Translations under genes and position numbers: made by a program
The notes under the pieces: model-generated
What the model saw: the letters and a program-made list of their open reading frames with translations, nothing else
Databases searched by the model: none
What the model was told of the DNA's origin: nothing
Origin: Crossiella sp. CA-258035
GTDB taxonomy: Bacteria > Actinomycetota > Actinomycetes > Mycobacteriales > Pseudonocardiaceae
Assembly (NCBI RefSeq): GCF_030064675.1
Contig: NZ_CP116413.1
Location: 4,992,001 to 5,056,000 of the forward strand
DNA length: 64,000 bases
Direction: 5' to 3'
Shown here: one piece after another, positions 1-64,000 of the stretch
How positions within the stretch are numbered: the first letter of the stretch is position 1
How the letters are laid out: every line of letters begins with the position of its first letter

Positions 1-2250
1 CGGCTGGTTGCCGGTGTTGGCCGCCACGTAGGTCTTCGCGCCGTTGCGGGTGAACACCGCGTGCAGCGGGTGGTTCGCGGTGACCGAGCGGTCGACCTGG
101 CCGAGCGAGCTGAGGTTGCGCAGCCACTGGAAGGTGCGCGCCTTGCTCTCGCCCTCCTCCACGGTGTAGCCGCCCGCCCGGAACTCGGCGAGTGCGGTGT
201 CCGGTGTGGACAGTGCCTGGAAGGACCAGATGATGTCCCGCCAGACCGTCGGCGGGCCGCCGTTGTTGGTCACCAGCTCGCGCAGGTTGCGGTCGATGTA
301 GGCCGGATCATGGCCCAGGTACAGGGATCCGCCGGTGATCGGCAGCATGTTGATGCCCTGGATCATCTCCGGCTCGGCGCTGAACCAGGTCGAGTACGCG
401 CCGCCGTCGCCCCACACCATGCCCACCGTGGAGTGCTGGAAGGCGCTGGGGAAGTTGGTGTCCCGGTTGTCGAACCAGTACTCCTTGATCGCCTCGCCCT
501 GGGTGGTGTACATGAACAGCCCGGCATCGCGCGCCGCGGTGTCCCCGGTGGCCAGGCCCCACTGGATCACCGCGTTGGCGAAGTTCATGCCCTCGGAACT
601 GGACTCCTGGTTGTTCCCGGCGAAGAACGCGCCGTGCCCGGCCGCCCAGTCGTGCCCGGCGTAGATGTCGAAGTCGCGCAGGAACGGGAACATGCTGTCG
701 TCGCGGTTGAACCCGTTGGCGTCCCGGATGAGCAGGTTGACCATGCCGCCGTACTGGCTCGGTGAGGCCCAGGCCGGGTCGAACTTGGCCAGGGTGGCCG
801 CGGCGGAGATGTAGTAGCCGTAGTGGAAGTGGTGGTCGTTGAGGTCGGTGTCGGAACCGAAGGAGGCCGGGAAGCCGACCAGCGAGCCCCAGTTGCGGTC
901 GTAGTAGAAGACCCGCTCGCTCTTGCCGTTCGGCGCGGTGAACCAGTCGGTCAGCCGGGTGCGGACCGCGCCGATCAGCTTGTCCCGCACCGCCAGGTTG
1001 CCGACCTGGTCGGCGATCTCGATCATCCGCGCCGCCCGGCCGAGCGCCTTGCCGGTCCAGTAGGTGTCGTTGTTGAACCCGGCGAACGGGTCACCGCCGC
1101 CCGCCTCGTTGAGGTAGCCGTTCAGCGTGGCCAGGTCGCCGCCAGTCATACCGACCTGGGGCAGTTCGGGCAGCACGCCGTGGTAGCGGATCGCGGTGGT
1201 GAACGCCGAGGCCCCGACCAGGGTCTTCAGCTGACCTCGTGGTGAGACGTAGGTCTGCGCGATCGGCGTCGACCCGCTGAGGTCCTGCCACTGGTGCGGG
1301 TACAGCGCGACCACCGCGCCGCTCTGGCCGCCCTCCATGGCCTGGGTGGTCAGCCGGTAGGTGGCCCGCACCGTGCTGGCCGCCTGGTCGTAGGCCCACT
1401 CCACCCTGGTGCCGGTGACGTGGGCGTGCGCGTGGCGGCCGTAGGAGCTCAGCAGCGCCTGCCGGTCCGCGGCGCTGCTGGCCGGGGTGGTCGGCAGCAC
1501 CGCCACCGAGAAGAATCCCTTGCCCGCCAACGAGGACGTGATCGCGTTGCCGCCCACGTTCCAGCTCGATCCGCTCGGCGCGTAGGCCACGTAGTCGTGC
1601 CCGTCCACGCTGAACCCGATGGTCGCCCCGCTGTTGGACCACACCGTCGGCGCGGCCCCGAAGCCCAGCCGCGCGTCCCCGCCGGTGACCTTGGCGTAGA
1701 CGAAGGGCAGGCCGTGCCCGATGGTGGTGCGCAGGGTGCGCGCGCCGTCGCTGAAGTAGGGGCTGACCGTCCAGTCGGTCCAGCCGTCCACCTTGACGTC
1801 CGGGGAGTTCAGGCCGGTCACGCCGAGGGTGAAGTCGGTGGAGTACGGGTAGTGGTACTCGCCGACGCCGGTGGCCGTGCCGCTGACGGTGACGTTGGTG
1901 GCGTAGTCGACGCCGAGGCCGTTCGCGCTGGTGTTGAAGGAGAACGGGTGCGCCATCAGGTTGTCGGAGTAGGCGCAGTCGTTCCGCTTGAAGATCAGCG
2001 AGGACCACCAGTCGTTGGTCGGCACCGCGCCCGCGGGGGCGTTGCCGGTGACGTACTGGCGCGGGTTGCGCGGGATCTCGCCGCAGGCGGTGGGCAGCTT
2101 GGCCCCGGCGGGCAACGTCGTGGTGTAGCTGCCCGCGCCGATGGGTTCGGCGCTGGCCTGGCCGGAGCCGACCGTGACAGCGAGCGGGACTAACACACCG
2201 AGCGTGAGGACCGCGGTGACCGCGGCCAGCCCACGACTGAGCAGGCTCAT
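1..2250 (-). CDS. Secreted GH81 endo-beta-1,3-glucanase (3' end beyond window)
   Basis: This gene encodes an extracellular glycoside hydrolase of family 81, which cleaves internal beta-1,3-glucosidic bonds of laminarin and fungal-wall glucan by inversion. At least 750 codons are open on the minus strand. The product begins with a signal peptide (hydrophobic run about residues 5-34, ending near ASAEP), followed by the family's N-terminal motif PTNDWWSSL near residue 87. The catalytic part shows DLNDHHFHYGYY near residue 468 and NNQESSSEGMN near residue 548; the two Glu spaced by four match the catalytic pair known in this family. The ATG at 2250 was chosen because GGAGGAAAG lies just upstream. 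The C-terminus, where a carbohydrate-binding module could sit, is outside the window. It is divergent from a LacI regulator and carries a palindromic operator upstream, so glucan-linked induction is likely. Confidence 0.9.
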   Translation of the reverse strand, partial: MSLLSRGLAAVTAVLTLGVLVPLAVTVGSGQASAEPIGAGSYTTTLPAGAKLPTACGEIPRNPRQYVTGNAPAGAVPTNDWWSSLIFKRNDCAYSDNLMAHPFSFNTSANGLGVDYATNVTVSGTATGVGEYHYPYSTDFTLGVTGLNSPDVKVDGWTDWTVSPYFSDGARTLRTTIGHGLPFVYAKVTGGDARLGFGAAPTVWSNSGATIGFSVDGHDYVAYAPSGSSWNVGGNAITSSLAGKGFFSVAVLPTTPASSAADRQALLSSYGRHAHAHVTGTRVEWAYDQAASTVRATYRLTTQAMEGGQSGAVVALYPHQWQDLSGSTPIAQTYVSPRGQLKTLVGASAFTTAIRYHGVLPELPQVGMTGGDLATLNGYLNEAGGGDPFAGFNNDTYWTGKALGRAARMIEIADQVGNLAVRDKLIGAVRTRLTDWFTAPNGKSERVFYYDRNWGSLVGFPASFGSDTDLNDHHFHYGYYISAAATLAKFDPAWASPSQYGGMVNLLIRDANGFNRDDSMFPFLRDFDIYAGHDWAAGHGAFFAGNNQESSSEGMNFANAVIQWGLATGDTAARDAGLFMYTTQGEAIKEYWFDNRDTNFPSAFQHSTVGMVWGDGGAYSTWFSAEPEMIQGINMLPITGGSLYLGHDPAYIDRNLRELVTNNGGPPTVWRDIIWSFQALSTPDTALAEFRAGGYTVEEGESKARTFQWLRNLSSLGQVDRSVTANHPLHAVFTRNGAKTYVAANTGNQP

Positions 2251-2296
2251 CTTTCCTCCGAGCAGGGGTGGAGGGCAGGGATTGCGGCGGCCTAGC

Positions 2297-2312
2297 TTGA
2301 AACCGGTTTCAA
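2297..2312. promoter_or_regulatory. LacI-family operator palindrome
   Basis: TTGAAACCGGTTTCAA is a perfect 16-bp palindrome with the central CG typical of LacI/GalR operators. It lies 47 bp upstream of the GH81 start codon and about 70 bp upstream of the divergent LacI gene, so it could control both. Confidence 0.8.
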
Positions 2313-2381
2313 CAGGGTTTCGGGAATGTAACATCCGTCACAGGGGCGGTCAACGTTCCGGTGGACGGGGAGGGTGGGCCG

Positions 2382-3377
2382 GTGGCGGGCAGGAAGGCGA
2401 CGATCACGGACATCGCGGCGCGGGCCGGGGTGTCCAAGGCGACCGTGTCCAGGGTGCTGACCGGCAACGCCGTGGTCGCCCCGGACAAGCGGGACGCCGT
2501 GCTGACCGCGATGGCCGAACTGAGCTACCGCCCGAACCTGATGGCCAAGGGCCTGGCCTGGGGCCGCACCTTCACCGTCGGCGTGCTCACCCCCGACCTG
2601 GCCAGCCCGCTCTACGGCCTGATCATGGCCGGGGTGGAGGCCGAGCTGCACGGCCTGGGCTACCAGGCCCTCTTCGCCAGCGGCGCCTTCCACACCGAGA
2701 CCGAGCGCCGCGCGCTGGAACACCTGGTGCAGCGCCAGGCCGACGCGCTGATCGTGCTCGGCGGCCGCCTGCCCGGCGCGGACCTGCTGGCCGTCACCGG
2801 CGACCTGCCCCTGGTCACCGTGCTGCGCGCCGGCCCCGGCAAGCTGGCCATCACCCTCGACAACCACTACGGGGCCCGCCTGGCCACCGAACACCTGATC
2901 TCGTTGGGGCACCAGGAGATCGCGCACATCACCGGCGAGTCCGGCCAGCCCGACACCGAGGAACGCCTGCACGGCTACCGGGACACCATGACCGCCGCCG
3001 GTCTCACCCCGCGCACCATCCCCGGCGGCTACCACGAGGACGACGGCCGCCGGGCCACCCATCGGTTGCTGGACAACGGGATCCGGTGCACCGCCCTGGT
3101 CGCGGCCAACGACCAGGTGGCCATGGGCGCCCGCCTGGCGCTGTCCGAACGCGGGCTGCGGGTGCCCGAGGACGTGTCCCTGGTGGGCTTCGACGACCTG
3201 CCCAGCGTGCGCTACGCGGTGCCGCCGCTGACCACGATCCGCCAGCCCGCCAGGGAGATGGGGCAGGCGGCGGCGCGCGCGGTGCTGGGCCTGCTGGACG
3301 GCGTGGAGGTCCAGCCGCCCGGCTTCACCGCCGAGCTGGTGGTGCGCGCCTCCACCGCGCCGCCGGGCGGCTACTGA
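2382..3377 (+). CDS. LacI-family transcriptional regulator
   Basis: A 331-residue sugar-responsive repressor. An N-terminal helix-turn-helix (DIAARAGVSKATVSRVL, about residues 10-26) and hinge are followed by a periplasmic-binding-protein-like effector domain; the C-terminal half has the usual SLVGFDDLP segment. The GTG at 2382 is preferred because GGGGAGGG lies about 8 bases upstream; an in-frame GTG at 2361 would add seven residues. It is transcribed away from the GH81 glucanase gene and a perfect LacI-type palindrome lies between them, so it most likely represses the glucanase until a beta-glucan oligosaccharide binds. The effector is inferred from context only. Its stop codon overlaps the 3' end of the convergent copper ATPase gene by 7 bp. 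Confidence 0.9.
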   Translation: MAGRKATITDIAARAGVSKATVSRVLTGNAVVAPDKRDAVLTAMAELSYRPNLMAKGLAWGRTFTVGVLTPDLASPLYGLIMAGVEAELHGLGYQALFASGAFHTETERRALEHLVQRQADALIVLGGRLPGADLLAVTGDLPLVTVLRAGPGKLAITLDNHYGARLATEHLISLGHQEIAHITGESGQPDTEERLHGYRDTMTAAGLTPRTIPGGYHEDDGRRATHRLLDNGIRCTALVAANDQVAMGARLALSERGLRVPEDVSLVGFDDLPSVRYAVPPLTTIRQPAREMGQAAARAVLGLLDGVEVQPPGFTAELVVRASTAPPGGY

Positions 3378-5572
3378 CCGCCGAACTTGCGCAGCCGCAT
3401 GCTGTTGGAGACCACGAACGCCGAGGACAGCGCCATCGCGGCCCCGGCGATCAGCGGGTTGAGCAGCCCGAGCGCGGCCACCGGGATCGCGGCCACGTTG
3501 TAGCCGAAGGCCCACCACAGGTTGCCGCGGATGGTGTTCAAGGTGGCGCGGGCCAGCCTGATCGCGTCCGGCACCGCGATCAGGTTGTCCCGCACCAGGA
3601 TCAGGTCAGCGGCGTGCAGGGCCACGTCCGCGCCGGTGCCCATGGCCATGGCCAGGTCGGCCGCGGCCAGCGCGGGGCCGTCGTTGACGCCGTCGCCGAC
3701 CATGGCCACCCGGCGGCCCTCGGCCTGCAGCGCGCGCACCACCTCGACCTTGCCCTGCGGCAGCACCCCGGCGTGCACCTCCTCGATGCCCACCGCCTCG
3801 GCCACCGCGCGGGCGGTGCTCTCGTTGTCGCCGGTGAGCAGGACCGGGGTCAGGCCCAGTGCACGCAGGGCGCGGACCGCGGCGGGCGCGGACTCCTTCA
3901 CCGTGTCCAGCACCGCGAGCAGCCCCCGCGCCGCGCCGTCCCAGCCGGCCACCACCACGGTGCGGCCCAGCTGTTCCCATTCCGCGCACCGCTCGCGCAA
4001 TTGCGCATCCACCGTCCAGCCGCGTTTGGTGAACAGCAGCGGGCGGCCGATGAGGATTTCCACCCCGTCGACCCGGCCGGTGGCGCCGAGGCCGGGCAGG
4101 GCGGCGAAATCGGCGACCTCGGGCAGGGCGCCGAGCTCGGCGCGGGCCGCGGTGGTGATCGCGGCGGCGATGGCGTGTTCGGAGGCGGCCTCCACCGCAC
4201 CGGCGTAGCGCAGCAGCTCGGCCCGCTCGCCCCTGGAATGCGTCTCGGCCAACGACATCCGGCCGGTGGTGACGGTGCCGGTCTTGTCCAGCAACACGGT
4301 GTCCACCGCCCTGGTCTGCTCCAGGGCCTGGGCCCCGCGCAGCAGGATGCCCAGCTGCGCGCCGCGGCCGGTGGCCACCAGCAGCGCGGTCGGCGTGGCC
4401 AGGCCCAGCGCGCACGGACACGCGATGATCAGCACGGCCAGCGCGGCCCCGAACGCCGGCTCCGCGGAGGAGCCCGCGAGCAGCCAGGCCGCCAGGGTCA
4501 GCGCGGCCAGCACCAGCACCACCGGAACGAACACCCCGGCCACCCGGTCGGCCAGCCGCTGCGCACTGGACTTGCCCGCCTGGGCCTGTTCCACCAGCGC
4601 GGTCATCCTGGCCAGCTGGGTGTCCGCGCCGACGCCGGTGGCGCGCACCACGAGCCTGCCGCTGTGCGAGATGGTGCCGCCGATGACCTGCGCGCCGGTC
4701 TCCACCTCCACCGGCACCGACTCGCCGGTGACCATGCTCAGGTCCACCACCGAGCGCCCGGACTCCACCACCCCGTCGGTGGCGATCTTCTCCCCCGGCG
4801 GCACCGCGAACAGGTCCCCGACCACCAGCTGCCCGACCGGGACCCGGACCTCTTTCCCCTTGCGCAGCAACAGGACGTCCTTGGCCGCGAGCAGGGAGAG
4901 CGAGCGCAGCGCGTCCCCGGCCATCCGGCGGGCGCGGGCCTCGAAGTAGCGACCGGCGATCAGGAAGGTGGTCACCCCGGCGGCGACCTCCAGGTAGATG
5001 CCGCCGGTGACCGTGGTGCTGAACATCGCGTAGGCCGACCAGCCGAACGCGCTGAGCACCCCCAGCGAGACCAGCGTGTCCATCGAGGCCGCGCCGTGCC
5101 TGGCGTTGCGCAGCGCGGCCCGGTGGAAGGGCAGTGCCGCCCACAGCACCACCGGGGCCGCGAGCGCGAGGCAGACCCACTGCCAGCCGGGGAACCGCAG
5201 CCAGGGCACCCAGGCCATGGCCAGTGCGAGGTCGGCGAGCGGGAAGGTGAGCAGCACCGACACGACCAGCCTGCGCCACAGCGCGCGCACCGGGTCCGGT
5301 CCGTCCGTTGCCGTCGTCTGGCGGACCTCGTGCGCGGTGTAACCGGCGGCGGCGACCGCCTGGACCAGGCGGGTGACATCGATGGTGGAAGGGAAGGACA
5401 CCGAGGCACGCTCGGTGGCGTAGTTGACCACGGCGTGCACGCCGTCGAGCTTGTTGAGCTTGCGTTCGATCCGGGCCGCGCAGGCCGCACAGGTCATGCC
5501 GGACAGGGCCAGCTCGACCGTGCTCAGTCGCTCCGGGGTCTCGGTCGCGCCGGTGGCGACACTCTGCTGCAC
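3371..5572 (-). CDS. copA: Copper-translocating P-type ATPase
   Basis: A 733-residue P1B-type ATPase that exports Cu(I) across the cytoplasmic membrane. It has an N-terminal heavy-metal-associated domain with GMTCAACAARIERK (about residues 24-37), the TGES actuator motif near 282, the transmembrane CPC metal site near 385, the phosphorylated DKTGT near 427 and GDGVNDGPAL near 627. The last helices carry YN and the MxSS...NSMRL pattern of copper pumps. The nucleotide-domain motif reads SEHA rather than the common SEHP. The GTG at 5572 is chosen because GGAG precedes it by six bases and it gives a short leader before the metal-binding domain; the frame is open up to 5722 but the extra residues look non-coding. 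No copper chaperone or CsoR gene is adjacent. Confidence 0.93.
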   Translation of the reverse strand: MQQSVATGATETPERLSTVELALSGMTCAACAARIERKLNKLDGVHAVVNYATERASVSFPSTIDVTRLVQAVAAAGYTAHEVRQTTATDGPDPVRALWRRLVVSVLLTFPLADLALAMAWVPWLRFPGWQWVCLALAAPVVLWAALPFHRAALRNARHGAASMDTLVSLGVLSAFGWSAYAMFSTTVTGGIYLEVAAGVTTFLIAGRYFEARARRMAGDALRSLSLLAAKDVLLLRKGKEVRVPVGQLVVGDLFAVPPGEKIATDGVVESGRSVVDLSMVTGESVPVEVETGAQVIGGTISHSGRLVVRATGVGADTQLARMTALVEQAQAGKSSAQRLADRVAGVFVPVVLVLAALTLAAWLLAGSSAEPAFGAALAVLIIACPCALGLATPTALLVATGRGAQLGILLRGAQALEQTRAVDTVLLDKTGTVTTGRMSLAETHSRGERAELLRYAGAVEAASEHAIAAAITTAARAELGALPEVADFAALPGLGATGRVDGVEILIGRPLLFTKRGWTVDAQLRERCAEWEQLGRTVVVAGWDGAARGLLAVLDTVKESAPAAVRALRALGLTPVLLTGDNESTARAVAEAVGIEEVHAGVLPQGKVEVVRALQAEGRRVAMVGDGVNDGPALAAADLAMAMGTGADVALHAADLILVRDNLIAVPDAIRLARATLNTIRGNLWWAFGYNVAAIPVAALGLLNPLIAGAAMALSSAFVVSNSMRLRKFGGQ

Positions 5573-5726
5573 TGCACTCTCCAGGGGACGCCGCCGTCTG
5601 CTGTGGACGCTGGCCGGCCCCGCGAGACGGTGCGCGAACGCACCGCAGCGGAGCCGACCACGCCAGTCAGGTCGGTCATCTGGTCCACCCGGTTCCCCCC
5701 TGTGACCTGAGCCACCCTGCAATGCG

Positions 5727-6356
5727 CTAGTCGCACCGCTTCCAGGAGAAGTGGTAGGTGGTGCGAATGCTGCCGTCCGTGGAGTCCATCGTCATAAAGC
5801 TGGTCGTGGTCGACGGATTCGAGGAACCCGCCTGCACGCGCAGCTCGGTGTTGACGTTCAGGTTCCTGGTCTCGCCGCAGGGGGCGTAGACCATGTTGGG
5901 CCCTTCGGAGGTGTCGGTCGCCTGCCAGCTGTCGGCGTACGGGCCGTTGAACCAATGGCTCCGCGACTCGGTGGCCGACATTCCCTGGAAGTAGTAGTTC
6001 GCCCGCTGGAGTCCGCGCGCCCCCGCTTGGAGATTCGCGTAACCCCGGTAATCCGCTTTCTGGATCGCGTAGGTGAAACCCTGTGGGTAGTGGATGCGCA
6101 GGGCGAGCTGACAGTTCTTTCGAACATCGGTCGGTTTCGCGCCCACCCCGACCTGAGCGAGATAGTCGCTGTAGGTCACGGTAAAGGCGGTCTTGTCGTG
6201 CGCGACGGCCACGGCGGACGTGCCGGGCGGGCAACCCGATCCGTTCGCCGTGATCACCTCGACTGTCACCCTGTCCGGCGGCGCTGATTCGGCCGCCGGA
6301 ACCGGAGAGGCAAGCAGGGAAAAAGCCATTCCAGCCGCGGCCAGCATGGTAATCAT
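5727..6356 (-). CDS. Secreted DUF4360 protein
   Basis: A 209-residue secreted protein of the DUF4360 family, whose function is not known. A signal peptide covers about the first 22 residues (MITMLAAAGMAFSLLASPVP). The mature part has the family features: VNGSGCP-like segment (ANGSGCPPGTSAVAV), FTVTYSDYLAQVGVGAK, an NCQLALRIHYPQGFTYAI strand region and the C-terminal TSFMTMDSTDGS...YHFSWKRC. Four cysteines suggest two disulfides. The ATG at 6356 has GGGAAGGG about six bases upstream; a TTG five codons earlier is less likely. It stands alone between copA and an oxidoreductase operon. Fungal and actinobacterial relatives are usually secreted small proteins, but no activity should be assumed. Confidence 0.85.
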   Translation of the reverse strand: MITMLAAAGMAFSLLASPVPAAESAPPDRVTVEVITANGSGCPPGTSAVAVAHDKTAFTVTYSDYLAQVGVGAKPTDVRKNCQLALRIHYPQGFTYAIQKADYRGYANLQAGARGLQRANYYFQGMSATESRSHWFNGPYADSWQATDTSEGPNMVYAPCGETRNLNVNTELRVQAGSSNPSTTTSFMTMDSTDGSIRTTYHFSWKRCD

Positions 6357-6572
6357 GGAATCCCTTCCCAATCGTCTGAATTTATCGACGACGGCGACCC
6401 ACGATATCGTAAACGGGAGTATTCAACAGCGGCCGTATGGGGCAACCGCGAAAGTAGTGCGATCGACTGAGATCACATTTGGGGATCCCATGTGCCCATG
6501 AACCCATCAGCCGCGAATGGTTTCAGGACTCATTGTATGTGACTGCATTCTCTGCTGCCAAGAAAAACTTGG

Positions 6573-7406
6573 CTACACCCGTCGCCAGGAGTCCGAGTCC
6601 AGCGCGGTGCCGGCCTGCGGGCCCATCAGCAGCAGCCCGCCGTCCACTGCGAACGAGGCCCCGGTGACGTACCCGGCGGCCGGGGTGGCCAGGAACGCGA
6701 TCACCGAGGCGACCTCCGCGGCGTGGCCGGTCCGTCCCAGCGGCACCCCTGGCCTGCGCTGCTCGGTCGGGTCGGCGTCCTCCTGGCCGGTCATCGCGGT
6801 GGAGATCTCCCCCGGGGCCACCGAGTTGACCGTGATGTGGTGCTCGGCCAGTTCCAGCGCGAAGGTCTTGGCCAGCATGCCGAGCCCGGCCTTGGCCGCG
6901 CAGTAGGGCGCCGCGCCGACCCTGGGCTGGTGCTCGTGCACGCTGGTCACCATGATCACCCGGCCGCCCCTGCCTGCCTCGACCATGTGCCGGGCGGCCC
7001 GCTGGGTGCACAGGAAAGCGCCGTCCAGGTCCACCGAGAGCACGTGCCGCCAGGTGGCGAAGTCCATCTCCAGCGCGAGTTCGGCCGAGCCGGTGCCCGC
7101 GCAGTTGACCAGCACGTCGATGCCGCCCAGCTCCTCGGCCAGCTCGTCGATGGCGTCCACGGAGGCGGGCAGGTCGCCGAGGTCCAGCCGCCGGATGACC
7201 GCCCGCGCGCCGCGTTCGGCGACCTCGCGGGCGGTGTCCCGGGCGCCCTGTTCGTCCTGGTGGTAGGTGATGCCGATGTCCAGGCCACCGCCGGCCAGCG
7301 CGACCGCGGTGGCGCGGCCGATGCCGGAGTCGGAGCCGGTGATCACGGCGGTGCGGGGTCGCCCGGCCGCGGCGGGCAGCGGGGCGACGGGATGTGGTTC
7401 CGTCAT
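6573..7406 (-). CDS. SDR-family NAD(P)-dependent oxidoreductase
   Basis: A 277-residue short-chain dehydrogenase/reductase. The cofactor motif TGSDSGIG is at residues 23-30, the structural NCAG motif follows the fourth strand, and the active site has a serine in VTSVHEH and the YCAAK Tyr-Lys pair. The C-terminal region (GYVTGASFAVDGGLLL) is typical of classical SDRs of the 3-oxoacyl-ACP reductase/glucose dehydrogenase type. The substrate cannot be read from the sequence. It is the last gene of a three-gene operon after a quinone-reductase-like gene and a flavin-dependent oxidoreductase (28 bp downstream of the latter), suggesting stepwise oxidation or reduction of one small molecule. The stop codon runs into a small hairpin (GCCAAG...CTTGGC). 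Confidence 0.88.
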   Translation of the reverse strand: MTEPHPVAPLPAAAGRPRTAVITGSDSGIGRATAVALAGGGLDIGITYHQDEQGARDTAREVAERGARAVIRRLDLGDLPASVDAIDELAEELGGIDVLVNCAGTGSAELALEMDFATWRHVLSVDLDGAFLCTQRAARHMVEAGRGGRVIMVTSVHEHQPRVGAAPYCAAKAGLGMLAKTFALELAEHHITVNSVAPGEISTAMTGQEDADPTEQRRPGVPLGRTGHAAEVASVIAFLATPAAGYVTGASFAVDGGLLLMGPQAGTALDSDSWRRV

Positions 7407-7434
7407 GCGCCCCGGCTACCCGCTCAGCTCCGGC

Positions 7435-8304
7435 TCATGCCCCCAGCTGGTTCGCGGCCTCGGCCAGCAGCTCGCGCTGCTGGAAGCGGTCGGCCGGGAA
7501 CGGCATCGCCACCACCCGCTCCGCGCCCGCCTCGGCGAAGGCGGCCAGCTGTTCGGCGGCCTGGGCCGGGGACCCGACCACCAGCGCCTTGCGGGCCTGC
7601 GCCTCGCCCATGCCGTAGTCGGCCAGCCCGCGCACCCGGTCGTCCACAACGGACTGTTCGAGCGGCCCGAGCCCGACGCTGACGCCCACGGTCACCGGGG
7701 CTTCGATGCCGAGCTCGCGCAACTGCCGGATGCCGTCGGCGACCACTGAGGGCGGCACGAACGCCGGGTACCAGCCCGCGCCCAGCCGCTGGATCCGCCG
7801 CCAGGCCACCGGTCCGGACCCGCCGATCAGCAGCGGTGGCACGGTGGCCGGCGGGGACAGCCGGACCACCTCGCCGTCGATGGCCGCGTCCCGGCCTGCC
7901 ACCAGGTCGGGCAGCACGTTCAGGACCGCGTCGGTGCGCTTGCCGCGTTCGCGGTAGGGCACGCCGACCGCGCGCCAGGCCGCGTCGCCGTGCGGGTCGC
8001 CGCCGCTGCCGATGCCCACGATCAGCCGGTCGCCGGAGAGGTGTTGCAGGGTGGCGATCTGCTTGGCCGCCCAGGCCGCCCCGCGCAGGGCGGGGATCAT
8101 GACGCCGAAGCCGAGCTTGACGGTGCTGGTGCTGGCGGCCACGGTGGCCTGGACCAGGGTGCTGTCCAGGTAGGGCAGGGCGGGGATGAGGTGGTCGCCG
8201 GTCCACACCGACTCCAGGCCCAGGCCCTCGGCGTGCCGGGCGTGCTCGGCCGCGGTGGCCGAGGGGTCGACCCCGAAGGAGGGCAGTTGCACGCCGATCT
8301 TCAC
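7435..8304 (-). CDS. LLM-class flavin-dependent oxidoreductase
   Basis: A 289-residue TIM-barrel enzyme of the luciferase-like monooxygenase superfamily, which uses FMN or F420. The N-terminus KIGVQLPSFG and the GIGSGGDP segment (residues about 90-98) are typical of F420-type members. The GTG start at 8304 overlaps the stop of the upstream quinone-reductase-like gene as GTGA, so translation is coupled. Actinomycetes commonly pair such enzymes with F420; here the cofactor is an inference. With its neighbours it forms an operon of three oxidoreductases controlled from the promoter at about 9.3 kb. Confidence 0.85.
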   Translation of the reverse strand: MKIGVQLPSFGVDPSATAAEHARHAEGLGLESVWTGDHLIPALPYLDSTLVQATVAASTSTVKLGFGVMIPALRGAAWAAKQIATLQHLSGDRLIVGIGSGGDPHGDAAWRAVGVPYRERGKRTDAVLNVLPDLVAGRDAAIDGEVVRLSPPATVPPLLIGGSGPVAWRRIQRLGAGWYPAFVPPSVVADGIRQLRELGIEAPVTVGVSVGLGPLEQSVVDDRVRGLADYGMGEAQARKALVVGSPAQAAEQLAAFAEAGAERVVAMPFPADRFQQRELLAEAANQLGA

Positions 8305-9245
8305 CGGACCTCCAGCAGGGTCTTGCCGATGGTGCCGCGGCCGGCGATGGCCGCGTGCGCGGCGGCCGCCTCGGCGAGCGGGAAGCGCTGTCCGATCACC
8401 GGCCGCAGCCGCCCGGCCGCGGCCTCGGCGAGCACCTGCCGGGTGGCCTCGCGGACCAGTTCTGGGTTGGGGCGCAAGGACACCAGCGTGACGCCGCGTT
8501 CGGCCGCGGTCTCCTCCGGGATGCCGGTCCACTCGCCGCTGGCCAGCCCGTAGCTGATCATCCGGCCGCCGGGGCCGAGCAGCTCGAAGGCGTCCCGGCC
8601 GATCTCGCCGCCCACCCCGTCGAAGACCGCGTCCACCTTGCCGATCCGCCCGGTCCAGCCGGGTTCGGTGTAGTCCACCACCTCGGCCGCGCCCAGCGAG
8701 GCGGCCAGTTCGGTCTTGCGCGCCCCGCCCGCGGCCGCGACCACGGTGGCCCCGGCCGCGGTGGCCAGCTGCACCAGCAGCGAGCCGACCCCACCGGCGG
8801 CGGCCTCCACCAGCACCCGCTCCCCCGGCTGGACCGCGACCGCGCCGAGCAGCATGGCCGCGGTGCGCCCGTCGGCCAGCAGCGCGACCGCCGCGTCCAG
8901 CGGCAGCTCCGCGGGCACCCGGTGCAGGGTGTCCGCCGCGGCGACCGCCAGCTCGGCGTACCCGCCGGTCCCGCTCAGGCTGCTGATCACCTTGGCTCCC
9001 ACCAGCTCCGGGTCGACGCCGGGGCCGGTGGCCAGCACCGTGCCGCCGACGCCGTTGCCGGGGATGACCGGCAGTTCCACCCGGAACGGGCTCTGTCCGC
9101 CCGCCCGGAACTGGGTCTCCACGAAGGTGATGTTGGCGTAGGCCACCTCGATCAGCACCTGTCCCTCACCTGGCACTGGATCAGGGGCTTCGCCGAGGGC
9201 GAGCACCTCCGGCCCGCCGAACTCCCGCAACCACACCGCACGCAT
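8301..9245 (-). CDS. Zinc-free alcohol dehydrogenase / NADPH:quinone oxidoreductase
   Basis: A 314-residue medium-chain dehydrogenase/reductase of the QOR type. It starts MRAVWLREFGGPEVLAL, has the GroES-like fold and a nucleotide-binding motif AAAGGVGSLLVQLA around residue 150. Residues of the zinc sites of true alcohol dehydrogenases are not seen, as expected for quinone reductases. The ATG at 9245 has GAGGGGAC upstream. It is the first gene of a three-gene operon with an LLM flavin enzyme (4-bp overlap) and an SDR. The promoter upstream has a 19-bp spacer with a central dyad, the arrangement used by MerR-family activators that respond to oxidants or electrophiles, which would suit a quinone reductase. 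Confidence 0.88.
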   Translation of the reverse strand: MRAVWLREFGGPEVLALGEAPDPVPGEGQVLIEVAYANITFVETQFRAGGQSPFRVELPVIPGNGVGGTVLATGPGVDPELVGAKVISSLSGTGGYAELAVAAADTLHRVPAELPLDAAVALLADGRTAAMLLGAVAVQPGERVLVEAAAGGVGSLLVQLATAAGATVVAAAGGARKTELAASLGAAEVVDYTEPGWTGRIGKVDAVFDGVGGEIGRDAFELLGPGGRMISYGLASGEWTGIPEETAAERGVTLVSLRPNPELVREATRQVLAEAAAGRLRPVIGQRFPLAEAAAAHAAIAGRGTIGKTLLEVR

Positions 9246-9276
9246 GTCTTGTCCCCTCAGTAGGTCTGCCGAGGAG

Positions 9277-9307
9277 AGCAAACAAGCTCCAGCTAACTGG
9301 AGGTCAA
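9277..9307 (-). promoter_or_regulatory. Candidate MerR-family-type promoter of the oxidoreductase operon
   Basis: On the minus strand TTGACC (9307-9302) is separated by 19 bp from TTTGCT (9282-9277). Inside the spacer lies the dyad CTCCAG-TTAG-CTGGAG (9302-9287). A 19-bp spacer spanned by a dyad is the hallmark of promoters activated by MerR/SoxR-type regulators. The -10 is weak. The -35 overlaps the TGA stop of the upstream gene. No merR-like gene lies next to it. Confidence 0.6.
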
Positions 9308-10179
9308 CCTCTGGCGCGCATGACTTCGAACACACTGGACGCGCTGTCCGCGCCGTGCCCCTGCTCGACCAGGCCGCGCACCAGCTCCAGCAGCGGCACG
9401 TGCAGCCCGGGATCGACCCCGGCGGCGCGGCTGGTGACCACGATGTTGGCCAGCGCGGCCAGGTTGATCTCCAGGCTGGAGTCGCCGCCCGCGTAGTCCT
9501 TGGTCTCGGCCTCCCTGGCCAGGTCGCTGAGGAAGGCGATCATGCCGTTGAGCCAGGGCACCGCCATGCCCAGGAACTCGGTCGGGCGCACTCCCGCGGA
9601 GTCCAGCATGGCCGCGCCGTGCAGGAAGCCGAAGATGGTGCCGTACCCGGCGCTGAGCAGCGCGTAGCTGTACAGCTCGGCCACCCCGGGGTCCTCGGCC
9701 ACGTACCGGGCCGCGCCGAGCACGCCGAGCTGGTCGCCGAGGCGGTCGAAGACGGCGCGGGAACCGCTGTAGAGCACCTGCGCGTCCGGGGTGCCGATGG
9801 CGGCGGGCACGGCCATCACCGCGCCGTCCAGGTAGTCCGCGCCGTGGCCGTCGGCCCACCCGGCCAGCGCGCGGATCTCGTCGGGGGCGCTGGAGCTGAT
9901 GTTGAGCAGGGTCCGGCCGCGCAGGTCGTCCGCGACCGGGTCGAGCAGGTCGCGCACGGCGGCGTGGTCGAGCACCACGGTCAGCACCAGCGGACTGGCC
10001 CGCACCGCCTCGCCGACCGAACGCGCCACGACAGCGCCCTTGCCCGCCAGCGCCTCGGCCTTTTCCGGTGAGCGGTTCCACACCGTCACGGCGTGTCCGT
10101 TGGCCAGGAAGGTCTCCGCGATGGCCGCGCCGAGGCGGCCGAGGCCGATGATGCTGACCGGGGTCTTGTCGCTGGTCAC
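9304..10179 (-). CDS. Imine-reductase-like NAD(P)-dependent oxidoreductase
   Basis: A 291-residue protein of the beta-hydroxyacid dehydrogenase/imine reductase group. It has an N-terminal Rossmann fold (IIGLGRLGAAIAETFLANG, then VWNRSPEKAEAL, where the Asn-Arg indicates NADPH), a second segment VLTVVLDHAAVRDLL, and a helical C-terminal dimerisation domain with a GFLHGAAMLDSAG helix. Members reduce imines or beta-hydroxyacids; the substrate here is unknown. The GTG at 10179 is preferred because AAGGAG sits eight bases upstream; a GTG at 10188 would overlap that site. It is divergent from the AfsR-type regulator gene and its stop codon lies in the promoter of the next operon. Confidence 0.82.
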   Translation of the reverse strand: MTSDKTPVSIIGLGRLGAAIAETFLANGHAVTVWNRSPEKAEALAGKGAVVARSVGEAVRASPLVLTVVLDHAAVRDLLDPVADDLRGRTLLNISSSAPDEIRALAGWADGHGADYLDGAVMAVPAAIGTPDAQVLYSGSRAVFDRLGDQLGVLGAARYVAEDPGVAELYSYALLSAGYGTIFGFLHGAAMLDSAGVRPTEFLGMAVPWLNGMIAFLSDLAREAETKDYAGGDSSLEINLAALANIVVTSRAAGVDPGLHVPLLELVRGLVEQGHGADSASSVFEVMRARG

Positions 10180-10273
10180 GATGATCACTCCTTGATCGCT
10201 GTTGTTGCTGTGATCAGCGTGCTCGCCTGCGCTTTCGGTCTGCTGGCGGTTCGCTGGCGGTTAGGGTGTCGGG

Positions 10274-13237
10274 GTGCGATTCGGGGTGCTCGGTCCGCTG
10301 ACCGCGTGGACGGCGGAGGGCACACCGGCGCCGGTCCAGGAGGCGAAGGTGCGCCTGCTGCTGGCCGCGCTGCTGGCCCGTGGCGGGCGGCCGGTGTCGG
10401 CGGACCGGCTGGTGCTGGACCTGTGGGGCGAGGCGGTCCCGGCGAACCCGCTGGGCGCGTTGCAGACCAAGGTCTCCCGGCTGCGGCGAGCGATCGGCCG
10501 GGACCTGGTGGAGTCCGGGCCGGCCGGGTACCGGCTGCGCGCCGACACCGACGCCGACCACTTCACCGCCCTGCTGGCCGCGGCCGGGGACGCGCCGCCG
10601 CGCGAGCGGGCCGAGCTGCTGGTGGCGGCGCTGGAGCTGTGGCGGGGACCGGCCTTCGCCGAGTTCGCCGACGAGGAATTCGCCCGCCCGGTGGCGCACG
10701 CCCTCGCCGAACGCCGCCTCGAAGCGGTCGAGCTGCTCGGGGAGACCCGGCTGGCGCTGGGCGAACCCGCCGAGGCCCTGGCCGCCGTCGACGACCTGGC
10801 AGCCCGGCATCCGCTGCGGGAGCGGCTGCGCGCGGTGCAGCTGCGCGCGCTGTACCTGGCCGGACGGCAGGCCGAGGCGCTGACCGCCTACGCCGAACTG
10901 CGCGAACGGCTGGCCAAGGAGCTGGGCGCGGATCCAGGTCCGGAGCTGGCCGCGCTGCACGAGTCGATGCTGCGCCAGGACCCGGGACTGCGAGTGGCGG
11001 TCCGCCCGCGCGGCAACCTGCCGGCCGCGCTCACCGAGCTGATCGGCCGCGAGCACGCCGTGCGCGCGGTCCGCGGCCTGCTCACCCGGCACCGCCTGGT
11101 CACGCTGACCGGCCCTGGCGGTGTCGGCAAGACCAGCCTCGCGCTGGCCGCCGCCGAGGCGGGACCGGAGTTCCCGGACGGCGCGTGGCTGGTCGACCTG
11201 TCCGGCCACCCCGGCACCGCGGGGCAGGCCGAGCTGGCCGACTCGGTGGCCGGTGCCCTGCACATCCGCGCCGACCCCGGCGCGGACCTGGCCACCGCGC
11301 TGCGGGACCAGCGGCTGCTGCTGGTGCTGGACAACTGCGAACACGTGCTGGCCCCGGCCGCCGGCCTCGTGGCCCAGCTGCTGCGCGCCGCCCCCGAGCT
11401 GCGCGTGCTGGCCACCAGCCGCGAACCCCTCGGCGTCCCCGGCGAACGCCTGGAAGCCGTGCCGCCACTGGCCCCGGCCGACGCGGTCCGCCTGCTCACC
11501 CAGCGCGCCGAGGCCGCCGGGGCCGACCTCAGCACCGCCGACCCGGACACCCTGGCCGCACTGTGCCTGCGCCTGGACGGCCTGCCACTGGCCCTGGAAC
11601 TGGCCGCGCCCCGGTTGCGGGTGCTGGGTCTGGCCGAGCTGCTGTCCAGAGTGGACGATCGTTTCCGGCTGCTCACCACCGGCGGCCGGATCGCCCCACC
11701 CCGGCAGCGCACGCTGCGCGCGGTGATCGACTGGAGCTGGGACCTGCTCACCGAACCGGAGCGGATCCTGTTGCGCCGCCTGGCCGTCCACGCCGAGGGC
11801 TGCACCCTGACCGCCGCCGAAGCGGTCTCCGCCGCCGACCCGCTCACCGAACCGGAGATCCTCGACCTGCTGGCCCGCCTGGTGGACCGCTCCCTGGTCC
11901 TGGTGGCCGAGGGCCCGCGCTACCGCCTCCTCGAATCCATCGCCGACTACGCCCGCACCCGCCTCACCGAGTCCGGCGAGCTCCCCCAGCTCCGCGACCG
12001 CCACCTCACCCACTACCTGGACCTGGCCGAAGCCGCCCAGCTGCGCGACCACCGCCAGCGCGACTGGCTACCCCGCCTGGACCGCGAGTCGGCGAACCTG
12101 CGCCGCGCCCTGGACACCGCGGTGCACAACGCCGACACCGACCGCGCCCTGCGCCTGGTCCGCGCGCTGTCCTGGTACTGGTACCTGCGCGGCCGGCTGA
12201 GCGAGGCCGAACGCCAGCTCCGCCTGGCCCTGTCCGTGCCGGGCGAACACCCGTTGCGGGACACCGTCTCCGCCTGGCTGACCGGCATCACCCTGCTCCG
12301 CCGCGGCGGCGCGGACCCGAACGCCCGCCGCGAGCTGACCGAACAGTCCACTGTGGACGCCGAAGCCACCTGGTTCCAGGCGTTCTCGCTCAACTACACC
12401 GGCGGCGACCTGACCGCCAGCGCCACCCGCCTGGCAGGACTGTCCACAATAGACCCCTGGCTGCGCGCGGCGGTCCTGGCCACCACCGCGCTCCAGGCGG
12501 TCATGCGCGGCGACCTGGCCACCGCCACCACCCAGGCCACCGAGTCCCTGGAGCTGTTCACCACCCTCGGCGACACCTGGGGCCGCTCGCTGGCCGGGTA
12601 CGCCCGCTCCGCCGTCGCCGAGATCACCGGCGACTACGCGCTGGCCACCGAACTGCGCACCGCCGCGCTGGAACTGGCCCAGGCCAACGAGTTCTGGACC
12701 GACGCCGCCGACCAGCTCACCGGCCTGGCCCGCCTGGACCTGCTCGCCGGCGACCACGCCCGCGCCGAGTCCCGGCACCGCCAGGCCCGCCGCCTGGCCG
12801 CCGAACACGGCTACCAAGCCGGCGTCATCCACGCCGAGCTGGGCCTGGCCCTGGGCGCCCGCCGCACCGGCGACCTGGCCACCGCGCACACCCTGCTCAC
12901 CGGCGTGCTGGCCTGGCACCGCCAGGTGAACTACGCCCCCGGGGTCGCCCTCGCGCACAGCGAACTGGGCTTCATCGCCGAGCTCCGCGGCAATGCGGGC
13001 GAGGCGATGTCCCTGCACACCAGGGCCCGCGCCGCGGCCGAATCCAGCGGCGACCCCCGCGCCATCGCGCTGGCCGAGGAAGGCCTCGCCGGAGCGCATT
13101 CCCTTGCCGGTGAACACGATCGGGCCGCCGAACTGCTCGCCTCGGCCGCCGCGCGCCGGGCCGCCACCGGCGCGCCACTGCCACCGGCGGAACGCGGCGA
13201 CGTCGCCCGCATCACCGCCCGGCTGACGGTCCGTTAG
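10274..13237 (+). CDS. AfsR/SARP-family regulator with NB-ARC ATPase and repeat domain
   Basis: A 987-residue regulator. The order is an OmpR-type winged-helix DNA-binding domain (about residues 1-90, starting MRFGVLGPLTAW), a bacterial transcriptional activation domain (about 95-240), an NB-ARC ATPase with P-loop GPGGVGKTSLAL near 280 and LLLVLDNCEHVL Walker B near 350, and an alpha-helical tetratricopeptide-like C-terminus. Family members often activate secondary-metabolite genes, but no biosynthetic cluster is next to it, and its target is not evident. The start is GTG with only a weak GGGTGTCGGG upstream. It is divergent from an imine-reductase gene, which could be a target. The recurring palindrome GTCCACTGTGGAC occurs within it at 12346. 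Confidence 0.9.
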   Translation: MRFGVLGPLTAWTAEGTPAPVQEAKVRLLLAALLARGGRPVSADRLVLDLWGEAVPANPLGALQTKVSRLRRAIGRDLVESGPAGYRLRADTDADHFTALLAAAGDAPPRERAELLVAALELWRGPAFAEFADEEFARPVAHALAERRLEAVELLGETRLALGEPAEALAAVDDLAARHPLRERLRAVQLRALYLAGRQAEALTAYAELRERLAKELGADPGPELAALHESMLRQDPGLRVAVRPRGNLPAALTELIGREHAVRAVRGLLTRHRLVTLTGPGGVGKTSLALAAAEAGPEFPDGAWLVDLSGHPGTAGQAELADSVAGALHIRADPGADLATALRDQRLLLVLDNCEHVLAPAAGLVAQLLRAAPELRVLATSREPLGVPGERLEAVPPLAPADAVRLLTQRAEAAGADLSTADPDTLAALCLRLDGLPLALELAAPRLRVLGLAELLSRVDDRFRLLTTGGRIAPPRQRTLRAVIDWSWDLLTEPERILLRRLAVHAEGCTLTAAEAVSAADPLTEPEILDLLARLVDRSLVLVAEGPRYRLLESIADYARTRLTESGELPQLRDRHLTHYLDLAEAAQLRDHRQRDWLPRLDRESANLRRALDTAVHNADTDRALRLVRALSWYWYLRGRLSEAERQLRLALSVPGEHPLRDTVSAWLTGITLLRRGGADPNARRELTEQSTVDAEATWFQAFSLNYTGGDLTASATRLAGLSTIDPWLRAAVLATTALQAVMRGDLATATTQATESLELFTTLGDTWGRSLAGYARSAVAEITGDYALATELRTAALELAQANEFWTDAADQLTGLARLDLLAGDHARAESRHRQARRLAAEHGYQAGVIHAELGLALGARRTGDLATAHTLLTGVLAWHRQVNYAPGVALAHSELGFIAELRGNAGEAMSLHTRARAAAESSGDPRAIALAEEGLAGAHSLAGEHDRAAELLASAAARRAATGAPLPPAERGDVARITARLTVR

Positions 13238-13273
13238 GGGCCGCGATGTGCCGATCGGCGAAGCCCTCGCTGA

Positions 13274-14464
13274 TCAGCCCAGACCGGCCATGTCCCACAA
13301 GCGCACGGAGTTGTCCATCATCGCGGTGGCCAGCGTCTGCCCAACCGGGCTGTACGACACGCTGGTGACAGCACTGCCAGGCCCGATGGGATCACCGCGC
13401 GGCTCACGGCTGGCCACATCCCACAACTGCACCCCCTGCCCCGCGCTCGCGGTGACCAGCCGGGTGCCATCCGAGCTGAATGCGAGGCTCGCGGCGCTGT
13501 TGTTGATGGGCTCGCCGAGCCGTTGGCGACTGGCCACATCCCAGAACTGCGTGGTCAGGCCCGAGACCGCGCAGGCCAGGACGCGTCCGTCCGGGCTGAA
13601 CGCCAGGCTTTGCACAGAACCGGGCGACCCGATGGGAAGCTGTCCGAGCTGTTGGTAGCTGGTGACGTCCCACAGTCGCACCGTGTTGTCCACGCTCGAG
13701 GTAGCCAGCACCCGGCCGTCGGCGCTGAACGCCATGGCGAGCACGCCGGAGGTGTGACCGACGAGCGGCTTGCCGACCCGCCGGTGGCCAGCCACGTCCC
13801 ACAACCGCACCTGACCGCCGACCTCCCCGACGGCCAGCACACGACTGTCCGGGCTGAACTCCACGGTCGAGGCCATGATCGGCAGCCCGCGCAGGCCTTC
13901 GGTCTCGCTGAGCGACTCGCCCAGCTGCTTGCGGTCGGCCACATCCCAGAACTGCACCCCGCGGCCCGAGGGCGCGACCGCCACGGTGCGCCCGTCCTGG
14001 CTCACCGCCACCCCGTTGACGTGGCCAGTGGCCAGTGTGCCGACATCCTTGTGGTTCCGCGCGTCCCACAACCGAACGGTCTTGTCCACACTCGCCGTGG
14101 CGAGGACCTGACCGTTCCCGCTGAACCTCATCCCCGTGACCATCGCGGTGTGGCCCGACAGCAGGCCGATCTCGCGTGCCGTGGCCGGCGGTGCCAGCGG
14201 GTTGCCGGTGGCCGGCAGCGTGCCACGGTCGGTCAGCCAGCGCACCAGGACCAGAGCGGCCACCAGCAGCACCGCGCCCGCGACCGCGCCGATCAGCAGC
14301 ACGCGCGGGCTGCGCCACCCATGATGGTGGACGCCCCCGGAAATGGTGTGCGCCTGCACCACCAGGTCCGTCTTCCCCGACCACGTCAGCTGGTTGTCCA
14401 CCCGTGGACCTGCGGAAACAGGCGTGCCGGCCTCTTCGCCGGCTCCTTCCGGGACTTCGGCCAC
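13274..14464 (-). CDS. Membrane-anchored WD40 repeat protein
   Basis: A protein of about 396 residues. A polar N-terminal segment contains the short motif DLVVQAHTISGGVHHHG, which resembles the VVQA..I.GGVH linker found in many actinobacterial signalling ATPases and repeat proteins. One transmembrane helix follows (RVLLIGAVAGAVLLVAALVL, about residues 52-71), then about seven WD40 repeats with LATASVDKTVRLWD and variants such as VQFWDVA and TQFWDVA, enough for a full propeller. The propeller would lie outside the membrane if the N-terminus is cytoplasmic. It has no kinase or protease domain, so it is probably a scaffold. The GTG at 14464 was chosen because AGGGGG is five bases upstream; GTG codons at 14470 and 14494 are alternatives. 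It is convergent with the AfsR gene and not in an obvious operon. Confidence 0.82.
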   Translation of the reverse strand: MAEVPEGAGEEAGTPVSAGPRVDNQLTWSGKTDLVVQAHTISGGVHHHGWRSPRVLLIGAVAGAVLLVAALVLVRWLTDRGTLPATGNPLAPPATAREIGLLSGHTAMVTGMRFSGNGQVLATASVDKTVRLWDARNHKDVGTLATGHVNGVAVSQDGRTVAVAPSGRGVQFWDVADRKQLGESLSETEGLRGLPIMASTVEFSPDSRVLAVGEVGGQVRLWDVAGHRRVGKPLVGHTSGVLAMAFSADGRVLATSSVDNTVRLWDVTSYQQLGQLPIGSPGSVQSLAFSPDGRVLACAVSGLTTQFWDVASRQRLGEPINNSAASLAFSSDGTRLVTASAGQGVQLWDVASREPRGDPIGPGSAVTSVSYSPVGQTLATAMMDNSVRLWDMAGLG

Positions 14465-14558
14465 CCGCACCCCCTGTCCGCGACAACGGAACACGCTAAT
14501 GGCACCACGTCCCCGCTAACAGAATTGTCCTGAACCGGACTGCCGAGGCCGCCCCGGC

Positions 14559-15320
14559 TCAGTCCAGCGGCAGCACCACTCCCGCGTCCTCGGCCACCGA
14601 GCACAGCGGCGTCACCGTCGGACACCCCTGCGCCAGCAACGCCACATCGCTCCCGGCCTCGATCTCCCCCTCGACCTCCACCGTCACCAGCTCCAGCCCG
14701 CCGCCGTCGAGGTGCCGCACCCGCGACTGCACGGTCCCGTGCTCGGCCAGGCTCGCCCGCCGCAACGGCCCCAGCCTGCCCACCGGCACGTTGGGCACGT
14801 TCAGGTTCAGCACGCTGCCCGGCGGCAGCTCCCACAACAGCTTCAGCACCGTGCCCGCGACCTCCACCGCGGTCTCCCAGTGGTGCTCCTCCGGCGCGCG
14901 CATCCCCACGTCCAGGGACACCGCCAGCGCCCGGATCCCGTTGATCCCCGCGGTCAGCGCCGCGCCGACGGTGCCGGAGTGCAGCACCGCGCGCCCGACG
15001 TTGGCGCCCCGGTTGACCCCGGAGAGCACCACGTCGGGCCGCCCGCCGAAGGCGCCCTGGGCCGCCAGCAACGCGATCAGTCCCGGATGCCCGGCCACCG
15101 CGTAGCCCGGCACGTCCAGGCCTTCCAGGCTGCGTTGCCGCACCGCCACCTGCCGCCGGTCCTCCGCCGCGGTCAGCCCGGCGCTGGTGCCGCTGGCCTC
15201 GCTGGCCGGTGCGGCGACCACGGTGGTCAGCCCGCTCCGGTCGGCCAGTCCGGCCAGCGCGGCCAGCCCCGGTGACAGGATGCCGTCGTCATTGGTGATC
15301 AGTGCCGTCTGCGTGCTCAT
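14559..15320 (-). CDS. surE: 5'/3'-nucleotidase SurE
   Basis: A 253-residue metal-dependent phosphatase that removes 5'- or 3'-phosphates from nucleoside monophosphates. The metal site is TNDDG near residue 9, and the family block SGVNRGANVGRAVLHSGTVG follows near residue 99, with LNVPNVP later. The ATG at 15320 overlaps the stop of the upstream PfkB kinase gene as ATGA, so the two are translated together. SurE is often near genes for stress survival; pairing with a sugar kinase is unusual and suggests a combined phosphorylation/dephosphorylation step in salvage of a sugar or nucleoside (inference). Confidence 0.9.
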   Translation of the reverse strand: MSTQTALITNDDGILSPGLAALAGLADRSGLTTVVAAPASEASGTSAGLTAAEDRRQVAVRQRSLEGLDVPGYAVAGHPGLIALLAAQGAFGGRPDVVLSGVNRGANVGRAVLHSGTVGAALTAGINGIRALAVSLDVGMRAPEEHHWETAVEVAGTVLKLLWELPPGSVLNLNVPNVPVGRLGPLRRASLAEHGTVQSRVRHLDGGGLELVTVEVEGEIEAGSDVALLAQGCPTVTPLCSVAEDAGVVLPLD

Positions 15321-16252
15321 CCGCTCCCTTTCTCGTCCCACGGCCGGAGCTCCACCCGCTCTGCCAGCGAGGCGATGGCCTCTCCGCTTCCGGTGCCCAG
15401 CCCGTGCCGGGCGATGTTCAACGCCCCCGCCGCCGCCCCCACCCGCAACGCCGAGGCCAGCGACTCCCCTCTGGCCAGCTCCGCGGTGAACCCCGCGGTC
15501 ATCGAGTCGCCACCACCCCGCGTCTCCACCGGGTGCAGCGCGGGCACGTGCACGGTGCACAGCTCCCCGTCCAGCAACGCCAGCGCGGGCTCGGCGGCCC
15601 TGGACACCACCACGGCCCTCGGCCCGTGCCCGGCGATCTCGCGCGCCGCCGCGACTAGGTCGGTCAGCTCGTCACTGGCGGCCCGCCCGTCCTCGATCAG
15701 CTCCTCATGACTCACCTTGACGAAGGTCGGCCCGCCCCGCAACGCGGTGGCCAACCGCTCCCCGGCCAGGTCGATCACCACCTGGCACCCGTTGCGGGTC
15801 AGGTCCTCGGCCAGCCGGTGGTACAGGTCGTGCGGCACCACCCGTTCGTCGCTGGGCCCGCTGAGCAGCGCGGTTCCGGCTTGCAGGGCCTCGGTCAGGG
15901 TCAGCTCGTACAGGTCGTCGAGCTCGTGCCGGGACAGCGGATCCGCCGGCATCTCCACCACCGGCTCCCGCTCCCCGCCGCGCCGGTCGTGGATGTAACA
16001 CCCGTTCCGCCCAGCGATCCCCCGCAACCGCAGCCCCACCCCGCCTTCGTCCAGCAACCCGCGCAACACCTGCCCCGTCTCACCCCCGACGGTCGCGCAC
16101 AACACCACCTCGGCGCCGAGCGAGCGCATCATCCGCGCCTGCCAGACGCCTTGGCCGCCGGGGTGCAGGTGGATGTCGGGTACGCCGTCGAGCGACTCGA
16201 CGGTGACGGTGAGCTGGGGCGAGGGCGCGAGGACTACCACGGTGCCGGTCAC
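15317..16252 (-). CDS. PfkB-family carbohydrate kinase (1-phosphofructokinase-like)
   Basis: A 311-residue ribokinase/PfkB fold kinase. The N-terminal start VVVLAPSPQLTVTVESL and the substrate loop PGGQGVWQARM correspond to the PGGKGxNvA motif of 1-phosphofructokinase/tagatose-6-phosphate kinases, but with Lys replaced by Gln and Asn by Trp. The C-terminal catalytic motif reads RGGGDSMTAGF instead of the usual GAGDS; the catalytic Asp is kept. These changes suggest a substrate other than fructose-1-phosphate. The start is GTG. The stop overlaps surE by four bases, so the genes form an operon. Confidence 0.83.
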   Translation of the reverse strand: MTGTVVVLAPSPQLTVTVESLDGVPDIHLHPGGQGVWQARMMRSLGAEVVLCATVGGETGQVLRGLLDEGGVGLRLRGIAGRNGCYIHDRRGGEREPVVEMPADPLSRHELDDLYELTLTEALQAGTALLSGPSDERVVPHDLYHRLAEDLTRNGCQVVIDLAGERLATALRGGPTFVKVSHEELIEDGRAASDELTDLVAAAREIAGHGPRAVVVSRAAEPALALLDGELCTVHVPALHPVETRGGGDSMTAGFTAELARGESLASALRVGAAAGALNIARHGLGTGSGEAIASLAERVELRPWDEKGSG

Positions 16253-16302
16253 GCCCCGGGGCTACCCGGAGATCAGGTATGTCACTCAACCAGGTGACGG
16301 GC

Positions 16303-17574
16303 TCAGACGATGCCCACCGTGTAAGGCGCGAACACCGGCATCCGGATGCCGGAGCTGTTCTCGACGTAGAAGAGGCTGTCCTGCGCGTCCACCGGGAGCA
16401 CACACGGCCGGGTGGGGCACTTCTGGTCCAGGACGGCGGGGTCCTTGAGGATGTAGCGCACCTCCAGCACCGCGTTGCGCTCGGCGGAGATGGTCACCGG
16501 ACTGGACAGCAGCTTGCAGAAGGCCACCGTGTGCCCCTGCCCGATCGGGCCGCACTCGGCGGTGTGGGCCTTCTCGTCCTGCCACACGATCAGCACGATC
16601 TCGAAGTAGTCGAGCTTGTTGGCGACCTGGAAGATCTGGTGCCTGCTCCGGGGCAGGGTGTAGGTGGCGGGCTTCCGGCCGTCCGGGTACTCGTTCCACT
16701 TCGAGTTCAGTAGCAAGGTCTGGGTGGCGACCAGCTTGTCCTTGGCGAACACCACGTTGGCGGTGCGGTCGCCGACCTTGTGCTCGGTCCACTTGATGTC
16801 CGCGCCAGAGCTGAACGTCCGGTTGAAGACGCCGACCGGATCGGTGAACCAGTTGCGGAACTTGGCCTGGTAGTAGTTCCACATGAACTTGGCCAGCCCG
16901 TAGATCGCCACGCCGGCCGCGATGGCCGCACCGGCTGGCGGGAAGGCGAGTCCGATCGCGGTGGCGGCCAGGCCGAGCACCGCGGTGATGCCCTGTTCGA
17001 CGTCGCCCACGGCGACGGCCTCGGCCAGCCCGATCAGGTCTCCCAGCGGCGGCACGGTGCTGGCGGCGAGGTAGAGGGCGGTCCGGGCGTACTCCTTGAG
17101 CCGATCGGTGTTCGCGGTGAGCGCCCCACCGCCGGTGGTGGCCCGGCCCGCGAAGTCGGCGAACTCGCCCGCGCGGGAACTGAGGTTGCGCACGGCCGGG
17201 TTCTTGCTCGCCGTGGTGATCGCGCGCAGCGCCTTGGCGATGTCCGCCCTGGTGCGCGGCTGGGCTCCGGACTGGGAGCACTCGGGAAGATCCCGGCACA
17301 GGTCGGTGAACTCCTCCGCGGCCCGCTTCAGCTGGCGGGGCAGGCCGTGCACCTCACCGCGGTCCATCCGGCAGAAGCGTTCGTCGGCCTCGCCCTGCTC
17401 GCAGGAGATCTCCAGCTCCTTGATCAGCTCCTCGTCACTGGCGTGGAAGACGCCGTCCAGGACCTGCGCCACGGTCGGCACATCGTCCGGTGGCGCGGCG
17501 ATCGCGGGCGCCGAGGAGAGGAGGAGCGTCACGCCCAGCGTGGCGGCGAGCACGGCCCTGCGGGAACTGCCCAT
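16303..17574 (-). CDS. Secreted protein of unknown function with hydrophobic helical centre
   Basis: I do not recognise this 423-residue protein. It starts with a clear signal peptide (MGSSRRAVLAATLGVTLLLS..., cleavage near AIAAPP). The N-terminal half is predicted helical, with Cys pairs in ISCEQGEADERFCRM and LCRDLPECS. The middle has two long hydrophobic stretches (about residues 165-185 and 190-225, including GITAVLGLAATAIGLAFPPA and GAAIAAGVAIYGLAKF). The C-terminal third looks beta-rich and has further cysteines (AECGPIGQGHTVAFCKLL and KCPTRPCVLPV). Hydrophobic helices inside an exported protein recall pore-forming proteins, but no family motif supports this. It is a single-gene unit. 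Confidence 0.75.
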   Translation of the reverse strand: MGSSRRAVLAATLGVTLLLSSAPAIAAPPDDVPTVAQVLDGVFHASDEELIKELEISCEQGEADERFCRMDRGEVHGLPRQLKRAAEEFTDLCRDLPECSQSGAQPRTRADIAKALRAITTASKNPAVRNLSSRAGEFADFAGRATTGGGALTANTDRLKEYARTALYLAASTVPPLGDLIGLAEAVAVGDVEQGITAVLGLAATAIGLAFPPAGAAIAAGVAIYGLAKFMWNYYQAKFRNWFTDPVGVFNRTFSSGADIKWTEHKVGDRTANVVFAKDKLVATQTLLLNSKWNEYPDGRKPATYTLPRSRHQIFQVANKLDYFEIVLIVWQDEKAHTAECGPIGQGHTVAFCKLLSSPVTISAERNAVLEVRYILKDPAVLDQKCPTRPCVLPVDAQDSLFYVENSSGIRMPVFAPYTVGIV

Positions 17575-17672
17575 GACCTGGGGAGTCTAGGCAGGACCGG
17601 CCCTCGGCGAACCACTCCGTCAGGTGCCGCGGGCAGTCCCCTTCGGGACACCGCGCCAACGGAACGTGACCC

Positions 17673-19964
17673 CTAGCGCAGCGGCGCGCACTGACCTGTC
17701 GCCGGACCGGTTCCGGTGATCGGCGCGCCCAGGTTGTCCGGCGCGGTCGCGTTCCCGCCGCACCGCACCGGGCCGATCACCTGGACCCCGGCCAGCACCG
17801 GGCCGCGGTCGGTCGCCGTGGAGTCCTCGACCCGCAGCGGTCCCACGATCCGGCCGCCGACCACGGTCACGTCGCCGGTGGTGCCGGTGAGGGTGACCGG
17901 GCCGGTCACGGTGGAGTTCAGCAGGTGCACGCCGCCCGCGCCCTTACTGGTCACCGGGCCGGTGATGGCGGACTCGGTGGCCACCAGGGTCGCGCCGGGC
18001 TTGACCGTGACCGGGCCGGTGACCGTGGCCGACTCCAGGCAGGTGACGCCGGTGGTGACGGTCAGCGCACCGAGGTGGCGGCCGCTGACCTTGGCGGTGC
18101 AGGCCGGGGGCTGGCGGAGCAGGGTGACGGCGAAGCGACCGGGGGTGGCGGTGTTCCCGGCGGGGTCGATGGCGCGGTACTCGATGGTGTGGCGGCCGTA
18201 GCCGGGGGGCACCTCGTCCCACGGGGAGAGCCTGGGGGTGCCGAGCTTGCCGTAGACCAGGTCGTCGATGTTGGTGCCGTCCGGGGTGAACCGGAACGGC
18301 GCGTTGGCGTCGGTGGGCCAGCCGAAGTAGTTGAACCAGCCGTCGCCGTTGGTGCGGAACTCGGGCACGACGAAGCCCTTGGTGTCGTCGGTGGCCTTCA
18401 GGCGCATGGTGAACGGCGCGTTGAAGACGTACTCCGGGTCGCCGGTCGGCGAGGTCCGGGTGAGCAGCGGCTTGGACAGCTCGAAGCTGGTCGCCGGGGT
18501 CTGGGCGTCCACGGTCCAGGTGCGGGTGGCGGCGCCGGTGGTCGCGGTCAGGGTGTGCCGGCCGGGGGTGAGCTTGAGGGACTTGAGGTCGAGGTCGCGG
18601 TTGTCCGCCGAGGTGGTCACCGGGCGGCCGTCCAGGGTCCAGCCGACCGCGGGTTCCTGGGCGGCGGGGCGGGTGGTCCGCACGTGCACCACGTCGGTGG
18701 CGCCGACCGGCCGGTCGGTCGGGGTGCTGCTGACGAACTCGGCCGGGACCTGCGGGCGCGGGGTGGTGAGGCTGGTGTCGACGGTCCAGGTGCGGGTGCG
18801 GGTCAGCGCGGCGGAGGCGCGGATGGCCGGGTCGCGGACGAACTCGGTGGGGTCGGTGACCGTGGCGACCAGGGTGTGCTTGCCCGGCGCGAGGTTCTGC
18901 TTGGCCAGGTCGACCGAGCGGGAACCGTTGGTGGACAGGGGTTTTCCGTCCAGGGTCCAGCTGACCGCGAGGCTGTGGCTGACCGGGTGCAGCGGTTCGA
19001 CCCAGACGATCCGGTCCGCGCCGATGGGGGCGGTGTCGGGGGTGCCGTCCTGCAGGATGCTGGTCTTGGCGGACAGGCGCTGGACCATGACCTCGCGGGT
19101 GGGCTGGTCGAAGTAGTAGCCGAGGGTCTTCATCATGGAGTGCTTGCTGGGCCGCCACACGCCCTTGCTGTGGTACAGCCCGGCCTCGAACCGGCCGATC
19201 ACACCGCCGGAGTCACTCGGCTCGCCCAGCCAGCGCCACCACTTCTTCCGCTGCTCGCGCATCTGCGCCTCGGCGAGCAGGGTGTGGTGCGCCGAGTCGG
19301 GTTCGCCGCCGGTGTAGGTGCCGCCGCGGACTCCTCGGTTGAGGTAGTCGTACTCGTCCTGCAGGCCGCCGAGGGAGTGGCCCAGCTCGTGCGGGGTGAT
19401 CAGCGCGGACAGCGCGTTGCCGCCGGAGGCGGTGGCGTAGGTGCCGCCCGCGCCGCCGTAGGTGTCGCTGTTGGCGATGGCCAGGATCTGGCGGTTGGCC
19501 GCGGTGGTGCCGGGCACCAGGTTGGCGTAGTTGTTCACCGCGGTGCTGTCCACGGTGAGCAGGCGGCGCACACCGCTGGGGTTGCAGCCGCCCCAGAAGG
19601 CCATCCGCAGCGGGGTGTTGCGGCGCGGCGAGCCGATGTCGGGGTCGCAGCTCACGCCGGACTCCGGGGAGGCGATCTCCACGGTGTAGACGTTGAGGTA
19701 GCTGCGGTAGGACTTGAACGGCTCGATCGTCCACAGCACGTTGAGGTGCTTGTCCACGTGCTCGCGGAACTTCGGCAGGTCGGCGGCGGCGTAGCCGTCC
19801 GGCACGATCACCAGGTTGAACCGCTTGGCCGCGTCCCCGGTGACCTGCACGGGCACCACGGTGCCCGGCGGCGCGGTGGCCTCGGCCTGGGCCGGGCCCG
19901 CGACCAGCAGCACACTCGCGGCCAGGGCCAGCGCGCCCAGCAGCGCGGCGGTTCGTCTCACCAT
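17673..19964 (-). CDS. Secreted M64-family metallopeptidase with beta-repeat tail
   Basis: A 763-residue exported zinc peptidase of the IgA-peptidase M64 family. A signal peptide (MVRRTAALLGALALAASVLL) precedes the catalytic domain, which carries FNLVIVPDGYAAADLPKF and the zinc motif HELGHSLGGLQDEYDY (HExxH plus the downstream DEY). Two repeated modules follow, each with a WTLDG...R..DL...L.PG.HTL.A pattern. The last 120 residues contain repeated TGPVT motifs with alternating short strands, like a small beta-solenoid, and a final Cys pair. The ATG at 19964 was chosen to begin at the signal peptide; a GTG ten codons upstream is possible. It lies downstream of the pca operon, separated by two hairpins. 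Confidence 0.88.
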   Translation of the reverse strand: MVRRTAALLGALALAASVLLVAGPAQAEATAPPGTVVPVQVTGDAAKRFNLVIVPDGYAAADLPKFREHVDKHLNVLWTIEPFKSYRSYLNVYTVEIASPESGVSCDPDIGSPRRNTPLRMAFWGGCNPSGVRRLLTVDSTAVNNYANLVPGTTAANRQILAIANSDTYGGAGGTYATASGGNALSALITPHELGHSLGGLQDEYDYLNRGVRGGTYTGGEPDSAHHTLLAEAQMREQRKKWWRWLGEPSDSGGVIGRFEAGLYHSKGVWRPSKHSMMKTLGYYFDQPTREVMVQRLSAKTSILQDGTPDTAPIGADRIVWVEPLHPVSHSLAVSWTLDGKPLSTNGSRSVDLAKQNLAPGKHTLVATVTDPTEFVRDPAIRASAALTRTRTWTVDTSLTTPRPQVPAEFVSSTPTDRPVGATDVVHVRTTRPAAQEPAVGWTLDGRPVTTSADNRDLDLKSLKLTPGRHTLTATTGAATRTWTVDAQTPATSFELSKPLLTRTSPTGDPEYVFNAPFTMRLKATDDTKGFVVPEFRTNGDGWFNYFGWPTDANAPFRFTPDGTNIDDLVYGKLGTPRLSPWDEVPPGYGRHTIEYRAIDPAGNTATPGRFAVTLLRQPPACTAKVSGRHLGALTVTTGVTCLESATVTGPVTVKPGATLVATESAITGPVTSKGAGGVHLLNSTVTGPVTLTGTTGDVTVVGGRIVGPLRVEDSTATDRGPVLAGVQVIGPVRCGGNATAPDNLGAPITGTGPATGQCAPLR

Positions 19965-19987
19965 GCCCCGGAGCCTAGATCGCGTTC

Positions 19988-20036
19988 TTGGCACGCACGC
20001 AGTGCCAACCGTCGTAGGCCGAGTGGACCACTCGGC
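19988..20036. terminator. Tandem hairpins between pcaC and the M64 peptidase gene
   Basis: Two perfect inverted repeats lie in the gap: TTGGCAC-7-GTGCCAA (19988-20008) and the 19-bp palindrome GCCGAGTGG-A-CCACTCGGC (20018-20036). They follow the pcaC stop codon (minus strand) and probably end the pob/pca transcript; no T-run follows, and the palindrome could instead be an operator. Confidence 0.5.
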
Positions 20037-20048
20037 GCAACCGCACGG

Positions 20049-20429
20049 TCAGGGTTCCTCGATCTCCCGCAGCACCCGCTGGGCCACCGCGTAGGCGGCG
20101 TTGGCCGCGGGCACCCCGGCGTAGACCCCGGTGTGCAGCAGCACCTCGCCGATCTCGGCCGCGGTGAGCCCGTTGCGCACGGCCGCGCGCACGTGCAGCG
20201 CCAGCTCCTCGTGGTGCCCGAGCGCGGTGAGCAGGGCCAGGGTGAGGCAGCTGCGGGTGCGCCGGTCCAGGCCGTCCCTGGTCCACACCGAACCCCAGGC
20301 GGACTCGGTGATGTAGTCCTGGAACGGCGCGGTGAACTCGGTGGTGCTCGCCACCGCCCGGTCCACGTGCGCGTCACCGAGCACCTCGCGCCGCACCCGC
20401 ATGCCCTCGGTGTGGCGGTGGTCAGTCAT
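20049..20429 (-). CDS. pcaC: 4-carboxymuconolactone decarboxylase
   Basis: A 126-residue enzyme of the beta-ketoadipate pathway that decarboxylates gamma-carboxymuconolactone to beta-ketoadipate enol-lactone. It has the carboxymuconolactone decarboxylase/AhpD-like fold: RTRSCLTLALLTALGHHEELALH around residues 58-80 and the AEIGEVLLHTGVYAGVPAAN helix near 92. The ATG overlaps the stop of pcaD by eight bases. It is the last gene of the pob/pca operon. In many actinomycetes PcaD and PcaC are fused as PcaL; here they are separate but tightly coupled. Confidence 0.93.
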   Translation of the reverse strand: MTDHRHTEGMRVRREVLGDAHVDRAVASTTEFTAPFQDYITESAWGSVWTRDGLDRRTRSCLTLALLTALGHHEELALHVRAAVRNGLTAAEIGEVLLHTGVYAGVPAANAAYAVAQRVLREIEEP

Positions 20430-21198
20430 CGCGGCCTCCCAGGTGCTCCAGGATCAGACGGGTGAACTCCGCGGACCGCTCCAGGCTGCCCAGGTGCGCG
20501 GCGTGCTCGACCACCTCGAACCGTGCGCCGGGAATCCGGTCGGCGATCAGGCGGCCCTGCTCGGGCGGGGTGGCCGGGTCCTCCGCACCGGAGATGACCA
20601 GTGTCGGCGCGGTGATCCGGGGCAGTACGGGCAGCAGGTCCATCCGCTCGATCGCTCCGCAGCAGGCGGCATACCCCTCGGCGGGCGTCGCGGCCACCAT
20701 CGCGCGCAGCTCGGCCACCAGCTCCGGGTGCCGTCGCGCGTAGTCCGGCGTGAGCCAGCGCCCGACCACCGCCTCGGCCACCGCGCCCGTGCCCTCGGCG
20801 CGCACCAGCCGGGCCCGGTCCGCCCAGCCCGAGCGCGGGTTGAGGTCAGCCGAGGTGCAGCACAGCACCAGCCCGCGCACCCGCTTCGGCCGGAACGCCC
20901 CCAGCCACATGCCCACCATGCCGCCCAGCGACAACCCGGCGAAGTGCGCCTCCGGCAGGTCCAGCTCATCCAGCAACGCGGCCGCATCCGCGCCCAGCGC
21001 CGCCAGGTCGTAGGGCCCCGGCGGGGTCAGCGACTCGCCATGCCCCCGGTGGTCATAAGTGATCACCCGGTACCCGGCCGCGGCCAGCGCATCCACCTGC
21101 GGCCGCCACATCCGCCGATCGCTGCCGAGCGACCCGGACAGCACCACCGGCGGCCCGTCCACCGGACCCGCCACCGAGTGCGCGGGAAGGATCGTCAC
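20422..21198 (-). CDS. pcaD: 3-oxoadipate enol-lactonase
   Basis: A 258-residue alpha/beta hydrolase that opens beta-ketoadipate enol-lactone to beta-ketoadipate. It shows the DHRGHGES turn, nucleophile GLSLGGM near residue 90, Asp in ISGAEDPATPP and the catalytic His in VEHAAHLG near 235. The GTG at 21198 overlaps the pcaB stop as GTGA and is preceded by GGAGGAGGA. It is the fifth gene of the pob/pca block. Confidence 0.93.
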   Translation of the reverse strand: MTILPAHSVAGPVDGPPVVLSGSLGSDRRMWRPQVDALAAAGYRVITYDHRGHGESLTPPGPYDLAALGADAAALLDELDLPEAHFAGLSLGGMVGMWLGAFRPKRVRGLVLCCTSADLNPRSGWADRARLVRAEGTGAVAEAVVGRWLTPDYARRHPELVAELRAMVAATPAEGYAACCGAIERMDLLPVLPRITAPTLVISGAEDPATPPEQGRLIADRIPGARFEVVEHAAHLGSLERSAEFTRLILEHLGGRDD

Positions 21199-22760
21199 CT
21201 GTCCTCCTCCTGCCAGGCCGCCAGCGCCCGGTCCACGAACAACCCGGCGCTGCCCACATATCCCGCCGGATCCAGCAACTCCGCGATCCGCTCCGCCGAC
21301 AGGTGCTCCCCCACCACCGGATCCGCGGCCAGCACCGCGGCAAACCCGCCCTCTGCCGCCGCCTGCCGGGCGCACCGGGCGACCGCGTCATGCGCCGCCA
21401 GCCGTCCGACCTCGTCCACCAGCGCCGAGGTCACCCGCTCGGCCAGCAACAACCCGCCGGTGCGGTCCAGGTTCGCCCGCATCCGCCCCGGATCGACCCG
21501 CAACCGCGCCAGGCTCTCCGCCACCCAGTGCACCGCCGACCCGGTCACCCTGGCGAGCTCGGTCAGCGGCCGCCACTCGGCATGCCAGTTCCCGGCCGCC
21601 CGCTGGTACTCCTGCGGCCGCACCGCGAAGACTGTGGCCACCAGCCCAGGCGCCTGCGCCGCCGCCCCCGCGGCCAGCACCGCGGCCACCGGATTCCGCT
21701 TGTGCGGCAACGTCGAAGACCCGCCACTGCCCGGCGGCCCCTCCTCGAACACCTCACCGACCTCGGTCTGCGCGAGCAGGACGATCGTGCGCGCGATACC
21801 CTTAGCAGCCCCGGCCACCTCACCGAACGCGGCAGCGATCGCGGTCAGCCGAGACCGCTCGGTGTGCCAGGGCAGAACAGGCTCATCCAGTTCCAGCTCA
21901 CGAGCGAGAGCAGCGAGCACCGTAGGCCCGCTGTCCTCCAACGAGGCGAGCGTGCCAGCCGCACCGCCCAGCTGAGCCGCGAACCGCAAGCCGCGCAACC
22001 GATCCCGGGCAGCCGTCAGCGCGGACAGCCAGGTCGCCGCGGTGAACCCGAAGGTCACCGGCAACGCCTGCTGCCCCAGCGTCCGCCCGGCCTGCGGCGT
22101 GTCCCGGTGGGCAGCCGCCAGCTCCGCGGCCCGCGTCCCCGCTATGTCCACAGTGGACAACAGCGCGCGGGTCGCGCCGCGCAGCACCAGCATGGCCGCG
22201 GTGTCCAGCACGTCCTGGCTGGTGGCACCCTGGTGCACGTACCGGCTCGCCGCGCCACCAACCCGGGCGGTGAGCGCGCGCACCAGTGGCGCGGCGGGGT
22301 TGCCCACGCCGGACGCCTCGGCACCGATCTCCGCCGGATCGATCTCCACAGCGCCGATCTCCGCTGGGCGAGCCTTCGCAGCGCCGATCTCCGCCGGGCC
22401 AAGCTGCGCCGGATCACCGCCCGCCACATCACCAGCCGCTGGATCAGCGGCCGCTGGATCGCGCGCCACGGGGTCACGGGCGGCCGGATCGCGCGCCGGG
22501 TCCCGGACCGCCGAGTCCCGAGTCACCGAGTCCCGGGCCGCCGAATCCCCGACCGCTGGGTCCCCGACCGCCGGGTCCCGAACCGCCTGATCACACGCCC
22601 TGGCAATGGCCGCCGCGTGTTCCGGCGCGAGCAACCCCACCTCCGCCTGCGCCGTGGCCAGGGCGCGCTCGAAGGCGAGCATGGCGCGCAGCCACGCCCG
22701 GTCCCCGACCTCAGCTCGCACCGGGCCGGCCGCTGACAATCCGTCGAACAGGTCAGACAT
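21195..22760 (-). CDS. pcaB: 3-carboxy-cis,cis-muconate cycloisomerase with repeat insertion
   Basis: A 521-residue member of the fumarase/argininosuccinate lyase superfamily that converts beta-carboxymuconate to gamma-carboxymuconolactone. The signature GGSSTLPHKRNPV lies near residue 345, and the N-terminus (SDLFDGLSAAGPVRAEVGD) and VHQGATSQDVLDTA segment are typical. Usual PcaB proteins have 350-450 residues. The excess is a low-complexity stretch at about residues 58-147, made of repeats such as RDPAVGDPAVGDSAARDS and PAEIGA, lying between helix AAAIARACDQAV and GNPAAPLVRALTARVGG. At the DNA level the first part is 15-bp tandem units. The gene overlaps pcaG upstream by eight bases and pcaD downstream by four. 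Confidence 0.92.
   Translation of the reverse strand: MSDLFDGLSAAGPVRAEVGDRAWLRAMLAFERALATAQAEVGLLAPEHAAAIARACDQAVRDPAVGDPAVGDSAARDSVTRDSAVRDPARDPAARDPVARDPAAADPAAGDVAGGDPAQLGPAEIGAAKARPAEIGAVEIDPAEIGAEASGVGNPAAPLVRALTARVGGAASRYVHQGATSQDVLDTAAMLVLRGATRALLSTVDIAGTRAAELAAAHRDTPQAGRTLGQQALPVTFGFTAATWLSALTAARDRLRGLRFAAQLGGAAGTLASLEDSGPTVLAALARELELDEPVLPWHTERSRLTAIAAAFGEVAGAAKGIARTIVLLAQTEVGEVFEEGPPGSGGSSTLPHKRNPVAAVLAAGAAAQAPGLVATVFAVRPQEYQRAAGNWHAEWRPLTELARVTGSAVHWVAESLARLRVDPGRMRANLDRTGGLLLAERVTSALVDEVGRLAAHDAVARCARQAAAEGGFAAVLAADPVVGEHLSAERIAELLDPAGYVGSAGLFVDRALAAWQEEDR
22498..22587. repeat. Six 15-bp tandem repeat units inside pcaB
   Basis: Six consecutive 15-bp units begin GGGTCCCGGACCGCC (22498) and continue GAGTCCCGAGTCACC, GAGTCCCGGGCCGCC, GAATCCCCGACCGCT, GGGTCCCCGACCGCC, GGGTCCCGAACCGCC. 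The array is in frame and encodes a degenerate pentapeptide repeat; more diverged repeats continue to about 22320. Confidence 0.9.
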
Positions 22761-23304
22761 CGAAGAACACGGTCTCCTGTCCGCCCTGCAACCGCACGTC
22801 GAACCGGTAGCCGTCGCCGGTCCGCTCGGCGATCAGCGTGGCCCGCCGGTGTTCCGGCACCGAGCACAGCACCGGGTCGCTGCGGTGCGCCTCGGTGTGT
22901 TCCGGGAAGTAGATCCGCGTCACCACCCGGTGCAGCAACCCGCGCGCCAGCACGGAGACGTCGATGTGCGGAGCCTGCACCAGCCCAGCCTCAGCCGGCA
23001 CCGCACCCGGCACCACCGTGCGGATGCCGTAGCTGCCGTCGGCCGCCGTGGTGCAGCGTCCGAAGCCGCGGAACCCCGGTGCGGCCACCGCGCCGCGGGG
23101 ATCGGCCGGGTGGTTGAAGCGCCCGTCCGGATCGGCCTGCCAGGTCTCGATCACCGCGTCGGGGACCGGCTCGCCCGCGCCGTCCCTGACCGTGCCCCGC
23201 AACCATACCGCATCCGGCATATTCGGTGAAATCGCGTCCGGGCCGTCCGGCCACGCCAGGCCGAGGGCGAGGTAGGGGCCGACGGTCTGCGACGGGGTGC
23301 TCAT
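22753..23304 (-). CDS. pcaG: Protocatechuate 3,4-dioxygenase alpha subunit
   Basis: A 183-residue subunit of the intradiol ring-cleaving dioxygenase that opens protocatechuate to beta-carboxymuconate. It begins STPSQTVGPYLALGL, contains GTVRDGAGEPVPDAVIETWQ and ADPDGRFNHP, and ends with IYFPEHTEA...RFDV-type strands. The alpha subunit contributes part of the substrate pocket but not the iron ligands. Its ATG overlaps the pcaH stop as ATGA, consistent with an equimolar complex. Confidence 0.95.
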   Translation of the reverse strand: MSTPSQTVGPYLALGLAWPDGPDAISPNMPDAVWLRGTVRDGAGEPVPDAVIETWQADPDGRFNHPADPRGAVAAPGFRGFGRCTTAADGSYGIRTVVPGAVPAEAGLVQAPHIDVSVLARGLLHRVVTRIYFPEHTEAHRSDPVLCSVPEHRRATLIAERTGDGYRFDVRLQGGQETVFFDV

Positions 23305-24041
23305 TCGTCCTCCGCCTCGTCCTCGAACACCGAGGAGTCGCTGCCGCGCAACACGATGTCGAACTCGAAGGCCAGCGCCCAGTCCGGCCGGGTGCGCGCC
23401 AGGTCGAAGCGGGAGACCATGCGCTGGCGGGCGCGTTCGTCGGGCACCGAGTTGAAGATGGGGTCTTGGCCGAAGAGCGGATCGTCCGGGAAGTACATCT
23501 GGGTGACCAGCCGCTGGGTGAACGCGGTGCCGAACACCGAGAAGTGGATGTGTGCGGGCCGCCAGGCGTTGTCGTGGTTCTTCCAGGGATAGGCGCCCGG
23601 CTTGATGGTGGTGAACTCGTAGCGGCCCTCGTCATCGGTCAGCGTGCGGCCGGTGCCGTCGAAGTTCGGGTCCACCGGCGCGGGCCAGCGGTCCCGCACG
23701 TGCTTGTACCGCCCGGCCGCGTTGGCCTGCCACAGCTCGATCAGCGAGTTGCGCACCGGCCTGCCGTCGCCGTCCAGCAGCCGCCCGTGCACGATGATCC
23801 GCTGGCCGTGCGGCTGGCCGGCGTGCTGGCGGGTCAGGTCGTTGTCCAGCGGGCCGAGGCGGCCAGGGCCGAGCAGCGGGCCGGTCACCTCGGTCAGCCG
23901 GTGTGGCAGCACGACCAGGGGTTGCTTCGGGTGGCGCAGCGCGGTGGAGCCGTAGCCCGGACTGTCCAGCGGCGGGTGGGTGCCCGGCGCGTCCCTGCGG
24001 TAGCGCGGCAGCGCGAGCCGCCGCCCCTCGGTGGTCGACAT
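23301..24041 (-). CDS. pcaH: Protocatechuate 3,4-dioxygenase beta subunit
   Basis: A 246-residue catalytic subunit with non-haem Fe(III). The iron-binding Tyr and His residues are visible: NAAGRYKHVRDRW (first Tyr), the Tyr of PGAYPWKNHDNAW and the two His in RPAHIHFSVFG. The ATG at 24041 was chosen at STTEGRRLALPRYRRD, the usual beta-subunit start, with AGAAGGGGAGA upstream. It lies 17 bp after pobA and overlaps pcaG, so PobA product feeds directly into PcaHG. Confidence 0.95.
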   Translation of the reverse strand: MSTTEGRRLALPRYRRDAPGTHPPLDSPGYGSTALRHPKQPLVVLPHRLTEVTGPLLGPGRLGPLDNDLTRQHAGQPHGQRIIVHGRLLDGDGRPVRNSLIELWQANAAGRYKHVRDRWPAPVDPNFDGTGRTLTDDEGRYEFTTIKPGAYPWKNHDNAWRPAHIHFSVFGTAFTQRLVTQMYFPDDPLFGQDPIFNSVPDERARQRMVSRFDLARTRPDWALAFEFDIVLRGSDSSVFEDEAEDE

Positions 24042-24058
24042 CGTCTCCCCTTCTGACC

Positions 24059-25234
24059 TCAGCAGCCGATCGGCAGACCGGCGTAGTTCTGGGCCAGCTC
24101 GGTGGCGGCCGCGGTGGAGGTGCGCACCGCGTCGAGCTGGGCGAGTTGCAGGCGGGCGTCGAAGTCGTCGCCGTGCCGGTGCAGCATGGTGGTCATCCAC
24201 CAGGAGAAGTGGGTGCACCGCCAGACCCGGCGCAGCGCGGTGTCCGAATAGGACTCGGCCAGCCCTGGTTTGCCGTCCACCAGCCAGGCCACCAGCGCGC
24301 GGTGCAGCAGCACCACGTCGGCCACCGCCAGGTTGAGGCCCTTGGCCCCGGTGGGCGGCACGATGTGCCCGGCGTCCCCGGCCAGGAACAGGCGGCCGTG
24401 CCGCAGCGGGGTGGCCACGAAGCTGCGCATCGGCAGCACGCTCTTCTCGGTGATCGGGCCGGTGGTCAGCTGCCAGCCGCCGTCACTGGCGCCGAGGCGG
24501 GTGGCCAGCTCGGTCCAGATCCGCTCGTCCGGCCATTCCGCCAGGTCCTCGCCGGGACGCACCTGGAGGTAGAACCGGCTGACCGTGCTGGAGCGCATGC
24601 TGTGCATGGCGAACCCGTCGGTGTGCCAGGCGTAGATCAGCTCGTCGGTCGAGGGCGGCACCTCGGCCAGCACACCCAGCCAGGCGAAGGGGTAGTCCCT
24701 GGTCCAGGTCTCGCGCAGGGGCGAGGGCAGCGCGCGGCGGCTGGGCCCGTGGTGGCCGTCGCAGCCCGCGATGACCTCCGCCTCGACCTGGCGCGGCTGC
24801 CCGTCGGCGTCGAGGAAGGTCACGTGCGGCGCCTCGCCGTCCACCTCGTGCAGCTCGACCTGGCTCGCGCCGTAGAAGGCGGGCCGGCCGGCGTGCTCGC
24901 GCGCGGCCATCAGGTCCTTGGTGACCTCGGTCTGCCCGTACACCGACACCGAGCGCCCGACCAGGTCGACGAAGTCCACGTGCTCCCGGTGACCGGGCCA
25001 CTGGAGGTAGATCCCGCGGTGCCGCAACGCTTCTGCCCGCAGCCGCTCGCCCACCCCGGCATCCCGCAGCACCTCGACCGTGCCCGCCTCCAGGATTCCG
25101 GCCCGGATGCGCGACTGCACGTGCTCCGCGCTCTGCCGCTCGATCAGCACCGAGTCCACGCCGTCCAGGCCGAGCAGGTGCGAGAGCAGCAGACCGGCGG
25201 GCCCGGCGCCGATGATGACCACCTGGGTGCGCAT
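24059..25234 (-). CDS. pobA: 4-hydroxybenzoate 3-monooxygenase
   Basis: A 391-residue FAD monooxygenase that hydroxylates 4-hydroxybenzoate to protocatechuate. It has the N-terminal FAD motif GAGPAGLLLSHLL, the CDGHHGPSR motif near residue 157 and the second FAD motif AGDAGHIVPPTGAKGLNLA near 285. The ATG at 25234 is preceded by AAAGGGGAG. It opens the aromatic operon, pobA-pcaHGBDC. The NADH/NADPH preference cannot be judged from what I can see. A palindrome inside the upstream iclR 3' end is a likely operator. Confidence 0.95.
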   Translation of the reverse strand: MRTQVVIIGAGPAGLLLSHLLGLDGVDSVLIERQSAEHVQSRIRAGILEAGTVEVLRDAGVGERLRAEALRHRGIYLQWPGHREHVDFVDLVGRSVSVYGQTEVTKDLMAAREHAGRPAFYGASQVELHEVDGEAPHVTFLDADGQPRQVEAEVIAGCDGHHGPSRRALPSPLRETWTRDYPFAWLGVLAEVPPSTDELIYAWHTDGFAMHSMRSSTVSRFYLQVRPGEDLAEWPDERIWTELATRLGASDGGWQLTTGPITEKSVLPMRSFVATPLRHGRLFLAGDAGHIVPPTGAKGLNLAVADVVLLHRALVAWLVDGKPGLAESYSDTALRRVWRCTHFSWWMTTMLHRHGDDFDARLQLAQLDAVRTSTAAATELAQNYAGLPIGC

Positions 25235-25285
25235 CCACTCCCCTTTCTCCGTGGACGCACCTTCGCCGCCGCGAGCAGCGAACAG

Positions 25286-26062
25286 CTACCTCACTTTCAT
25301 TGAATGAGACACTAGTGGTGCGCCGAGGGCGCGCGAAATGCCCCGCGCCGCGGTTTGCAGCGCGGGCAGGTGGCCCGGCACCGCGGCGTCGTCCGGCATG
25401 ATCACCGCCAGGGCCGCGGCCACCTCGCCGTCCGGGCCGCGCACCGGCGCCGCGATCCCGGTGACCCCGTCGTCGATGAACCCCCGGCACAGCGCGAACC
25501 CGCCGCGCCGCACGTCGGCGAGGAAGGCGCGCAGCCGCGCCGGATCGGTGATGGTGCGCCGGGTGTAGGCGCGCAGCGGCGCGGCCAGCACCGACTCCTG
25601 CAGCTCCACCGGGGCGTGCGCCAGCAGCACCAGCCCCGCCGAGTTGACGTGCAGCGGCAGCCGGCCCGCGATCCGGATGACATTCTCCACCGCACCCGGG
25701 GCGGACAGCCGCTCCACGAACAGGACTTCGCGACCCTCCAGCACGCCGAGCTGGGTGTGGTGGCCGACCACCGCCTGCAGGTCCTCCAGGAACGGCATCG
25801 CCGCCTCGCGCAGGCTCAGCGCGGGCGAGGCCCTGGAGGCCAGCTCCCAGATCCGCAGGCCCAGCCGGACGCTGCGGTCGGGTTCGCGGTGCAGCCAGCC
25901 GTGCCCCACCAGCTCCTCGATCAGCCGGGAGGCGGTGGGCACGGGCAGGCCGGCCCGCCGGGCGATCTCCGAGACCCGCAGCGCCGGGGTGTCCGAGCCG
26001 AAGGTCTCGAAGATCCGCACCACCCTGGCCAGCACGGACTCCCCGGCCGGCGAGTTGGCCAC
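25286..26062 (-). CDS. IclR-family regulator of the pob/pca genes
   Basis: A 258-residue IclR regulator. The N-terminal winged helix (ALRVSEIARRAGLPVPTASR, about residues 27-46) is followed by the effector domain with LGVLEGREVLFVERL and the C-terminal GFALCRGFIDDGVTGIAAPV. It starts with GTG two bases after the stop of the upstream SRPBCC gene. By position just upstream of pobA and by family (PcaR/PobR-type), it probably controls 4-hydroxybenzoate and protocatechuate degradation; activator or repressor mode is not determined. Confidence 0.88.
   Translation of the reverse strand: MANSPAGESVLARVVRIFETFGSDTPALRVSEIARRAGLPVPTASRLIEELVGHGWLHREPDRSVRLGLRIWELASRASPALSLREAAMPFLEDLQAVVGHHTQLGVLEGREVLFVERLSAPGAVENVIRIAGRLPLHVNSAGLVLLAHAPVELQESVLAAPLRAYTRRTITDPARLRAFLADVRRGGFALCRGFIDDGVTGIAAPVRGPDGEVAAALAVIMPDDAAVPGHLPALQTAARGISRALGAPLVSHSMKVR
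25297..25307. promoter_or_regulatory. Candidate IclR-type operator upstream of pobA
   Basis: TCATTGAATGA is a perfect 11-bp palindrome that is AT-rich in a very GC-rich setting. It lies about 65 bp upstream of pobA and overlaps the last codons of iclR. Confidence 0.5.
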
Positions 26063-26064
26063 GC

Positions 26065-26784
26065 TCAGCCCTGCGCCGGGTACAGGCCGTGCAGCCACCG
26101 CGCCCACGCCTCGTCGGCGGCGGCCCGGTCGACCGGGGTGTAGACGTGGTGGCCGACCGCGATGGTCATGCCCAGCGCCGCGCGGCCGTGGAAGCGGTAC
26201 AGCCCGTCCTCGGTGCGCACGGCGAGGAAGTCGCCGTCGGGCTCCTCCACCCAGTCCACCACGCCCTCGATCGGCGGCAGCCCGGCCGGGGTCAGCCGCA
26301 CCCGCTCGCCCAGCGCGGGCGCGCGGTCCAGGCCCAGGCCGCGCAGCAGCACCGGCCAGGCCTCCGGCTTGGCCGAGACCTCCGGCCCCTCGGCGGTGAG
26401 GTAGACCGCGGGCCGTCCGGCGAAGTGCCGGAAGTACTCGGCCAGGGTGTGCAGGTACATGTCCCAGCCGCGGCTGGTCATGCCCTCGTACTCCGCGCCC
26501 CAGTCATCGCCGAGGAAACCGCTGTGCACGAACCGCAGCACGGTGCTGCCGCCGTCCCTGGCCTCGATCAGGTACTCGAAGGCGTGGAAGGAGCCGTCCG
26601 GGCCGGCCGGCGTGGTGATGGACAGGTGCGCGGGTGGCTGCCACACCTCGCAGGCGCCCGCATCCGGCGCGGGCTGGGCCATGAACCAGGCCTCCATGCC
26701 CGGTCCGGTCGCGATCGCGTCCCACACCTGTTGCGAGGTGGCCGCCAGCTCGACTTCCTTGCGCAGCTCGAACTTCCGTCCCAT
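26065..26784 (-). CDS. SRPBCC-domain (AHSA1-like) protein
   Basis: A 239-residue protein with an activator-of-Hsp90/START-like fold, a hydrophobic-ligand cavity domain. The N-terminus RKFELRKEVELAATSQQVWDA and the GFLGDDWGAEYEGMTSRGW stretch fit the AHSA1 group, often annotated as SRPBCC. It is cotranscribed with a winged-helix regulator upstream (start and stop share TGATG) and is followed two bases later by iclR. Proteins of this sort next to ArsR-like regulators are very common in actinomycetes; the ligand is unknown. Confidence 0.8.
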   Translation of the reverse strand: MGRKFELRKEVELAATSQQVWDAIATGPGMEAWFMAQPAPDAGACEVWQPPAHLSITTPAGPDGSFHAFEYLIEARDGGSTVLRFVHSGFLGDDWGAEYEGMTSRGWDMYLHTLAEYFRHFAGRPAVYLTAEGPEVSAKPEAWPVLLRGLGLDRAPALGERVRLTPAGLPPIEGVVDWVEEPDGDFLAVRTEDGLYRFHGRAALGMTIAVGHHVYTPVDRAAADEAWARWLHGLYPAQG

Positions 26785-27401
26785 CAGGACTCCTTGCCAG
26801 TGTTGTCGTCCTCGGCGAGCACCGGTCGCACGCTCGGGTGCACGGCCACCAGCACCCGGTGCGTGCGGCCGCCCGCCGCTGTCTCATCGTGGTACTTGCC
26901 CACCAGCCCTGCCACCGCAGCGGCCAGCTCACGGGCGAAGGCGGCCCGGCGCTCCGCCGAGGCGAACCTGATCTCGCCGTCCAGGGCGTAGGTGGCCACC
27001 GGCTTGCCCGCCTTGCGGCTGCCGGTGATCAGGTGGCCGACGTCGCGGACCAGCCGGGCGGCCAGCGCGAGCAGCCAGCGCGCGGAGAGCTGGTCCGGCG
27101 AGCGCGCCGGATCGGGCTGCACCGCGCCCAGCGCGGCGGGCGAGATGACGTAGGAGGCGGCGGTCGCGCGCAGCACCCGCTCGGTGAAGTTGCCCTTGCG
27201 GCGCTCCTCCACCAATTCGACCAGGCCGTGCTTCTCCAGTTCCCGCAGGTGGTAGTTGACCTTCTGCCGGGCCACGCCCACCCGCGCGGCCAGCGAGCTC
27301 GCCGAACCGGGCTCGGCCAGCTCGGCGAGCAGACGCGACCGCAGCGGATCCAGACTGCTCTCCGCCGCGGCCGCGTCCTCGATCACCGCAACCTCATCCA
27401 T
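26784..27401 (-). CDS. Winged-helix (ArsR-like) transcriptional regulator
   Basis: A 205-residue regulator. The N-terminal winged helix shows LDPLRSRLLAELAEPGSASS and ARVGVARQKVNYHLRELE, then LVELVEERRKGNFTERVLRA. The C-terminal part (FASAERRAAFARELAAAVAGL) is helical. A 16-bp inverted repeat sits just upstream of the ATG at 27401 and is the likely site of autoregulation. It heads a three-gene operon with SRPBCC and IclR genes. Confidence 0.85.
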   Translation of the reverse strand: MDEVAVIEDAAAAESSLDPLRSRLLAELAEPGSASSLAARVGVARQKVNYHLRELEKHGLVELVEERRKGNFTERVLRATAASYVISPAALGAVQPDPARSPDQLSARWLLALAARLVRDVGHLITGSRKAGKPVATYALDGEIRFASAERRAAFARELAAAVAGLVGKYHDETAAGGRTHRVLVAVHPSVRPVLAEDDNTGKES

Positions 27402-27418
27402 GCGGCCATCGTGGCTTG

Positions 27419-27434
27419 GACAAATTTTTTTGTC
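27419..27434. promoter_or_regulatory. Operator of the wHTH-SRPBCC-iclR operon
   Basis: GACAAA-TTTT-TTTGTC is a perfect inverted repeat with 6-bp arms, 18 bp upstream of the start codon. On the minus strand it contains TTGACA, so the operator overlaps the promoter -35. Confidence 0.7.
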
Positions 27435-27449
27435 AAGGGCTCCCGGTGA

Positions 27450-28622
27450 TCAGCACCCGGAGGTGGCGGGCTTGCCGGCGAACCGGTCGGCGAGGAACTG
27501 GTGGGCGGCCTCGTTGCCGGTGTAGACCAGGGTGATGTGGTCGCTGGGGTAGCCCTGCCAGCGCGCGTTGACCCCCAGCCGGCAGTAGGCGGCGAAGAGC
27601 TCCTTGGCCTGCGGCGGGTACACCAGGTCGTCGTTGTCACCGTGGTACTGCAAGACCGGGACCTGGATCTTGTTGCCGCCCAGCTTGTTCTCCCTGACCC
27701 TGGCCAGCCAGGGCGGGGTGAGCACCGGGCTCGTCGTGGTGTGGTCGGCCAGCCTGCCGTTGGGGTACCAGGTGAGCAGCTCCACCGTGCAGGCCTCACG
27801 CTGCATCCGCGCGTACTCCGACCGCCCCTTGTCATTGAGGTAGTCGTCCAGCTTCAGCTCCGGATAGGCCCGGTCCAGGCCCATCAGCGCGGTGGCCAGC
27901 AACCCGTAGCCGCGCTTGCCGTCCAGCGGCAGCGCCACCTGGATCAGGTCCGCGGGGACCCCGCCACCGACCACGCCGACCAGGTTCAGCTCCGGGGCGT
28001 AGGACGGCTGCAGCTCCCCCGCCCACATGGCCGCGCCGCCGCCCTGGGAGTAGCCGCGCAGGGCGACCTTGGCGTTGGCGGACAACCCGGTTCCGGGCAG
28101 CCGCAACGCCGCCCGGACCACGTCGAGCACCGCGGTGCCCATCGAGCGGCCGACGGTGTAGGTGGTGCGCGGCTCCGGCCGGTAGCCCTCGTAGTCGGTG
28201 ATGGCCACCGCGTAGCCGCGGGTCAGCAGGTCGGTCACCGCGGGCTGCTCGTACAACGCGCCGACGTCGATCATCCGCGAGGGCGTGCAGCGGAAGGCCG
28301 GGCCGTGCGTGCCCACCGCCAGGCCCACCACCGGCGCGGTCTTCGCATCGACGTCCTTGGGCACCAGCACGGTGCCGGTCACCGCGTGCCGCTGGCCCAG
28401 CGCGTTGGTGGACAGGTACATCACCTGCCAGGCCTTGGCCTTCGCCCTGGTCGGCGGGTTGTCCGAGACCCGGGAGCGGACGAGGTCGCCCGGCGCGCCC
28501 GCCGGCAACGGGTCCGGCGGCTGGTAGAAGCTGTCCTCCGCGAGGGCTGCCGGCGGCAGCAGCGCCGCCAGCAGCAGGGCGCTCAGCAACGCCGGCACAA
28601 CGCGGCGAATGGAACGTGACAT
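27450..28622 (-). CDS. Secreted lipase of the LIP family
   Basis: A 390-residue exported alpha/beta hydrolase of the secretory-lipase family known from fungi and actinomycetes. A signal peptide (MSRSIRRVVPALLSALLLAA, cleavage after ALA) precedes the domain. The nucleophile elbow is RGYSQGGGAAMW, the acid is in YHGDNDDLVYPP, and the His is in GYPSDHITLV near the end. Two cysteines (FRCTPSRM and EACTVEL) could form a disulfide. The ATG at 28622 has GGAGG seven bases upstream. It is divergent from the CdaR-type regulator, which could control it. Confidence 0.9.
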   Translation of the reverse strand: MSRSIRRVVPALLSALLLAALLPPAALAEDSFYQPPDPLPAGAPGDLVRSRVSDNPPTRAKAKAWQVMYLSTNALGQRHAVTGTVLVPKDVDAKTAPVVGLAVGTHGPAFRCTPSRMIDVGALYEQPAVTDLLTRGYAVAITDYEGYRPEPRTTYTVGRSMGTAVLDVVRAALRLPGTGLSANAKVALRGYSQGGGAAMWAGELQPSYAPELNLVGVVGGGVPADLIQVALPLDGKRGYGLLATALMGLDRAYPELKLDDYLNDKGRSEYARMQREACTVELLTWYPNGRLADHTTTSPVLTPPWLARVRENKLGGNKIQVPVLQYHGDNDDLVYPPQAKELFAAYCRLGVNARWQGYPSDHITLVYTGNEAAHQFLADRFAGKPATSGC

Positions 28623-28665
28623 CGCTCGACCTCCGAGCCGCACGACTTGGGGAAAACAGGGAATT

Positions 28666-28677
28666 GGCCAGCTGGCC
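28666..28677. promoter_or_regulatory. Palindrome in the lipase/CdaR divergent region
   Basis: GGCCAGCTGGCC is a perfect 12-bp palindrome 44 bp upstream of the lipase start. It may be an operator, but such GC palindromes also arise by chance here. Confidence 0.35.
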
Positions 28678-28822
28678 GACTCCGCAAAACTACCACCGAC
28701 CGCACGGCACCCGAAGTACTATTCTTTGTCATCACCTCACAAAACCACCGCCGGAAACACGCACCCCACCACGAGGACCTCACACGATCAGGCGACGTCT
28801 CTCGACAGAGAAACGTTCACAT

Positions 28823-28853
28823 TTGACAGAATTGGCGGCGCGCAAGCTAATAC
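28823..28853 (+). promoter_or_regulatory. Candidate promoter of the CdaR-type gene, probably leaderless
   Basis: TTGACA (28823-28828) is followed after 19 bp by TAATAC (28848-28853). The ATG at 28859 is only six bases after the -10, so the message may start at the initiation codon, as often seen in actinomycetes. There is no Shine-Dalgarno sequence. Confidence 0.5.
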
Positions 28854-28858
28854 ACGGT

Positions 28859-30046
28859 ATGCGTCTGGCGAGTCGACTCTGGTCGACCATCCCCAAGGAG
28901 TTCGCCCGCCCGTTCCGTCCGCACGTGGCGCGCATGACCGCGGACATGATCCAGGAGATCCGGCGCGCGGTGCCGGAGTACGAGGCGATGCTGGGCAGCG
29001 AGCACGAGGCGGTCATCGTCGAGGCGATCGAGAAGGCCATCCTGTACTGCATCGACCACATCGGCGACCCGAAGTTCCGCAGTGACGAGTGGGCCAGCTA
29101 CCTGCGCCACCGGGGCATGGTGGAGTTCCACGAGGGCCGCAGCGCGAACGCCCTGCAGACCGCGTACCGGGTCGGCGGCAAGGTGGCCTGGCGGCACGTC
29201 TCCGCGGTCGGGCAGAGCTTGGGCGCGCCGCCGGAGTTGCTGTTCACCGCCGCCGAGGCGATCTTCGCCTATGTCGAGGAGCTGTCCGCGCTGGCGGTGG
29301 ACGGCTACACCGAGGCTCAGCGCAGGGCCGCGGGCAGCCGGGAACGCAGGCGCCGCCGCCTGCTGGAGCTGATCCTGGCCGACCCGCCGCCCTCCCGGCG
29401 GGTGCTGCTCCAGCACGCCGAGGCGGCCCGCTGGACCGTGCCGGAGACCGTGGTCGCGGTGGCCCTGGAACCCCGCGGCGACCAGCACACGCTCAGCGCG
29501 CCCGCGCTGGCCGCCGAGGTGCTGGTCGACCTGGAGGGCGAGCTGCCCTGCCTGGTCACCGCCGATCCGGAACGGCACCTGCGCGACCTGGCCCGCAACC
29601 TCAACGGCTGGCGGGCCGCGGTCGGCCTGCCGGTGCCGCTGGCCGAGGCGGCGGTCTCGCTGCGCGGCGCGCGCCGGGCCCTGCGGCTGGTGCAGCGCGA
29701 GCTGCTGCCGGACCGGCCGGTGACCTGGTGCGCCGACGAGCTGCCCACGCTGTGCCTGTTCGCCGACGAGTTCCTCATCGGCGAACTGGCCCGGCGCTGC
29801 CTGACCCCGCTGGACGACCTCACCCCGAAGCAGCGCCGCCGCCTGGCCGACACCCTGCTGGCCTGGCTGAGCAGCCGCCGCAACGCCCTGGAGATCGCCG
29901 CGGACCTCGATGTGCACCCGCAGACCGTGCGCTACCGGTTGCACCAGCTGGAGCGGCTCTTCGGCGACCAGCTCACCAACCCGGACCAGCGGCTGGCGCT
30001 GGAGCTGGCGTTGCGGGCGGAGCGGCTGCTGCACCCGCACCCCTGA
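28859..30046 (+). CDS. PucR/CdaR-type helix-turn-helix regulator
   Basis: A 395-residue regulator. The N-terminal domain (RLWSTIPKEFARPFRPHVAR, then MTADMIQEIRRAVPEY) belongs to the RsbRD-like/CdaR family common in actinomycetes. The C-terminal helix-turn-helix (SRRNALEIAADLDVHPQTVR, then YRLHQLERLFGDQLTNPDQR) is the PucR-type DNA-binding domain. The ATG at 28859 fits the usual family start; longer upstream frames are probably not translated. It is divergent from the lipase gene. Effector unknown. Confidence 0.88.
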   Translation: MRLASRLWSTIPKEFARPFRPHVARMTADMIQEIRRAVPEYEAMLGSEHEAVIVEAIEKAILYCIDHIGDPKFRSDEWASYLRHRGMVEFHEGRSANALQTAYRVGGKVAWRHVSAVGQSLGAPPELLFTAAEAIFAYVEELSALAVDGYTEAQRRAAGSRERRRRRLLELILADPPPSRRVLLQHAEAARWTVPETVVAVALEPRGDQHTLSAPALAAEVLVDLEGELPCLVTADPERHLRDLARNLNGWRAAVGLPVPLAEAAVSLRGARRALRLVQRELLPDRPVTWCADELPTLCLFADEFLIGELARRCLTPLDDLTPKQRRRLADTLLAWLSSRRNALEIAADLDVHPQTVRYRLHQLERLFGDQLTNPDQRLALELALRAERLLHPHP

Positions 30047-30049
30047 GGG

Positions 30050-30463
30050 TCAGTGGTACTCCACGCTCATCGACTCCGCGGACATGGTCAGCTCGGCGAT
30101 GGCGACCTGGTCGTGCCGGGTGTCGAAGCTGGGCGCGGCGATCCGGGTCGGGAAGGCGCTGCGCACCCGCCAGGTGACCAGCAGCTCGGGGCCGGGATCG
30201 TTGGTCAGGCTGATCGACAGGTCCCGCTCCGCCACTCGGTCGCCCCAGGCCGTGCCCAGCCAGTTCCACAGTTCGCCGCGCACCGCGCACACCCCCCGGG
30301 TGAGCGTGAAGTCGACGTTGTGCCGCCGTGCCCCCAGCGGTTCTCGCCCGGTCTGCAGGCCAGTGACCCGGACAAACGCCATCACGTCGCCGTCCACCGC
30401 CACCCGGAACCGATAGGACGGCATCGGGGGACGCCTAGTGGTCAGTTCGGACGACGCGCGCAT
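30050..30463 (-). CDS. Phage tail tube (T4 gp19-like) protein
   Basis: A 137-residue protein resembling the tail-tube/Hcp-like family of contractile injection systems. Visible features are YRFRVAVDGDVMAFVRVTGL near the start, VDFTLTRGVCAVRGELWNW, the SISLTNDPGPELLVTW strand pair, and the C-terminal ARxTMSAESMSVEY-like ending (AIAELTMSAESMSVEY). Such proteins form hexameric rings. No baseplate, sheath or other tail gene is nearby. The ATG at 30463 follows AGAGGG. It is convergent with the CdaR gene and upstream of a gap before a DUF6801-like operon. Confidence 0.78.
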   Translation of the reverse strand: MRASSELTTRRPPMPSYRFRVAVDGDVMAFVRVTGLQTGREPLGARRHNVDFTLTRGVCAVRGELWNWLGTAWGDRVAERDLSISLTNDPGPELLVTWRVRSAFPTRIAAPSFDTRHDQVAIAELTMSAESMSVEYH

Positions 30464-30552
30464 GGGGTGCCCTCTCACCTGGACAAAGATCAGTGCCCCC
30501 AGCATGCGACGACGGAGCGTGACGCCGCCGTGACGTGGCGCACAAAGCGGCC

Positions 30553-31734
30553 TCAGTTCCGCAATCGCAACGTCGTGACCAGTTGGTTGTCCGGTCCTGA
30601 CACCAGGCCGGAGAACAGCGGGCTGAGGTCCTCCCGCACCCCGCACCCGGTGAACGGCGGGATCCGGAACACCGAGGTGTAGCGGTAGTCGGTGTTCGGC
30701 AGGATCGGCAGGTCCCCCACCAGCCGGACGACCATCGGCTCCTCGGTGCGGCAGTCGGGGCCGACATCGAGGGGCAGGCCGGCTTGATGGACGTCGCGCA
30801 GGCGCAGCCGCAGGTTGACCGTGATGTCCAGCTTGCCGCCGGGCAGCGTGCCCGCCGCGGGGCCGACCGGCTCGAACTCGACGGTGGCGGTGGAGGGCAC
30901 GAAGCCCAGCACGACGAAGTAGGACTTGCTCGGCGGGATGGCCAGGGTGCCGGTGAGCTTGCCGGTGCCGAGGTTGACCGTGGTCTGCATGACGCCGGGC
31001 GCGGTGGTCAGTTCGGAGCCGAGCTTGCGGATCCGGGAGGTGGTGCGGACGTCGTGGCGCAGCTCGATGTCGGCGGCCGGGGACGCGCCGGGGATCAGCA
31101 CCGGTGGGCAGGGGCCGGGGCTCGGGAGCGGGCTTGAGCTCGGACCGGGCGAGGGACTGGGCCGCGTGCTGGTGACTGGCGGTGGAGCGGAGCTGGTCGT
31201 GGAGCCGGGGCTGCTCGACGGGCCGGGACTGGTCGATGAGCCGGGACTGGTCGTTGGACCGGGGCTGGTGGTGGGACCGGGGTTGGTGGTGGGACCGGGG
31301 TTGGTCGTGGGACCGGAGCTGGAGGTTGCGCCGGGGCGGGCGGGGTCCGACGGCGTGGACTGCCCGGCTGCCTGCGCGGGGCGCGCCGACCCCGGGGCCG
31401 TCGGAGACCCCGGGATCGGCGCGGTGGGTGTGGCCGACGGCTCGATGGCGGACCGAACCGTCGGCTGGTCACCAGGCAGTGGTGCCTGGCGCTGTGGGGA
31501 ATCAAGCTGGGGGGACACAAGCTGGGCTGCCGAGGGCGGCGCGGGGAGCGCGCTGGTCAGGCACGGGCTTGCCTGACCAGCGTCACTCCCCTGGCCCGGA
31601 TCGGTGGTCAGCAGTGCGTTGTGCTCGGCGGGTGCGGCGCCGGCGGTGATCACCACGGCTGTGGTGGCCAGGACGGTGGCGAGACCGGTCAACCGCCATC
31701 GCCACTGGTGGGCGGCATAGGACTCCCTGGTCAT
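30553..31734 (-). CDS. Secreted Pro/Thr/Ser-rich protein with DUF6801-type C-terminal module
   Basis: A 393-residue exported protein of unknown role. After a signal/anchor helix (about residues 15-37) comes a long Pro-Ser-Thr linker with tandem TTNPGP/TTSPGP repeats, then a C-terminal domain of about 170 residues. That domain aligns by eye with the C-terminal half of the protein encoded at 32447-33727: both contain the order L(G/K)xLxTxx, a Gx(L)xGxLxLP(P/K)(S/T)KxxFxxxGF(V/L)P segment, and GC(G)xxED/xFI near the end. Start ATG overlaps the lipoprotein stop as ATGA. Probably acts at the cell surface. Confidence 0.75.
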   Translation of the reverse strand: MTRESYAAHQWRWRLTGLATVLATTAVVITAGAAPAEHNALLTTDPGQGSDAGQASPCLTSALPAPPSAAQLVSPQLDSPQRQAPLPGDQPTVRSAIEPSATPTAPIPGSPTAPGSARPAQAAGQSTPSDPARPGATSSSGPTTNPGPTTNPGPTTSPGPTTSPGSSTSPGPSSSPGSTTSSAPPPVTSTRPSPSPGPSSSPLPSPGPCPPVLIPGASPAADIELRHDVRTTSRIRKLGSELTTAPGVMQTTVNLGTGKLTGTLAIPPSKSYFVVLGFVPSTATVEFEPVGPAAGTLPGGKLDITVNLRLRLRDVHQAGLPLDVGPDCRTEEPMVVRLVGDLPILPNTDYRYTSVFRIPPFTGCGVREDLSPLFSGLVSGPDNQLVTTLRLRN

Positions 31735-32369
31735 TTCTGGGCCGGGATCTTGGGGAACTCGGCCAGCTGGTCGGGGGTCGGCGGGTCCACCACAACCGGG
31801 GCGCCCCAGTCGCGGTAGCTCGCCGAGACGGTTCCGATCGACGCCCGCACCGGCCGGTCGTGTCCGTCCAGGACCAACTGGATCCTGTGACCGGCTGGCA
31901 CGGCAACTTCGTAGCTCACACCTTCGGGTGAGGTCTGCGCGGTGGCCAGGGTGGCGCCGGCCGGGACGAGCTTGCGCGGGTCGGACAGGTCGCGGATCCG
32001 GTCGGCCACCTCGGCCATGGGTTTGGCCAGCTCAGCGCCGTCGCCGGAGAGGCGGAGCCAGGGCTTGGCGCCCGGTGCGCGGTGGTCGTCGGGGATCCGG
32101 ACGAAGGACGCGTCGGGCAGGAACGCGTACGTCACCGGCTGACCACCTTGCTGGGTCAGCTCGCACCGGGCGCTGGTGGTGTCCCGGCGGCAGGCGGCCC
32201 GGCCGGTCACCCCCAGATCGAGGTCCACCGCGACGGACTTCTGCTTCTCCGCAGCGGTGGTGATGGCCCTGGACAGGGTGTCGGCGTCGGGGTGACCGGG
32301 CGCGGCGGCCGGGCTGCCGCAGGCGGTCAGGAGGAGCAGCGCGAGCAGGCTGGGGATGGTGGCACGCAT
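31731..32369 (-). CDS. Putative lipoprotein
   Basis: A 212-residue lipoprotein with a lipobox LLLLTACGS at residues 11-19, so Cys17 is the likely lipid-anchored residue. The mature region has two Cys (AACRRDTTSARC) and a domain resembling LppX/LprG-like folds in length, but I see no diagnostic motif. It lies between the two DUF6801-type genes in one operon and overlaps the downstream gene by four bases, so it probably works with them at the envelope. Confidence 0.75.
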   Translation of the reverse strand: MRATIPSLLALLLLTACGSPAAAPGHPDADTLSRAITTAAEKQKSVAVDLDLGVTGRAACRRDTTSARCELTQQGGQPVTYAFLPDASFVRIPDDHRAPGAKPWLRLSGDGAELAKPMAEVADRIRDLSDPRKLVPAGATLATAQTSPEGVSYEVAVPAGHRIQLVLDGHDRPVRASIGTVSASYRDWGAPVVVDPPTPDQLAEFPKIPAQK

Positions 32370-32446
32370 GGCGGTCTCCGGCAGGTTGGGTTGGGACCCG
32401 GGCGCGGACGGGCTGGCGGCGTCGCCGTCCGCACCCGGGAGTCGGG

Positions 32447-33727
32447 CTACTTCTTCTTCAGGTCGAGCGTGATCGAGTTGCCGGGGCCGGAGGTCACGGC
32501 GCTGACCACATCGGTGATGAAGGTGCCGCAGCCGGCGAACTTGGCGATCTCGTAGTCGCCGGTCAGGGTGCCGCCGACCATCGGGTTGAAGTTCGGGCCG
32601 GAGGTCAGCGCGATGTCCGAGGGCTTGGTCGTCTTGCAGGTGTCGCCGATGACCACCGGGATGCCCCACACGCGCACGTCGGGCAGCTTGATGGTGACCT
32701 TCGAGTTCGACTTGACCACGCCGCCGGTGAACGTGCCGGTGGTCTTGCCCTCGGGCACCAGCTCCACCACGGACTCGGTGGGCAGGAAGCCGAAGAGCTT
32801 GAAGCTGGCCTTGGTCTTGGGCAGGGACAACTCGCCGGAGAGCGCGCCGGACTGCAGGTTGACCTTGGCGTCGAAGTTGCCGGGGCCGAGCACGACCGCG
32901 GTGTTGAGCTTCTTGATCTGGGACTTGCCGTTGAGGGCGTAGCTGATCTCCAGGTCCGACGGCGGGTTCGACGTCGTGGTGGTCGGCTGGGTGCTGCTGG
33001 TGGTGGTGCTGGTCGGGCTGGTCGTGCTGCTCGAGGTGGTGGTGGGCGTGGTGCTGCTGGTCGTGCTGCTGGTGGTCGTGGTGGTGGTCCCGCCGCCGGG
33101 CGGCAGCACGTCGACCTCGTAGAGCCTGGTCTTCTGCGGCGGCTCGGTCTTCTTGATCGTGCAGGCCGAGTCGAAGGTGCCCAGGCCGGTCGGCGTGCCG
33201 TCGGCCTTGAGCGGGGTCAGCGTGGTCAGGAAGTCACCCACGTCGATCGTGGTGCGGCCCGGGTTGGGCAGCGCGAAGGACGGGGCCTTGCCCTTGGCCA
33301 CCACGTCGAAGGCCCCAGCGTCCGGGATCGGGGTCTTCGGGAAGGTCATCGGCACCTTGAGGTCCAGGGCGAGCCCTGCGTTGTCCAGCTTGGTGTCGGC
33401 GGTGGCCTTGCCCTCGATGGTGGCCGCGGAGACCAGCTTCAGCCCCGCGGTGGCGTCGGCCGGGACGGTGGCCACCGCGGTGACCTCGACCTCCGGGGTG
33501 GGCTGACCGGCCACCGGCTTGTCCGGCAGGCCGACCACGGTGATCTTGACCGACATGTCCTTCACGCCGATCAACGGGAACGGGCAGCTGTACACCAGGG
33601 TCAGCTCGGCCGGGGGTGCGGCCACGCCGGTGCCCGCGCCCGCCAGCACACCGGCGGCGGTCAGCATCGCCCCGACGGTCACCGTGGCCAGTGCCCCGGC
33701 AAGCCTGCTGCGATTGTTCATCTTCAT
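32447..33727 (-). CDS. DUF6801 domain-containing secreted protein
   Basis: A 426-residue secreted protein. A signal peptide (MKMNNRSRLAGALATVTVGA...) is followed by the DUF6801 motif LTLVYSCPFPLIGVKD, a beta-rich domain, a Thr/Ser linker (about residues 221-255, TTTSS repeats encoded by GTGGTGGTGCTGCTGGT-type simple sequence), and a second beta domain ending GCGTFITDVV. Function unknown; the composition suggests a wall-attached or matrix protein of actinomycetes. It is the first gene of a three-gene operon and is divergent from the ACP gene. Confidence 0.82.
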   Translation of the reverse strand: MKMNNRSRLAGALATVTVGAMLTAAGVLAGAGTGVAAPPAELTLVYSCPFPLIGVKDMSVKITVVGLPDKPVAGQPTPEVEVTAVATVPADATAGLKLVSAATIEGKATADTKLDNAGLALDLKVPMTFPKTPIPDAGAFDVVAKGKAPSFALPNPGRTTIDVGDFLTTLTPLKADGTPTGLGTFDSACTIKKTEPPQKTRLYEVDVLPPGGGTTTTTTSSTTSSTTPTTTSSSTTSPTSTTTSSTQPTTTTSNPPSDLEISYALNGKSQIKKLNTAVVLGPGNFDAKVNLQSGALSGELSLPKTKASFKLFGFLPTESVVELVPEGKTTGTFTGGVVKSNSKVTIKLPDVRVWGIPVVIGDTCKTTKPSDIALTSGPNFNPMVGGTLTGDYEIAKFAGCGTFITDVVSAVTSGPGNSITLDLKKK

Positions 33728-33814
33728 TGACTCCTCATCGCACGGGATTGGCTCACCCCACCCAACGGCATTCGAGAAGGCTGGTTACGGGAAATTTTCC
33801 GGACTTCTATTTCT

Positions 33815-33820
33815 TGTCAA
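33815..33820 (-). promoter_or_regulatory. Candidate -35 of the DUF6801 operon
   Basis: On the minus strand TTGACA lies 88 bp upstream of the DUF6801 start codon, in an AT-richer stretch. A matching -10 is not clear (AAATTT after 17 bp). Confidence 0.3.
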
Positions 33821-33889
33821 CGGGCGCTAATCCATGATCATCGTGATTGTCATCGAGTGCGCACACACAAAAGGCCCGACGTTTGGGTG

Positions 33890-33917
33890 TTGACCCACTT
33901 GATTATGCGGCAATAAC
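33890..33917 (+). promoter_or_regulatory. Candidate promoter of the ACP-hydrolase operon
   Basis: TTGACC (33890-33895) and AATAAC (33912-33917) are spaced by 16 bp, about 40 bp before the ACP start codon. Four of six -10 positions match the vegetative consensus. Confidence 0.5.
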
Positions 33918-33956
33918 GTCCGCCGGACCCGTAACCGATTCGAAAGGCTTATTTCC

Positions 33957-34283
33957 ATGCCCGAAGTAGCGATACCGGTCGCGGTGGACGCCGACGAGGT
34001 GCTCGCCGACGTCGTCGAGATGATCCGGACCCTGCTGGCGCACTACGGCCTCGAGGACGTGGCCATCGGCCGCTGGTGCCGGTTCCACGACGACCTGGAC
34101 CTGGAGAGCATCGACCTGGTCAAGCTGGCCACCGCGCTGCGGGACCGCTACGGCGAACCGGTGAACCTGGCCGCGTTCCTGGCCGGACTGGACCTGGACG
34201 CGCTGATCGGGCTGACCGTCGGGCACCTGGTCGACTACATCGTGGCCGCGCTGCGCGCCGCCGGAACGGAGCAGCGCCGGTGA
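33957..34283 (+). CDS. Acyl carrier protein-like protein
   Basis: A 108-residue protein of the phosphopantetheine-binding family. The attachment motif is DLDLESIDLVKLATAL near residue 46, with Ser within DLxxxSxD, followed by YGEPVNLAAFLAGLDLDALI and GLTVGHLVDYIV. The start ATG at 33957 has GAAAGG nine bases upstream. Its stop overlaps the next gene, an alpha/beta hydrolase, as GTGA. No ketosynthase or ligase is nearby, so the acyl donor is unknown. Confidence 0.82.
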   Translation: MPEVAIPVAVDADEVLADVVEMIRTLLAHYGLEDVAIGRWCRFHDDLDLESIDLVKLATALRDRYGEPVNLAAFLAGLDLDALIGLTVGHLVDYIVAALRAAGTEQRR

Positions 34284-35110
34284 CCCTGTTGACCGTGTGC
34301 GGCCTGGACACGCACGTGCAGCGGATGCTGCCCAAGGGCGACCGCCCGGAGGCGCCGCTGGTGGTGTGCGTGCACGGCATCCTCACCGACAGCCTGGCCA
34401 GCTACTACTTCACCCTGGGCCCGGCGCTGGCCGCCGCCGGGTACGAGGTGCTGATGTACGACCTGCGCGGGCACGGCCGCAGCCACCGCCCGGCCACCGG
34501 CTACCAGCTGGAGCGCTTCGTCGGCGACCTGCGGCACCTGCTGGACCGGTTGCAGGTGCGCCGCCCGGTGCACCTGATCGGCAACTCCTTCGGCGGCACG
34601 GTCGCCTTCGGCCTGGCCGCGGCGAACCCGGAGCTGGTGGCCAGCCTGGCCTTCATCGAGTCCGAGCCGGCGCTGGAGCCGTGGCGGCCGAAGATGGCGG
34701 CCAACCTGGCCAGGGCCAAGCGGGAGCTGGTGCGCGAGGAGTCGCTGGCCTGGATCGCCACCGAGTACAACCCGCACACCGCGCGGCTGGCCAAGGGCGC
34801 GGCGAAGTTGTTGCACAGCACCACGATCGCCGAGGACATCCCGGACAGCGAGGTGCTCGACGAGGCGAGGGTGGCCGCGATCGAGGCGCCGGTGTTCGGC
34901 ATCTACGGCGACCGCTCGGACCTGGCGGTGCAGGCGCCGTGGCTGGAGGGACTGCTGCCGCGCTGCCGCACGGTGGTCATCCCGGACCAGGAGCACTCGG
35001 TGCTGATCGAGCGCACCCCGCTGACCAAGGCGCTGCTGCTGGAGTGGCTCAACGAGCACGCGCTCAGCGCACCGGCAGGTCCCGTTCCGCCCACTCGGCC
35101 ATCGCGGTGA
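34280..35110 (+). CDS. Alpha/beta hydrolase, ACP-coupled
   Basis: A 276-residue alpha/beta hydrolase. The nucleophile is in LIGNSFGGTVAFG near residue 109; the acid may be in IYGDRSDLAV and the His in IPDQEHSVL near 237. The DLRGHGRSHRPATGY segment is typical. It is translationally coupled to the ACP gene and likely acts on an acyl-ACP thioester or ester (inference). The 3' end overlaps the convergent hxlR-type gene by 47 bp, from LNEHALSAP onward. Confidence 0.83.
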   Translation: MTLLTVCGLDTHVQRMLPKGDRPEAPLVVCVHGILTDSLASYYFTLGPALAAAGYEVLMYDLRGHGRSHRPATGYQLERFVGDLRHLLDRLQVRRPVHLIGNSFGGTVAFGLAAANPELVASLAFIESEPALEPWRPKMAANLARAKRELVREESLAWIATEYNPHTARLAKGAAKLLHSTTIAEDIPDSEVLDEARVAAIEAPVFGIYGDRSDLAVQAPWLEGLLPRCRTVVIPDQEHSVLIERTPLTKALLLEWLNEHALSAPAGPVPPTRPSR

Positions 35111-35390
35111 ACACCGGCCGCAGCCGGTAGCCCGCCTCGGTCAGCTCGTACTCGACCCGGGGCGGCACCTCGGCGTAGGCGGTCCGGGTGAGCAGCCTGG
35201 ACCGCTCCAGCCCCTTCAACCGCGCGGAGAGGGTCTTCGGGCTGATGCCGGGCAGCGCGGCGCGCAGCTCGGTGAACCGCCGAGGGCCCGCCAGCAGCTC
35301 GCGGACCACCAGCGTGGCCCACGGTCCCTCCAGCACGGTCAGGAACCGGGCGATCGGACACTCCGGCAAGGTGTGGTCCGGCTCACTCAT
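35064..35390 (-). CDS. HxlR-family transcriptional regulator
   Basis: A 108-residue winged-helix regulator. Cys11 in LPECPIARFLTVLEGPWAT is in the usual redox-sensing position, and the helix-turn-helix reads FTELRAALPGISPKTLSARL. HxlR members often sense aldehydes or electrophiles through that Cys. It is divergent from an NAD(P)-binding oxidoreductase gene with an inverted repeat between them. It overlaps the 3' end of the convergent hydrolase. Confidence 0.9.
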   Translation of the reverse strand: MSEPDHTLPECPIARFLTVLEGPWATLVVRELLAGPRRFTELRAALPGISPKTLSARLKGLERSRLLTRTAYAEVPPRVEYELTEAGYRLRPVFTAMAEWAERDLPVR

Positions 35391-35421
35391 CCAAACTCCG
35401 TTAGTTCATTTGAGGAAACTG

Positions 35422-35436
35422 GTTCCCCATCGGAAC
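35422..35436. promoter_or_regulatory. Candidate HxlR operator
   Basis: GTTCC-CCATC-GGAAC is a perfect inverted repeat with 5-bp arms between the divergent hxlR and NmrA-like genes. Upstream AGTTC...AAACT gives a second imperfect dyad. Confidence 0.5.
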
Positions 35437-35446
35437 TATAGCGGGC

Positions 35447-36271
35447 ATGACCTACCTCGTACACGGCGCCACCGGCGCCCAGGGCGGCCCCGTCGCCGAG
35501 CTGCTCAAGGCCGCGGGCCAGGACGTCCGCCCGCTCACCCGCGCCCTCGCCGACCTCGACGACACCGCCGCGCTGACCAGCGCCTACGCCGGGGTGGATG
35601 CCGCTTTTGTGCACCTGCCGGTCACCCCCGACCCGACCGCCCCCGCACGCTGGACCGAGGCGATCGGCACCGCCGCGCTGGCCGCCGGGGTGCGCCGGGT
35701 GGTGATCTCCACCAGCGGCGGCGTGCCCGAGGCGCCCTCCCAGGCCGACCGGATGGCCGCGCTGCACGGGCTGGCCGCGCGGCTGCGCGCGGGCGGGGCG
35801 CGGGTCACCGTGCTGGCGCCCCGGTTCTTCCGGGAGAACCTGCTGCTGCCGCCGATCCAGGACCGGCTGCGCGCCGACGGTGTGCTGGCCTACCCGATCC
35901 GCGCCGACCAGGTCGTCGCCTGGGCCGGCCACCTGGACGTGGCCGAGGCCGCGGTGGCCGCGCTGACCGGCGCGGACGCGCCCGAGCTGGTCCAACTGGG
36001 CCGGCCGCTGACCGGCGCCGAGCTGGCCGAGGGCTTCGCCGCGCACCTCGGCAGGCCGGTGCGCTACGAGCAGCTGACCCCGGAGCGCTTCGCCGAGCTG
36101 CTGGCCCCGCTGCTGGGCGCGGGCGCGGCGGCCGGGATCGCCGCCGCCTACGCCGAGCTGGTCACCCTGCCGGGCGCGAGCTTCCCGGCTGACCAGGGCG
36201 GCGAGGCCTTGCTGGGCACCGGGATCCGGACCGTCCAGGCCTGGCTGACCGAGCTGGGCGTCCCCGCCTGA
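35447..36271 (+). CDS. NmrA-like NAD(P)H-binding oxidoreductase
   Basis: A 274-residue atypical short-chain dehydrogenase of the NmrA/quinone oxidoreductase 2 type. The cofactor motif is [16 protein letters not shown] at residues 5-20, with the usual VVISTSGG segment near 93 and a C-terminal substrate domain. No classical YxxxK is visible. The start ATG is at 35447. It is divergent from HxlR, so it is probably induced by an electrophile such as a quinone or aldehyde. Confidence 0.85.
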
Positions 36272-36339
36272 GGCAACCGGCGCCGGGTCCACGATCACGA
36301 AGTGCAAGAACTCACGCTGCCTGGGACACCTGTCCGGCG

Positions 36340-36356
36340 GGTCGGCTAGGCCGACC
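36340..36356. promoter_or_regulatory. Palindrome upstream of lpd
   Basis: GGTCGGC-TAG-GCCGACC is a perfect inverted repeat with 7-bp arms, 18 bp upstream of the GTG start of lpd; a regulatory site or a 5'-leader hairpin. Confidence 0.4.
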
Positions 36357-36374
36357 GTGCGTAGGGTGTTGCGG

Positions 36375-37778
36375 GTGAGTACACATTTCGATGTCGTGGT
36401 GCTCGGCGCCGGACCCGGCGGGTACGTCGCGGCAATCCGAGCCGCGCAACTCGGCCTGCGGACCGCGGTCGTCGAGGAGCGCTACTGGGGCGGGGTCTGT
36501 CTCAACGTGGGCTGCATCCCGTCGAAGGCGCTGCTGCGCAACGCCGAGCTGGCGCACATCTTCCAGCACGAGGCGCAGGAGTACGGGTTCTCCGTCGAGG
36601 GTGGGAAGGTCAGCGTCGACTACGGCGCCGCCTACAGCCGCAGCCGCAAGGTCGCGGACGGGCGGGTCAAGGGCGTGCACTTCCTGATGCGCAAGAACGG
36701 CATCACCGAGTTCACCGGCCGGGGCGCGTTCCTGGACGCCAACCGGATGCAGGTCGCGCTGGCCGACGGCGGCACCGAGACGATCAGCTTCGACCACTGC
36801 GTCATCGCCGCGGGCGCCTCGCCGCGACTGCTGCCGGGGACCTCGCTGTCGGACCGGGTGGTCACCTACGAGGAGCAGATCCTCGCCGACAGCCTGCCGG
36901 GCAGCATCGTGATCGCCGGCGCGGGCGCGATCGGCGTGGAGTTCGCCTACGTGCTGGTCAACTACGGGGTCGACGTCACCATCGTGGAGTACCTGGACCG
37001 CCTGGTGCCGCTGGAGGACGAGGAGGTGTCCAAGGAGCTGGCCAAGGCCTACCGCAAGCTGGGCATCACGCTCAAGACCAGCACCAGGGTGGACCGGATC
37101 GACGACTCCGGCGACCAGGTCAAGATCGAGGTCACCGGACCGCAGGGCGCGGAGACGCTGCACGCGGACAAGGTGTTGCAGGCCATCGGCTTCGCGCCCA
37201 ACGTCAACGGCTACGGCCTGGAGAACACCGGCGTCCGGCTCACCGAGCGCGGCGCCATCGACATCGACGGGCGTGGCCGCACCAGCGTGCCGCACATCTA
37301 CGCCATCGGCGATGTCACCGCCAAGCTGATGCTCGCGCACGCCGCCGAGGCGATGGGCGTGATCGCCGCGGAGACCATCGCGGAGGTGGAGACCATGGAG
37401 CTGGACTTCACCATGATCCCGCGCGCCACCTACTGCCAGCCGCAGGTCGCCAGCTTCGGCCTCACCGAGAAGCAGGCCAGGGACGCCGGGCACGAGGTCA
37501 AGGTGGCCAAGTTCCCGTTCACCGCCAACGGCAAAGCCCCTGGGCTCAACGACACCCGCGGCTTCGTCAAGCTGATCTCCGACGCCAAGTACGGCGAGCT
37601 GCTCGGCGGTCACCTGATCGGGCCCGAGGTCACCGAGCTGCTGCCCGAGCTGACCCTGGCGCAGCAGTGGGACCTGACCGTGCACGAGCTGGCCCGCAAC
37701 GTGCACGCCCACCCGACCCTGGGCGAGGCGGTCAAGGAGGCCCTGCACGGCCTCGCCGGACACATGATCAACATGTGA
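36375..37778 (+). CDS. lpdA: Dihydrolipoyl dehydrogenase
   Basis: A 467-residue FAD disulfide reductase that reoxidises lipoamide of pyruvate and 2-oxoglutarate dehydrogenase complexes. The FAD motif [10 protein letters not shown] is followed by the redox pair in [16 protein letters not shown] near residue 40; the NAD motif [13 protein letters not shown] and the C-terminal catalytic [12 protein letters not shown] (His-Glu) complete the site. The start at [13 protein letters not shown] (GTG, 36375) matches actinobacterial Lpd; an upstream GTG codon at 36357 is less likely. The gene stands alone, away from the other complex subunits, as in several actinomycetes. Confidence 0.95.
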
Positions 37779-37785
37779 TCGCGGG

Positions 37786-37823
37786 GTTCCCCGGGGCCAC
37801 TTGCGGGTACCGCCCCGGGGAAC
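37786..37823. terminator. Hairpin terminator after lpd
   Basis: GTTCCCCGGGGC and GCCCCGGGGAAC form a perfect 12-bp stem with a 14-nt loop eight bases after the lpd stop. There is no T-run, as is common in high-GC actinomycetes. Confidence 0.6.
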
Positions 37824-37901
37824 TCCCCGCCTGGCGCTGATCGTCGCCGCGGCCGCTGAACTGACGCGTTTGGACAGTCCGCGGCGAGGTATTCGGGTGT
37901 C

Positions 37902-38558
37902 GTGGAACTGCTCCGAAGTCTGGGTGTGTACGCGCCGCAGCGCGACACCACGCTGCTGGTCGACGCCATGCTCGCCGCGCCTTTTCCCACCGGGGCGCGG
38001 GTCCTGGACGTCGGCACCGGTTCCGGCGCGCTCGCCGAGGCCGCGGCCGTCGCGGGCGCGGCCGAGGTGACCGCGATCGACGTGTCCCGGCGCGCGGTGC
38101 TCACCGCCCGGCTACGCACCCTGCGGCACTGGCCGCGGGTGCGGATCCGCCGCGGCGACATGCGCTTCTGCCTGCGCGGCAAGGAGTTCGACCTGGTGCT
38201 GGCGAACCCACCGTACGTGCCTGCCGTCCGGCCCGGACTACCGGAGCGAGGTCCGGCCAGAGCCTGGGACGCCGGGCCGGACGGGCGCGCGCTGCTGGAC
38301 CCGCTGTGCACGCGGGCGCCGGAGCTGTTGGCGCCCAAGGGAACCATGCTGCTCGTGCAGTCGGCCTTGGCCGGCACCGAGGACACCCTGGACCGGCTGC
38401 GCGCGGGCGGGCTCAAGGCCGCCGTGGTGGCCAGGGACCGGATTCCCTACGGCCCGGTGCTGCGCGAACGAGCGGAGTGGCTGGTGCGCAACGGTTTCAC
38501 CGATCCCGGCGAGGACGAGGAGGAGCTGGTGGTGATCCGTGCCGACCGGACCCGATGA
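37902..38558 (+). CDS. HemK-like N5-glutamine/SAM-dependent methyltransferase
   Basis: A 218-residue class I methyltransferase. The SAM-binding motif is LDVGTGSGALAEAAA near residue 36 and the catalytic NPPY motif is in LVLANPPYVPAVRPG near 105, as in HemK/PrmC and HemK2-type enzymes that methylate glutamine or other amide nitrogens. The target is unknown. The GTG at 37902 starts the typical ELLRSLGVYAPQRDT segment. Its 3' end overlaps the CDGSH gene by about 20 bp, so the two are one operon. Confidence 0.85.
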   Translation: MELLRSLGVYAPQRDTTLLVDAMLAAPFPTGARVLDVGTGSGALAEAAAVAGAAEVTAIDVSRRAVLTARLRTLRHWPRVRIRRGDMRFCLRGKEFDLVLANPPYVPAVRPGLPERGPARAWDAGPDGRALLDPLCTRAPELLAPKGTMLLVQSALAGTEDTLDRLRAGGLKAAVVARDRIPYGPVLRERAEWLVRNGFTDPGEDEEELVVIRADRTR

Positions 38559-38754
38559 GCGACCACGCCGGATGCGCCTGGTGACCGGCGGCCCGCTGCT
38601 GGTGGAGGGTCCGGTCGACCTCGAGCTGCCCGACGGCGAGACCCTGCACTGCTCCCGGTTCCAGGTCGCGGTGTGCCTGTGCCGCCGCAGCAAGAGCTAT
38701 CCGTTGTGCGACACCAGTCATCGTCGCCGGGCGAAGTCCACTCAGGACGGTTGA
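38539..38754 (+). CDS. CDGSH-type iron-sulfur protein
   Basis: A 71-residue protein with one CDGSH/MitoNEET motif: CLCRRSKSYPLCDTSH, the C-x-C-x8-C-x3-H pattern that binds a [2Fe-2S] cluster with three Cys and one His. The motif reads CDTSH rather than CDGSH. The GTG at 38539 is assumed; an ATG at 38572 would give a 60-residue product that still holds the motif. In other actinomycetes this gene often lies beside a haem-oxygenase-like iron enzyme and a methyltransferase; here that enzyme is 1 kb away on the other strand. Confidence 0.83.
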   Translation: MPTGPDERPRRMRLVTGGPLLVEGPVDLELPDGETLHCSRFQVAVCLCRRSKSYPLCDTSHRRRAKSTQDG

Positions 38755-39377
38755 CCGCCCACCGCGGGCGCGAACTGGGCCAGCGACACCTCCACCGCGG
38801 CGGCCAGCTGTTCCTCGGTCGCGGTGCCGGAGGCGCGCACGGTCTCCGCCCAGGCCCGCACCGCGCCCGCGGAGAAGTTCTGCGCCTCCAGGGAGTTGGC
38901 CGCGGCCACCGGGTCCTCGGACACCTCCCCGGCCAGGTACAGGGCCAGGCCGAGGAACGCGCCGTCCCAGCCGGGTCCGGGGTAGAGCGCGCCCGCGCCA
39001 CTGCCGGCGAACTCCAGCGGCACCGTGTGTTCCAGCTCCAGCGTGGTGGTCTCCGGCCGCGCTCCCTCGGTCAGGGTCAGCGTGACGAAGCTGATCGGCC
39101 CGCCGAAGGTGACCTTGAGCAGCCGGGGCGGTTGACAGGTCAGGATGTCACCGCCCGCGTTGCCCTCCAGCTGGAAGTTCCCGCCCTCGCGCAGATCACC
39201 CGAGAGGGGCAGGAACCAGCGGCGCACCCGCTCCGGCTCGGTGATGGCCTCCCACACGTCGGCGACCTCGGCCTGGTAGTCCCGGCGCACGGTGATCGCG
39301 ACCACCTCGGTCTCCTCCAGCACGCGGTTGCCGACCGCCCGGTGGATCGCGGCCAGCTGCTGGGCGATGTCGATCAT
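38742..39377 (-). CDS. SRPBCC-domain protein (ATPase-activator type)
   Basis: A 211-residue START-fold protein with VVAITVRRDYQAEVADVWEA and WDGAFLGLALYLAGEVSEDP. Such proteins are standard partners of the neighbouring ArsR regulator, with which it shares ATGA. Its 3' end overlaps the CDGSH gene by 13 bp on the other strand. The ligand is not known. Confidence 0.82.
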   Translation of the reverse strand: MIDIAQQLAAIHRAVGNRVLEETEVVAITVRRDYQAEVADVWEAITEPERVRRWFLPLSGDLREGGNFQLEGNAGGDILTCQPPRLLKVTFGGPISFVTLTLTEGARPETTTLELEHTVPLEFAGSGAGALYPGPGWDGAFLGLALYLAGEVSEDPVAAANSLEAQNFSAGAVRAWAETVRASGTATEEQLAAAVEVSLAQFAPAVGGQPS

Positions 39378-39724
39378 GACTTGTCCTTTGTCTCAGCGGT
39401 GCGGCGGGCGCGCTTTCCCCTGGCCAGCTCGGTGGCCAGGGCGTCGAGGTGCTGGTGCCAGAACCCGCGGAACTGCTCCAGCCAGCCGTCGACCTCGCGC
39501 AGCGGGGCCGGGTCCACCGCGTACAGCCTGCGCGCGCCCTCCGCGCGCACGGTGGTGAACCCGTTGTCCCGCAGCACTTTCAGGTGTTGCGAGACGCCCG
39601 GCTGGGAGATGCCGAACTCGGCCCGGATGATCGCGGTCAGTTCCCCTGAGCTCTGCTCACCGGCGGCGAGCAGCTCCAGGATCCGGCGGCGGACCGGGTC
39701 GCCCAGTACGTCGAAGGCGTGCAC
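39374..39724 (-). CDS. ArsR-family transcriptional regulator
   Basis: A 116-residue regulator with a winged helix (FDVLGDPVRRRILELLAAGE, then ISQPGVSQHLKVLRDNGFT) and a helical C-terminus (EQFRGFWHQHLDALATELA). It lacks the metal-binding ELCVCDL motif, so it is not a metal sensor but the SRPBCC-linked type. The GTG at 39724 gives the usual VHAFDVLGDPVR start; upstream codons are possible. A palindrome in its promoter suggests autorepression. Confidence 0.83.
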   Translation of the reverse strand: MHAFDVLGDPVRRRILELLAAGEQSSGELTAIIRAEFGISQPGVSQHLKVLRDNGFTTVRAEGARRLYAVDPAPLREVDGWLEQFRGFWHQHLDALATELARGKRARRTAETKDKS

Positions 39725-39752
39725 CCCGACATCATCACTGCCGCCGCTTATA

Positions 39753-39766
39753 TAAGTCAATACTTA
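39753..39766. promoter_or_regulatory. ArsR-type operator
   Basis: TAAGT-CAAT-ACTTA is a perfect inverted repeat in an AT-rich stretch 30 bp upstream of the ArsR start. It overlaps the TAA stop codon of the upstream gene, and its minus-strand copy contains TTGACT as a possible -35. Confidence 0.65.
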
Positions 39767-40744
39767 AATCAGGGAGGTCCGTCCGGTCCGCCAGCAGCCC
39801 AGCAGGTGCTCGGCCAGCCGCTGTTCCAGGAACTCGGTGGCCTGCACGCCCAGCACCACGTCGGCGGCCAGTTCCGGTTCACGCGCCAGCAGGTCGCCGA
39901 GCACGTCGTGCCGCAGCACCTGCTCGTGCACCGCGTCGGCCTCGATGTGCTCGGTGAAGAACTCCACGCAGGCCGGATCGGCGTTCAGCCGTTCCAGCGC
40001 CTGCGCCATCCGGCGGGCACTGGGCGCGGTGGTGATCTCGGCGGCGGCGAAGTGCCCGACCAGCGCGCCGCGCAGCGCCCGGCGCAGCCCGAACAGCGAC
40101 ATCATGTTCACCGGCGCGAGGGCCACCGCGGGCACCCGGTCCAGGTAGGCGAGGTAGCCGGGATCCAGCCCGGCCCCGGTGAGCAGGTCGGCGTAGAGCT
40201 GGGAGTGCATGCGGTCGGCGCGGCCGCCGCCGAACTCGTCGAACTCCACCGCGACCAGCGCCGCCTTGGCCTTGCCGCGCAACCTCGGCAGCACCCAGGC
40301 GTGCGGGTCGGCTTCCTTGAGGTGGTAGAGCGAGCGGTGTGTGAAGTACTCCCGCACCTGCCACCACTCCCCCTCATCGCGCAGGAAGTGCGAGACCCCG
40401 TTGCCCTCCACCGGTTCCACCAGCAGTTCGTCCACTGTGGACCAGACGTCCGCGCCGCCTGCCACCTCGTGGCGCAGCGCGGCCAGGAAGGTCCGCTCCA
40501 GCGCGGTGCGGAAGGCGATCATCGCCGGGTCCCACTCCCAGTCCGGGTCGGCCTCGGCGAATCCCTGGTAGTGCAGCTCGTAGAGGGTGTAGAGGGCGAG
40601 GTGCAGGTCCTCGCCGAAGGGCTCCGGCGCCCCGGGCGCCGGGAAGGTCGCGGTGCCGGGCTCCTCGCGCAGGATGCGCACCACGGCCGCGGACAGCGGG
40701 CCGCGCGGGCGCGGGAGCACCGGGCTCAGGGACACAGCGGTCAT
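39764..40744 (-). CDS. Haem-oxygenase-like iron-containing redox enzyme
   Basis: A 326-residue protein of the haem-oxygenase-like diiron (iron-containing redox enzyme) family. Likely metal ligands appear as EFDEFGGGRADRMHSQLY near residue 160 and FFTEHIEADAVHEQV near 260. Members perform varied oxidative reactions; the substrate is unknown. The ATG at 40744 is preferred because GGGAGG lies five bases upstream. It is 34 bp downstream of a YbdK-like ligase gene in the same operon. Palindrome GTCCACTGTGGAC occurs within it at 40430. Confidence 0.82.
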   Translation of the reverse strand: MTAVSLSPVLPRPRGPLSAAVVRILREEPGTATFPAPGAPEPFGEDLHLALYTLYELHYQGFAEADPDWEWDPAMIAFRTALERTFLAALRHEVAGGADVWSTVDELLVEPVEGNGVSHFLRDEGEWWQVREYFTHRSLYHLKEADPHAWVLPRLRGKAKAALVAVEFDEFGGGRADRMHSQLYADLLTGAGLDPGYLAYLDRVPAVALAPVNMMSLFGLRRALRGALVGHFAAAEITTAPSARRMAQALERLNADPACVEFFTEHIEADAVHEQVLRHDVLGDLLAREPELAADVVLGVQATEFLEQRLAEHLLGCWRTGRTSLI

Positions 40745-40778
40745 CGTCACCTCCCGCGAGTACCCGGATCCGGCCCGC

Positions 40779-41864
40779 TCAAGCGCGGGTCAGCTCGGCG
40801 GCCAGCAGCGCCACCACCGCCCCGGCCCCGTGCGCGGCCGCCGCCCGCTGGCGCTGCGCGCCGGTGCCCTCGGCGAGCACCCGTGCCAGCAGCCGGGTCA
40901 CCAGCGCCAGATCGCCCGCGGCGACCAGCGCCGGGCGCACCCAGTCGAGCAGTTCGGCCAGCAGCTCGGTGGCGGGCAGCCGCTTCTCGTGCACCGGGTG
41001 CACCGCTGGCCCGCTGAGGCCGTAGCGGGCGGCGGACCAGACCGCGGCCGCGCCGACCTGCTCGCGCACCACCGGTTCCGGCCTGCCCCGCTCCACTTCG
41101 GACAGTCCGGTGTGGACCAGAGCCCGGCTCAACGCGGCCTGGGCCAGCGCCTCGGCCGCGGTGGGCACCGCGTCGGCGACCCGGAACTCCAGGGTCGGGA
41201 AGCGCGGGGACGGGCGCAGCAGCCAGAAGCTCTGCGTGTGGTCGACCAGCGCGCCGCAGTCCACCAGCCGGGCCACCTCGGCGTCGTACTGCTGCGCCGA
41301 GCCGAAGGAGGGCGGCAGCCCGGAGCCGGGGAACCGGGACTGGCACACCATCCGCCAGCTCGCGTACCCGGTGTCCCGGCCCGCCCAGAACACCGAGTTG
41401 CCGGCGAGCGCGAGCAGGGTCGGCAGCCACGGCCGGAGGTGGTTCATCACCGCGACCGCGGTCTCCCGGTCCGGCACGCCGACGTGCACGTGGCAGCCGG
41501 AGACCTGGTAGTCCTCGACGATCCCGGCGTAGCGCCGCCCGATCTCGGCGAACCGCTCCCCCTCGGCCAGCCCCGGCGGCGCGCCGTCGAGCACCGGGGT
41601 GCCGGTGGCCAGCAGCAGCAGGCCCTCGGCGCGGGCCGCCGCGTCCAGCTGCCGCCGGGCCGCGAGCAGCTGCCCGCCCAGTTCGGTCAGGTCGGCACAC
41701 ACCCCGGTGGCCGCCTCGACCTGGGTGTCCATCAGTTCGACGTGCAGGTTCCCGGCGGCGGGCGGACCGGCGCGGCGCAGCACCGGCGCGGCCGCCCGGA
41801 CCGGCCGTCCCGAGGCCGGATCCACCAGCAGGAACTCCTCCTCGACCCCCACGGTCAGCGTCAT
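40779..41864 (-). CDS. YbdK-family carboxylate-amine ligase (glutamate-cysteine ligase-like)
   Basis: A 361-residue enzyme of the glutamate-cysteine ligase 2 family. The N-terminus TLTVGVEEEFLLVDPASG, the segment GNLHVELMDTQVEAATG near residue 37 and the SGCHVHVGVPDRETAV motif near 111 are the family signature. It joins a carboxylate to an amine with ATP; in actinomycetes it is often linked to thiol or natural-product metabolism, but the actual substrates are not known. It starts the operon with the haem-oxygenase-like enzyme and is divergent from the F420-dependent enzyme. Confidence 0.87.
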   Translation of the reverse strand: MTLTVGVEEEFLLVDPASGRPVRAAAPVLRRAGPPAAGNLHVELMDTQVEAATGVCADLTELGGQLLAARRQLDAAARAEGLLLLATGTPVLDGAPPGLAEGERFAEIGRRYAGIVEDYQVSGCHVHVGVPDRETAVAVMNHLRPWLPTLLALAGNSVFWAGRDTGYASWRMVCQSRFPGSGLPPSFGSAQQYDAEVARLVDCGALVDHTQSFWLLRPSPRFPTLEFRVADAVPTAAEALAQAALSRALVHTGLSEVERGRPEPVVREQVGAAAVWSAARYGLSGPAVHPVHEKRLPATELLAELLDWVRPALVAAGDLALVTRLLARVLAEGTGAQRQRAAAAHGAGAVVALLAAELTRA

Positions 41865-41964
41865 GCCCCGCAGGTACCCCGTTTGGCGGGCCGTCAAGAC
41901 CGGGGTTGAGCCGCACCGGTCCGGGTATGTCGGTGGGCGGGCGCGCCGAGGCCGAGGAGGAGAC

Positions 41965-42936
41965 ATGCGGTGGGGTTACACGCTGATGACCGAACAGGCC
42001 GGACCGGCCCAGCTGGTCCGTGACGCCGAGGCCGCCGAGGGGGCCGGGTTCGACTTCGAGGTGATCAGCGACCACTACTCGCCGTGGCTGGACAGCCAGG
42101 GCCACTCCCCGTACGCGTGGAGCGTGCTGGGCGCGGTCACCCAGCGCACCGAGCGGGTCGAGCTGATGACCTACGTGACCTGCCCGCTGATCCGCTACCA
42201 CCCCGCGGTGGTCGCGCAGAAGGCCGCCACCATCCAGCTGCTCTCGGACAACCGGTTCACCCTGGGCCTGGGTGCCGGTGAGAACCTCAACGAGCACATC
42301 ACCGCGCAGGGCTGGCCACCGGCGAACATCCGGCACGAGATGCTGGAGGAGGCGGTGCGGATCATCGGCGAGCTCTTCGACGGCGGCTACGTCAACTACG
42401 CGGGCAACCACTACCGGGTGGACTCGGCCAAGCTGTGGGACCTGCCCGAGAAGCGCGTCCCGGTGGCGGTCGCGGTCTCCGGCAAGCAGTCCGTGGCCCG
42501 CTTCGCGCTGGCCGCCGACGCGATGATCGCGGTGGAACCCGAGGCCGAGCTGTGCGCGACCTGGGACGCCAGCCGTGGCAACCACTCGCCCAGCCGCAAG
42601 ATCGGCCAGCTGCCGGTGTGCTGGGACGAGGACACCGAGGCCGCGGTGGCACGAGCACACGAGCAGTTCCGCTGGTTCGGCGGCGGCTGGAAGGTCAACG
42701 CCGAACTGCCCGGCCCGGCTGGCTTCGCCGGAGCTACCCAGTTCGTGACCAAGGAGGACGTGGCCGCCTCCATCCCCTGCGGCCCGGACGTGCAGCCGAT
42801 CCTGGACAGCGTGCGGGAGTTCATCGAGGCCGGGTTCACCGATGTCGCGCTGGTGCAGATCGGCGGCGACCACCAGGACGGCTTCCTGCGCTTCGCCGAG
42901 TCGGCCTTGCTGCCCGCGCTGCGCGAGCTGGGTTGA
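41965..42936 (+). CDS. F420-dependent glucose-6-phosphate dehydrogenase-like LLM enzyme
   Basis: A 323-residue luciferase-like enzyme close to the F420-dependent G6PDH/hydroxymycolate dehydrogenase group. The start MRWGYTLMTEQAGPAQL, EVISDHYSPWLDSQGHSPYAW near residue 31 and LGLGAGENLNEHITAQGWPP near 103 are typical. The GAGGAGGAG just before ATG 41965 is a strong ribosome-binding site. The true sugar-phosphate substrate should not be assumed. Confidence 0.88.
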   Translation: MRWGYTLMTEQAGPAQLVRDAEAAEGAGFDFEVISDHYSPWLDSQGHSPYAWSVLGAVTQRTERVELMTYVTCPLIRYHPAVVAQKAATIQLLSDNRFTLGLGAGENLNEHITAQGWPPANIRHEMLEEAVRIIGELFDGGYVNYAGNHYRVDSAKLWDLPEKRVPVAVAVSGKQSVARFALAADAMIAVEPEAELCATWDASRGNHSPSRKIGQLPVCWDEDTEAAVARAHEQFRWFGGGWKVNAELPGPAGFAGATQFVTKEDVAASIPCGPDVQPILDSVREFIEAGFTDVALVQIGGDHQDGFLRFAESALLPALRELG

Positions 42937-42943
42937 GCGGCAC

Positions 42944-42970
42944 GGGGCCCGGGAGATCGTCCCGGGCCCC
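42944..42970. terminator. Bidirectional hairpin terminator
   Basis: GGGGCCCGGGA-GATCG-TCCCGGGCCCC forms a perfect 11-bp stem with a 5-nt loop between two convergent genes. Confidence 0.75.
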
Positions 42971-43005
42971 TCTGTGCGCTGTTCAGTTGGTCAGACCGGG
43001 TCGGG

Positions 43006-43503
43006 TCAGACCAGGAAGGTGCGGTCGAAGGAGCAGTTCAGCACCGGGGTGTTCAGACCGGTGCACTGACGGGGCGCCTGCCGCCAGACCTGGCCCTGGG
43101 GCGCGATCAGCGTGGTGGTGTAGCCGAGGATCTGCTCGGCGCCACGGGTCACCGGGGAGTGGGTGGCTGAGCTGACGCCCTGGTAGAGGTAGGCGAACCC
43201 GAACCGGGGTCCGGCCTGCTCGACCTGGCGGGTCTCGGAGTAGAGGGTCGCCTGGCCGGTCATGATCACCGGCAGGCCGCAGTTCGTGCGGCCCTGGAAC
43301 GAGATCCGGACGTTCTGGGTGTCCGAGGGCCACTGCGCCCTCAGCTGGATGGTGCAGATGGTGGCAGCCGAGACACCCTGGGCGCGGACCTGGAACTGGT
43401 CGCTGATCACCGTGTCGGGAATCGGGGCGGCATTGGCGGAGACGCCGGCGACCAGCGTGGTCAGGCCGACGAACGCGGCGACTACCAGTGCGCGCAACCG
43501 CAT
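43006..43503 (-). CDS. Small secreted protein, unknown
   Basis: A 165-residue exported protein that I do not recognise. A signal peptide (MRLRALVVAAFVGLTTLVA..., cleavage near ANAAP) is followed by a beta-rich domain with QAxGVSAATICTIQLRAQWP, FQGRTNCGLPV and two late Cys (PRQCTGLNTP and LNCSFDRTF), so two disulfides are possible. GGAGGTAA precedes the ATG by nine bases. It is the first of several small secreted genes in a row. Confidence 0.75.
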   Translation of the reverse strand: MRLRALVVAAFVGLTTLVAGVSANAAPIPDTVISDQFQVRAQGVSAATICTIQLRAQWPSDTQNVRISFQGRTNCGLPVIMTGQATLYSETRQVEQAGPRFGFAYLYQGVSSATHSPVTRGAEQILGYTTTLIAPQGQVWRQAPRQCTGLNTPVLNCSFDRTFLV

Positions 43504-43628
43504 GACTTCTTACCTCCGAAATGGGGGTGGACTTGCTAACGGTCACTATTCAGACATGCCGACCGGCTACCGGTCCAGTAATTCCGACTGCGATCAATCG
43601 GGGATACCGAGCGTCTGTGTGCAAGCAA

Positions 43629-44042
43629 TTACCGGGGTTGGATGTCGAAAACCGGACCGGTGGATGCGGCGAGTACGCACTGGTTGGGGTAAGTGCGCTG
43701 GAATCGAATCGGGCGCCCCTGCCAGTGCCCGCGGGCGGTGGCCGTCACCGGGCGGTAGTCACGCGGGCAGCCGGGATTCGCCGGATCGCCGGGCAACTGG
43801 GCGAAGTCACCGTTTGCCCTGGTCAGATCGGCGCAGGCGGCTGCGGCGCGGGGGTGGTCGCCGCCGGGCGGCTGGCAGGTGAGGGTGCGGCGGTGCGCGA
43901 CCGGGGCCGGTTCCTCACCCTCGGCGATGGTCAGCGTCAGGCGGCTGGACTGAGCCGGTCCGGCATTCACCGGCCCGGCGATCAGCCCGGCCCCGGAAAT
44001 GGCCGCGAGAACAGCGGCGGTCGCGAACAAGCGTTGGCGCAT
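43629..44042 (-). CDS. SSI-family subtilisin inhibitor-like protein
   Basis: A 137-residue exported serine-protease inhibitor of the Streptomyces subtilisin inhibitor family. After the signal peptide (RQRLFATAAVLAAISGAG) come the family features TLTCQPPGGDHPRAAAACADL and GDPANPGCPRDYRPV, RGHWQGRPIRFQRTYPNQCVL and STGPVF. The reactive site is probably in the DYRPVTATA loop region. GGAGG is seven bases upstream of the ATG. It probably limits the host's own or competitors' secreted proteases. A strong hairpin lies in its 5' region. Confidence 0.9.
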   Translation of the reverse strand: MRQRLFATAAVLAAISGAGLIAGPVNAGPAQSSRLTLTIAEGEEPAPVAHRRTLTCQPPGGDHPRAAAACADLTRANGDFAQLPGDPANPGCPRDYRPVTATARGHWQGRPIRFQRTYPNQCVLAASTGPVFDIQPR

Positions 44043-44063
44043 AGTGTTGCCTCCACACAGAAA

Positions 44064-44094
44064 ACCGACGGGAGCGGTTCTCGCTCCCGTCGGT
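44064..44094 (-). terminator. Strong hairpin between the DUF6292 gene and the SSI gene
   Basis: ACCGACGGGAGCG-5-CGCTCCCGTCGGT is a perfect 13-bp stem. On the minus strand it is followed by TTTTC, so it acts as an intrinsic terminator for the DUF6292 gene; it ends only 22 bp before the SSI start codon, so it would also be the start of, or an attenuator in, any SSI message. Confidence 0.7.
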
Positions 44095-44154
44095 ATACGC
44101 GTGGGACAATTCAAAGCTCGCGCCCAGGACGGCGGAACCCACTGAAAGCAGGAG

Positions 44155-44586
44155 TCAGACCGTTTCGGCGTGTTCCCGGTAGGCGGCCAGCCCCTCGACC
44201 AGTCGCGCGCGGGAGGTCGCGCGCAACCGCGGCGGGCCGGGCTGACCGAGCCGGTGCTCCCCGGCGCGCACGTCGTCGAGGAACCCGCGCACCTCGGCCG
44301 GTGCGGGCAGCAGGGCGTCGCCGAAGTAGGCCAGGGTGATCAGGTCCTCGCCAGTGCGGGACTCCAGGGCGGCGTACCAGCCCTGGCCTTCGTCCCACAG
44401 CAGCGCCAGGTCGAGGCCGGGGAAGCGTTCCAGCCGCCAGTCCAGCGCCAGGTAGGCCGAGGCGGGCGACTCGGGGTCGATCGTGCAGGATTCAAGGCCG
44501 ATACCGAGCAGTCGCGCCACTTCCGCGATGTAACCCTGCAGGCCGCGCGCGAAGGCGTGTTCGGTATCCATCACCGCACCCGTCAT
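44155..44586 (-). CDS. DUF6292 family protein
   Basis: A 143-residue protein with GLQGYIAEVARLLGIGLESC, SAYLALDWRLERFPGLDLALL, WDEGQGWYAALESRTGED and AEVRGFLDDV, the layout of DUF6292 proteins, which are very common in actinomycetes and often near regulators or conservon-like genes. Function unknown; no signal peptide, so cytosolic. The ATG at 44586 follows GAGGGGG closely. Confidence 0.8.
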   Translation of the reverse strand: MTGAVMDTEHAFARGLQGYIAEVARLLGIGLESCTIDPESPASAYLALDWRLERFPGLDLALLWDEGQGWYAALESRTGEDLITLAYFGDALLPAPAEVRGFLDDVRAGEHRLGQPGPPRLRATSRARLVEGLAAYREHAETV

Positions 44587-44695
44587 GGCCCCCTCTTTCC
44601 ATTTGTGGCTCATAGTTCGTGCCAGAGGGATTCACCGGATGCCCGTACCGCAAACTCTTGCAGGACAAGATTCTTGGGTGGTGTGGATCACCGTT

Positions 44696-44726
44696 GGTGC
44701 CGGCGGTCGGCGCGGCCGCCGGCACC
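44696..44726 (-). terminator. Hairpin terminator after the I36 inhibitor gene
   Basis: GGTGCCGGCGG-9-CCGCCGGCACC forms a perfect 11-bp stem about 30 bp after the stop codon of the minus-strand gene at 44758. Confidence 0.65.
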
Positions 44727-44757
44727 GGTGACCCGGTTCTTCGGTGGAGCCTGCGGA

Positions 44758-45141
44758 TCAGTACACGTAGACGCTGTTGGCCGCGATGTCGATCGAGGAG
44801 TCACCGCTGCCGGGGCTGATCGGGTAGGGCCGCCCGGTGCAGTCCCGGCTGGTGAACAGGGACGCGGTGCGCGAGCCGTTGTTGAAGCCGGACTTGGCCC
44901 GGCCCTCACCCCACTTGTGGTCGAACAGGTTGACGCAGGTGCCACGCTCGGGGTCGAGCGCCCGCACGTTGAACGGGTTGCCCTGGAAGTTCTCCTGGTC
45001 CCACAGGCACAAGGCGCCGGAGTGCGGACAGGGCGAGGCGGGCGCCGCCGCGGCGGTGCCGGCCAGCGCGGAACCGGCCAGCGCGGTCACCGCGAACGCG
45101 GTGAGGACCAGCCGGGCGGTACGGGAAACGGACTTGCGCAC
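44758..45141 (-). CDS. Peptidase inhibitor family I36 protein
   Basis: A 127-residue exported protein of the I36 (SMI, beta-gamma crystallin-like) inhibitor family. After a signal peptide (RLVLTAFAVTALAGSALAG) come GALCLWDQENFQGNPFNV, GTCVNLFDHKWGEGRAKSG, NNGSRTASLF and DCTGRPYPI. Four cysteines give two disulfides. GTG at 45141 has GGAGG five bases upstream. With the SSI gene nearby it suggests a local set of secreted protease inhibitors. Confidence 0.88.
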   Translation of the reverse strand: MRKSVSRTARLVLTAFAVTALAGSALAGTAAAAPASPCPHSGALCLWDQENFQGNPFNVRALDPERGTCVNLFDHKWGEGRAKSGFNNGSRTASLFTSRDCTGRPYPISPGSGDSSIDIAANSVYVY

Positions 45142-45355
45142 GACAACCTCCAGACACGGCCCCGGTCCAGGGACACCGGCGGCCGCCCCCGGACCGAGGA
45201 GTGGATACCTCGGTGGTGAGTCCTCGGTTGCGAGGACGAGGGCAGGAAGCACCGCGACCCCCGCCCCGGCCCACGCCGCGGAAAGGGCTTGCAGTCCCCC
45301 AGGACCTCACCACAGAGCCTGGCACGAACCGGACGTCCCGTCCATGCCCGGAGAG

Positions 45356-46528
45356 TTAAGCACCGAAGTGGACGAATGGCCCCCAGACCGCGATGAACAG
45401 GCCGTGACGGTGCGCGGCGCCAACGACCTGGGCGAGTGAGCAGGCGTCCGGGACGCCGACCAGAGCGCGGTGGAGGTGGGCGAGCAGGTCGGCGGTGTGG
45501 GCGGGGTCGGGCAGGGGCCAGAGCGCGCCGAGAACGGGGAGGGTGTCGAAGGCGGCCAGGCGTCCCCCGGAGAGGATGACGAGGGGGTCCGCGGAGGGTC
45601 CCGGGGACGGCTGATGTTCCAGGAACGGCTCGCGTTCCAGGGGCGGCTGGCGATCCAGGGACAGCTGGCGGTCCAAGGGTGGCTCGCGATCCAGGGACGG
45701 CTGCCAGCCTGACCGTGGTTGCGGTCCCAGGGACGGATCGCGATCTCCGGACGGGTGGCGATCCGGGGACAGCTCACGATCCGGGGACAGCTCGCGATCC
45801 AGGGACGGCTGGCGATCCAGGGACGGCTGGCGATCTGGGAGCAGCTCGCGATCCGGGAAGAGCTGGCGATCCAGGGACGGCTGCCGGTCCGAAGGGGGTT
45901 GCGGTCCCGGGGACGCGGGGCGGTGGCCGAGCAGGACCGTGCTGCGCCACGGCTCGTCCGCGTCCATGATCCCGTGGCAGGTCCGCCGCTCACCCACCCC
46001 ACCGCGCACACCGTCCCGCACCCCATCCCGCGTACCGTCCCGCAACCCACCCGCCGCCCCCTCCCCCAGCGACACCGGCAGCATCGCCGGGGCGTGCACC
46101 GGCACCCGCACCGACAGGTCCAGCAGCACGCACGCCGGTGTCCCCTCGACCAGCGCCGTGTGCAACGGCAGGTACAGGATCTCGCCGACCGGGGCCAGTT
46201 CCACCTTGGTGCCGCGCAGGTCCGGCCACTCGGTCAGGATCGGGGTCCAGATCAGGTGGCCGGTGGTGGTCAGGGACTCGGTGAGCAGGCGGATCCGGGT
46301 GGCGGCGTCCAGGGGCGCGGGGCCGGTTGCCTTGGCCAGGGTCTGGACGGCGGCGGTGACCTCGGGGGTGCTCAGCCCCGGGAGCTCCAGGGTGCCGGTG
46401 ATGGCGCCGGTGTCGCCGCCCACGGCCTGCCGGACGGCGACGCCCGCGTGCGGGCCCGCCATCAGGTAGAGCAGGGTGCGCTGTGCCGGTTCGGCGAGCG
46501 TGGCCCGCCCCGGCCGGAACCAGGACAA
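45356..46528 (-). CDS. CHAT-like protein with hexapeptide repeat insertion
   Basis: A 390-residue protein with no clear match to a complete family. The middle part (ELAPVGEILYLPLHTALVEG, then VRVPVHAPAMLP) and the C-terminus (LVILSGGRLAAFDTLPVLGA, LWPLPDPAHTADLLAHL and AVWGPFVHFGA) resemble the strand-helix order of CHAT (caspase-like) domains. The His motif may be RTCHG near residue 185, but the position of the expected Cys (LSAC) reads LSGG, so it is probably not an active protease. Between them sits an insertion of roughly 100 residues of DRQPSL/DRELSP hexapeptides, encoded by 18-bp repeats. The start is TTG with GAGGGGG upstream. Overall function is not known. Confidence 0.55.
   Translation of the reverse strand: MSWFRPGRATLAEPAQRTLLYLMAGPHAGVAVRQAVGGDTGAITGTLELPGLSTPEVTAAVQTLAKATGPAPLDAATRIRLLTESLTTTGHLIWTPILTEWPDLRGTKVELAPVGEILYLPLHTALVEGTPACVLLDLSVRVPVHAPAMLPVSLGEGAAGGLRDGTRDGVRDGVRGGVGERRTCHGIMDADEPWRSTVLLGHRPASPGPQPPSDRQPSLDRQLFPDRELLPDRQPSLDRQPSLDRELSPDRELSPDRHPSGDRDPSLGPQPRSGWQPSLDREPPLDRQLSLDRQPPLEREPFLEHQPSPGPSADPLVILSGGRLAAFDTLPVLGALWPLPDPAHTADLLAHLHRALVGVPDACSLAQVVGAAHRHGLFIAVWGPFVHFGA
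45604..45910. repeat. 18-bp tandem repeats inside the CHAT-like gene
   Basis: The plus strand shows degenerate 18-bp units around CTGGCGATCCAGGGACGG, repeated about 14-17 times from 45604 to 45910. Nearly identical copies occur at 45796-45840. The reading frame is kept. Confidence 0.85.
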
Positions 46529-46551
46529 GCCGGTTCCCCCTCACCACAAGT

Positions 46552-46609
46552 GTCCACTGTGGACCAGGTCGTGTCCCGTGGATCTCGTGCGATCCACGGG
46601 ACCCGACCT
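46552..46609. promoter_or_regulatory. Palindrome and long inverted repeat upstream of the CHAT-like gene
   Basis: GTCCACTGTGGAC (46552-46564), one of the recurrent palindromes, is followed by GTCCCGTGGATC-6-GATCCACGGGAC with a further matching AGGTCG/CGACCT (46566-46609, one mismatch). They lie 24-80 bp upstream of the CHAT-like start. The second is a strong hairpin that might end the convergent traffic or act in the 5' leader. Confidence 0.6.
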
Positions 46610-46765
46610 AGCACAGTCTCCGGTCGCTGACTGCCGTCAGCATCGGTGAGAGCGTCCGCGGTCCGCGACGGCCGGATGCCCGATCGGTATCTGCCGCGGG
46701 GTTTCCTGCCCTCTCCGCCGCCCCATCGGGCAGCGCGTTCACCTGTCCGGACTCGCCCGTTCCGC

Positions 46766-48397
46766 TCAAGAGCGCACGGTGCGGCCCCGGTCGATGATCG
46801 CCTTGAGGTCCAGGCCCGGCGGCAGGGTGCCGAAGGCCACGCCCCAGTCGCCGGCCAGCCTGCTGGCGCAGAAGGCCTCGGCGACCGCGGGGTTGCCGTG
46901 GCGGAGGAGCTGCACGCCTTGCAGCAGCAGTGCCATCCGTTCCACCACGCGGCGGGCGCGGGCCTCGATGTCGGTGAGGTCGCTCAACTCGGCGCGCACC
47001 TTCGCCGCGAAGGCGTCCAGCCTCGGGTCCAGGCCGCGGGCGGTGTCCACCTCGGCGAAGTAGGCCCGCACGGTCTCCGGCTGGCGGCCCATGGCGCGCA
47101 GGGCGTCCAGGGCGGCCACGTTGCCGGAGCCCTCCCAGATCGACATCAGCGGGGCCTCGCGGTAGAGCCTGGGCATGCCGGACTCCTCCACGTAGCCGTT
47201 GCCGCCCAGGCATTCCAGCGCCTCGGCCGCGTGCGCGGGGCCGCGTTTGCACAGCCAGTACTTCGACACCGCCAGGCCGATCCGGCGGAACAGCGCCTCC
47301 TGCTCGTCGCCGCGCTGGGCGCGGTCGGTGGCCCCGGCCAGGCGCATCGCCATGGTGGTGGCGGCCTCGGACTCGATCACCAGGTCGGCCAGCACGGTGG
47401 CCATCAGCGGCTGGTCGACCAGGGCTTTGCCGAAGGCCCAGCGGTGGGTGGCGTGGTGCACCGCCTGCACCACCCCGGCGCGCATCCCGGCCGCCGAGCC
47501 CAGACAGCAGTCCAGCCGGGTCATGTTGACCATCTCGATGATGGTGCGGACCCCGCGGCCCTCCTCGCCGACCAGGTAGCCCACCGCGTCCTCGTACTCG
47601 ATCTCGGCGGAGGCGTTGGACTTGTTGCCCAGCTTGTCCTTCAGCCGCTGCAGCCGGATCCGGTTGCGGGTGCCGTCGGGCAGCACCCTGGGCAGCAGGA
47701 AGCAGGACAGGCCACCGGGCGCCTGGGCCAGGGTGAGGAACACATCCGACATCGGCGCGCTGGTGAACCACTTGTGCCCCACCAGGGTGTACGCGCCGTC
47801 GCCGATGGGAGTGGCGCTGGTGGTGTTGGCCCTGACGTCGGAGCCACCCTGCTTCTCCGTCATCGACATGCCCGCGATCAGCCCGCGCTTGCCCGAGGGC
47901 TCGCGCAGCCCGAAGTCGTACTCCGTGGCGGCGAGCAGCGGTTCGTAGCGCGTGGCCAGCTCGGGGGTGGCGCGCAACGCGGGCACGGCGGCGTAGGTCA
48001 TCGAGATCGGGCAGCTGTGGCCCGGCTCGACCTGGCCCCAGGCGAAGAACTTGGCCGCGCGGGCCACGTGCGCGCCCGACCGCGTGTCCCGCCAGGGCGC
48101 GGCGTGCAGGCCGTGGCCGACCGCGACCGTCATCAGCTGGTGCCAGGCCGGGTGGAACTCGACCTCGTCGATCCGGTGCCCGTACCGGTCGTGCGTGCGC
48201 AGCACCGGCGGGTGGTCATTGGCCTGCCGGCCCCACTCCTGGGCCTGCCCGCTGCCGGCCAGGCGGCCCAGCTCGTGCAACTCGGGCTCGGCCCAGCCCG
48301 CGCCTTCCCGGTGCAGCGCCTCCACCAGGGCCGGGTCGGCGGCGACGTCGTGGTCGAGCAGCGGGGGGACCTGGTTGGTGACCTCATGGGTGGGCAT
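46766..48397 (-). CDS. AidB-like acyl-CoA dehydrogenase
   Basis: A 543-residue acyl-CoA dehydrogenase of the AidB/DNA-alkylation response type (isovaleryl-CoA dehydrogenase-like, with a longer N-terminus and C-terminal domain). It contains SMTEKQGGSDVRANTT near residue 175, WFTSAPMSDVFLTLAQ, NKSNASAEIEYEDAVG, ECLGGNGYVEES and LMSIWEGSGNVAALD, all typical. FAD binds; activity in AidB is minor and it protects DNA. The ATG lies inside the 3' end of the tetR gene (14-bp overlap), so the regulator likely controls it. Confidence 0.9.
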   Translation of the reverse strand: MPTHEVTNQVPPLLDHDVAADPALVEALHREGAGWAEPELHELGRLAGSGQAQEWGRQANDHPPVLRTHDRYGHRIDEVEFHPAWHQLMTVAVGHGLHAAPWRDTRSGAHVARAAKFFAWGQVEPGHSCPISMTYAAVPALRATPELATRYEPLLAATEYDFGLREPSGKRGLIAGMSMTEKQGGSDVRANTTSATPIGDGAYTLVGHKWFTSAPMSDVFLTLAQAPGGLSCFLLPRVLPDGTRNRIRLQRLKDKLGNKSNASAEIEYEDAVGYLVGEEGRGVRTIIEMVNMTRLDCCLGSAAGMRAGVVQAVHHATHRWAFGKALVDQPLMATVLADLVIESEAATTMAMRLAGATDRAQRGDEQEALFRRIGLAVSKYWLCKRGPAHAAEALECLGGNGYVEESGMPRLYREAPLMSIWEGSGNVAALDALRAMGRQPETVRAYFAEVDTARGLDPRLDAFAAKVRAELSDLTDIEARARRVVERMALLLQGVQLLRHGNPAVAEAFCASRLAGDWGVAFGTLPPGLDLKAIIDRGRTVRS

Positions 48398-48992
48398 CGT
48401 GGGCTCCGATCGCGCGCAGGCAGAAGGAGATCAGGTTCGGGATGGTGTCCGGGTCGGCGTGCCCGGCGGCGAGTGGGCCGATCAGCACCTCGCCGACCGC
48501 GCCGACCAGCGCGGCCGCGGTGACCGCCGGGTTCTGCGGTGGCAGCTCGCCCCGTTCGACCGCGGTGGCCAGCACGCCGGAGACCAGGTCGCGGAAGGCG
48601 ACGCGGAAGCGCAGGCGCTCGCGTTCCACCGCGGCGTCGATGGGTTCGGCCAGCAGCGCGTAGGCCAGCCGGGGCGACTTCAGCGCGCGCCCGGCGAAGG
48701 TCTCCACCACCGCGACCACCCCGGCCCGGTGGTCCGGCGCGGCGGCCACGGCCTGGGCGACCGCGGCCACCTCGTGCCCGACCACCACCCGGAACGCCTC
48801 GGCCAGCAGGTCGGCCTTGTTCGGGAAGTGCAGGTACACCGAACCGGCCGCGACCCCGGCCCGCCTGGCCACGGCCGCGATCGAGCAACCGGCGTACCCG
48901 GCCTCGGCCAGCAGCTCCCTGGTCGCGCCCAGCACCCGGTCCCTGGTCGCGGCGCGGCGCGCGTCGACCGAAGGCGTGCGGCGGTACGGCAT
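48384..48992 (-). CDS. TetR-family regulator
   Basis: A 202-residue TetR repressor. The N-terminal helix-turn-helix is RELLAEAGYAGCSIAAVARR, followed by AGVAAGSVYLHFPNKADLLA; the C-terminal ligand-binding half is helical and variable. It overlaps the acyl-CoA dehydrogenase gene and probably regulates both through the palindrome upstream. Confidence 0.92.
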   Translation of the reverse strand: MPYRRTPSVDARRAATRDRVLGATRELLAEAGYAGCSIAAVARRAGVAAGSVYLHFPNKADLLAEAFRVVVGHEVAAVAQAVAAAPDHRAGVVAVVETFAGRALKSPRLAYALLAEPIDAAVERERLRFRVAFRDLVSGVLATAVERGELPPQNPAVTAAALVGAVGEVLIGPLAAGHADPDTIPNLISFCLRAIGAHDAHP

Positions 48993-49000
48993 ACAAGGAG

Positions 49001-49014
49001 TGAACCGCGATTCA
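49001..49014. promoter_or_regulatory. Candidate TetR operator
   Basis: TGAACCGCGATTCA, a 14-bp near-perfect palindrome (one mismatched pair), is 9 bp upstream of the tetR start and overlaps the 3' end of the STAS gene. Confidence 0.5.
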
Positions 49015-49773
49015 GTCCTTCATGCAAGCCAGTCCCAGCGAGGTCCACAGCACCACCGCGCCGTCGCCGGTCGGGGTGTGCCCGGAGACCGAGTCCCGCC
49101 AGGCCGGCACGGCCAGCGCGCTGCCGCCGCGCAGCAGCCCGCGCACCGAGACCACCATCCGCTGCACGTCGGTCCAGAACTGCAAGGTCACGCACTCACC
49201 CCGCTCGGCGGCGGTGTGCGCGACCAGGTCGGCGGCCACCGGCGGCAGCACCTCGGTCAGGCCGGGCAGCCGCCAGCTCTGGCAGATCTGCTCGGCGGCG
49301 GCCCTGGCCAGCAGCTCGCCGGAGGGCGAGGCCGGCACCGGCAGGCGTAGTCGCCGCCCGCGCGGACCGGTGTCCAGCGCGGCCATCGCCTCGGCCACGC
49401 TCTGGCAGGCCAGCACCCGTTCCGGCAGCCGCACCGCGGCGAAGATCAACCGCACCGAGGGGCTGGTGATGGCCAGCAGCACCGGCACCCCCGGCCAGTC
49501 GGCGACCTCGGCCGCGACCACGTCGAAGACCACCAGCAGCGCGGGCGAGGCGACCTTGATCTCGCCCAGCTCCACGATGATCGCCTTGGGCCGCTCCACC
49601 GCCAGGCCGAGCAGCAGCTGCCGCACCTCGTAACACGCGATCCGGTCCAGCTCGCCCGCCAGTCCGACGACCCGTACCCGCGCCTCGTCCCGAACCTCGA
49701 CATCCAGAAAACCGGTGCCGTCCACCGGGCGCCTCCTACCGAGTTGCCCTTCGCTGGGTACCGGAAGCGTCAC
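49012..49773 (-). CDS. STAS-domain protein with degenerate ATPase-like C-terminus
   Basis: A 253-residue protein of the anti-sigma-factor antagonist type. The N-terminal STAS domain shows VVGLAGELDRIACYEVRQLL and PKAIIVELGEIKVASPALLV, though the usual phosphorylated Ser position is not obvious. The C-terminal half (ARAAAEQICQSWRLPGLTEV, then LVAHTAAERGECVTLQFWTD) follows the HATPase/RsbW-like layout, but the N-box Asn (ELVTNA) is replaced by DLVAHT. It is a fused, probably inactive antagonist/kinase pair. GTG start at 49773 is tentative. Confidence 0.7.
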   Translation of the reverse strand: MTLPVPSEGQLGRRRPVDGTGFLDVEVRDEARVRVVGLAGELDRIACYEVRQLLLGLAVERPKAIIVELGEIKVASPALLVVFDVVAAEVADWPGVPVLLAITSPSVRLIFAAVRLPERVLACQSVAEAMAALDTGPRGRRLRLPVPASPSGELLARAAAEQICQSWRLPGLTEVLPPVAADLVAHTAAERGECVTLQFWTDVQRMVVSVRGLLRGGSALAVPAWRDSVSGHTPTGDGAVVLWTSLGLACMKD

Positions 49774-49886
49774 ACGGCGTGCTCTACCGGCACATCGGGA
49801 GTACTACTGCTTTTTGTGTTATTTGCAGTTTGCATGTGTCTGTAACCATCCCCAGCAAGATGATCATCTACGGAGAGTGCCGTAAT

Positions 49887-52184
49887 GTGCACGCAATGGC
49901 TTCGGCGGCACCAGGCAACCTGCCGGTCGAGATGAGCTCCTTCATCGACCGGGCCACGGAGACCGCACGGGCCCGCAGGCTGCTGCTCGACCACCGGCTG
50001 GTCACCCTGACCGGGCCGGGCGGGGTGGGCAAGAGCAGGCTGGCCGCGCGGGTGGCCGGGCAGTCCCGGCGGGCCTTCCCGGACGGGGTGTGGCACGTGG
50101 AGCTGGCCGCGCTGGACGATCCCGGCCTGCTCGCCCAGACCGTGGCCGACCGCCTCGGCGCCACCGAGCGCTCGTCCCGGCCGCCGATGGCCGCGATGCG
50201 GGAGTTCCTGCGCGAGCGGCGGGTGCTGCTGGTGCTGGACAACTGCGAGCACCTGGTGGCCGCCTGCGCCGAGCTGGTCGGCGCGCTGCTGCCGCACGCC
50301 CCCGGCCTGACCGTGCTGACCACCGGCCGCCAGGCCCTGGGCATCGGCGGGGAGCACCTGCTGCCGGTGCCGCCGCTGGACGTGCCACCCACCGGCAGGC
50401 GGCTGACCCTGGAGGAGCTGCGCGGCTTCAGCTCGGTCCGGTTGCTGCTGGCCCGCGGCGGACTCAGCGTGGACGGCCGCAACCGGGAGCCGATCGCCCA
50501 GCTCTGCCGCCGCCTGGAGGGCATCCCGCTGGCCATCGAGCTGGCCGCCGCCCAGCTGCCCGGCAGCGGGCCGGAGGACCTGCTGGCGGAGTTCGAGCAG
50601 CGGTTCGACCTGCTGCTCTGCGCGAGCACCTCGGTGCCCCGGCAGCAGACCATGCGGGCCACCGTGGAGTGGAGCTTCGGCCTGTGCTCCCCGGCCGAGC
50701 GGATCCTGTGGGAGCGGCTGTCGGTGTGCGTCGGCGGGTTCGACCTGGCCGCCGCCGAGGAGATCGCCACCGGCGAGGACCTGACCCGCGGCCAGGTGCT
50801 GGACGCGCTGACCGGGCTGGTGGACAAGTCGGTGGTCAGCCGGGTCGAGGGCGAGGGCACGGCCAGGTACCGGATGCTGGAGACCATCCGCCAGTACGGC
50901 CGGGACCGGTTGATCGGCCAGGGCCGGCTGCTCCGCTGGCGGCGCCGGCACCGGGACCACTACCTGCGGCTGGCGATCGCTTTCGACCGGGGCTGGCACG
51001 GACCGGAGCAGGCGCGCTGGAGCAGGCGCTGCGACGCCGAGCTGGGCAACCTGCGGGCCGCGCTGGAGTTCAGCCTGGCCGAGCCCGGCGGCGCGCAGGT
51101 GGCGCTGCGGCTGGTCACCGCGCTCAACTGGTACTGGGCGGTGTGCGGGGCCACCGAGGAGGGCCAGCTGTGGCTGACCCGCGCGCTGGGCGCCGCCCCG
51201 GAGCCGACCGAGCTGCGGGCCACCGCGCTGTGGGTGACCGCGCAGGTCGCGGCGGTGCGCGGGGACCTGGCCACCATGCACGCCGCGGTGCTGGAGTGCG
51301 AGGAACTGGCCCGCGAGCTGGGCTCGGCGCGCGTGCTGGCCTACGCGGTGCAGTACCGGGCCACTTGGGTCATGTACGCCGGCGACACCAGCGCCGGGGT
51401 CACGCTCTACCAGGAGGCGATCGAGCGCCAGCTCGACGTCGGCGACCAGCTGGGCGCGAGCTTGGCGATGGTGCAGCAGGCGCTGTGCCACTGCCTGCGC
51501 GCTGACCCGGCGCAGCAGGACCTGGTGCACGCGGTGGCGCGCTGCGAGGAGGCGATCGCGATCGCGGAGCCCACGGGCGAGGTGTGGATCCGCACCTGGG
51601 CGCAGACGCTGACCGGGCTGGCGCACTGGCTGGACGGGCAACCCGCGGCGGCGCTGCCGTTGCTGCTGGAGAGCATCCGGGGCAAGCGCAGCTTCGCCGA
51701 CCGCGCCGGCCTCGGCCTGACCCTGGAGGTCCTGTCCTGGGCCTTCGCCGCGCAGGGGCGGCACACCGCGGCGGCCTGCCTGACCGGCGCGGTGGAGTCG
51801 GTGCTGACCCCGGTGGGCACCAGCTTCTTCAGCGCCGACGCGATAGCCCGGCACCGGGCCGAGACGACCGCGCGGATCCGCCAGGCCCTCTCCGCCGGCG
51901 CGTTCGAGGCCGCGCGGCGGCGCGGGCTGCGCTTCGACCTGGACCAGGCGGTGACCTACGCCGAGGCCGAGCTGGTCGCCCCGGCCGTGCCGAGCACGCT
52001 GACCCGGCGGCAGCTGGAGGTGGCCCACCTGGTGGCGCGGGGGTTGAGCAACAAGGAGATCGCCCGCGAGCTGACCATCGCCCAGCGCACCGCGGAGGCG
52101 CACCTGGAGCACATCCTGGCCCGGCTCGGGCTGCGGTCCAGGGCGCAGGTGGCGGCCTGGGTGGCCGAGCAGCTCAGGCCGTGA
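49887..52184 (+). CDS. LuxR-family regulator with NB-ARC-type ATPase domain
   Basis: A 765-residue regulator of the LuxR/MalT-like (LAL) type. The P-loop is LTGPGGVGKSRLAARVAGQS near residue 36, Walker B VLLVLDNCEHLV near 115, followed by a helical repeat region. The C-terminal LuxR helix-turn-helix reads LTRRQLEVAHLVARGLSNKE and ELTIAQRTAEAHLEHILARL. Start GTG 49887 has GGAGAG nine bases upstream; an ATG at 49896 is another option. It reads away from the STAS gene and overlaps the S4 gene at its 3' end by 11 bp. Target genes are not known. Confidence 0.87.
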   Translation: MHAMASAAPGNLPVEMSSFIDRATETARARRLLLDHRLVTLTGPGGVGKSRLAARVAGQSRRAFPDGVWHVELAALDDPGLLAQTVADRLGATERSSRPPMAAMREFLRERRVLLVLDNCEHLVAACAELVGALLPHAPGLTVLTTGRQALGIGGEHLLPVPPLDVPPTGRRLTLEELRGFSSVRLLLARGGLSVDGRNREPIAQLCRRLEGIPLAIELAAAQLPGSGPEDLLAEFEQRFDLLLCASTSVPRQQTMRATVEWSFGLCSPAERILWERLSVCVGGFDLAAAEEIATGEDLTRGQVLDALTGLVDKSVVSRVEGEGTARYRMLETIRQYGRDRLIGQGRLLRWRRRHRDHYLRLAIAFDRGWHGPEQARWSRRCDAELGNLRAALEFSLAEPGGAQVALRLVTALNWYWAVCGATEEGQLWLTRALGAAPEPTELRATALWVTAQVAAVRGDLATMHAAVLECEELARELGSARVLAYAVQYRATWVMYAGDTSAGVTLYQEAIERQLDVGDQLGASLAMVQQALCHCLRADPAQQDLVHAVARCEEAIAIAEPTGEVWIRTWAQTLTGLAHWLDGQPAAALPLLLESIRGKRSFADRAGLGLTLEVLSWAFAAQGRHTAAACLTGAVESVLTPVGTSFFSADAIARHRAETTARIRQALSAGAFEAARRRGLRFDLDQAVTYAEAELVAPAVPSTLTRRQLEVAHLVARGLSNKEIARELTIAQRTAEAHLEHILARLGLRSRAQVAAWVAEQLRP

Positions 52185-52404
52185 CCAACCTGGCCTTCTC
52201 CTCGCCCACCGCGACCACGTCGCCGTCGCGCAGCTGGGCGCCGCGCCGGGTCTCCACCCGCCCGTTCACGGTGACCTCTTCCTCCTCGATCAGCGACTTC
52301 GCCTGCCCGCCGTCCTCGGCCAGCCCGGCCAGCTTGAGGAACTGACCGAGCCGGATCATGTCGTCGGTGATCTCCACCGTGCGGATGCCCATGGCGGGAA
52401 TCAT
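52174..52404 (-). CDS. S4-domain RNA-binding protein
   Basis: A 76-residue protein of the RlbA/YaaA type with one S4 domain: RLGQFLKLAGLAEDGGQAKS, then LIEEEEVTVNGRVETRRGAQ, then LRDGDVVAVG. It probably binds structured RNA or ribosomes. The ATG at 52404 begins one base after the mhqD-like stop, giving TGAG-ATG, so it is likely cotranslated; ATG 52392 is an alternative. It is the last gene of the operon with the quinone-type dioxygenase. Confidence 0.83.
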   Translation of the reverse strand: MIPAMGIRTVEITDDMIRLGQFLKLAGLAEDGGQAKSLIEEEEVTVNGRVETRRGAQLRDGDVVAVGEEKARLVTA

Positions 52405-52405
52405 C

Positions 52406-53008
52406 TCAGGCGTTGAGCCAGTCGGCCGCGGCCCGGGCCGCTTCCAGGGTGAGCTGGTGCCCGCCCGGGTGGCGGAAGGCGGTGACCTCCGCGCCGCGGG
52501 CCCGCAGCGTCGCCTCCAGTCGGTCCACCGAGGCCAGTGGCGCCATCTGGTCGGCGGTGCCGTTGGCCAGGAACACCCTGCTGCCGGTGAGATCCGTGCC
52601 GGGGTCCTCGGGCAGCGGGCTCATCGCGGCGAACAGGGCCGCCTCGCGCAGCACCTCCGGGTGCAGCAGCGTGACCGCGGCGGCGATGTTGGCCCCGTTG
52701 GAGAAGCCGACCGCGACCAGCCGCCGCTCCCCCAGCCCGTACTCCTCCTTGGCCGCCAGGATGAACTCGGCCAGCTCGCCCGCGCGGCGGCGCACGTCCT
52801 CGTGGTCGAAGACGCCCTCGGCCAGGCGGCGGAACCAGCGGGCCATGCCGTGCTCGGACACCGGGCCCAGCGGCGCGAGGGTGGCCGAGGCGGGACTCAG
52901 GTGCTCGGCCAGTCCCAGGAGGTCCTCCGGGCCGCCGCCGGTGCCGTGCAACAGCAGCAGCACCGGCGCGGCAGGGTCGCCCGCGCGGAACCGGTGGGTC
53001 AGGCTCAC
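52406..53008 (-). CDS. Alpha/beta hydrolase (MhqD/phospholipase-carboxylesterase type)
   Basis: A 200-residue carboxylesterase-like hydrolase. It has LLLHGTGGGPEDLLGLAEHL, nucleophile GFSNGANIAAAV near residue 110 and His in RHPGGHQLTLEA near 184. GTG 53008 overlaps the stop of the upstream dioxygenase as GTGA. MhqD proteins sit beside ring-cleaving dioxygenases in quinone resistance operons; this gene fits the same arrangement. Confidence 0.86.
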   Translation of the reverse strand: MSLTHRFRAGDPAAPVLLLLHGTGGGPEDLLGLAEHLSPASATLAPLGPVSEHGMARWFRRLAEGVFDHEDVRRRAGELAEFILAAKEEYGLGERRLVAVGFSNGANIAAAVTLLHPEVLREAALFAAMSPLPEDPGTDLTGSRVFLANGTADQMAPLASVDRLEATLRARGAEVTAFRHPGGHQLTLEAARAAADWLNA

Positions 53009-53949
53009 GCCGGGAGCTCCAGCTTCGGCAGCGCGCGCTGGATCTGCTCGCGGCTGGGCTCCAGCCACGGCGGCAGCTTCAGCGCGCGGCCCAGCTCCAG
53101 CAGCGGCTCGTCGGCGGCGAAGCCGGGGCCGTCGGTGGCCACCTCCAGCAGGGTGCCGCCGGGCTCGCGGAAGTAGATGGACCGGAAGTACTGCCGGTCC
53201 AGGATCTCGGTGACCCGGACGCCCCGGTCGAGCAGCTCGTCCCGCCAGGACACCTGGGTGGCATCGTCCGGCACCCGCCAGGCCACGTGGTGCACGGTGC
53301 CGACCGCGACCAGCCCGCGCTCGTCCCCGGGACGCACCAGCACGTCCACCAGGGACCCCGGACCGCCGTCCCCGGCCTCGAACCGCAGCCGGTTGCCCTC
53401 CTGGCCGACGAAGCGCAGGCCGAGGTCCTCGGTCAGGGTGCCCGCGGTGGCCTGTTCCGCGGTGACGGACAGGGTCACCGAGTGCAGGCCGCGGATGGCG
53501 TGCTCGGGCGGGACCAGGCCGTGGTCCCAGGGATCGCGCGGATCCTCCTGCGGGTGCGCCACCAGGGACAGCTCCAGGCCGTCCGGGTCGCGGAACAGCA
53601 GGGCTTCCTCGCCGTCGCGGCCCTTGATCTCGCTGACCGGCGCGCCGGCCTCGGCCAGGTGCTGCCGCCACCAGCCGAGCGAGGACTCCGGCACGGAGAA
53701 GGAGGTGGTGGTCGCCTGCCCGGTGCCGTGCCTGCCCAGGGGCGCGTCCTTCCACGGGAAGAAGGTGATCAGCGAGCCGGGCCGGCCGGAGCCGTCGCCG
53801 TAGTAGAGGTGGTAGGTGCCGGGGTCGTCGAAGTTGACCGTGGTCTTGACCAGGCGCAGACCGAGTGCGCGCAGGTAGAACTCGACGTTGCGCTGGGGGT
53901 CGCCGCCGATCGCGGTGACGTGGTGCAGCCCGCTGGTCTGGATGCTCAT
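53005..53949 (-). CDS. Ring-cleaving dioxygenase, MhqO/hydroquinone type
   Basis: A 314-residue protein with two vicinal-oxygen-chelate modules. Motifs are GLHHVTAIGGDPQRNVEFY, RLVKTTVNFDDPGTYHLYYG, HHVAWRVPDDATQVSW and YFREPGGTLLEVATDGPGF; His in LHHV and Glu in LLEV are the likely metal ligands. It cleaves hydroquinone-type substrates. It is cotranscribed with the MhqD-like hydrolase and an S4 protein, and is divergent from a MarR regulator. Confidence 0.88.
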   Translation of the reverse strand: MSIQTSGLHHVTAIGGDPQRNVEFYLRALGLRLVKTTVNFDDPGTYHLYYGDGSGRPGSLITFFPWKDAPLGRHGTGQATTTSFSVPESSLGWWRQHLAEAGAPVSEIKGRDGEEALLFRDPDGLELSLVAHPQEDPRDPWDHGLVPPEHAIRGLHSVTLSVTAEQATAGTLTEDLGLRFVGQEGNRLRFEAGDGGPGSLVDVLVRPGDERGLVAVGTVHHVAWRVPDDATQVSWRDELLDRGVRVTEILDRQYFRSIYFREPGGTLLEVATDGPGFAADEPLLELGRALKLPPWLEPSREQIQRALPKLELPA

Positions 53950-53973
53950 GCCAGAGACGCTACGCCGGGATTA

Positions 53974-53987
53974 TCTTCCTCGCAAGA
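53974..53987. promoter_or_regulatory. MarR-type operator between mhqO and mhqR
   Basis: TCTT-CCTCGC-AAGA is a perfect 4-bp inverted repeat (with a wider ATCTT...AAGAAG), close to the ATCTTNNAAGAT-like boxes of MarR/MhqR regulators, in the 75-bp divergent region. Confidence 0.55.
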
Positions 53988-54024
53988 AGTTTCCCCGGAA
54001 GGGGTGCATGGCTATGCTGACGGC

Positions 54025-54498
54025 ATGACCGAGCCGGACAAGATCGCCGATGACGAGATCATCACCTGGTGGGGACTGGTGATCGAGGGCTACCTGGCCA
54101 CCCAGGACCGCCTGATGAGCGAGATCGCGGAGAAGTTCGGCCTGCAACCGGCCCCCTTCGACATCCTGCTGCGGCTGATCCGCTCCGAGGGCCACCGGAT
54201 GCAGATGACCAGGCTGGCCACCGAGGCCGCGCTCACCAGCGGCGGGTTCACCAAGGTGGCCGACCGCATGGTCAAGGCGGGACTGATCCGCCGGGAGCCG
54301 TGCGAGAACGACCGCAGGGTCACCTACGCGGTGCTGACCGAGCACGGCGCGGAAGTGGCGGCGGCGGCCCGCCGGGCCGGTGCGGACAACCTGCGCCGCA
54401 CCGTGCTCACCCCGCTCGGGTCCGAGCAGGCCGCCGCCCTCGCCGAAGCCATGCGCACGTTGCGCGAGACCAACGGCACGCGCTCGACGGTGAGCTGA
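54025..54498 (+). CDS. MarR-family regulator (MhqR-like)
   Basis: A 157-residue MarR protein. The winged helix contains RLATEAALTSGGFTKVADRM and KAGLIRREPCENDRRVTYAV; a Cys (EPCEND) lies at the wing and could sense quinones or oxidation (inference). ATG 54025. By position it should repress the divergent mhqO-mhqD-S4 operon. Confidence 0.88.
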   Translation: MTEPDKIADDEIITWWGLVIEGYLATQDRLMSEIAEKFGLQPAPFDILLRLIRSEGHRMQMTRLATEAALTSGGFTKVADRMVKAGLIRREPCENDRRVTYAVLTEHGAEVAAAARRAGADNLRRTVLTPLGSEQAAALAEAMRTLRETNGTRSTVS

Positions 54499-54678
54499 GG
54501 GAGGACTCCCAGGACCGGGTCGGGCCTCAACGGTGTGGTGGCGCGGCGCTGGTTCGCGGGATCACCGCGTCAGCGCCTCGATGCCGTCCACTCCGGAAAT
54601 CACCCGGTCGGGGAAGGTAAAACTGTCGGTCCGGATCTCGGAGGGGTCGTCGAGACCGGGACGTTATTACGAAACGAG
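54499..54678. other. Intergenic stretch with coding-like remnant
   Basis: No gene is called here. On the minus strand, after the stop of the small gene at 54679 and two further TAA stops in the same frame, a run of about 30 codons (54664 down to 54565) is open with high third-base GC and no start codon; it ends in TGA. This may be the decayed tail of a longer gene. Confidence 0.4.
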
Positions 54679-54843
54679 TCAGTCCAGTCCGCGCACAATG
54701 TGCGGCTCGAACGTCTCGTCGTCCAGCAACCACTGCGGGATCGGGCTCCCGGCCACCTGGCGCGACCTGCTCTGGCGCTCGGCCTGCACCGGGAGCCCGA
54801 CCCTGGGCGCGGGCTCGGTGCGTTCTCGGACCTGTTCCATCAT
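54679..54843 (-). CDS. Small protein of 54 residues, unknown
   Basis: A short reading frame starting ATGATG at 54843 and ending TGA at 54679. The product ends with SPIPQWLLDDETFEPHIVRG followed by LD, acidic and Trp-containing, after an Arg/Gln-rich first half. About nine in ten third positions are G or C, as in real genes here. No family recognised; peptides of this shape also occur as RiPP precursors, but no modifying enzyme is near. The Shine-Dalgarno (AAAGGCGG) is far from the start, so it is tentative. Confidence 0.4.
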   Translation of the reverse strand: MMEQVRERTEPAPRVGLPVQAERQSRSRQVAGSPIPQWLLDDETFEPHIVRGLD

Positions 54844-55043
54844 GACGGCTACCGCCTTTCGTGTGTGTCGGCTATCACGTTAGAGGAAGGGTGGCCTTTC
54901 GCGCTCGGGTATATGCAGAACACTGGTCGAAATACGGATCGCTTATCACTCCTTCCGCTCCGGCCCGCAGGGTGGAGGCGGGTGATCATCTTCCGCGGGC
55001 ACCCCATAGGGTGTTCGCGCAGACACGGAAGGTGGGCGGGATC
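54844..55043. other. Divergent intergenic region
   Basis: About 200 bp upstream of the small minus-strand gene and the plus-strand J-domain gene. It holds no convincing gene. The sequence is somewhat less GC-rich (around GATAGCCGACACACG and AGAACACTGGTC), so promoters for both neighbours probably lie here, but no clear -35/-10 pair can be assigned. Confidence 0.4.
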
Positions 55044-56237
55044 GTGGGCGCGGTCGACTACTACGAGCTGCTTGGCGTCGGCCGGACCGCGACCGCGGCG
55101 GAGATCAAGACCGCCTATCGCGCGCTGGCCAAGGTCATGCACCCGGACGCCGGTGGCACCTCGGGCTCCTTCCGGCTGCTGCGCGAGGCCTACGAGACGC
55201 TCAACGACCCGGACCGGCGGGCCGACTACGACCGCGGCGAGGACGACGAGGACGACTGGGACGAGACCGAGGACTGGATCGACGAGTCCGACATCGAGGT
55301 CACCGTCGAGGCCCCGGAACCGCCCCGCCGCGGCACCCGGCAGCGGGCCAGGCCGTGGCCGCGCACCGGCGCCGCGCGCAGGACCCGCACCTTCGGCCCG
55401 GACCCGGAGTTCACCCCGGCCATGCCGCGGCTGGACCCGGACACCATCCCGTGGTGGCCCGAGGTCGACCCGGTGGAGCGGGTGCGCCTGGTGCCGCCGA
55501 CCGGCCCGGGCCACGGGCCCGCCTTCGGCTCGCTGGCGGCCTGGCTGGCGATGTGGGTGCTGCTGCCCGCGCTGACCGGCTCGGCGTGGCTGATCGGCCT
55601 GTGGCTGGCCGTCTTCGCCGGGGTCACCGGGGTGACCCTGCACCTGTGGCGCGGGCAGCTGGCGGCGGGCCGCGCGGACCGGGAGTTCACCGCCGAGTTC
55701 GGCATCCGCACCGTGTTCGGGCGGCCCGGCGCGGAGGAGGGCGATGTCGCCGAGCAGCTCACCGCGCGGCTGCTCGGCCGCTACCTGACCCGGCTGCCGG
55801 GGGTGCGCATCTTCCACGGGCTGGCCTGGCCGGACTCGGTGTTCGCCGACATCGACCACGCCGTGCTCTGCGGGCGGCGGCTGGTGCTGATCGAGTCGAA
55901 GCTGTGGCTGCCCGGCCACTACACCGCCGACGACACCGGCGCGCTGCGCCGCAACGGCCACCCCTACCGCGGCGGCGGCACCCGGCTGCCCGAGGGCGTG
56001 GAGGCCTTCCGCGACCTGCTGCCCGAGGTGGAGGTGCGCGGGGTGCTGGTGCTCTACCCCAACCGGGCCGGGGAGATCACCACCGGCGAGGCGCCGGAGG
56101 TGGCCGCCCCGCCGATGAGCCCTGAGCAGTTCATCGCCGAGATCGGGCAGTGGCTGGCCGCCGAGCCCAGCACGGTGGACCGGGACCTGTTCCGGGTGGT
56201 GCTGGGCCAGGTGGTGCAGCCGGAGAGCGCCAGCTAG
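55044..56237 (+). CDS. J-domain/NERD fusion membrane protein
   Basis: A 397-residue fusion. The N-terminal DnaJ J-domain (YYELLGVGRTATAAEIKTAY) carries the HPD motif in KVMHPDAGG, the Hsp70 contact. An acidic linker (DDEDDWDETEDWIDESD) leads to a paired transmembrane segment near residues 155-195 (SLAAWLAMWVLLPALTGSAW, then LIGLWLAVFAGVTGVTLHLW). The C-terminal NERD-like domain has LPGVRIFHGLAWPD and LVLIESKLWLP, matching the nuclease-related fold (Glu-x-Lys). Start GTG 55044. J plus NERD is an unusual pairing. Confidence 0.82.
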   Translation: MGAVDYYELLGVGRTATAAEIKTAYRALAKVMHPDAGGTSGSFRLLREAYETLNDPDRRADYDRGEDDEDDWDETEDWIDESDIEVTVEAPEPPRRGTRQRARPWPRTGAARRTRTFGPDPEFTPAMPRLDPDTIPWWPEVDPVERVRLVPPTGPGHGPAFGSLAAWLAMWVLLPALTGSAWLIGLWLAVFAGVTGVTLHLWRGQLAAGRADREFTAEFGIRTVFGRPGAEEGDVAEQLTARLLGRYLTRLPGVRIFHGLAWPDSVFADIDHAVLCGRRLVLIESKLWLPGHYTADDTGALRRNGHPYRGGGTRLPEGVEAFRDLLPEVEVRGVLVLYPNRAGEITTGEAPEVAAPPMSPEQFIAEIGQWLAAEPSTVDRDLFRVVLGQVVQPESAS

Positions 56238-56596
56238 GACGGCACCGGGGTGCGGCGGCGGGCCACGCCAGGGGTGTATCCCGCCTGCTCGGCCTCGGCG
56301 GCCGAGGCGAACCAGATGTCGCCCTTGGTGCGGTTGAAGTAGGGCGAGTCCGGGGTGTGGTAGCGCTTGGTCCGGGTGTTGCCCTTGACCGAGCCGAGGA
56401 TGACCTCCGCGGCCGGTTCCGGTTGCGGCAGCGCGGTTTCCACCACCTGCGGCAGGACCTCGACCACCTCGGTGACCACCGGGGTCGGTACCCGGCGCTC
56501 GGCCAGCGGGCGCACCAGCAGCAGCCAGCTCAGCAGGCCGCCGGTGAGGAAGGAGGCCAGGCACAGCAGGAAGACCTGCCAGAACAACCACATCAT
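56234..56596 (-). CDS. ArfC-like channel accessory protein (sunset domain)
   Basis: A 120-residue membrane protein. The N-terminal helix (MMWLFWQVFLLCLASFLTGG) is followed by a linker and the so-called sunset domain: GNTRTKRYHTPDSPYF, NRTKGDIWFASAAEAEQAGY. This is the C-terminal layout of ArfC, the accessory protein encoded with the OmpATb channel ArfA in mycobacteria. ATGATG start 56596 follows AGGAGCG. It lies 10 bp downstream of the ArfA-like gene and overlaps the convergent J-domain gene by four bases. Confidence 0.83.
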   Translation of the reverse strand: MMWLFWQVFLLCLASFLTGGLLSWLLLVRPLAERRVPTPVVTEVVEVLPQVVETALPQPEPAAEVILGSVKGNTRTKRYHTPDSPYFNRTKGDIWFASAAEAEQAGYTPGVARRRTPVPS

Positions 56597-56606
56597 CGTT
56601 TCGCTC

Positions 56607-57656
56607 CTAGCTGACGGCGACCCGCGCGCGGCGCAGGTGCGGGACGAAGGTCTCCGGGCCGGGCTCGACCCTGGCCACGGTGGTGATCAGCTCACGCGGA
56701 ACCCCTTGTCCGGCAAGCAGGTCGCGCACCAGCTCGGCGCGCCGGCCGGCCAGCTTGCGCGGGTCGACGCCGGGCGGCTGCTCCTCCGAGGCCCAGGCGG
56801 TGACCGTGATCAGCGACTTGGGCGCCACCCGCAGCAGCCTGCCGACCCGCTCCACCAGCCGGGGCCCGTGCCCCTCGCCCCAGCGCACGGTGGCCGCCTC
56901 GAAGCTGATCCCGCCCGCGCCCTCGACCATCCGGCCGACCGCGGCGTCCAGCGCCCGGATGTCCACAGTGGACGGCAGCGGCGAGGGCCCGACGGTGAGC
57001 CCGTCCGCGCTGACCGGCCCGGCCCACCGGGTGCGCAGCCGCTCGATGAGGGTGTTGCGCTGGTCGGCGTCGGCGACCACCCCGCGCACGGTCACGGCCT
57101 CGGGCCGGATGGCCACGGTGAGGTCCGCGCCCCTGGTCTCGGCGGCGGCCTGGGCCAGCCGGGCCAGCTCCTCGGCTGGCAGGTCGGGACCGGTGCCGTG
57201 CGCGGTCAGCGTCAGGTCGGTGACCTGGTGGCCGGGACAGCGGGCGGTGACCGCGTCCAGCAGCCGCCGGGTGGCCAGCTCGCTGTGGCCGGTGGCCGAG
57301 ACCATTAACTCGCCGTCGCGCACCCGCAGCTGCACCGGGGTGGTGGCCAGCTCGCGGGCCACCACCGAGTCCACGCCGGGCAGGTTGGCCACCATGGTGC
57401 TCAGCGCGGCCAGCCGCTCCCCCGGCAGTCCGGCGAGGGTCAGCTCCCGGCCCGCCGCGGCCACCTGGGCGTCCGGGTGCCCGGCCCCGCCCAGCGCGGC
57501 ACGGGCCTTGGCGCTGAGCTCGTGCTCGATCCTCGGCCCGGCCACGGCCACACCAAGACCGGCCAGCAGCACGGGCACCACGACCGCGGTCAGCGCCCAG
57601 CCGATCCACTGTGGACGGGGGTGCGGCGGGGCTTGCGGGTCTGCTGTCTGGTCCAT
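56607..57656 (-). CDS. ArfA/OmpATb-like membrane protein
   Basis: A 349-residue protein. A membrane anchor (IGWALTAVVVPVLLAGLGVA, about residues 17-36) is followed by BON-like modules (LTLAGLPGERLAALSTMVAN and AVTVRGVVADADQRNTLIER) and a C-terminal OmpA-like domain (LITVTAWASEEQPPGVDPRK, then LAGRRAELVRDLLAGQGVPR). This is the organisation of mycobacterial OmpATb (ArfA), a channel-forming protein needed for growth at low pH through ammonia secretion. Whether it does this here is unknown. Start ATG 57656 or GTG 57662 is uncertain as no Shine-Dalgarno is visible. ArfB has not been recognised. Confidence 0.85.
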   Translation of the reverse strand: MDQTADPQAPPHPRPQWIGWALTAVVVPVLLAGLGVAVAGPRIEHELSAKARAALGGAGHPDAQVAAAGRELTLAGLPGERLAALSTMVANLPGVDSVVARELATTPVQLRVRDGELMVSATGHSELATRRLLDAVTARCPGHQVTDLTLTAHGTGPDLPAEELARLAQAAAETRGADLTVAIRPEAVTVRGVVADADQRNTLIERLRTRWAGPVSADGLTVGPSPLPSTVDIRALDAAVGRMVEGAGGISFEAATVRWGEGHGPRLVERVGRLLRVAPKSLITVTAWASEEQPPGVDPRKLAGRRAELVRDLLAGQGVPRELITTVARVEPGPETFVPHLRRARVAVS

Positions 57657-57750
57657 GGGCACCGGGTTGTAGCGAAACGCGCCGCGCTCGCGCCAGCTCG
57701 CTGCGGGCTATCCTGGTGACACGCCGGAGAGTTCACCTGGTTCAGCGATC

Positions 57751-58245
57751 ATGAGACTGGGAACCCTTGTCCGGTCAAGGAGTCGGGGAGGTCGGGTGCT
57801 GGTTCTCGGGGTGGCGCTGCTCGCGCTGGGCGGGCTGGCCTTCTGGCGGCTGTCCTCATCGGTGCTGTGGCTGGAGCCGACCACGGTGGCCATCGTGCTG
57901 ACCGTGCTCGGCGGGCTGTTCCTGGTCGCGGGCGCCGTGCGCGCGGTGCGCAGGCGCAAGGGCCTGGGCTCGCCCAGCACCGTGCAGCGGGCGCGGGCGC
58001 TGCCCAGGATGCTGCGCGCGATGCGCGACCGCCGCTATCCCGCGCCGCCGTGGTCCAAACGGTTGTTCTGGATCGCCGGGATCGTCTACATCATCTCCCC
58101 GATCGACCTGCTGCCCGAGGTGTTCCTGCCGTTCATCGGACTCGCCGACGACGTCGGCCTCGGCGCCTTCCTGCTGGCCCAGCTGCGCGCGGAGACCGGC
58201 CGGTTCGTCGAGGTGGAACGCGGCAATTCCACGCCGGAAAAGTAG
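57751..58245 (+). CDS. YkvA family (DUF1232) membrane protein
   Basis: A 164-residue integral membrane protein. Helices at about residues 14-32 and 45-63 are followed by the DUF1232 motif YIISPIDLLPEVFLPFIGLA, then DDVGLGAFLLAQL. Function unknown. Divergent from arfA. A second start is not evident. Confidence 0.86.
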   Translation: MRLGTLVRSRSRGGRVLVLGVALLALGGLAFWRLSSSVLWLEPTTVAIVLTVLGGLFLVAGAVRAVRRRKGLGSPSTVQRARALPRMLRAMRDRRYPAPPWSKRLFWIAGIVYIISPIDLLPEVFLPFIGLADDVGLGAFLLAQLRAETGRFVEVERGNSTPEK

Positions 58246-58348
58246 ACCGGCCAGTTTCTATTCAGGCCGGTGGCGATTGGGCCGAAAGGACGCTCCCCGG
58301 TGCGGCCACAGTGCGTAGCATCGATCGACGGGACATCGATTGCACCTG

Positions 58349-58397
58349 CGGTTTCGCGTCCTGGTGTGGTGCGCGGGGTCGCCAGGACCCGAAACCG
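58349..58397. repeat. 16-bp inverted repeat
   Basis: Arms CGGTTTCGCGTCCTGG and CCAGGACCCGAAACCG pair with one mismatch around a 17-base loop. It lies 160 bp upstream of the kinase gene. Confidence 0.7.
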
Positions 58398-58473
58398 GTA
58401 AGTCCCCGGACCAGCTGCCGTCGCGGCCTGCCCGCACGGGCAGCGGAATGCGACCAAAGGCCCATCCGAGGCG

Positions 58474-58491
58474 ACGAACGACATCGTTCGT
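58474..58491. promoter_or_regulatory. 18-bp operator-like palindrome upstream of the histidine kinase
   Basis: ACGAACGA-CA-TCGTTCGT has 8-bp perfect arms with a 2-bp centre. The centre is too small for an RNA hairpin loop, so protein binding is more likely, for example by a TetR- or NarL-type regulator. Confidence 0.6.
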
Positions 58492-58560
58492 AGGGACTTG
58501 AGGGGGCCGAAAGGCGTTTCTCTCACCTGAACCCACGGTCGAGTCAGTACCGTTCTCGGT

Positions 58561-59799
58561 GTGCAGGCACCATCACGCCGGCCATGGTGGCCACCGCGCC
58601 GGGCGAGTCCCGCGGACGCGGCGGTCGCGCTCGCCCTCCTCGCCATCGGTCTGCTGCCCCCGCTGCTCGGCTCGCTCTGGTGGCCGGCCGACGCCTACCC
58701 GTGGCCAGGGGTGCTCGGTCAGGCCGTGGCCAGCCTGCTGGTGCTGGGCCGGAGCGTGGCCCCGGCGGCGGTGGCCTTCGGGCTGACCGGGGTGGTGCTG
58801 GCCGAGCTGGCGGTGCCGGGCCTGCTGCTGCCCTCGAACCTGGCCACCGTGCCCTGGCTGGCCGCCGCGCTGGGCCTGGCCGCGTTCACCGTGCCCCGCG
58901 CCCGGCAATGGTGGTGGTGGCCGCTGGCCGGGGTGGCCGCGGTGCTGGCCGCCCAGCCGTGGCGGCTGGACCTGGGCATCACCGCCACCGGCCTGCTGCT
59001 CACCCTGCTCCCGGTGCTGCTGGGCCGCCACCTGCTGGCCCGCCGCGCGCTGGCCCGCGCCGAGGCCGAACGCGCCGGGCACGCCGACACCGAGGCCCGG
59101 CTGCTGGCCGAACAGGCCCGCGCCGAGCAGCGGGTCCGGCTGGCCGGGGAGATGCACGACGTGCTGACCCACCGGGTGAGCCTGATGGTGCTGCAGGCGG
59201 GCGCGCTGCGGATGACCGCCCCCGACGAGGCCACCCGCCAGGCCGCCGAGGACCTGCGCGCCGCGGGCTGCCACGCCCTGGACGAGCTGCGCGACCTGGT
59301 CGGCGTGCTGCGCACCCTGCCCGCCAAGAGCGCCAACGGCGAGGCCGCGGTGGAAGCCCCGGCGACCGCGCTGCCGGACCTGTCCGCGCTGGTCGCCGAG
59401 ACGGTGTCGGTGGGCATCGGGGTGGACCTGGTGCAGGACGGCTCGCCGGTGCACACCTCGCCGGTGGTGGGCCGCACCGCGTTCCGGATCGTGCAGGAGG
59501 CCCTGGCCAACGTGCGCAAGCACGCCCCGGGCAGCCAGGTCAGGGTGCACGTGCGCTACGGCGCGGACCGGGTCTGGCTGAGCATCCGCAACACCGCCCC
59601 CGCCGTCGCCCGCCTCACCACCGCCCCCGCCGGCCCGCCCACCGGCGGCGGCCTGCTCGGCCTGCGCCAGCGGGTCGCCCTGGTCAGCGGCACCATCAAC
59701 GCCGGCCCCCGCCCCGACGGCGGCTACTCCGTCGACGCCATCCTCCCCGCCTACATGCCCACCGGCTCCCACGCCGACCTGGCCCGCCACGCCCGCTGA
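58561..59799 (+). CDS. Orphan NarL-type sensor histidine kinase
   Basis: A 412-residue kinase. About five N-terminal membrane helices (residues 20-160) are followed by the dimerisation/phosphoacceptor helix AGEMHDVLTHRVSLMVLQAG near residue 195 (His of MHDVLTHR) and an HATPase_c domain with ALANVRKHAPGSQVRVHV near 315 and GGGLLGLRQRVALVSGTINA. It is the DesK/NarL class. Start GTG 58561. No response regulator gene follows, so the partner is elsewhere. Confidence 0.88.
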   Translation: MQAPSRRPWWPPRRASPADAAVALALLAIGLLPPLLGSLWWPADAYPWPGVLGQAVASLLVLGRSVAPAAVAFGLTGVVLAELAVPGLLLPSNLATVPWLAAALGLAAFTVPRARQWWWWPLAGVAAVLAAQPWRLDLGITATGLLLTLLPVLLGRHLLARRALARAEAERAGHADTEARLLAEQARAEQRVRLAGEMHDVLTHRVSLMVLQAGALRMTAPDEATRQAAEDLRAAGCHALDELRDLVGVLRTLPAKSANGEAAVEAPATALPDLSALVAETVSVGIGVDLVQDGSPVHTSPVVGRTAFRIVQEALANVRKHAPGSQVRVHVRYGADRVWLSIRNTAPAVARLTTAPAGPPTGGGLLGLRQRVALVSGTINAGPRPDGGYSVDAILPAYMPTGSHADLARHAR

Positions 59800-59812
59800 C
59801 CCCTCCCCCATC

Positions 59813-59978
59813 GTGTTGGCCGATCTCGTACGGAGTCTTGGCCGATCTCGTACCCGGTGTTGGCCGAAGTGGTACGGGGTGTTGGCCGCTCCGGCGCGCC
59901 AGCGGCCAACACCCCGTGCGAGAACGGCCAACACACGGTGCAGGTTCGGCCAACACGGCGTACCAGAACGGCCAACAC
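59813..59978. repeat. 22-bp units: four direct then four inverted (166 bp)
   Basis: Starts of the core GTGTTGGCCG (one copy GTCTTGGCCG) are at 59813, 59835, 59857 and 59879, exactly 22 bp apart. The inverted core CGGCCAACAC then begins at 59903, 59925, 59947 and 59969, again 22 bp apart. The centre pairs as GTGTTGGCCGCT and AGCGGCCAACAC with a 10-nt loop. Variable parts such as ATCTCGTACGGA differ between units. The array lies between convergent genes; no ORF uses it. Confidence 0.95.
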
Positions 59979-59985
59979 GGCGGGT

Positions 59986-60015
59986 GCTGCCGGGCGGGTG
60001 GAGCCGCCCGGCAGC
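59986..60015 (-). terminator. Hairpin terminator of the sugar dehydrogenase gene
   Basis: GCTGCCGGGCGG-6-CCGCCCGGCAGC is a perfect 12-bp stem seven bases after the minus-strand gene end. Confidence 0.7.
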
Positions 60016-60021
60016 TTCGCC

Positions 60022-61506
60022 TCAGCGGATCTCACTCCGCAGGACGCGGTCGGAGCCGGGGCCCTGGCCGCCGTTGCCGTCGGCGTTGGTGGTGCCGATC
60101 CAGATCGCGTTCGCACCCGGCACCTTCACCACCGCGCGCAGGCGGCCGAAGCTGGTGAAGTGGCTGGTGGTCGCGCCCGCGCTGGTGCCGTTGAGCTCGA
60201 CCCGCCACAGCCGCTGCCCGCGCAGGGCGGCGATGTAGGCGGTGTCGTTGACGATGGCCAGCGAACTGGGCGAGGCCTCCGCAGTGGTCCAGGTCCGCTT
60301 CGGGTTCTCCATGCCGCTGACGTTGCAGTTGCCCTCGCACTGCGGCCAGCCGTAGTTGCGGCCGGGCAGGATCAGGTTCAGCTCGTCGGTGGAGACGTTG
60401 CCCAGCTCCGCCGACCACAGCCGACCAGCCGAGTCCCAGGCCAGGCCCTGGGCGTTGCGGTGGCCGTAGCTGTAGACCAGCGAGTTGAACGGGTTGCCCG
60501 GCGCGGGCGCCCCGGTGCGGGTGAAGCGCAGGATCTTGCCGGCCACGCTGCCCAGGTTCTGCGCCAGGCTGGTGTTCTGCGCGTCACCGGCGGTGGCGTA
60601 GAGGAAGCCGTCCGGGCCGAACTTGAGCTGGCCGCCGTTGTGGAAGCGGCTGGCCGGGATGTTGTTGACGATGACCTGGCGGTTGCCCAGCGTGCTGCCG
60701 TTGAAGCTCATCCGCACGATCCGGTTGGCCTGCGCGCCGCCGTCGTTGGAGGTGTGGAAGAAGAACACGTCCTGGTCGCTGGTGCCGTTCCAGGTCGGCG
60801 AGACCGCCACGCCCATCAGGCCGCCCTCGCCGCCGGTGGTGGTGCTGTTGGGCACCGTGCCCACCTGGGTCCTGCTGCCGTTGAGCCCGGCCCGGAACAC
60901 CCGGAAGGTGTCGCGTTCGGTGATCAGCGCGGACTGGCCGTCCGGCAGGAAGGACACCGCCCACGGGATGGACCAGCCGGTGCTGACGTTGGCCGGCGGC
61001 TGCGGGTTGCCGCGACCGGGGGCGGGCGCGGTGTCCACGTCCAGGGCGTCCAGGTTGGGTCCGCCCGCGGCGGTGGCCCCGGTGGCGCGGATGGTGTTCG
61101 CGCCCGCGTTGAGCGCGGTCGTCACCGTGACCGACTGGTAGGTGGTCCAGCCGTTGCTGGGGAAGGCCAGGTCGTTGGACACCAGGTTGCCGTTGACCGT
61201 GATGTCCAGCGGCCGGTTCGCCCCGCTGCCGTTGGCGTAGCGGAAGGACAGCACCGCGTTCGGGCTGGCGGTGGCGGCGTTGACCGTCCACTGCACGTAG
61301 CTGCCCGCCACGTTGTCGCTGTTGACGAAGCCGCTGCCGCTGAAGCCGGCGTGGTTGGACTCCACCACGCCCTGGGAGATGGTCGCGGTCTCCGCCTCGT
61401 GGCGCACCGGGGCCGCACCCGCCTGCCCGGCGGGCAGCACCAGCGCGCCCGCCACGACCACCACCGGCAGCCCCGCTCTGGTAAGCGCTTTCATGCCAGT
61501 TCTCAT
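60022..61506 (-). CDS. Secreted PQQ-type sugar dehydrogenase with CBM-like N-domain
   Basis: A 494-residue exported protein. A signal peptide (TRAGLPVVVVAGALVLPAG) is followed by a carbohydrate-binding-module-6/35-like domain (EAETATISQGVVESNHAGFS, then GSGFVNSDNVAGSYVQWTV, about residues 36-155) and a soluble glucose dehydrogenase-like six-bladed propeller: GWSIPWAVSFLPDGQSALIT, RFHNGGQLKFGPDGFLYATA, GHRNAQGLAWD and ELNLILPGRNYGWP. Such enzymes oxidise aldoses; PQQ binding is likely but not seen directly. ATG 61506 has GAGAGGAACG upstream. Confidence 0.85.
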   Translation of the reverse strand: MRTGMKALTRAGLPVVVVAGALVLPAGQAGAAPVRHEAETATISQGVVESNHAGFSGSGFVNSDNVAGSYVQWTVNAATASPNAVLSFRYANGSGANRPLDITVNGNLVSNDLAFPSNGWTTYQSVTVTTALNAGANTIRATGATAAGGPNLDALDVDTAPAPGRGNPQPPANVSTGWSIPWAVSFLPDGQSALITERDTFRVFRAGLNGSRTQVGTVPNSTTTGGEGGLMGVAVSPTWNGTSDQDVFFFHTSNDGGAQANRIVRMSFNGSTLGNRQVIVNNIPASRFHNGGQLKFGPDGFLYATAGDAQNTSLAQNLGSVAGKILRFTRTGAPAPGNPFNSLVYSYGHRNAQGLAWDSAGRLWSAELGNVSTDELNLILPGRNYGWPQCEGNCNVSGMENPKRTWTTAEASPSSLAIVNDTAYIAALRGQRLWRVELNGTSAGATTSHFTSFGRLRAVVKVPGANAIWIGTTNADGNGGQGPGSDRVLRSEIR

Positions 61507-61582
61507 AACCGTTCCTCTCGAGTGTGCGGTGAGGGAAGGCGGTTTCCCGTGGCGGCGGGATTCTCGGGAGAACCAAAAACAT

Positions 61583-61611
61583 GGTGCGGCAGCCCGGTCG
61601 GCTGCCGCACC
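61583..61611 (-). terminator. Intrinsic terminator after the GH1 gene
   Basis: GGTGCGGCAGCC-5-GGCTGCCGCACC forms a perfect 12-bp stem; on the minus strand it is followed by ATGTTTTTGG, giving a T5 run. It lies 10 bp after the GH1 stop. Confidence 0.85.
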
Positions 61612-61620
61612 GGCCATTCG

Positions 61621-63033
<1,413 letters not shown>

Positions 63034-63049
63034 GCTGTCTCCTTCTCCC

Positions 63050-64000
<951 letters not shown>

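Follow-up and report, generated by a model that had tools for sequence, protein, structure and literature searches.

REP/BIME elements are present in many copies in intergenic DNA as mosaics of both orientations, and the sections of the literature drawn on here place REPs mostly between convergent and unidirectional genes (PMC3733652). Pneumococcal BOX elements are, in the cited sections of their description, modular, with inner units repeated in tandem a variable number of times, structured when transcribed and over-represented between convergent genes (PMC3049150), and uptake sequences are portrayed in part of another account as a short motif whose complementary pairs form hairpins (PMC2267715). 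MITEs are non-coding elements with inverted ends and many copies, and intrinsic terminators place a stable hairpin directly after a stop codon. Here, we describe an array of inverted 22-bp units from Crossiella sp. CA-258035, found in a window of 64,000 nucleotides (the whole stretch of DNA analysed), together with the family to which it belongs. The open-licence literature yielded no description of this repeat family (most subscription journals lay outside that scope), and what is new relative to that literature is the anatomy of inverted tandem arrays that take up the interval from one stop to the other, and a triple-hairpin companion element.

The window array occupies positions 59813-59978 and consists of four 22-bp units followed by four inverted ones, 166 bp in total. 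Its + cores start at 59813, 59835, 59857 and 59879 and its - cores at 59904, 59926, 59948 and 59970, with a spacing of exactly 22 bp in each half; these coordinates agree with the four direct and four inverted units described in the original prediction. The core is GTGTTGGCC, and the second unit deviates, reading GTCTTGGCC. The central stem, predicted to be a perfect 12 bp, is longer: 17 bp perfect in DNA, and 19 pairs including one G-U in the predicted RNA. The neighbouring genes converge on the array as had been stated, a histidine kinase gene (+) on the left and a glucose/sorbosone dehydrogenase gene (-) on the right, and a separate hairpin (59986-60015) takes up part of the gap on the right. 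The features are as follows.

58561..59799, + strand: left flank gene, sensor histidine kinase (HisKA_3, HATPase_c), ending 13 bp before the array
59800..59812, no strand: C-rich left outer arm, from stop codon to first unit
59813..59887, + strand: left half, made of four 22-bp units in direct orientation; core GTGTTGGCC, with GTCTTGGCC in the second unit
59888..59903, no strand: central 16 bp GCTCCGGCGCGCCAGC, comprising the loop and the inner end of the 17-bp perfect stem
59904..59978, - strand: right half, made of four units in inverted orientation, which read GGCCAACAC on the + strand and lie exactly 22 bp apart
59979..59985, no strand: G-rich right outer arm
59986..60015, no strand: separate short hairpin with 12-bp perfect arms, between array and right-gene stop
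60022..61617, - strand: right flank gene, glucose/sorbosone dehydrogenase with CBM_35, ending 43 bp past the array

Used as a BLAST query, the window array found at least 86 matches in its own genome (G000, whose contig begins at dnaA; best 40 of 214 candidates scored), and the pattern GTGTTGGCC-N13-GTGTTGGCC, with up to two mismatches, matched there 302 times compared with once for a reversed control. Uniqueness in the genome had been named as the outcome that would speak for a local duplication; the array is not unique, and the search of this and related genomes for the unit, as originally proposed, reveals a family that extends to three other Crossiella species. A total of 81 stretches was sampled, 69 around unit-pair matches and thus picked for holding arrays, 11 controls and the window, and genes were called with our own unvalidated codon-usage ORF model. 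This yielded 88 resolved arrays, each with two or more units and together comprising 472, counting array 3398262, which includes two chance matches within a gene, and array 8916490, which sits in a control stretch. Among the 88, 52 have the form >>><<< (type A, the form of the window array), 18 the form <<<>>> (type B), 16 are tandem-only and 2 are mixed. Same-strand units follow one another at 22 bp in 266 of 310 steps and at 21 bp in 40. That such arrays are nothing but local duplications, arising in situ through slippage and template switching, is highly unlikely; the 21/22-bp steps inside them are as that account would have it, but the occurrence of one unit at 88 places, and also in four species, refutes it as the sole explanation, and slippage and template switching may still shape array length.

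The consensus unit of 22 bp (sometimes 21 bp) is GTGTTGGCCG-WWS-TCGTAC-SSN. The prediction that the core is kept while the rest varies is right for the core and too sweeping for the remainder, as positions 10, 14, 16, 18 and 19 each hold one base in at least 91% of units (266 same-strand 22-bp steps in the 88 arrays). The WWS triplet at positions 11-13 is TTG, ATC, AAG, TTC or AAC in 246 of the 266 units. At the outer ends of type A arrays, C stands at -4 in 95 of 104 and at -5 in 85 of 104 cases (both ends of 52 arrays); type B ends are unlike these. Outside arrays the core words are not enriched (26 occurrences; 40 permuted words averaged 28). This count bears on the idea of a binding array for a sequence-specific protein of nucleoid, roadblock or uptake type, with 22 bp as two helical turns, which we consider unlikely. 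Single bases in 98-99% of units at positions 10, 16, 18 and 19, the restriction to five WWS triplets and the 16 of 88 arrays that are tandem-only with the same units would suit it, but there are no isolated sites, core words outside arrays being at chance, the position at gene 3' ends is strict, and the same-species strain SN42 is almost without arrays. A chromosome-organising role, another of the original suggestions, found no positive support.

In position the arrays are tied to stop codons. Both neighbours are known for 87 of them: convergent genes flank 60, another 27 follow a codirectional gene, and none lies in a divergent gap or within a gene, compared with 182 convergent, 885 codirectional and 251 divergent array-less gene pairs in the same stretches (Fisher p 8e-29). 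A facing stop codon is at most 15 bp away in 73 of the 87 (median 9 bp), which gives the mapping against gene ends that had been called for, and both stops are at most 30 bp away in 45 of the 60 convergent arrays. The median convergent gap is 154 bp with an array and 5.5 bp without, so that the array makes up practically all of the intergenic region. Convergent gene pairs mostly do without one: arrays were present at 0 of 32 such pairs in the 11 control stretches and at 1 of 10 in the window, the window array itself. In G000 the 0.85 Mb after dnaA (C1:1-848280) holds no exact unit pair; arrays of another Crossiella species (G002) occur from 65 kb of its contig on, so this origin-proximal absence is no general rule.

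Avoidance of divergent gaps and 3' placement (60, 27 and 0 of the 87) are REP/BIME-like. The 20-40 bp REP/BIME unit is self-palindromic, whereas the Crossiella unit is not (best register 8 of 22 in one typical unit), and the strict 22/21-bp tandem period also sets the arrays apart. The GTAG/CGTC end tag of REPs is missing from the core and from the base counts at unit positions 10-22. The RAYT transposase (Y1_Tnp, PF01797) had 0 matches in G000, SN42 (G060) and a third genome of the genus (G003), one match with an internal stop in G002 and three in G001, with 5 of 14 control genomes positive; a RAYT-driven REP was rejected, there being no Y1 transposase in G000. BOX elements resemble the arrays, by description only, in modularity, variable tandem number and convergent placement. 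They differ in their boxA and boxC end modules and come from another phylum, and an inverted array of a tandem unit is not described in the cited sections (PMC3049150). Uptake sequences differ in that the Crossiella unit has no excess of single copies outside arrays and has a 22-bp tandem period; a scatter of single motifs of that kind was rejected, core words outside arrays being at chance. A CRISPR was rejected as well, since the 13-nt stretches between cores share one consensus across arrays. The differences from CRISPR, simple terminator and ordinary REP element in the original prediction all hold. Carriage by phage is disfavoured by 0 exact matches in a viral contig collection, and known Rfam families by the lack of a gathering-score match in six loci with the companion core element; by E-value the window stretch had three Rfam matches, all far below gathering scores.

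Once transcribed, an inverted array is predicted from its sequence to form a long hairpin. RNA of 59800-60021 folds at a predicted -162.3 kcal/mol (z -10.9, with 0 of 200 shuffles as good), and 70 predicted pairs link the left and right halves. Across the family, median z is -9.8 for type A (n=52), -9.1 for type B (n=18) and -0.1 for tandem-only arrays (n=16), and the RNA folding proposed as a check therefore gave values of -10.9 for the window region and a median of -9 to -10 for inverted arrays. A stable hairpin behind a stop is accordingly a property of the 70 inverted arrays and not of the 16 tandem-only ones, whose lack of folding implies that the unit may act without a hairpin. Arrays with their own right half differ from those with a swapped one by an average of -3.0 kcal in type A (p 0.03, 46 arrays) and -3.6 kcal in type B (p 0.07, n=15), and since a swap costs only about 3 kcal, the pairing is mostly supplied by the common unit. 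The outer flanks of an array match their own mirror only slightly better than the flanks of other arrays do.

Such folds would probably terminate transcription from both sides. Like intrinsic terminators, the inverted arrays place a stable hairpin directly after a stop codon, and they differ in that type A ends are not enriched in T-tracts: at least 4 T in 8 was present at 24 of 104 ends compared with 157 of 676 random intergenic spots, and at least 5 T in 8 at 7 of 104 compared with 56 of 676. Intrinsic terminators are also far shorter. At the window array a terminator-like site was sought and none was found. Type B ends are richer in T at the lower threshold (17 of 36 compared with 157 of 676, p 0.002), but the excess is gone at 5 in 8 (3 of 36 compared with 56 of 676), and the GTTGT within the unit itself may account for it. 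The bidirectional terminator of the original prediction is plausible, if unproven: position and fold support it, and the missing type A T-tails, along with strong hairpins at just 6 of 34 array-less sites of SN42, do not. That the palindrome is a selected device, kept for ending both convergent transcripts with mobility incidental, we regard as possible and doubt, since position and folding fit it, as would the T excess of type B ends at the lower threshold, but the type A ends lack T enrichment and 1 of 42 convergent pairs (window and 11 control stretches) has an array, that one being the window array itself.

By DNA similarity, nine of 60 related genomes matched, five of them outside the genus (G012 and four with single weak matches). 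Unit-pair matches (control in brackets) numbered 263 (2) in G001, 728 (3) in G002 and 303 (5) in G003, the three other Crossiella species, 9 (2) in the same-species strain SN42 and 3 (1) in G012, where three loci carry similar units at period 21, as judged by eye. Thirty-six G000 sites, the window's own site lying outside this set, were mapped in SN42. At 34 the array was absent, meaning that no exact core was present (a decayed array would escape), and a short tandem run was kept at 2; site 3398262, with its match inside a gene, is counted as without array, and excluding site 7633021, which came from a locus fetched for a unit pair, 34 of 35 sites are without array. Eighteen of the 34 array-less sites have less than 12 bp between the aligned flanks, and two long ones stand outside the 14 that were folded, which gave 6 strong hairpins (at most -0.5 kcal per nt) and 8 weak ones. 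The ordinary strong hairpins at sites that carry an array in G000, including two (2217550 and 2236400) with A/T runs, would be expected of a selected terminator, but the 18 short and 8 weak sites would not; in SN42, sites without an array mostly lack a strong hairpin and so have no need of a terminator. These hairpin-poor orthologous sites and the missing type A T-tract speak against a strong need for termination.

The lineage-specific, non-autonomous mobile element of the original prediction gains from the genome family, the presence/absence at 34 of 36 sites and the occurrence in three other Crossiella species, and loses from the lack of a mobilising enzyme in the Y1 and RVT_1 searches and of a constant target duplication. 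In one version of it, a classic MITE is moved by a DDE transposase, the C-rich ends being its TIRs and duplicated stop sequence its target duplication; we judge this distinctly unlikely. The non-coding nature, possible inverted ends and many copies are MITE-like, type A arrays do have C-rich ends, and target duplications are suggested at some sites (TAGC at 4079746, ACGCTTAG at 7004990, TAG at 6275477), two of them, 4079746 and 7004990, looking like duplications of the stop region. But sites 2291111, 2344902 and 6790200 look like plain insertions without duplication and 2217550 and 2236400 like replacements of the whole interval, selection on both genes would likewise keep duplicated stops, and type B ends are unlike type A ends. 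No duplication of constant length was seen at the six clearest sites (0, 3, 4 or 8 bp, by eye), a difference from MITEs. Enzyme searches covered the Y1 and RVT_1 families. A reverse transcriptase as spreader was rejected: RVT_1 is present in all five Crossiella genomes, and because these include array-poor SN42, it does not correlate with the arrays.

Nineteen sites were reached via flank homology in G002, leaving out 2200099 (its gap is common with 2199920) and 848281, 2021543, 2492882 and 8106913 (loci fetched for holding arrays or cores). G002 has an array at 11 of them, with the first unit in the same direction in 11 of 11. As far as sequence comparison can tell, the 11 may reflect loss in SN42, parallel gain or exchange, and for the 8 without a G002 array gain in G000 would be simplest. 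Sites common to G000 and G002 but empty in SN42 are hard to reconcile with a simple recent burst in G000.

Several convergent gaps in G002 hold a non-coding element of about 930-1000 bp, which comprises a core in either orientation and unit arrays at both ends. It occurs at G002 loci L198-L203 (e.g. L202:1871-2825) and in part at L204, and its core at G000 loci L220, L225, L229, L233, L237, L241 and L245. A 641-bp core query found at least 37 near-full-length copies in G002 (best 40 candidates scored). There were 12 copies in G000 and some in SN42; those in G001 were shorter, and G003 gave a single weak match. Arrays flank the core on both sides in all four G001 loci examined, and 14 core copies examined in G000 and SN42 stand without arrays; G000 copies follow a facing stop at a distance of 5 to 95 bp (7 of 7), and another, 7230308-7230914, abuts an array. 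The 641-nt core is predicted to fold into three giant hairpins (-405.5 kcal/mol). Among 22 copies (12 from G002, 7 from G000 and 3 from SN42) there are 142 consensus pairs, 30 with two-sided compensatory changes, many of which represent one split between G002 and G000 plus SN42. Template switching can also keep palindromes complementary, and the compensatory changes are for that reason no proof of an RNA role. Six loci with the core element had no Rfam match at gathering score.

Coding ends beside arrays differ between the two strains. From 100 to 400 bp inside these ends, G000 and SN42 are 97% identical, while the last 25 bp before the array are 87.1% and the next 25 bp 92.9% identical (55 gene ends; the mapping was independent of the last 100 bp). 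Array-less gene ends are 95-98% identical in all bins (11 convergent and 60 others), and over the last 50 bp array and array-less ends differ at Mann-Whitney p 1.4e-4 (convergent) and 1.3e-10 (others). Third-codon positions account for 111 of 179 differences in the last 30 nt compared with 313 of 454 further inside, and silent changes rise near the array (91 of 509 codons compared with 28 of 670), with 62 compared with 22 for replacing changes. With G002 as outgroup, derived states fall on both strains, G000 and SN42: at 0-25 bp they stand at 24 to 20 where G002 has an array and 19 to 24 where it has none, and at 25-50 bp without a G002 array they lean to G000, 14 to 5. Random hypermutation beside arrays is not favoured, because the extra differences keep the third-codon bias; exchange of short diverged tracts, or old polymorphism unsmoothed by recombination, fits better than random mutation. 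As an observation in itself, the island of divergence spans about 50-100 bp and occurs in this strain pair only at coding ends beside arrays.

It seems to us rather unlikely that array alleles spread between Crossiella lineages by short-tract recombination at orthologous gene ends, replacing those ends with no transposase. Such alleles would overwrite whatever lay between the stops (nothing, a terminator or the three-hairpin element) and would carry about 50-100 bp of each coding end. Were this true, the divergence island would be their footprint, and a self-spreading structural module would be rewriting the transcript ends of a bacterium.

The arrays are palindromic, of two polarities, or short tandem runs, they stand behind stops, and their presence differs between close strains. 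On the best reading, the family is BIME- or BOX-like in behaviour and different in anatomy. We think it reasonably probable that it is a non-coding, non-autonomous interspersed repeat of Crossiella, sited at gene 3' ends, that ends transcripts in a long hairpin and is built on a 22-bp (sometimes 21-bp) unit. Arrays probably form the hairpin at the transcript end: read from either gene, an inverted array would yield a long RNA hairpin, which may stop or trim transcription from both sides and shield 3' ends. The array would multiply as an element, selfish or close to neutral, that is tolerated at gene 3' ends. Slippage of units would change its length, and alleles with and without array would pass between strains along with about 50-100 bp of the coding end on either side. 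In the relatives, the larger 3'-end element with its triple-hairpin core and array ends may belong to the same system. Evidence against this interspersed-repeat reading is the lack of T-rich type A tails, the unfolded tandem-only arrays (16 of 88) and the slightness of mirror complementarity beyond the family consensus. Two strains about 97% identical, one with about ninety resolved arrays and the other with almost none, amount to a natural experiment, useful for asking whether transcription terminates at the palindromes, how strains gain and lose them, and what causes the diverged coding ends.

In named genome records the exact pattern was present in 63 stretches, from Crossiella sp. S99.2, SN42, a Bacteroidales group and scattered others, the last mostly with two units only. 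The Bacteroidales MAGs, several from rumen, carry tandem, non-inverted period-22 arrays with the GTGTTGGCC core and array-specific 13-nt stretches (loci L026, L028, L029, L030, L043, L045, L048, L050, L051, L056, L058, L064, L073, L081, L083 and L086); because the search pattern imposed core and spacing, kinship with the Crossiella arrays cannot be claimed. Within G000, nine tandem-only arrays are codirectional (2199920, 2200099, 2291111, 2572620, 4989777, 5728562, 6588317, 7633021 and 8916490), and 7 of the 9, not 2200099 and 2572620, show GUGUUGGCC when read in the direction of the gene with the facing stop. A different gene-end repeat (GGCGCGCTCCGCGCGCGGGATTTTT...) lies in the left flanks of G000 arrays 848281 and 2959185 and also at the G002 site (L173) orthologous to G000 array 6269531.
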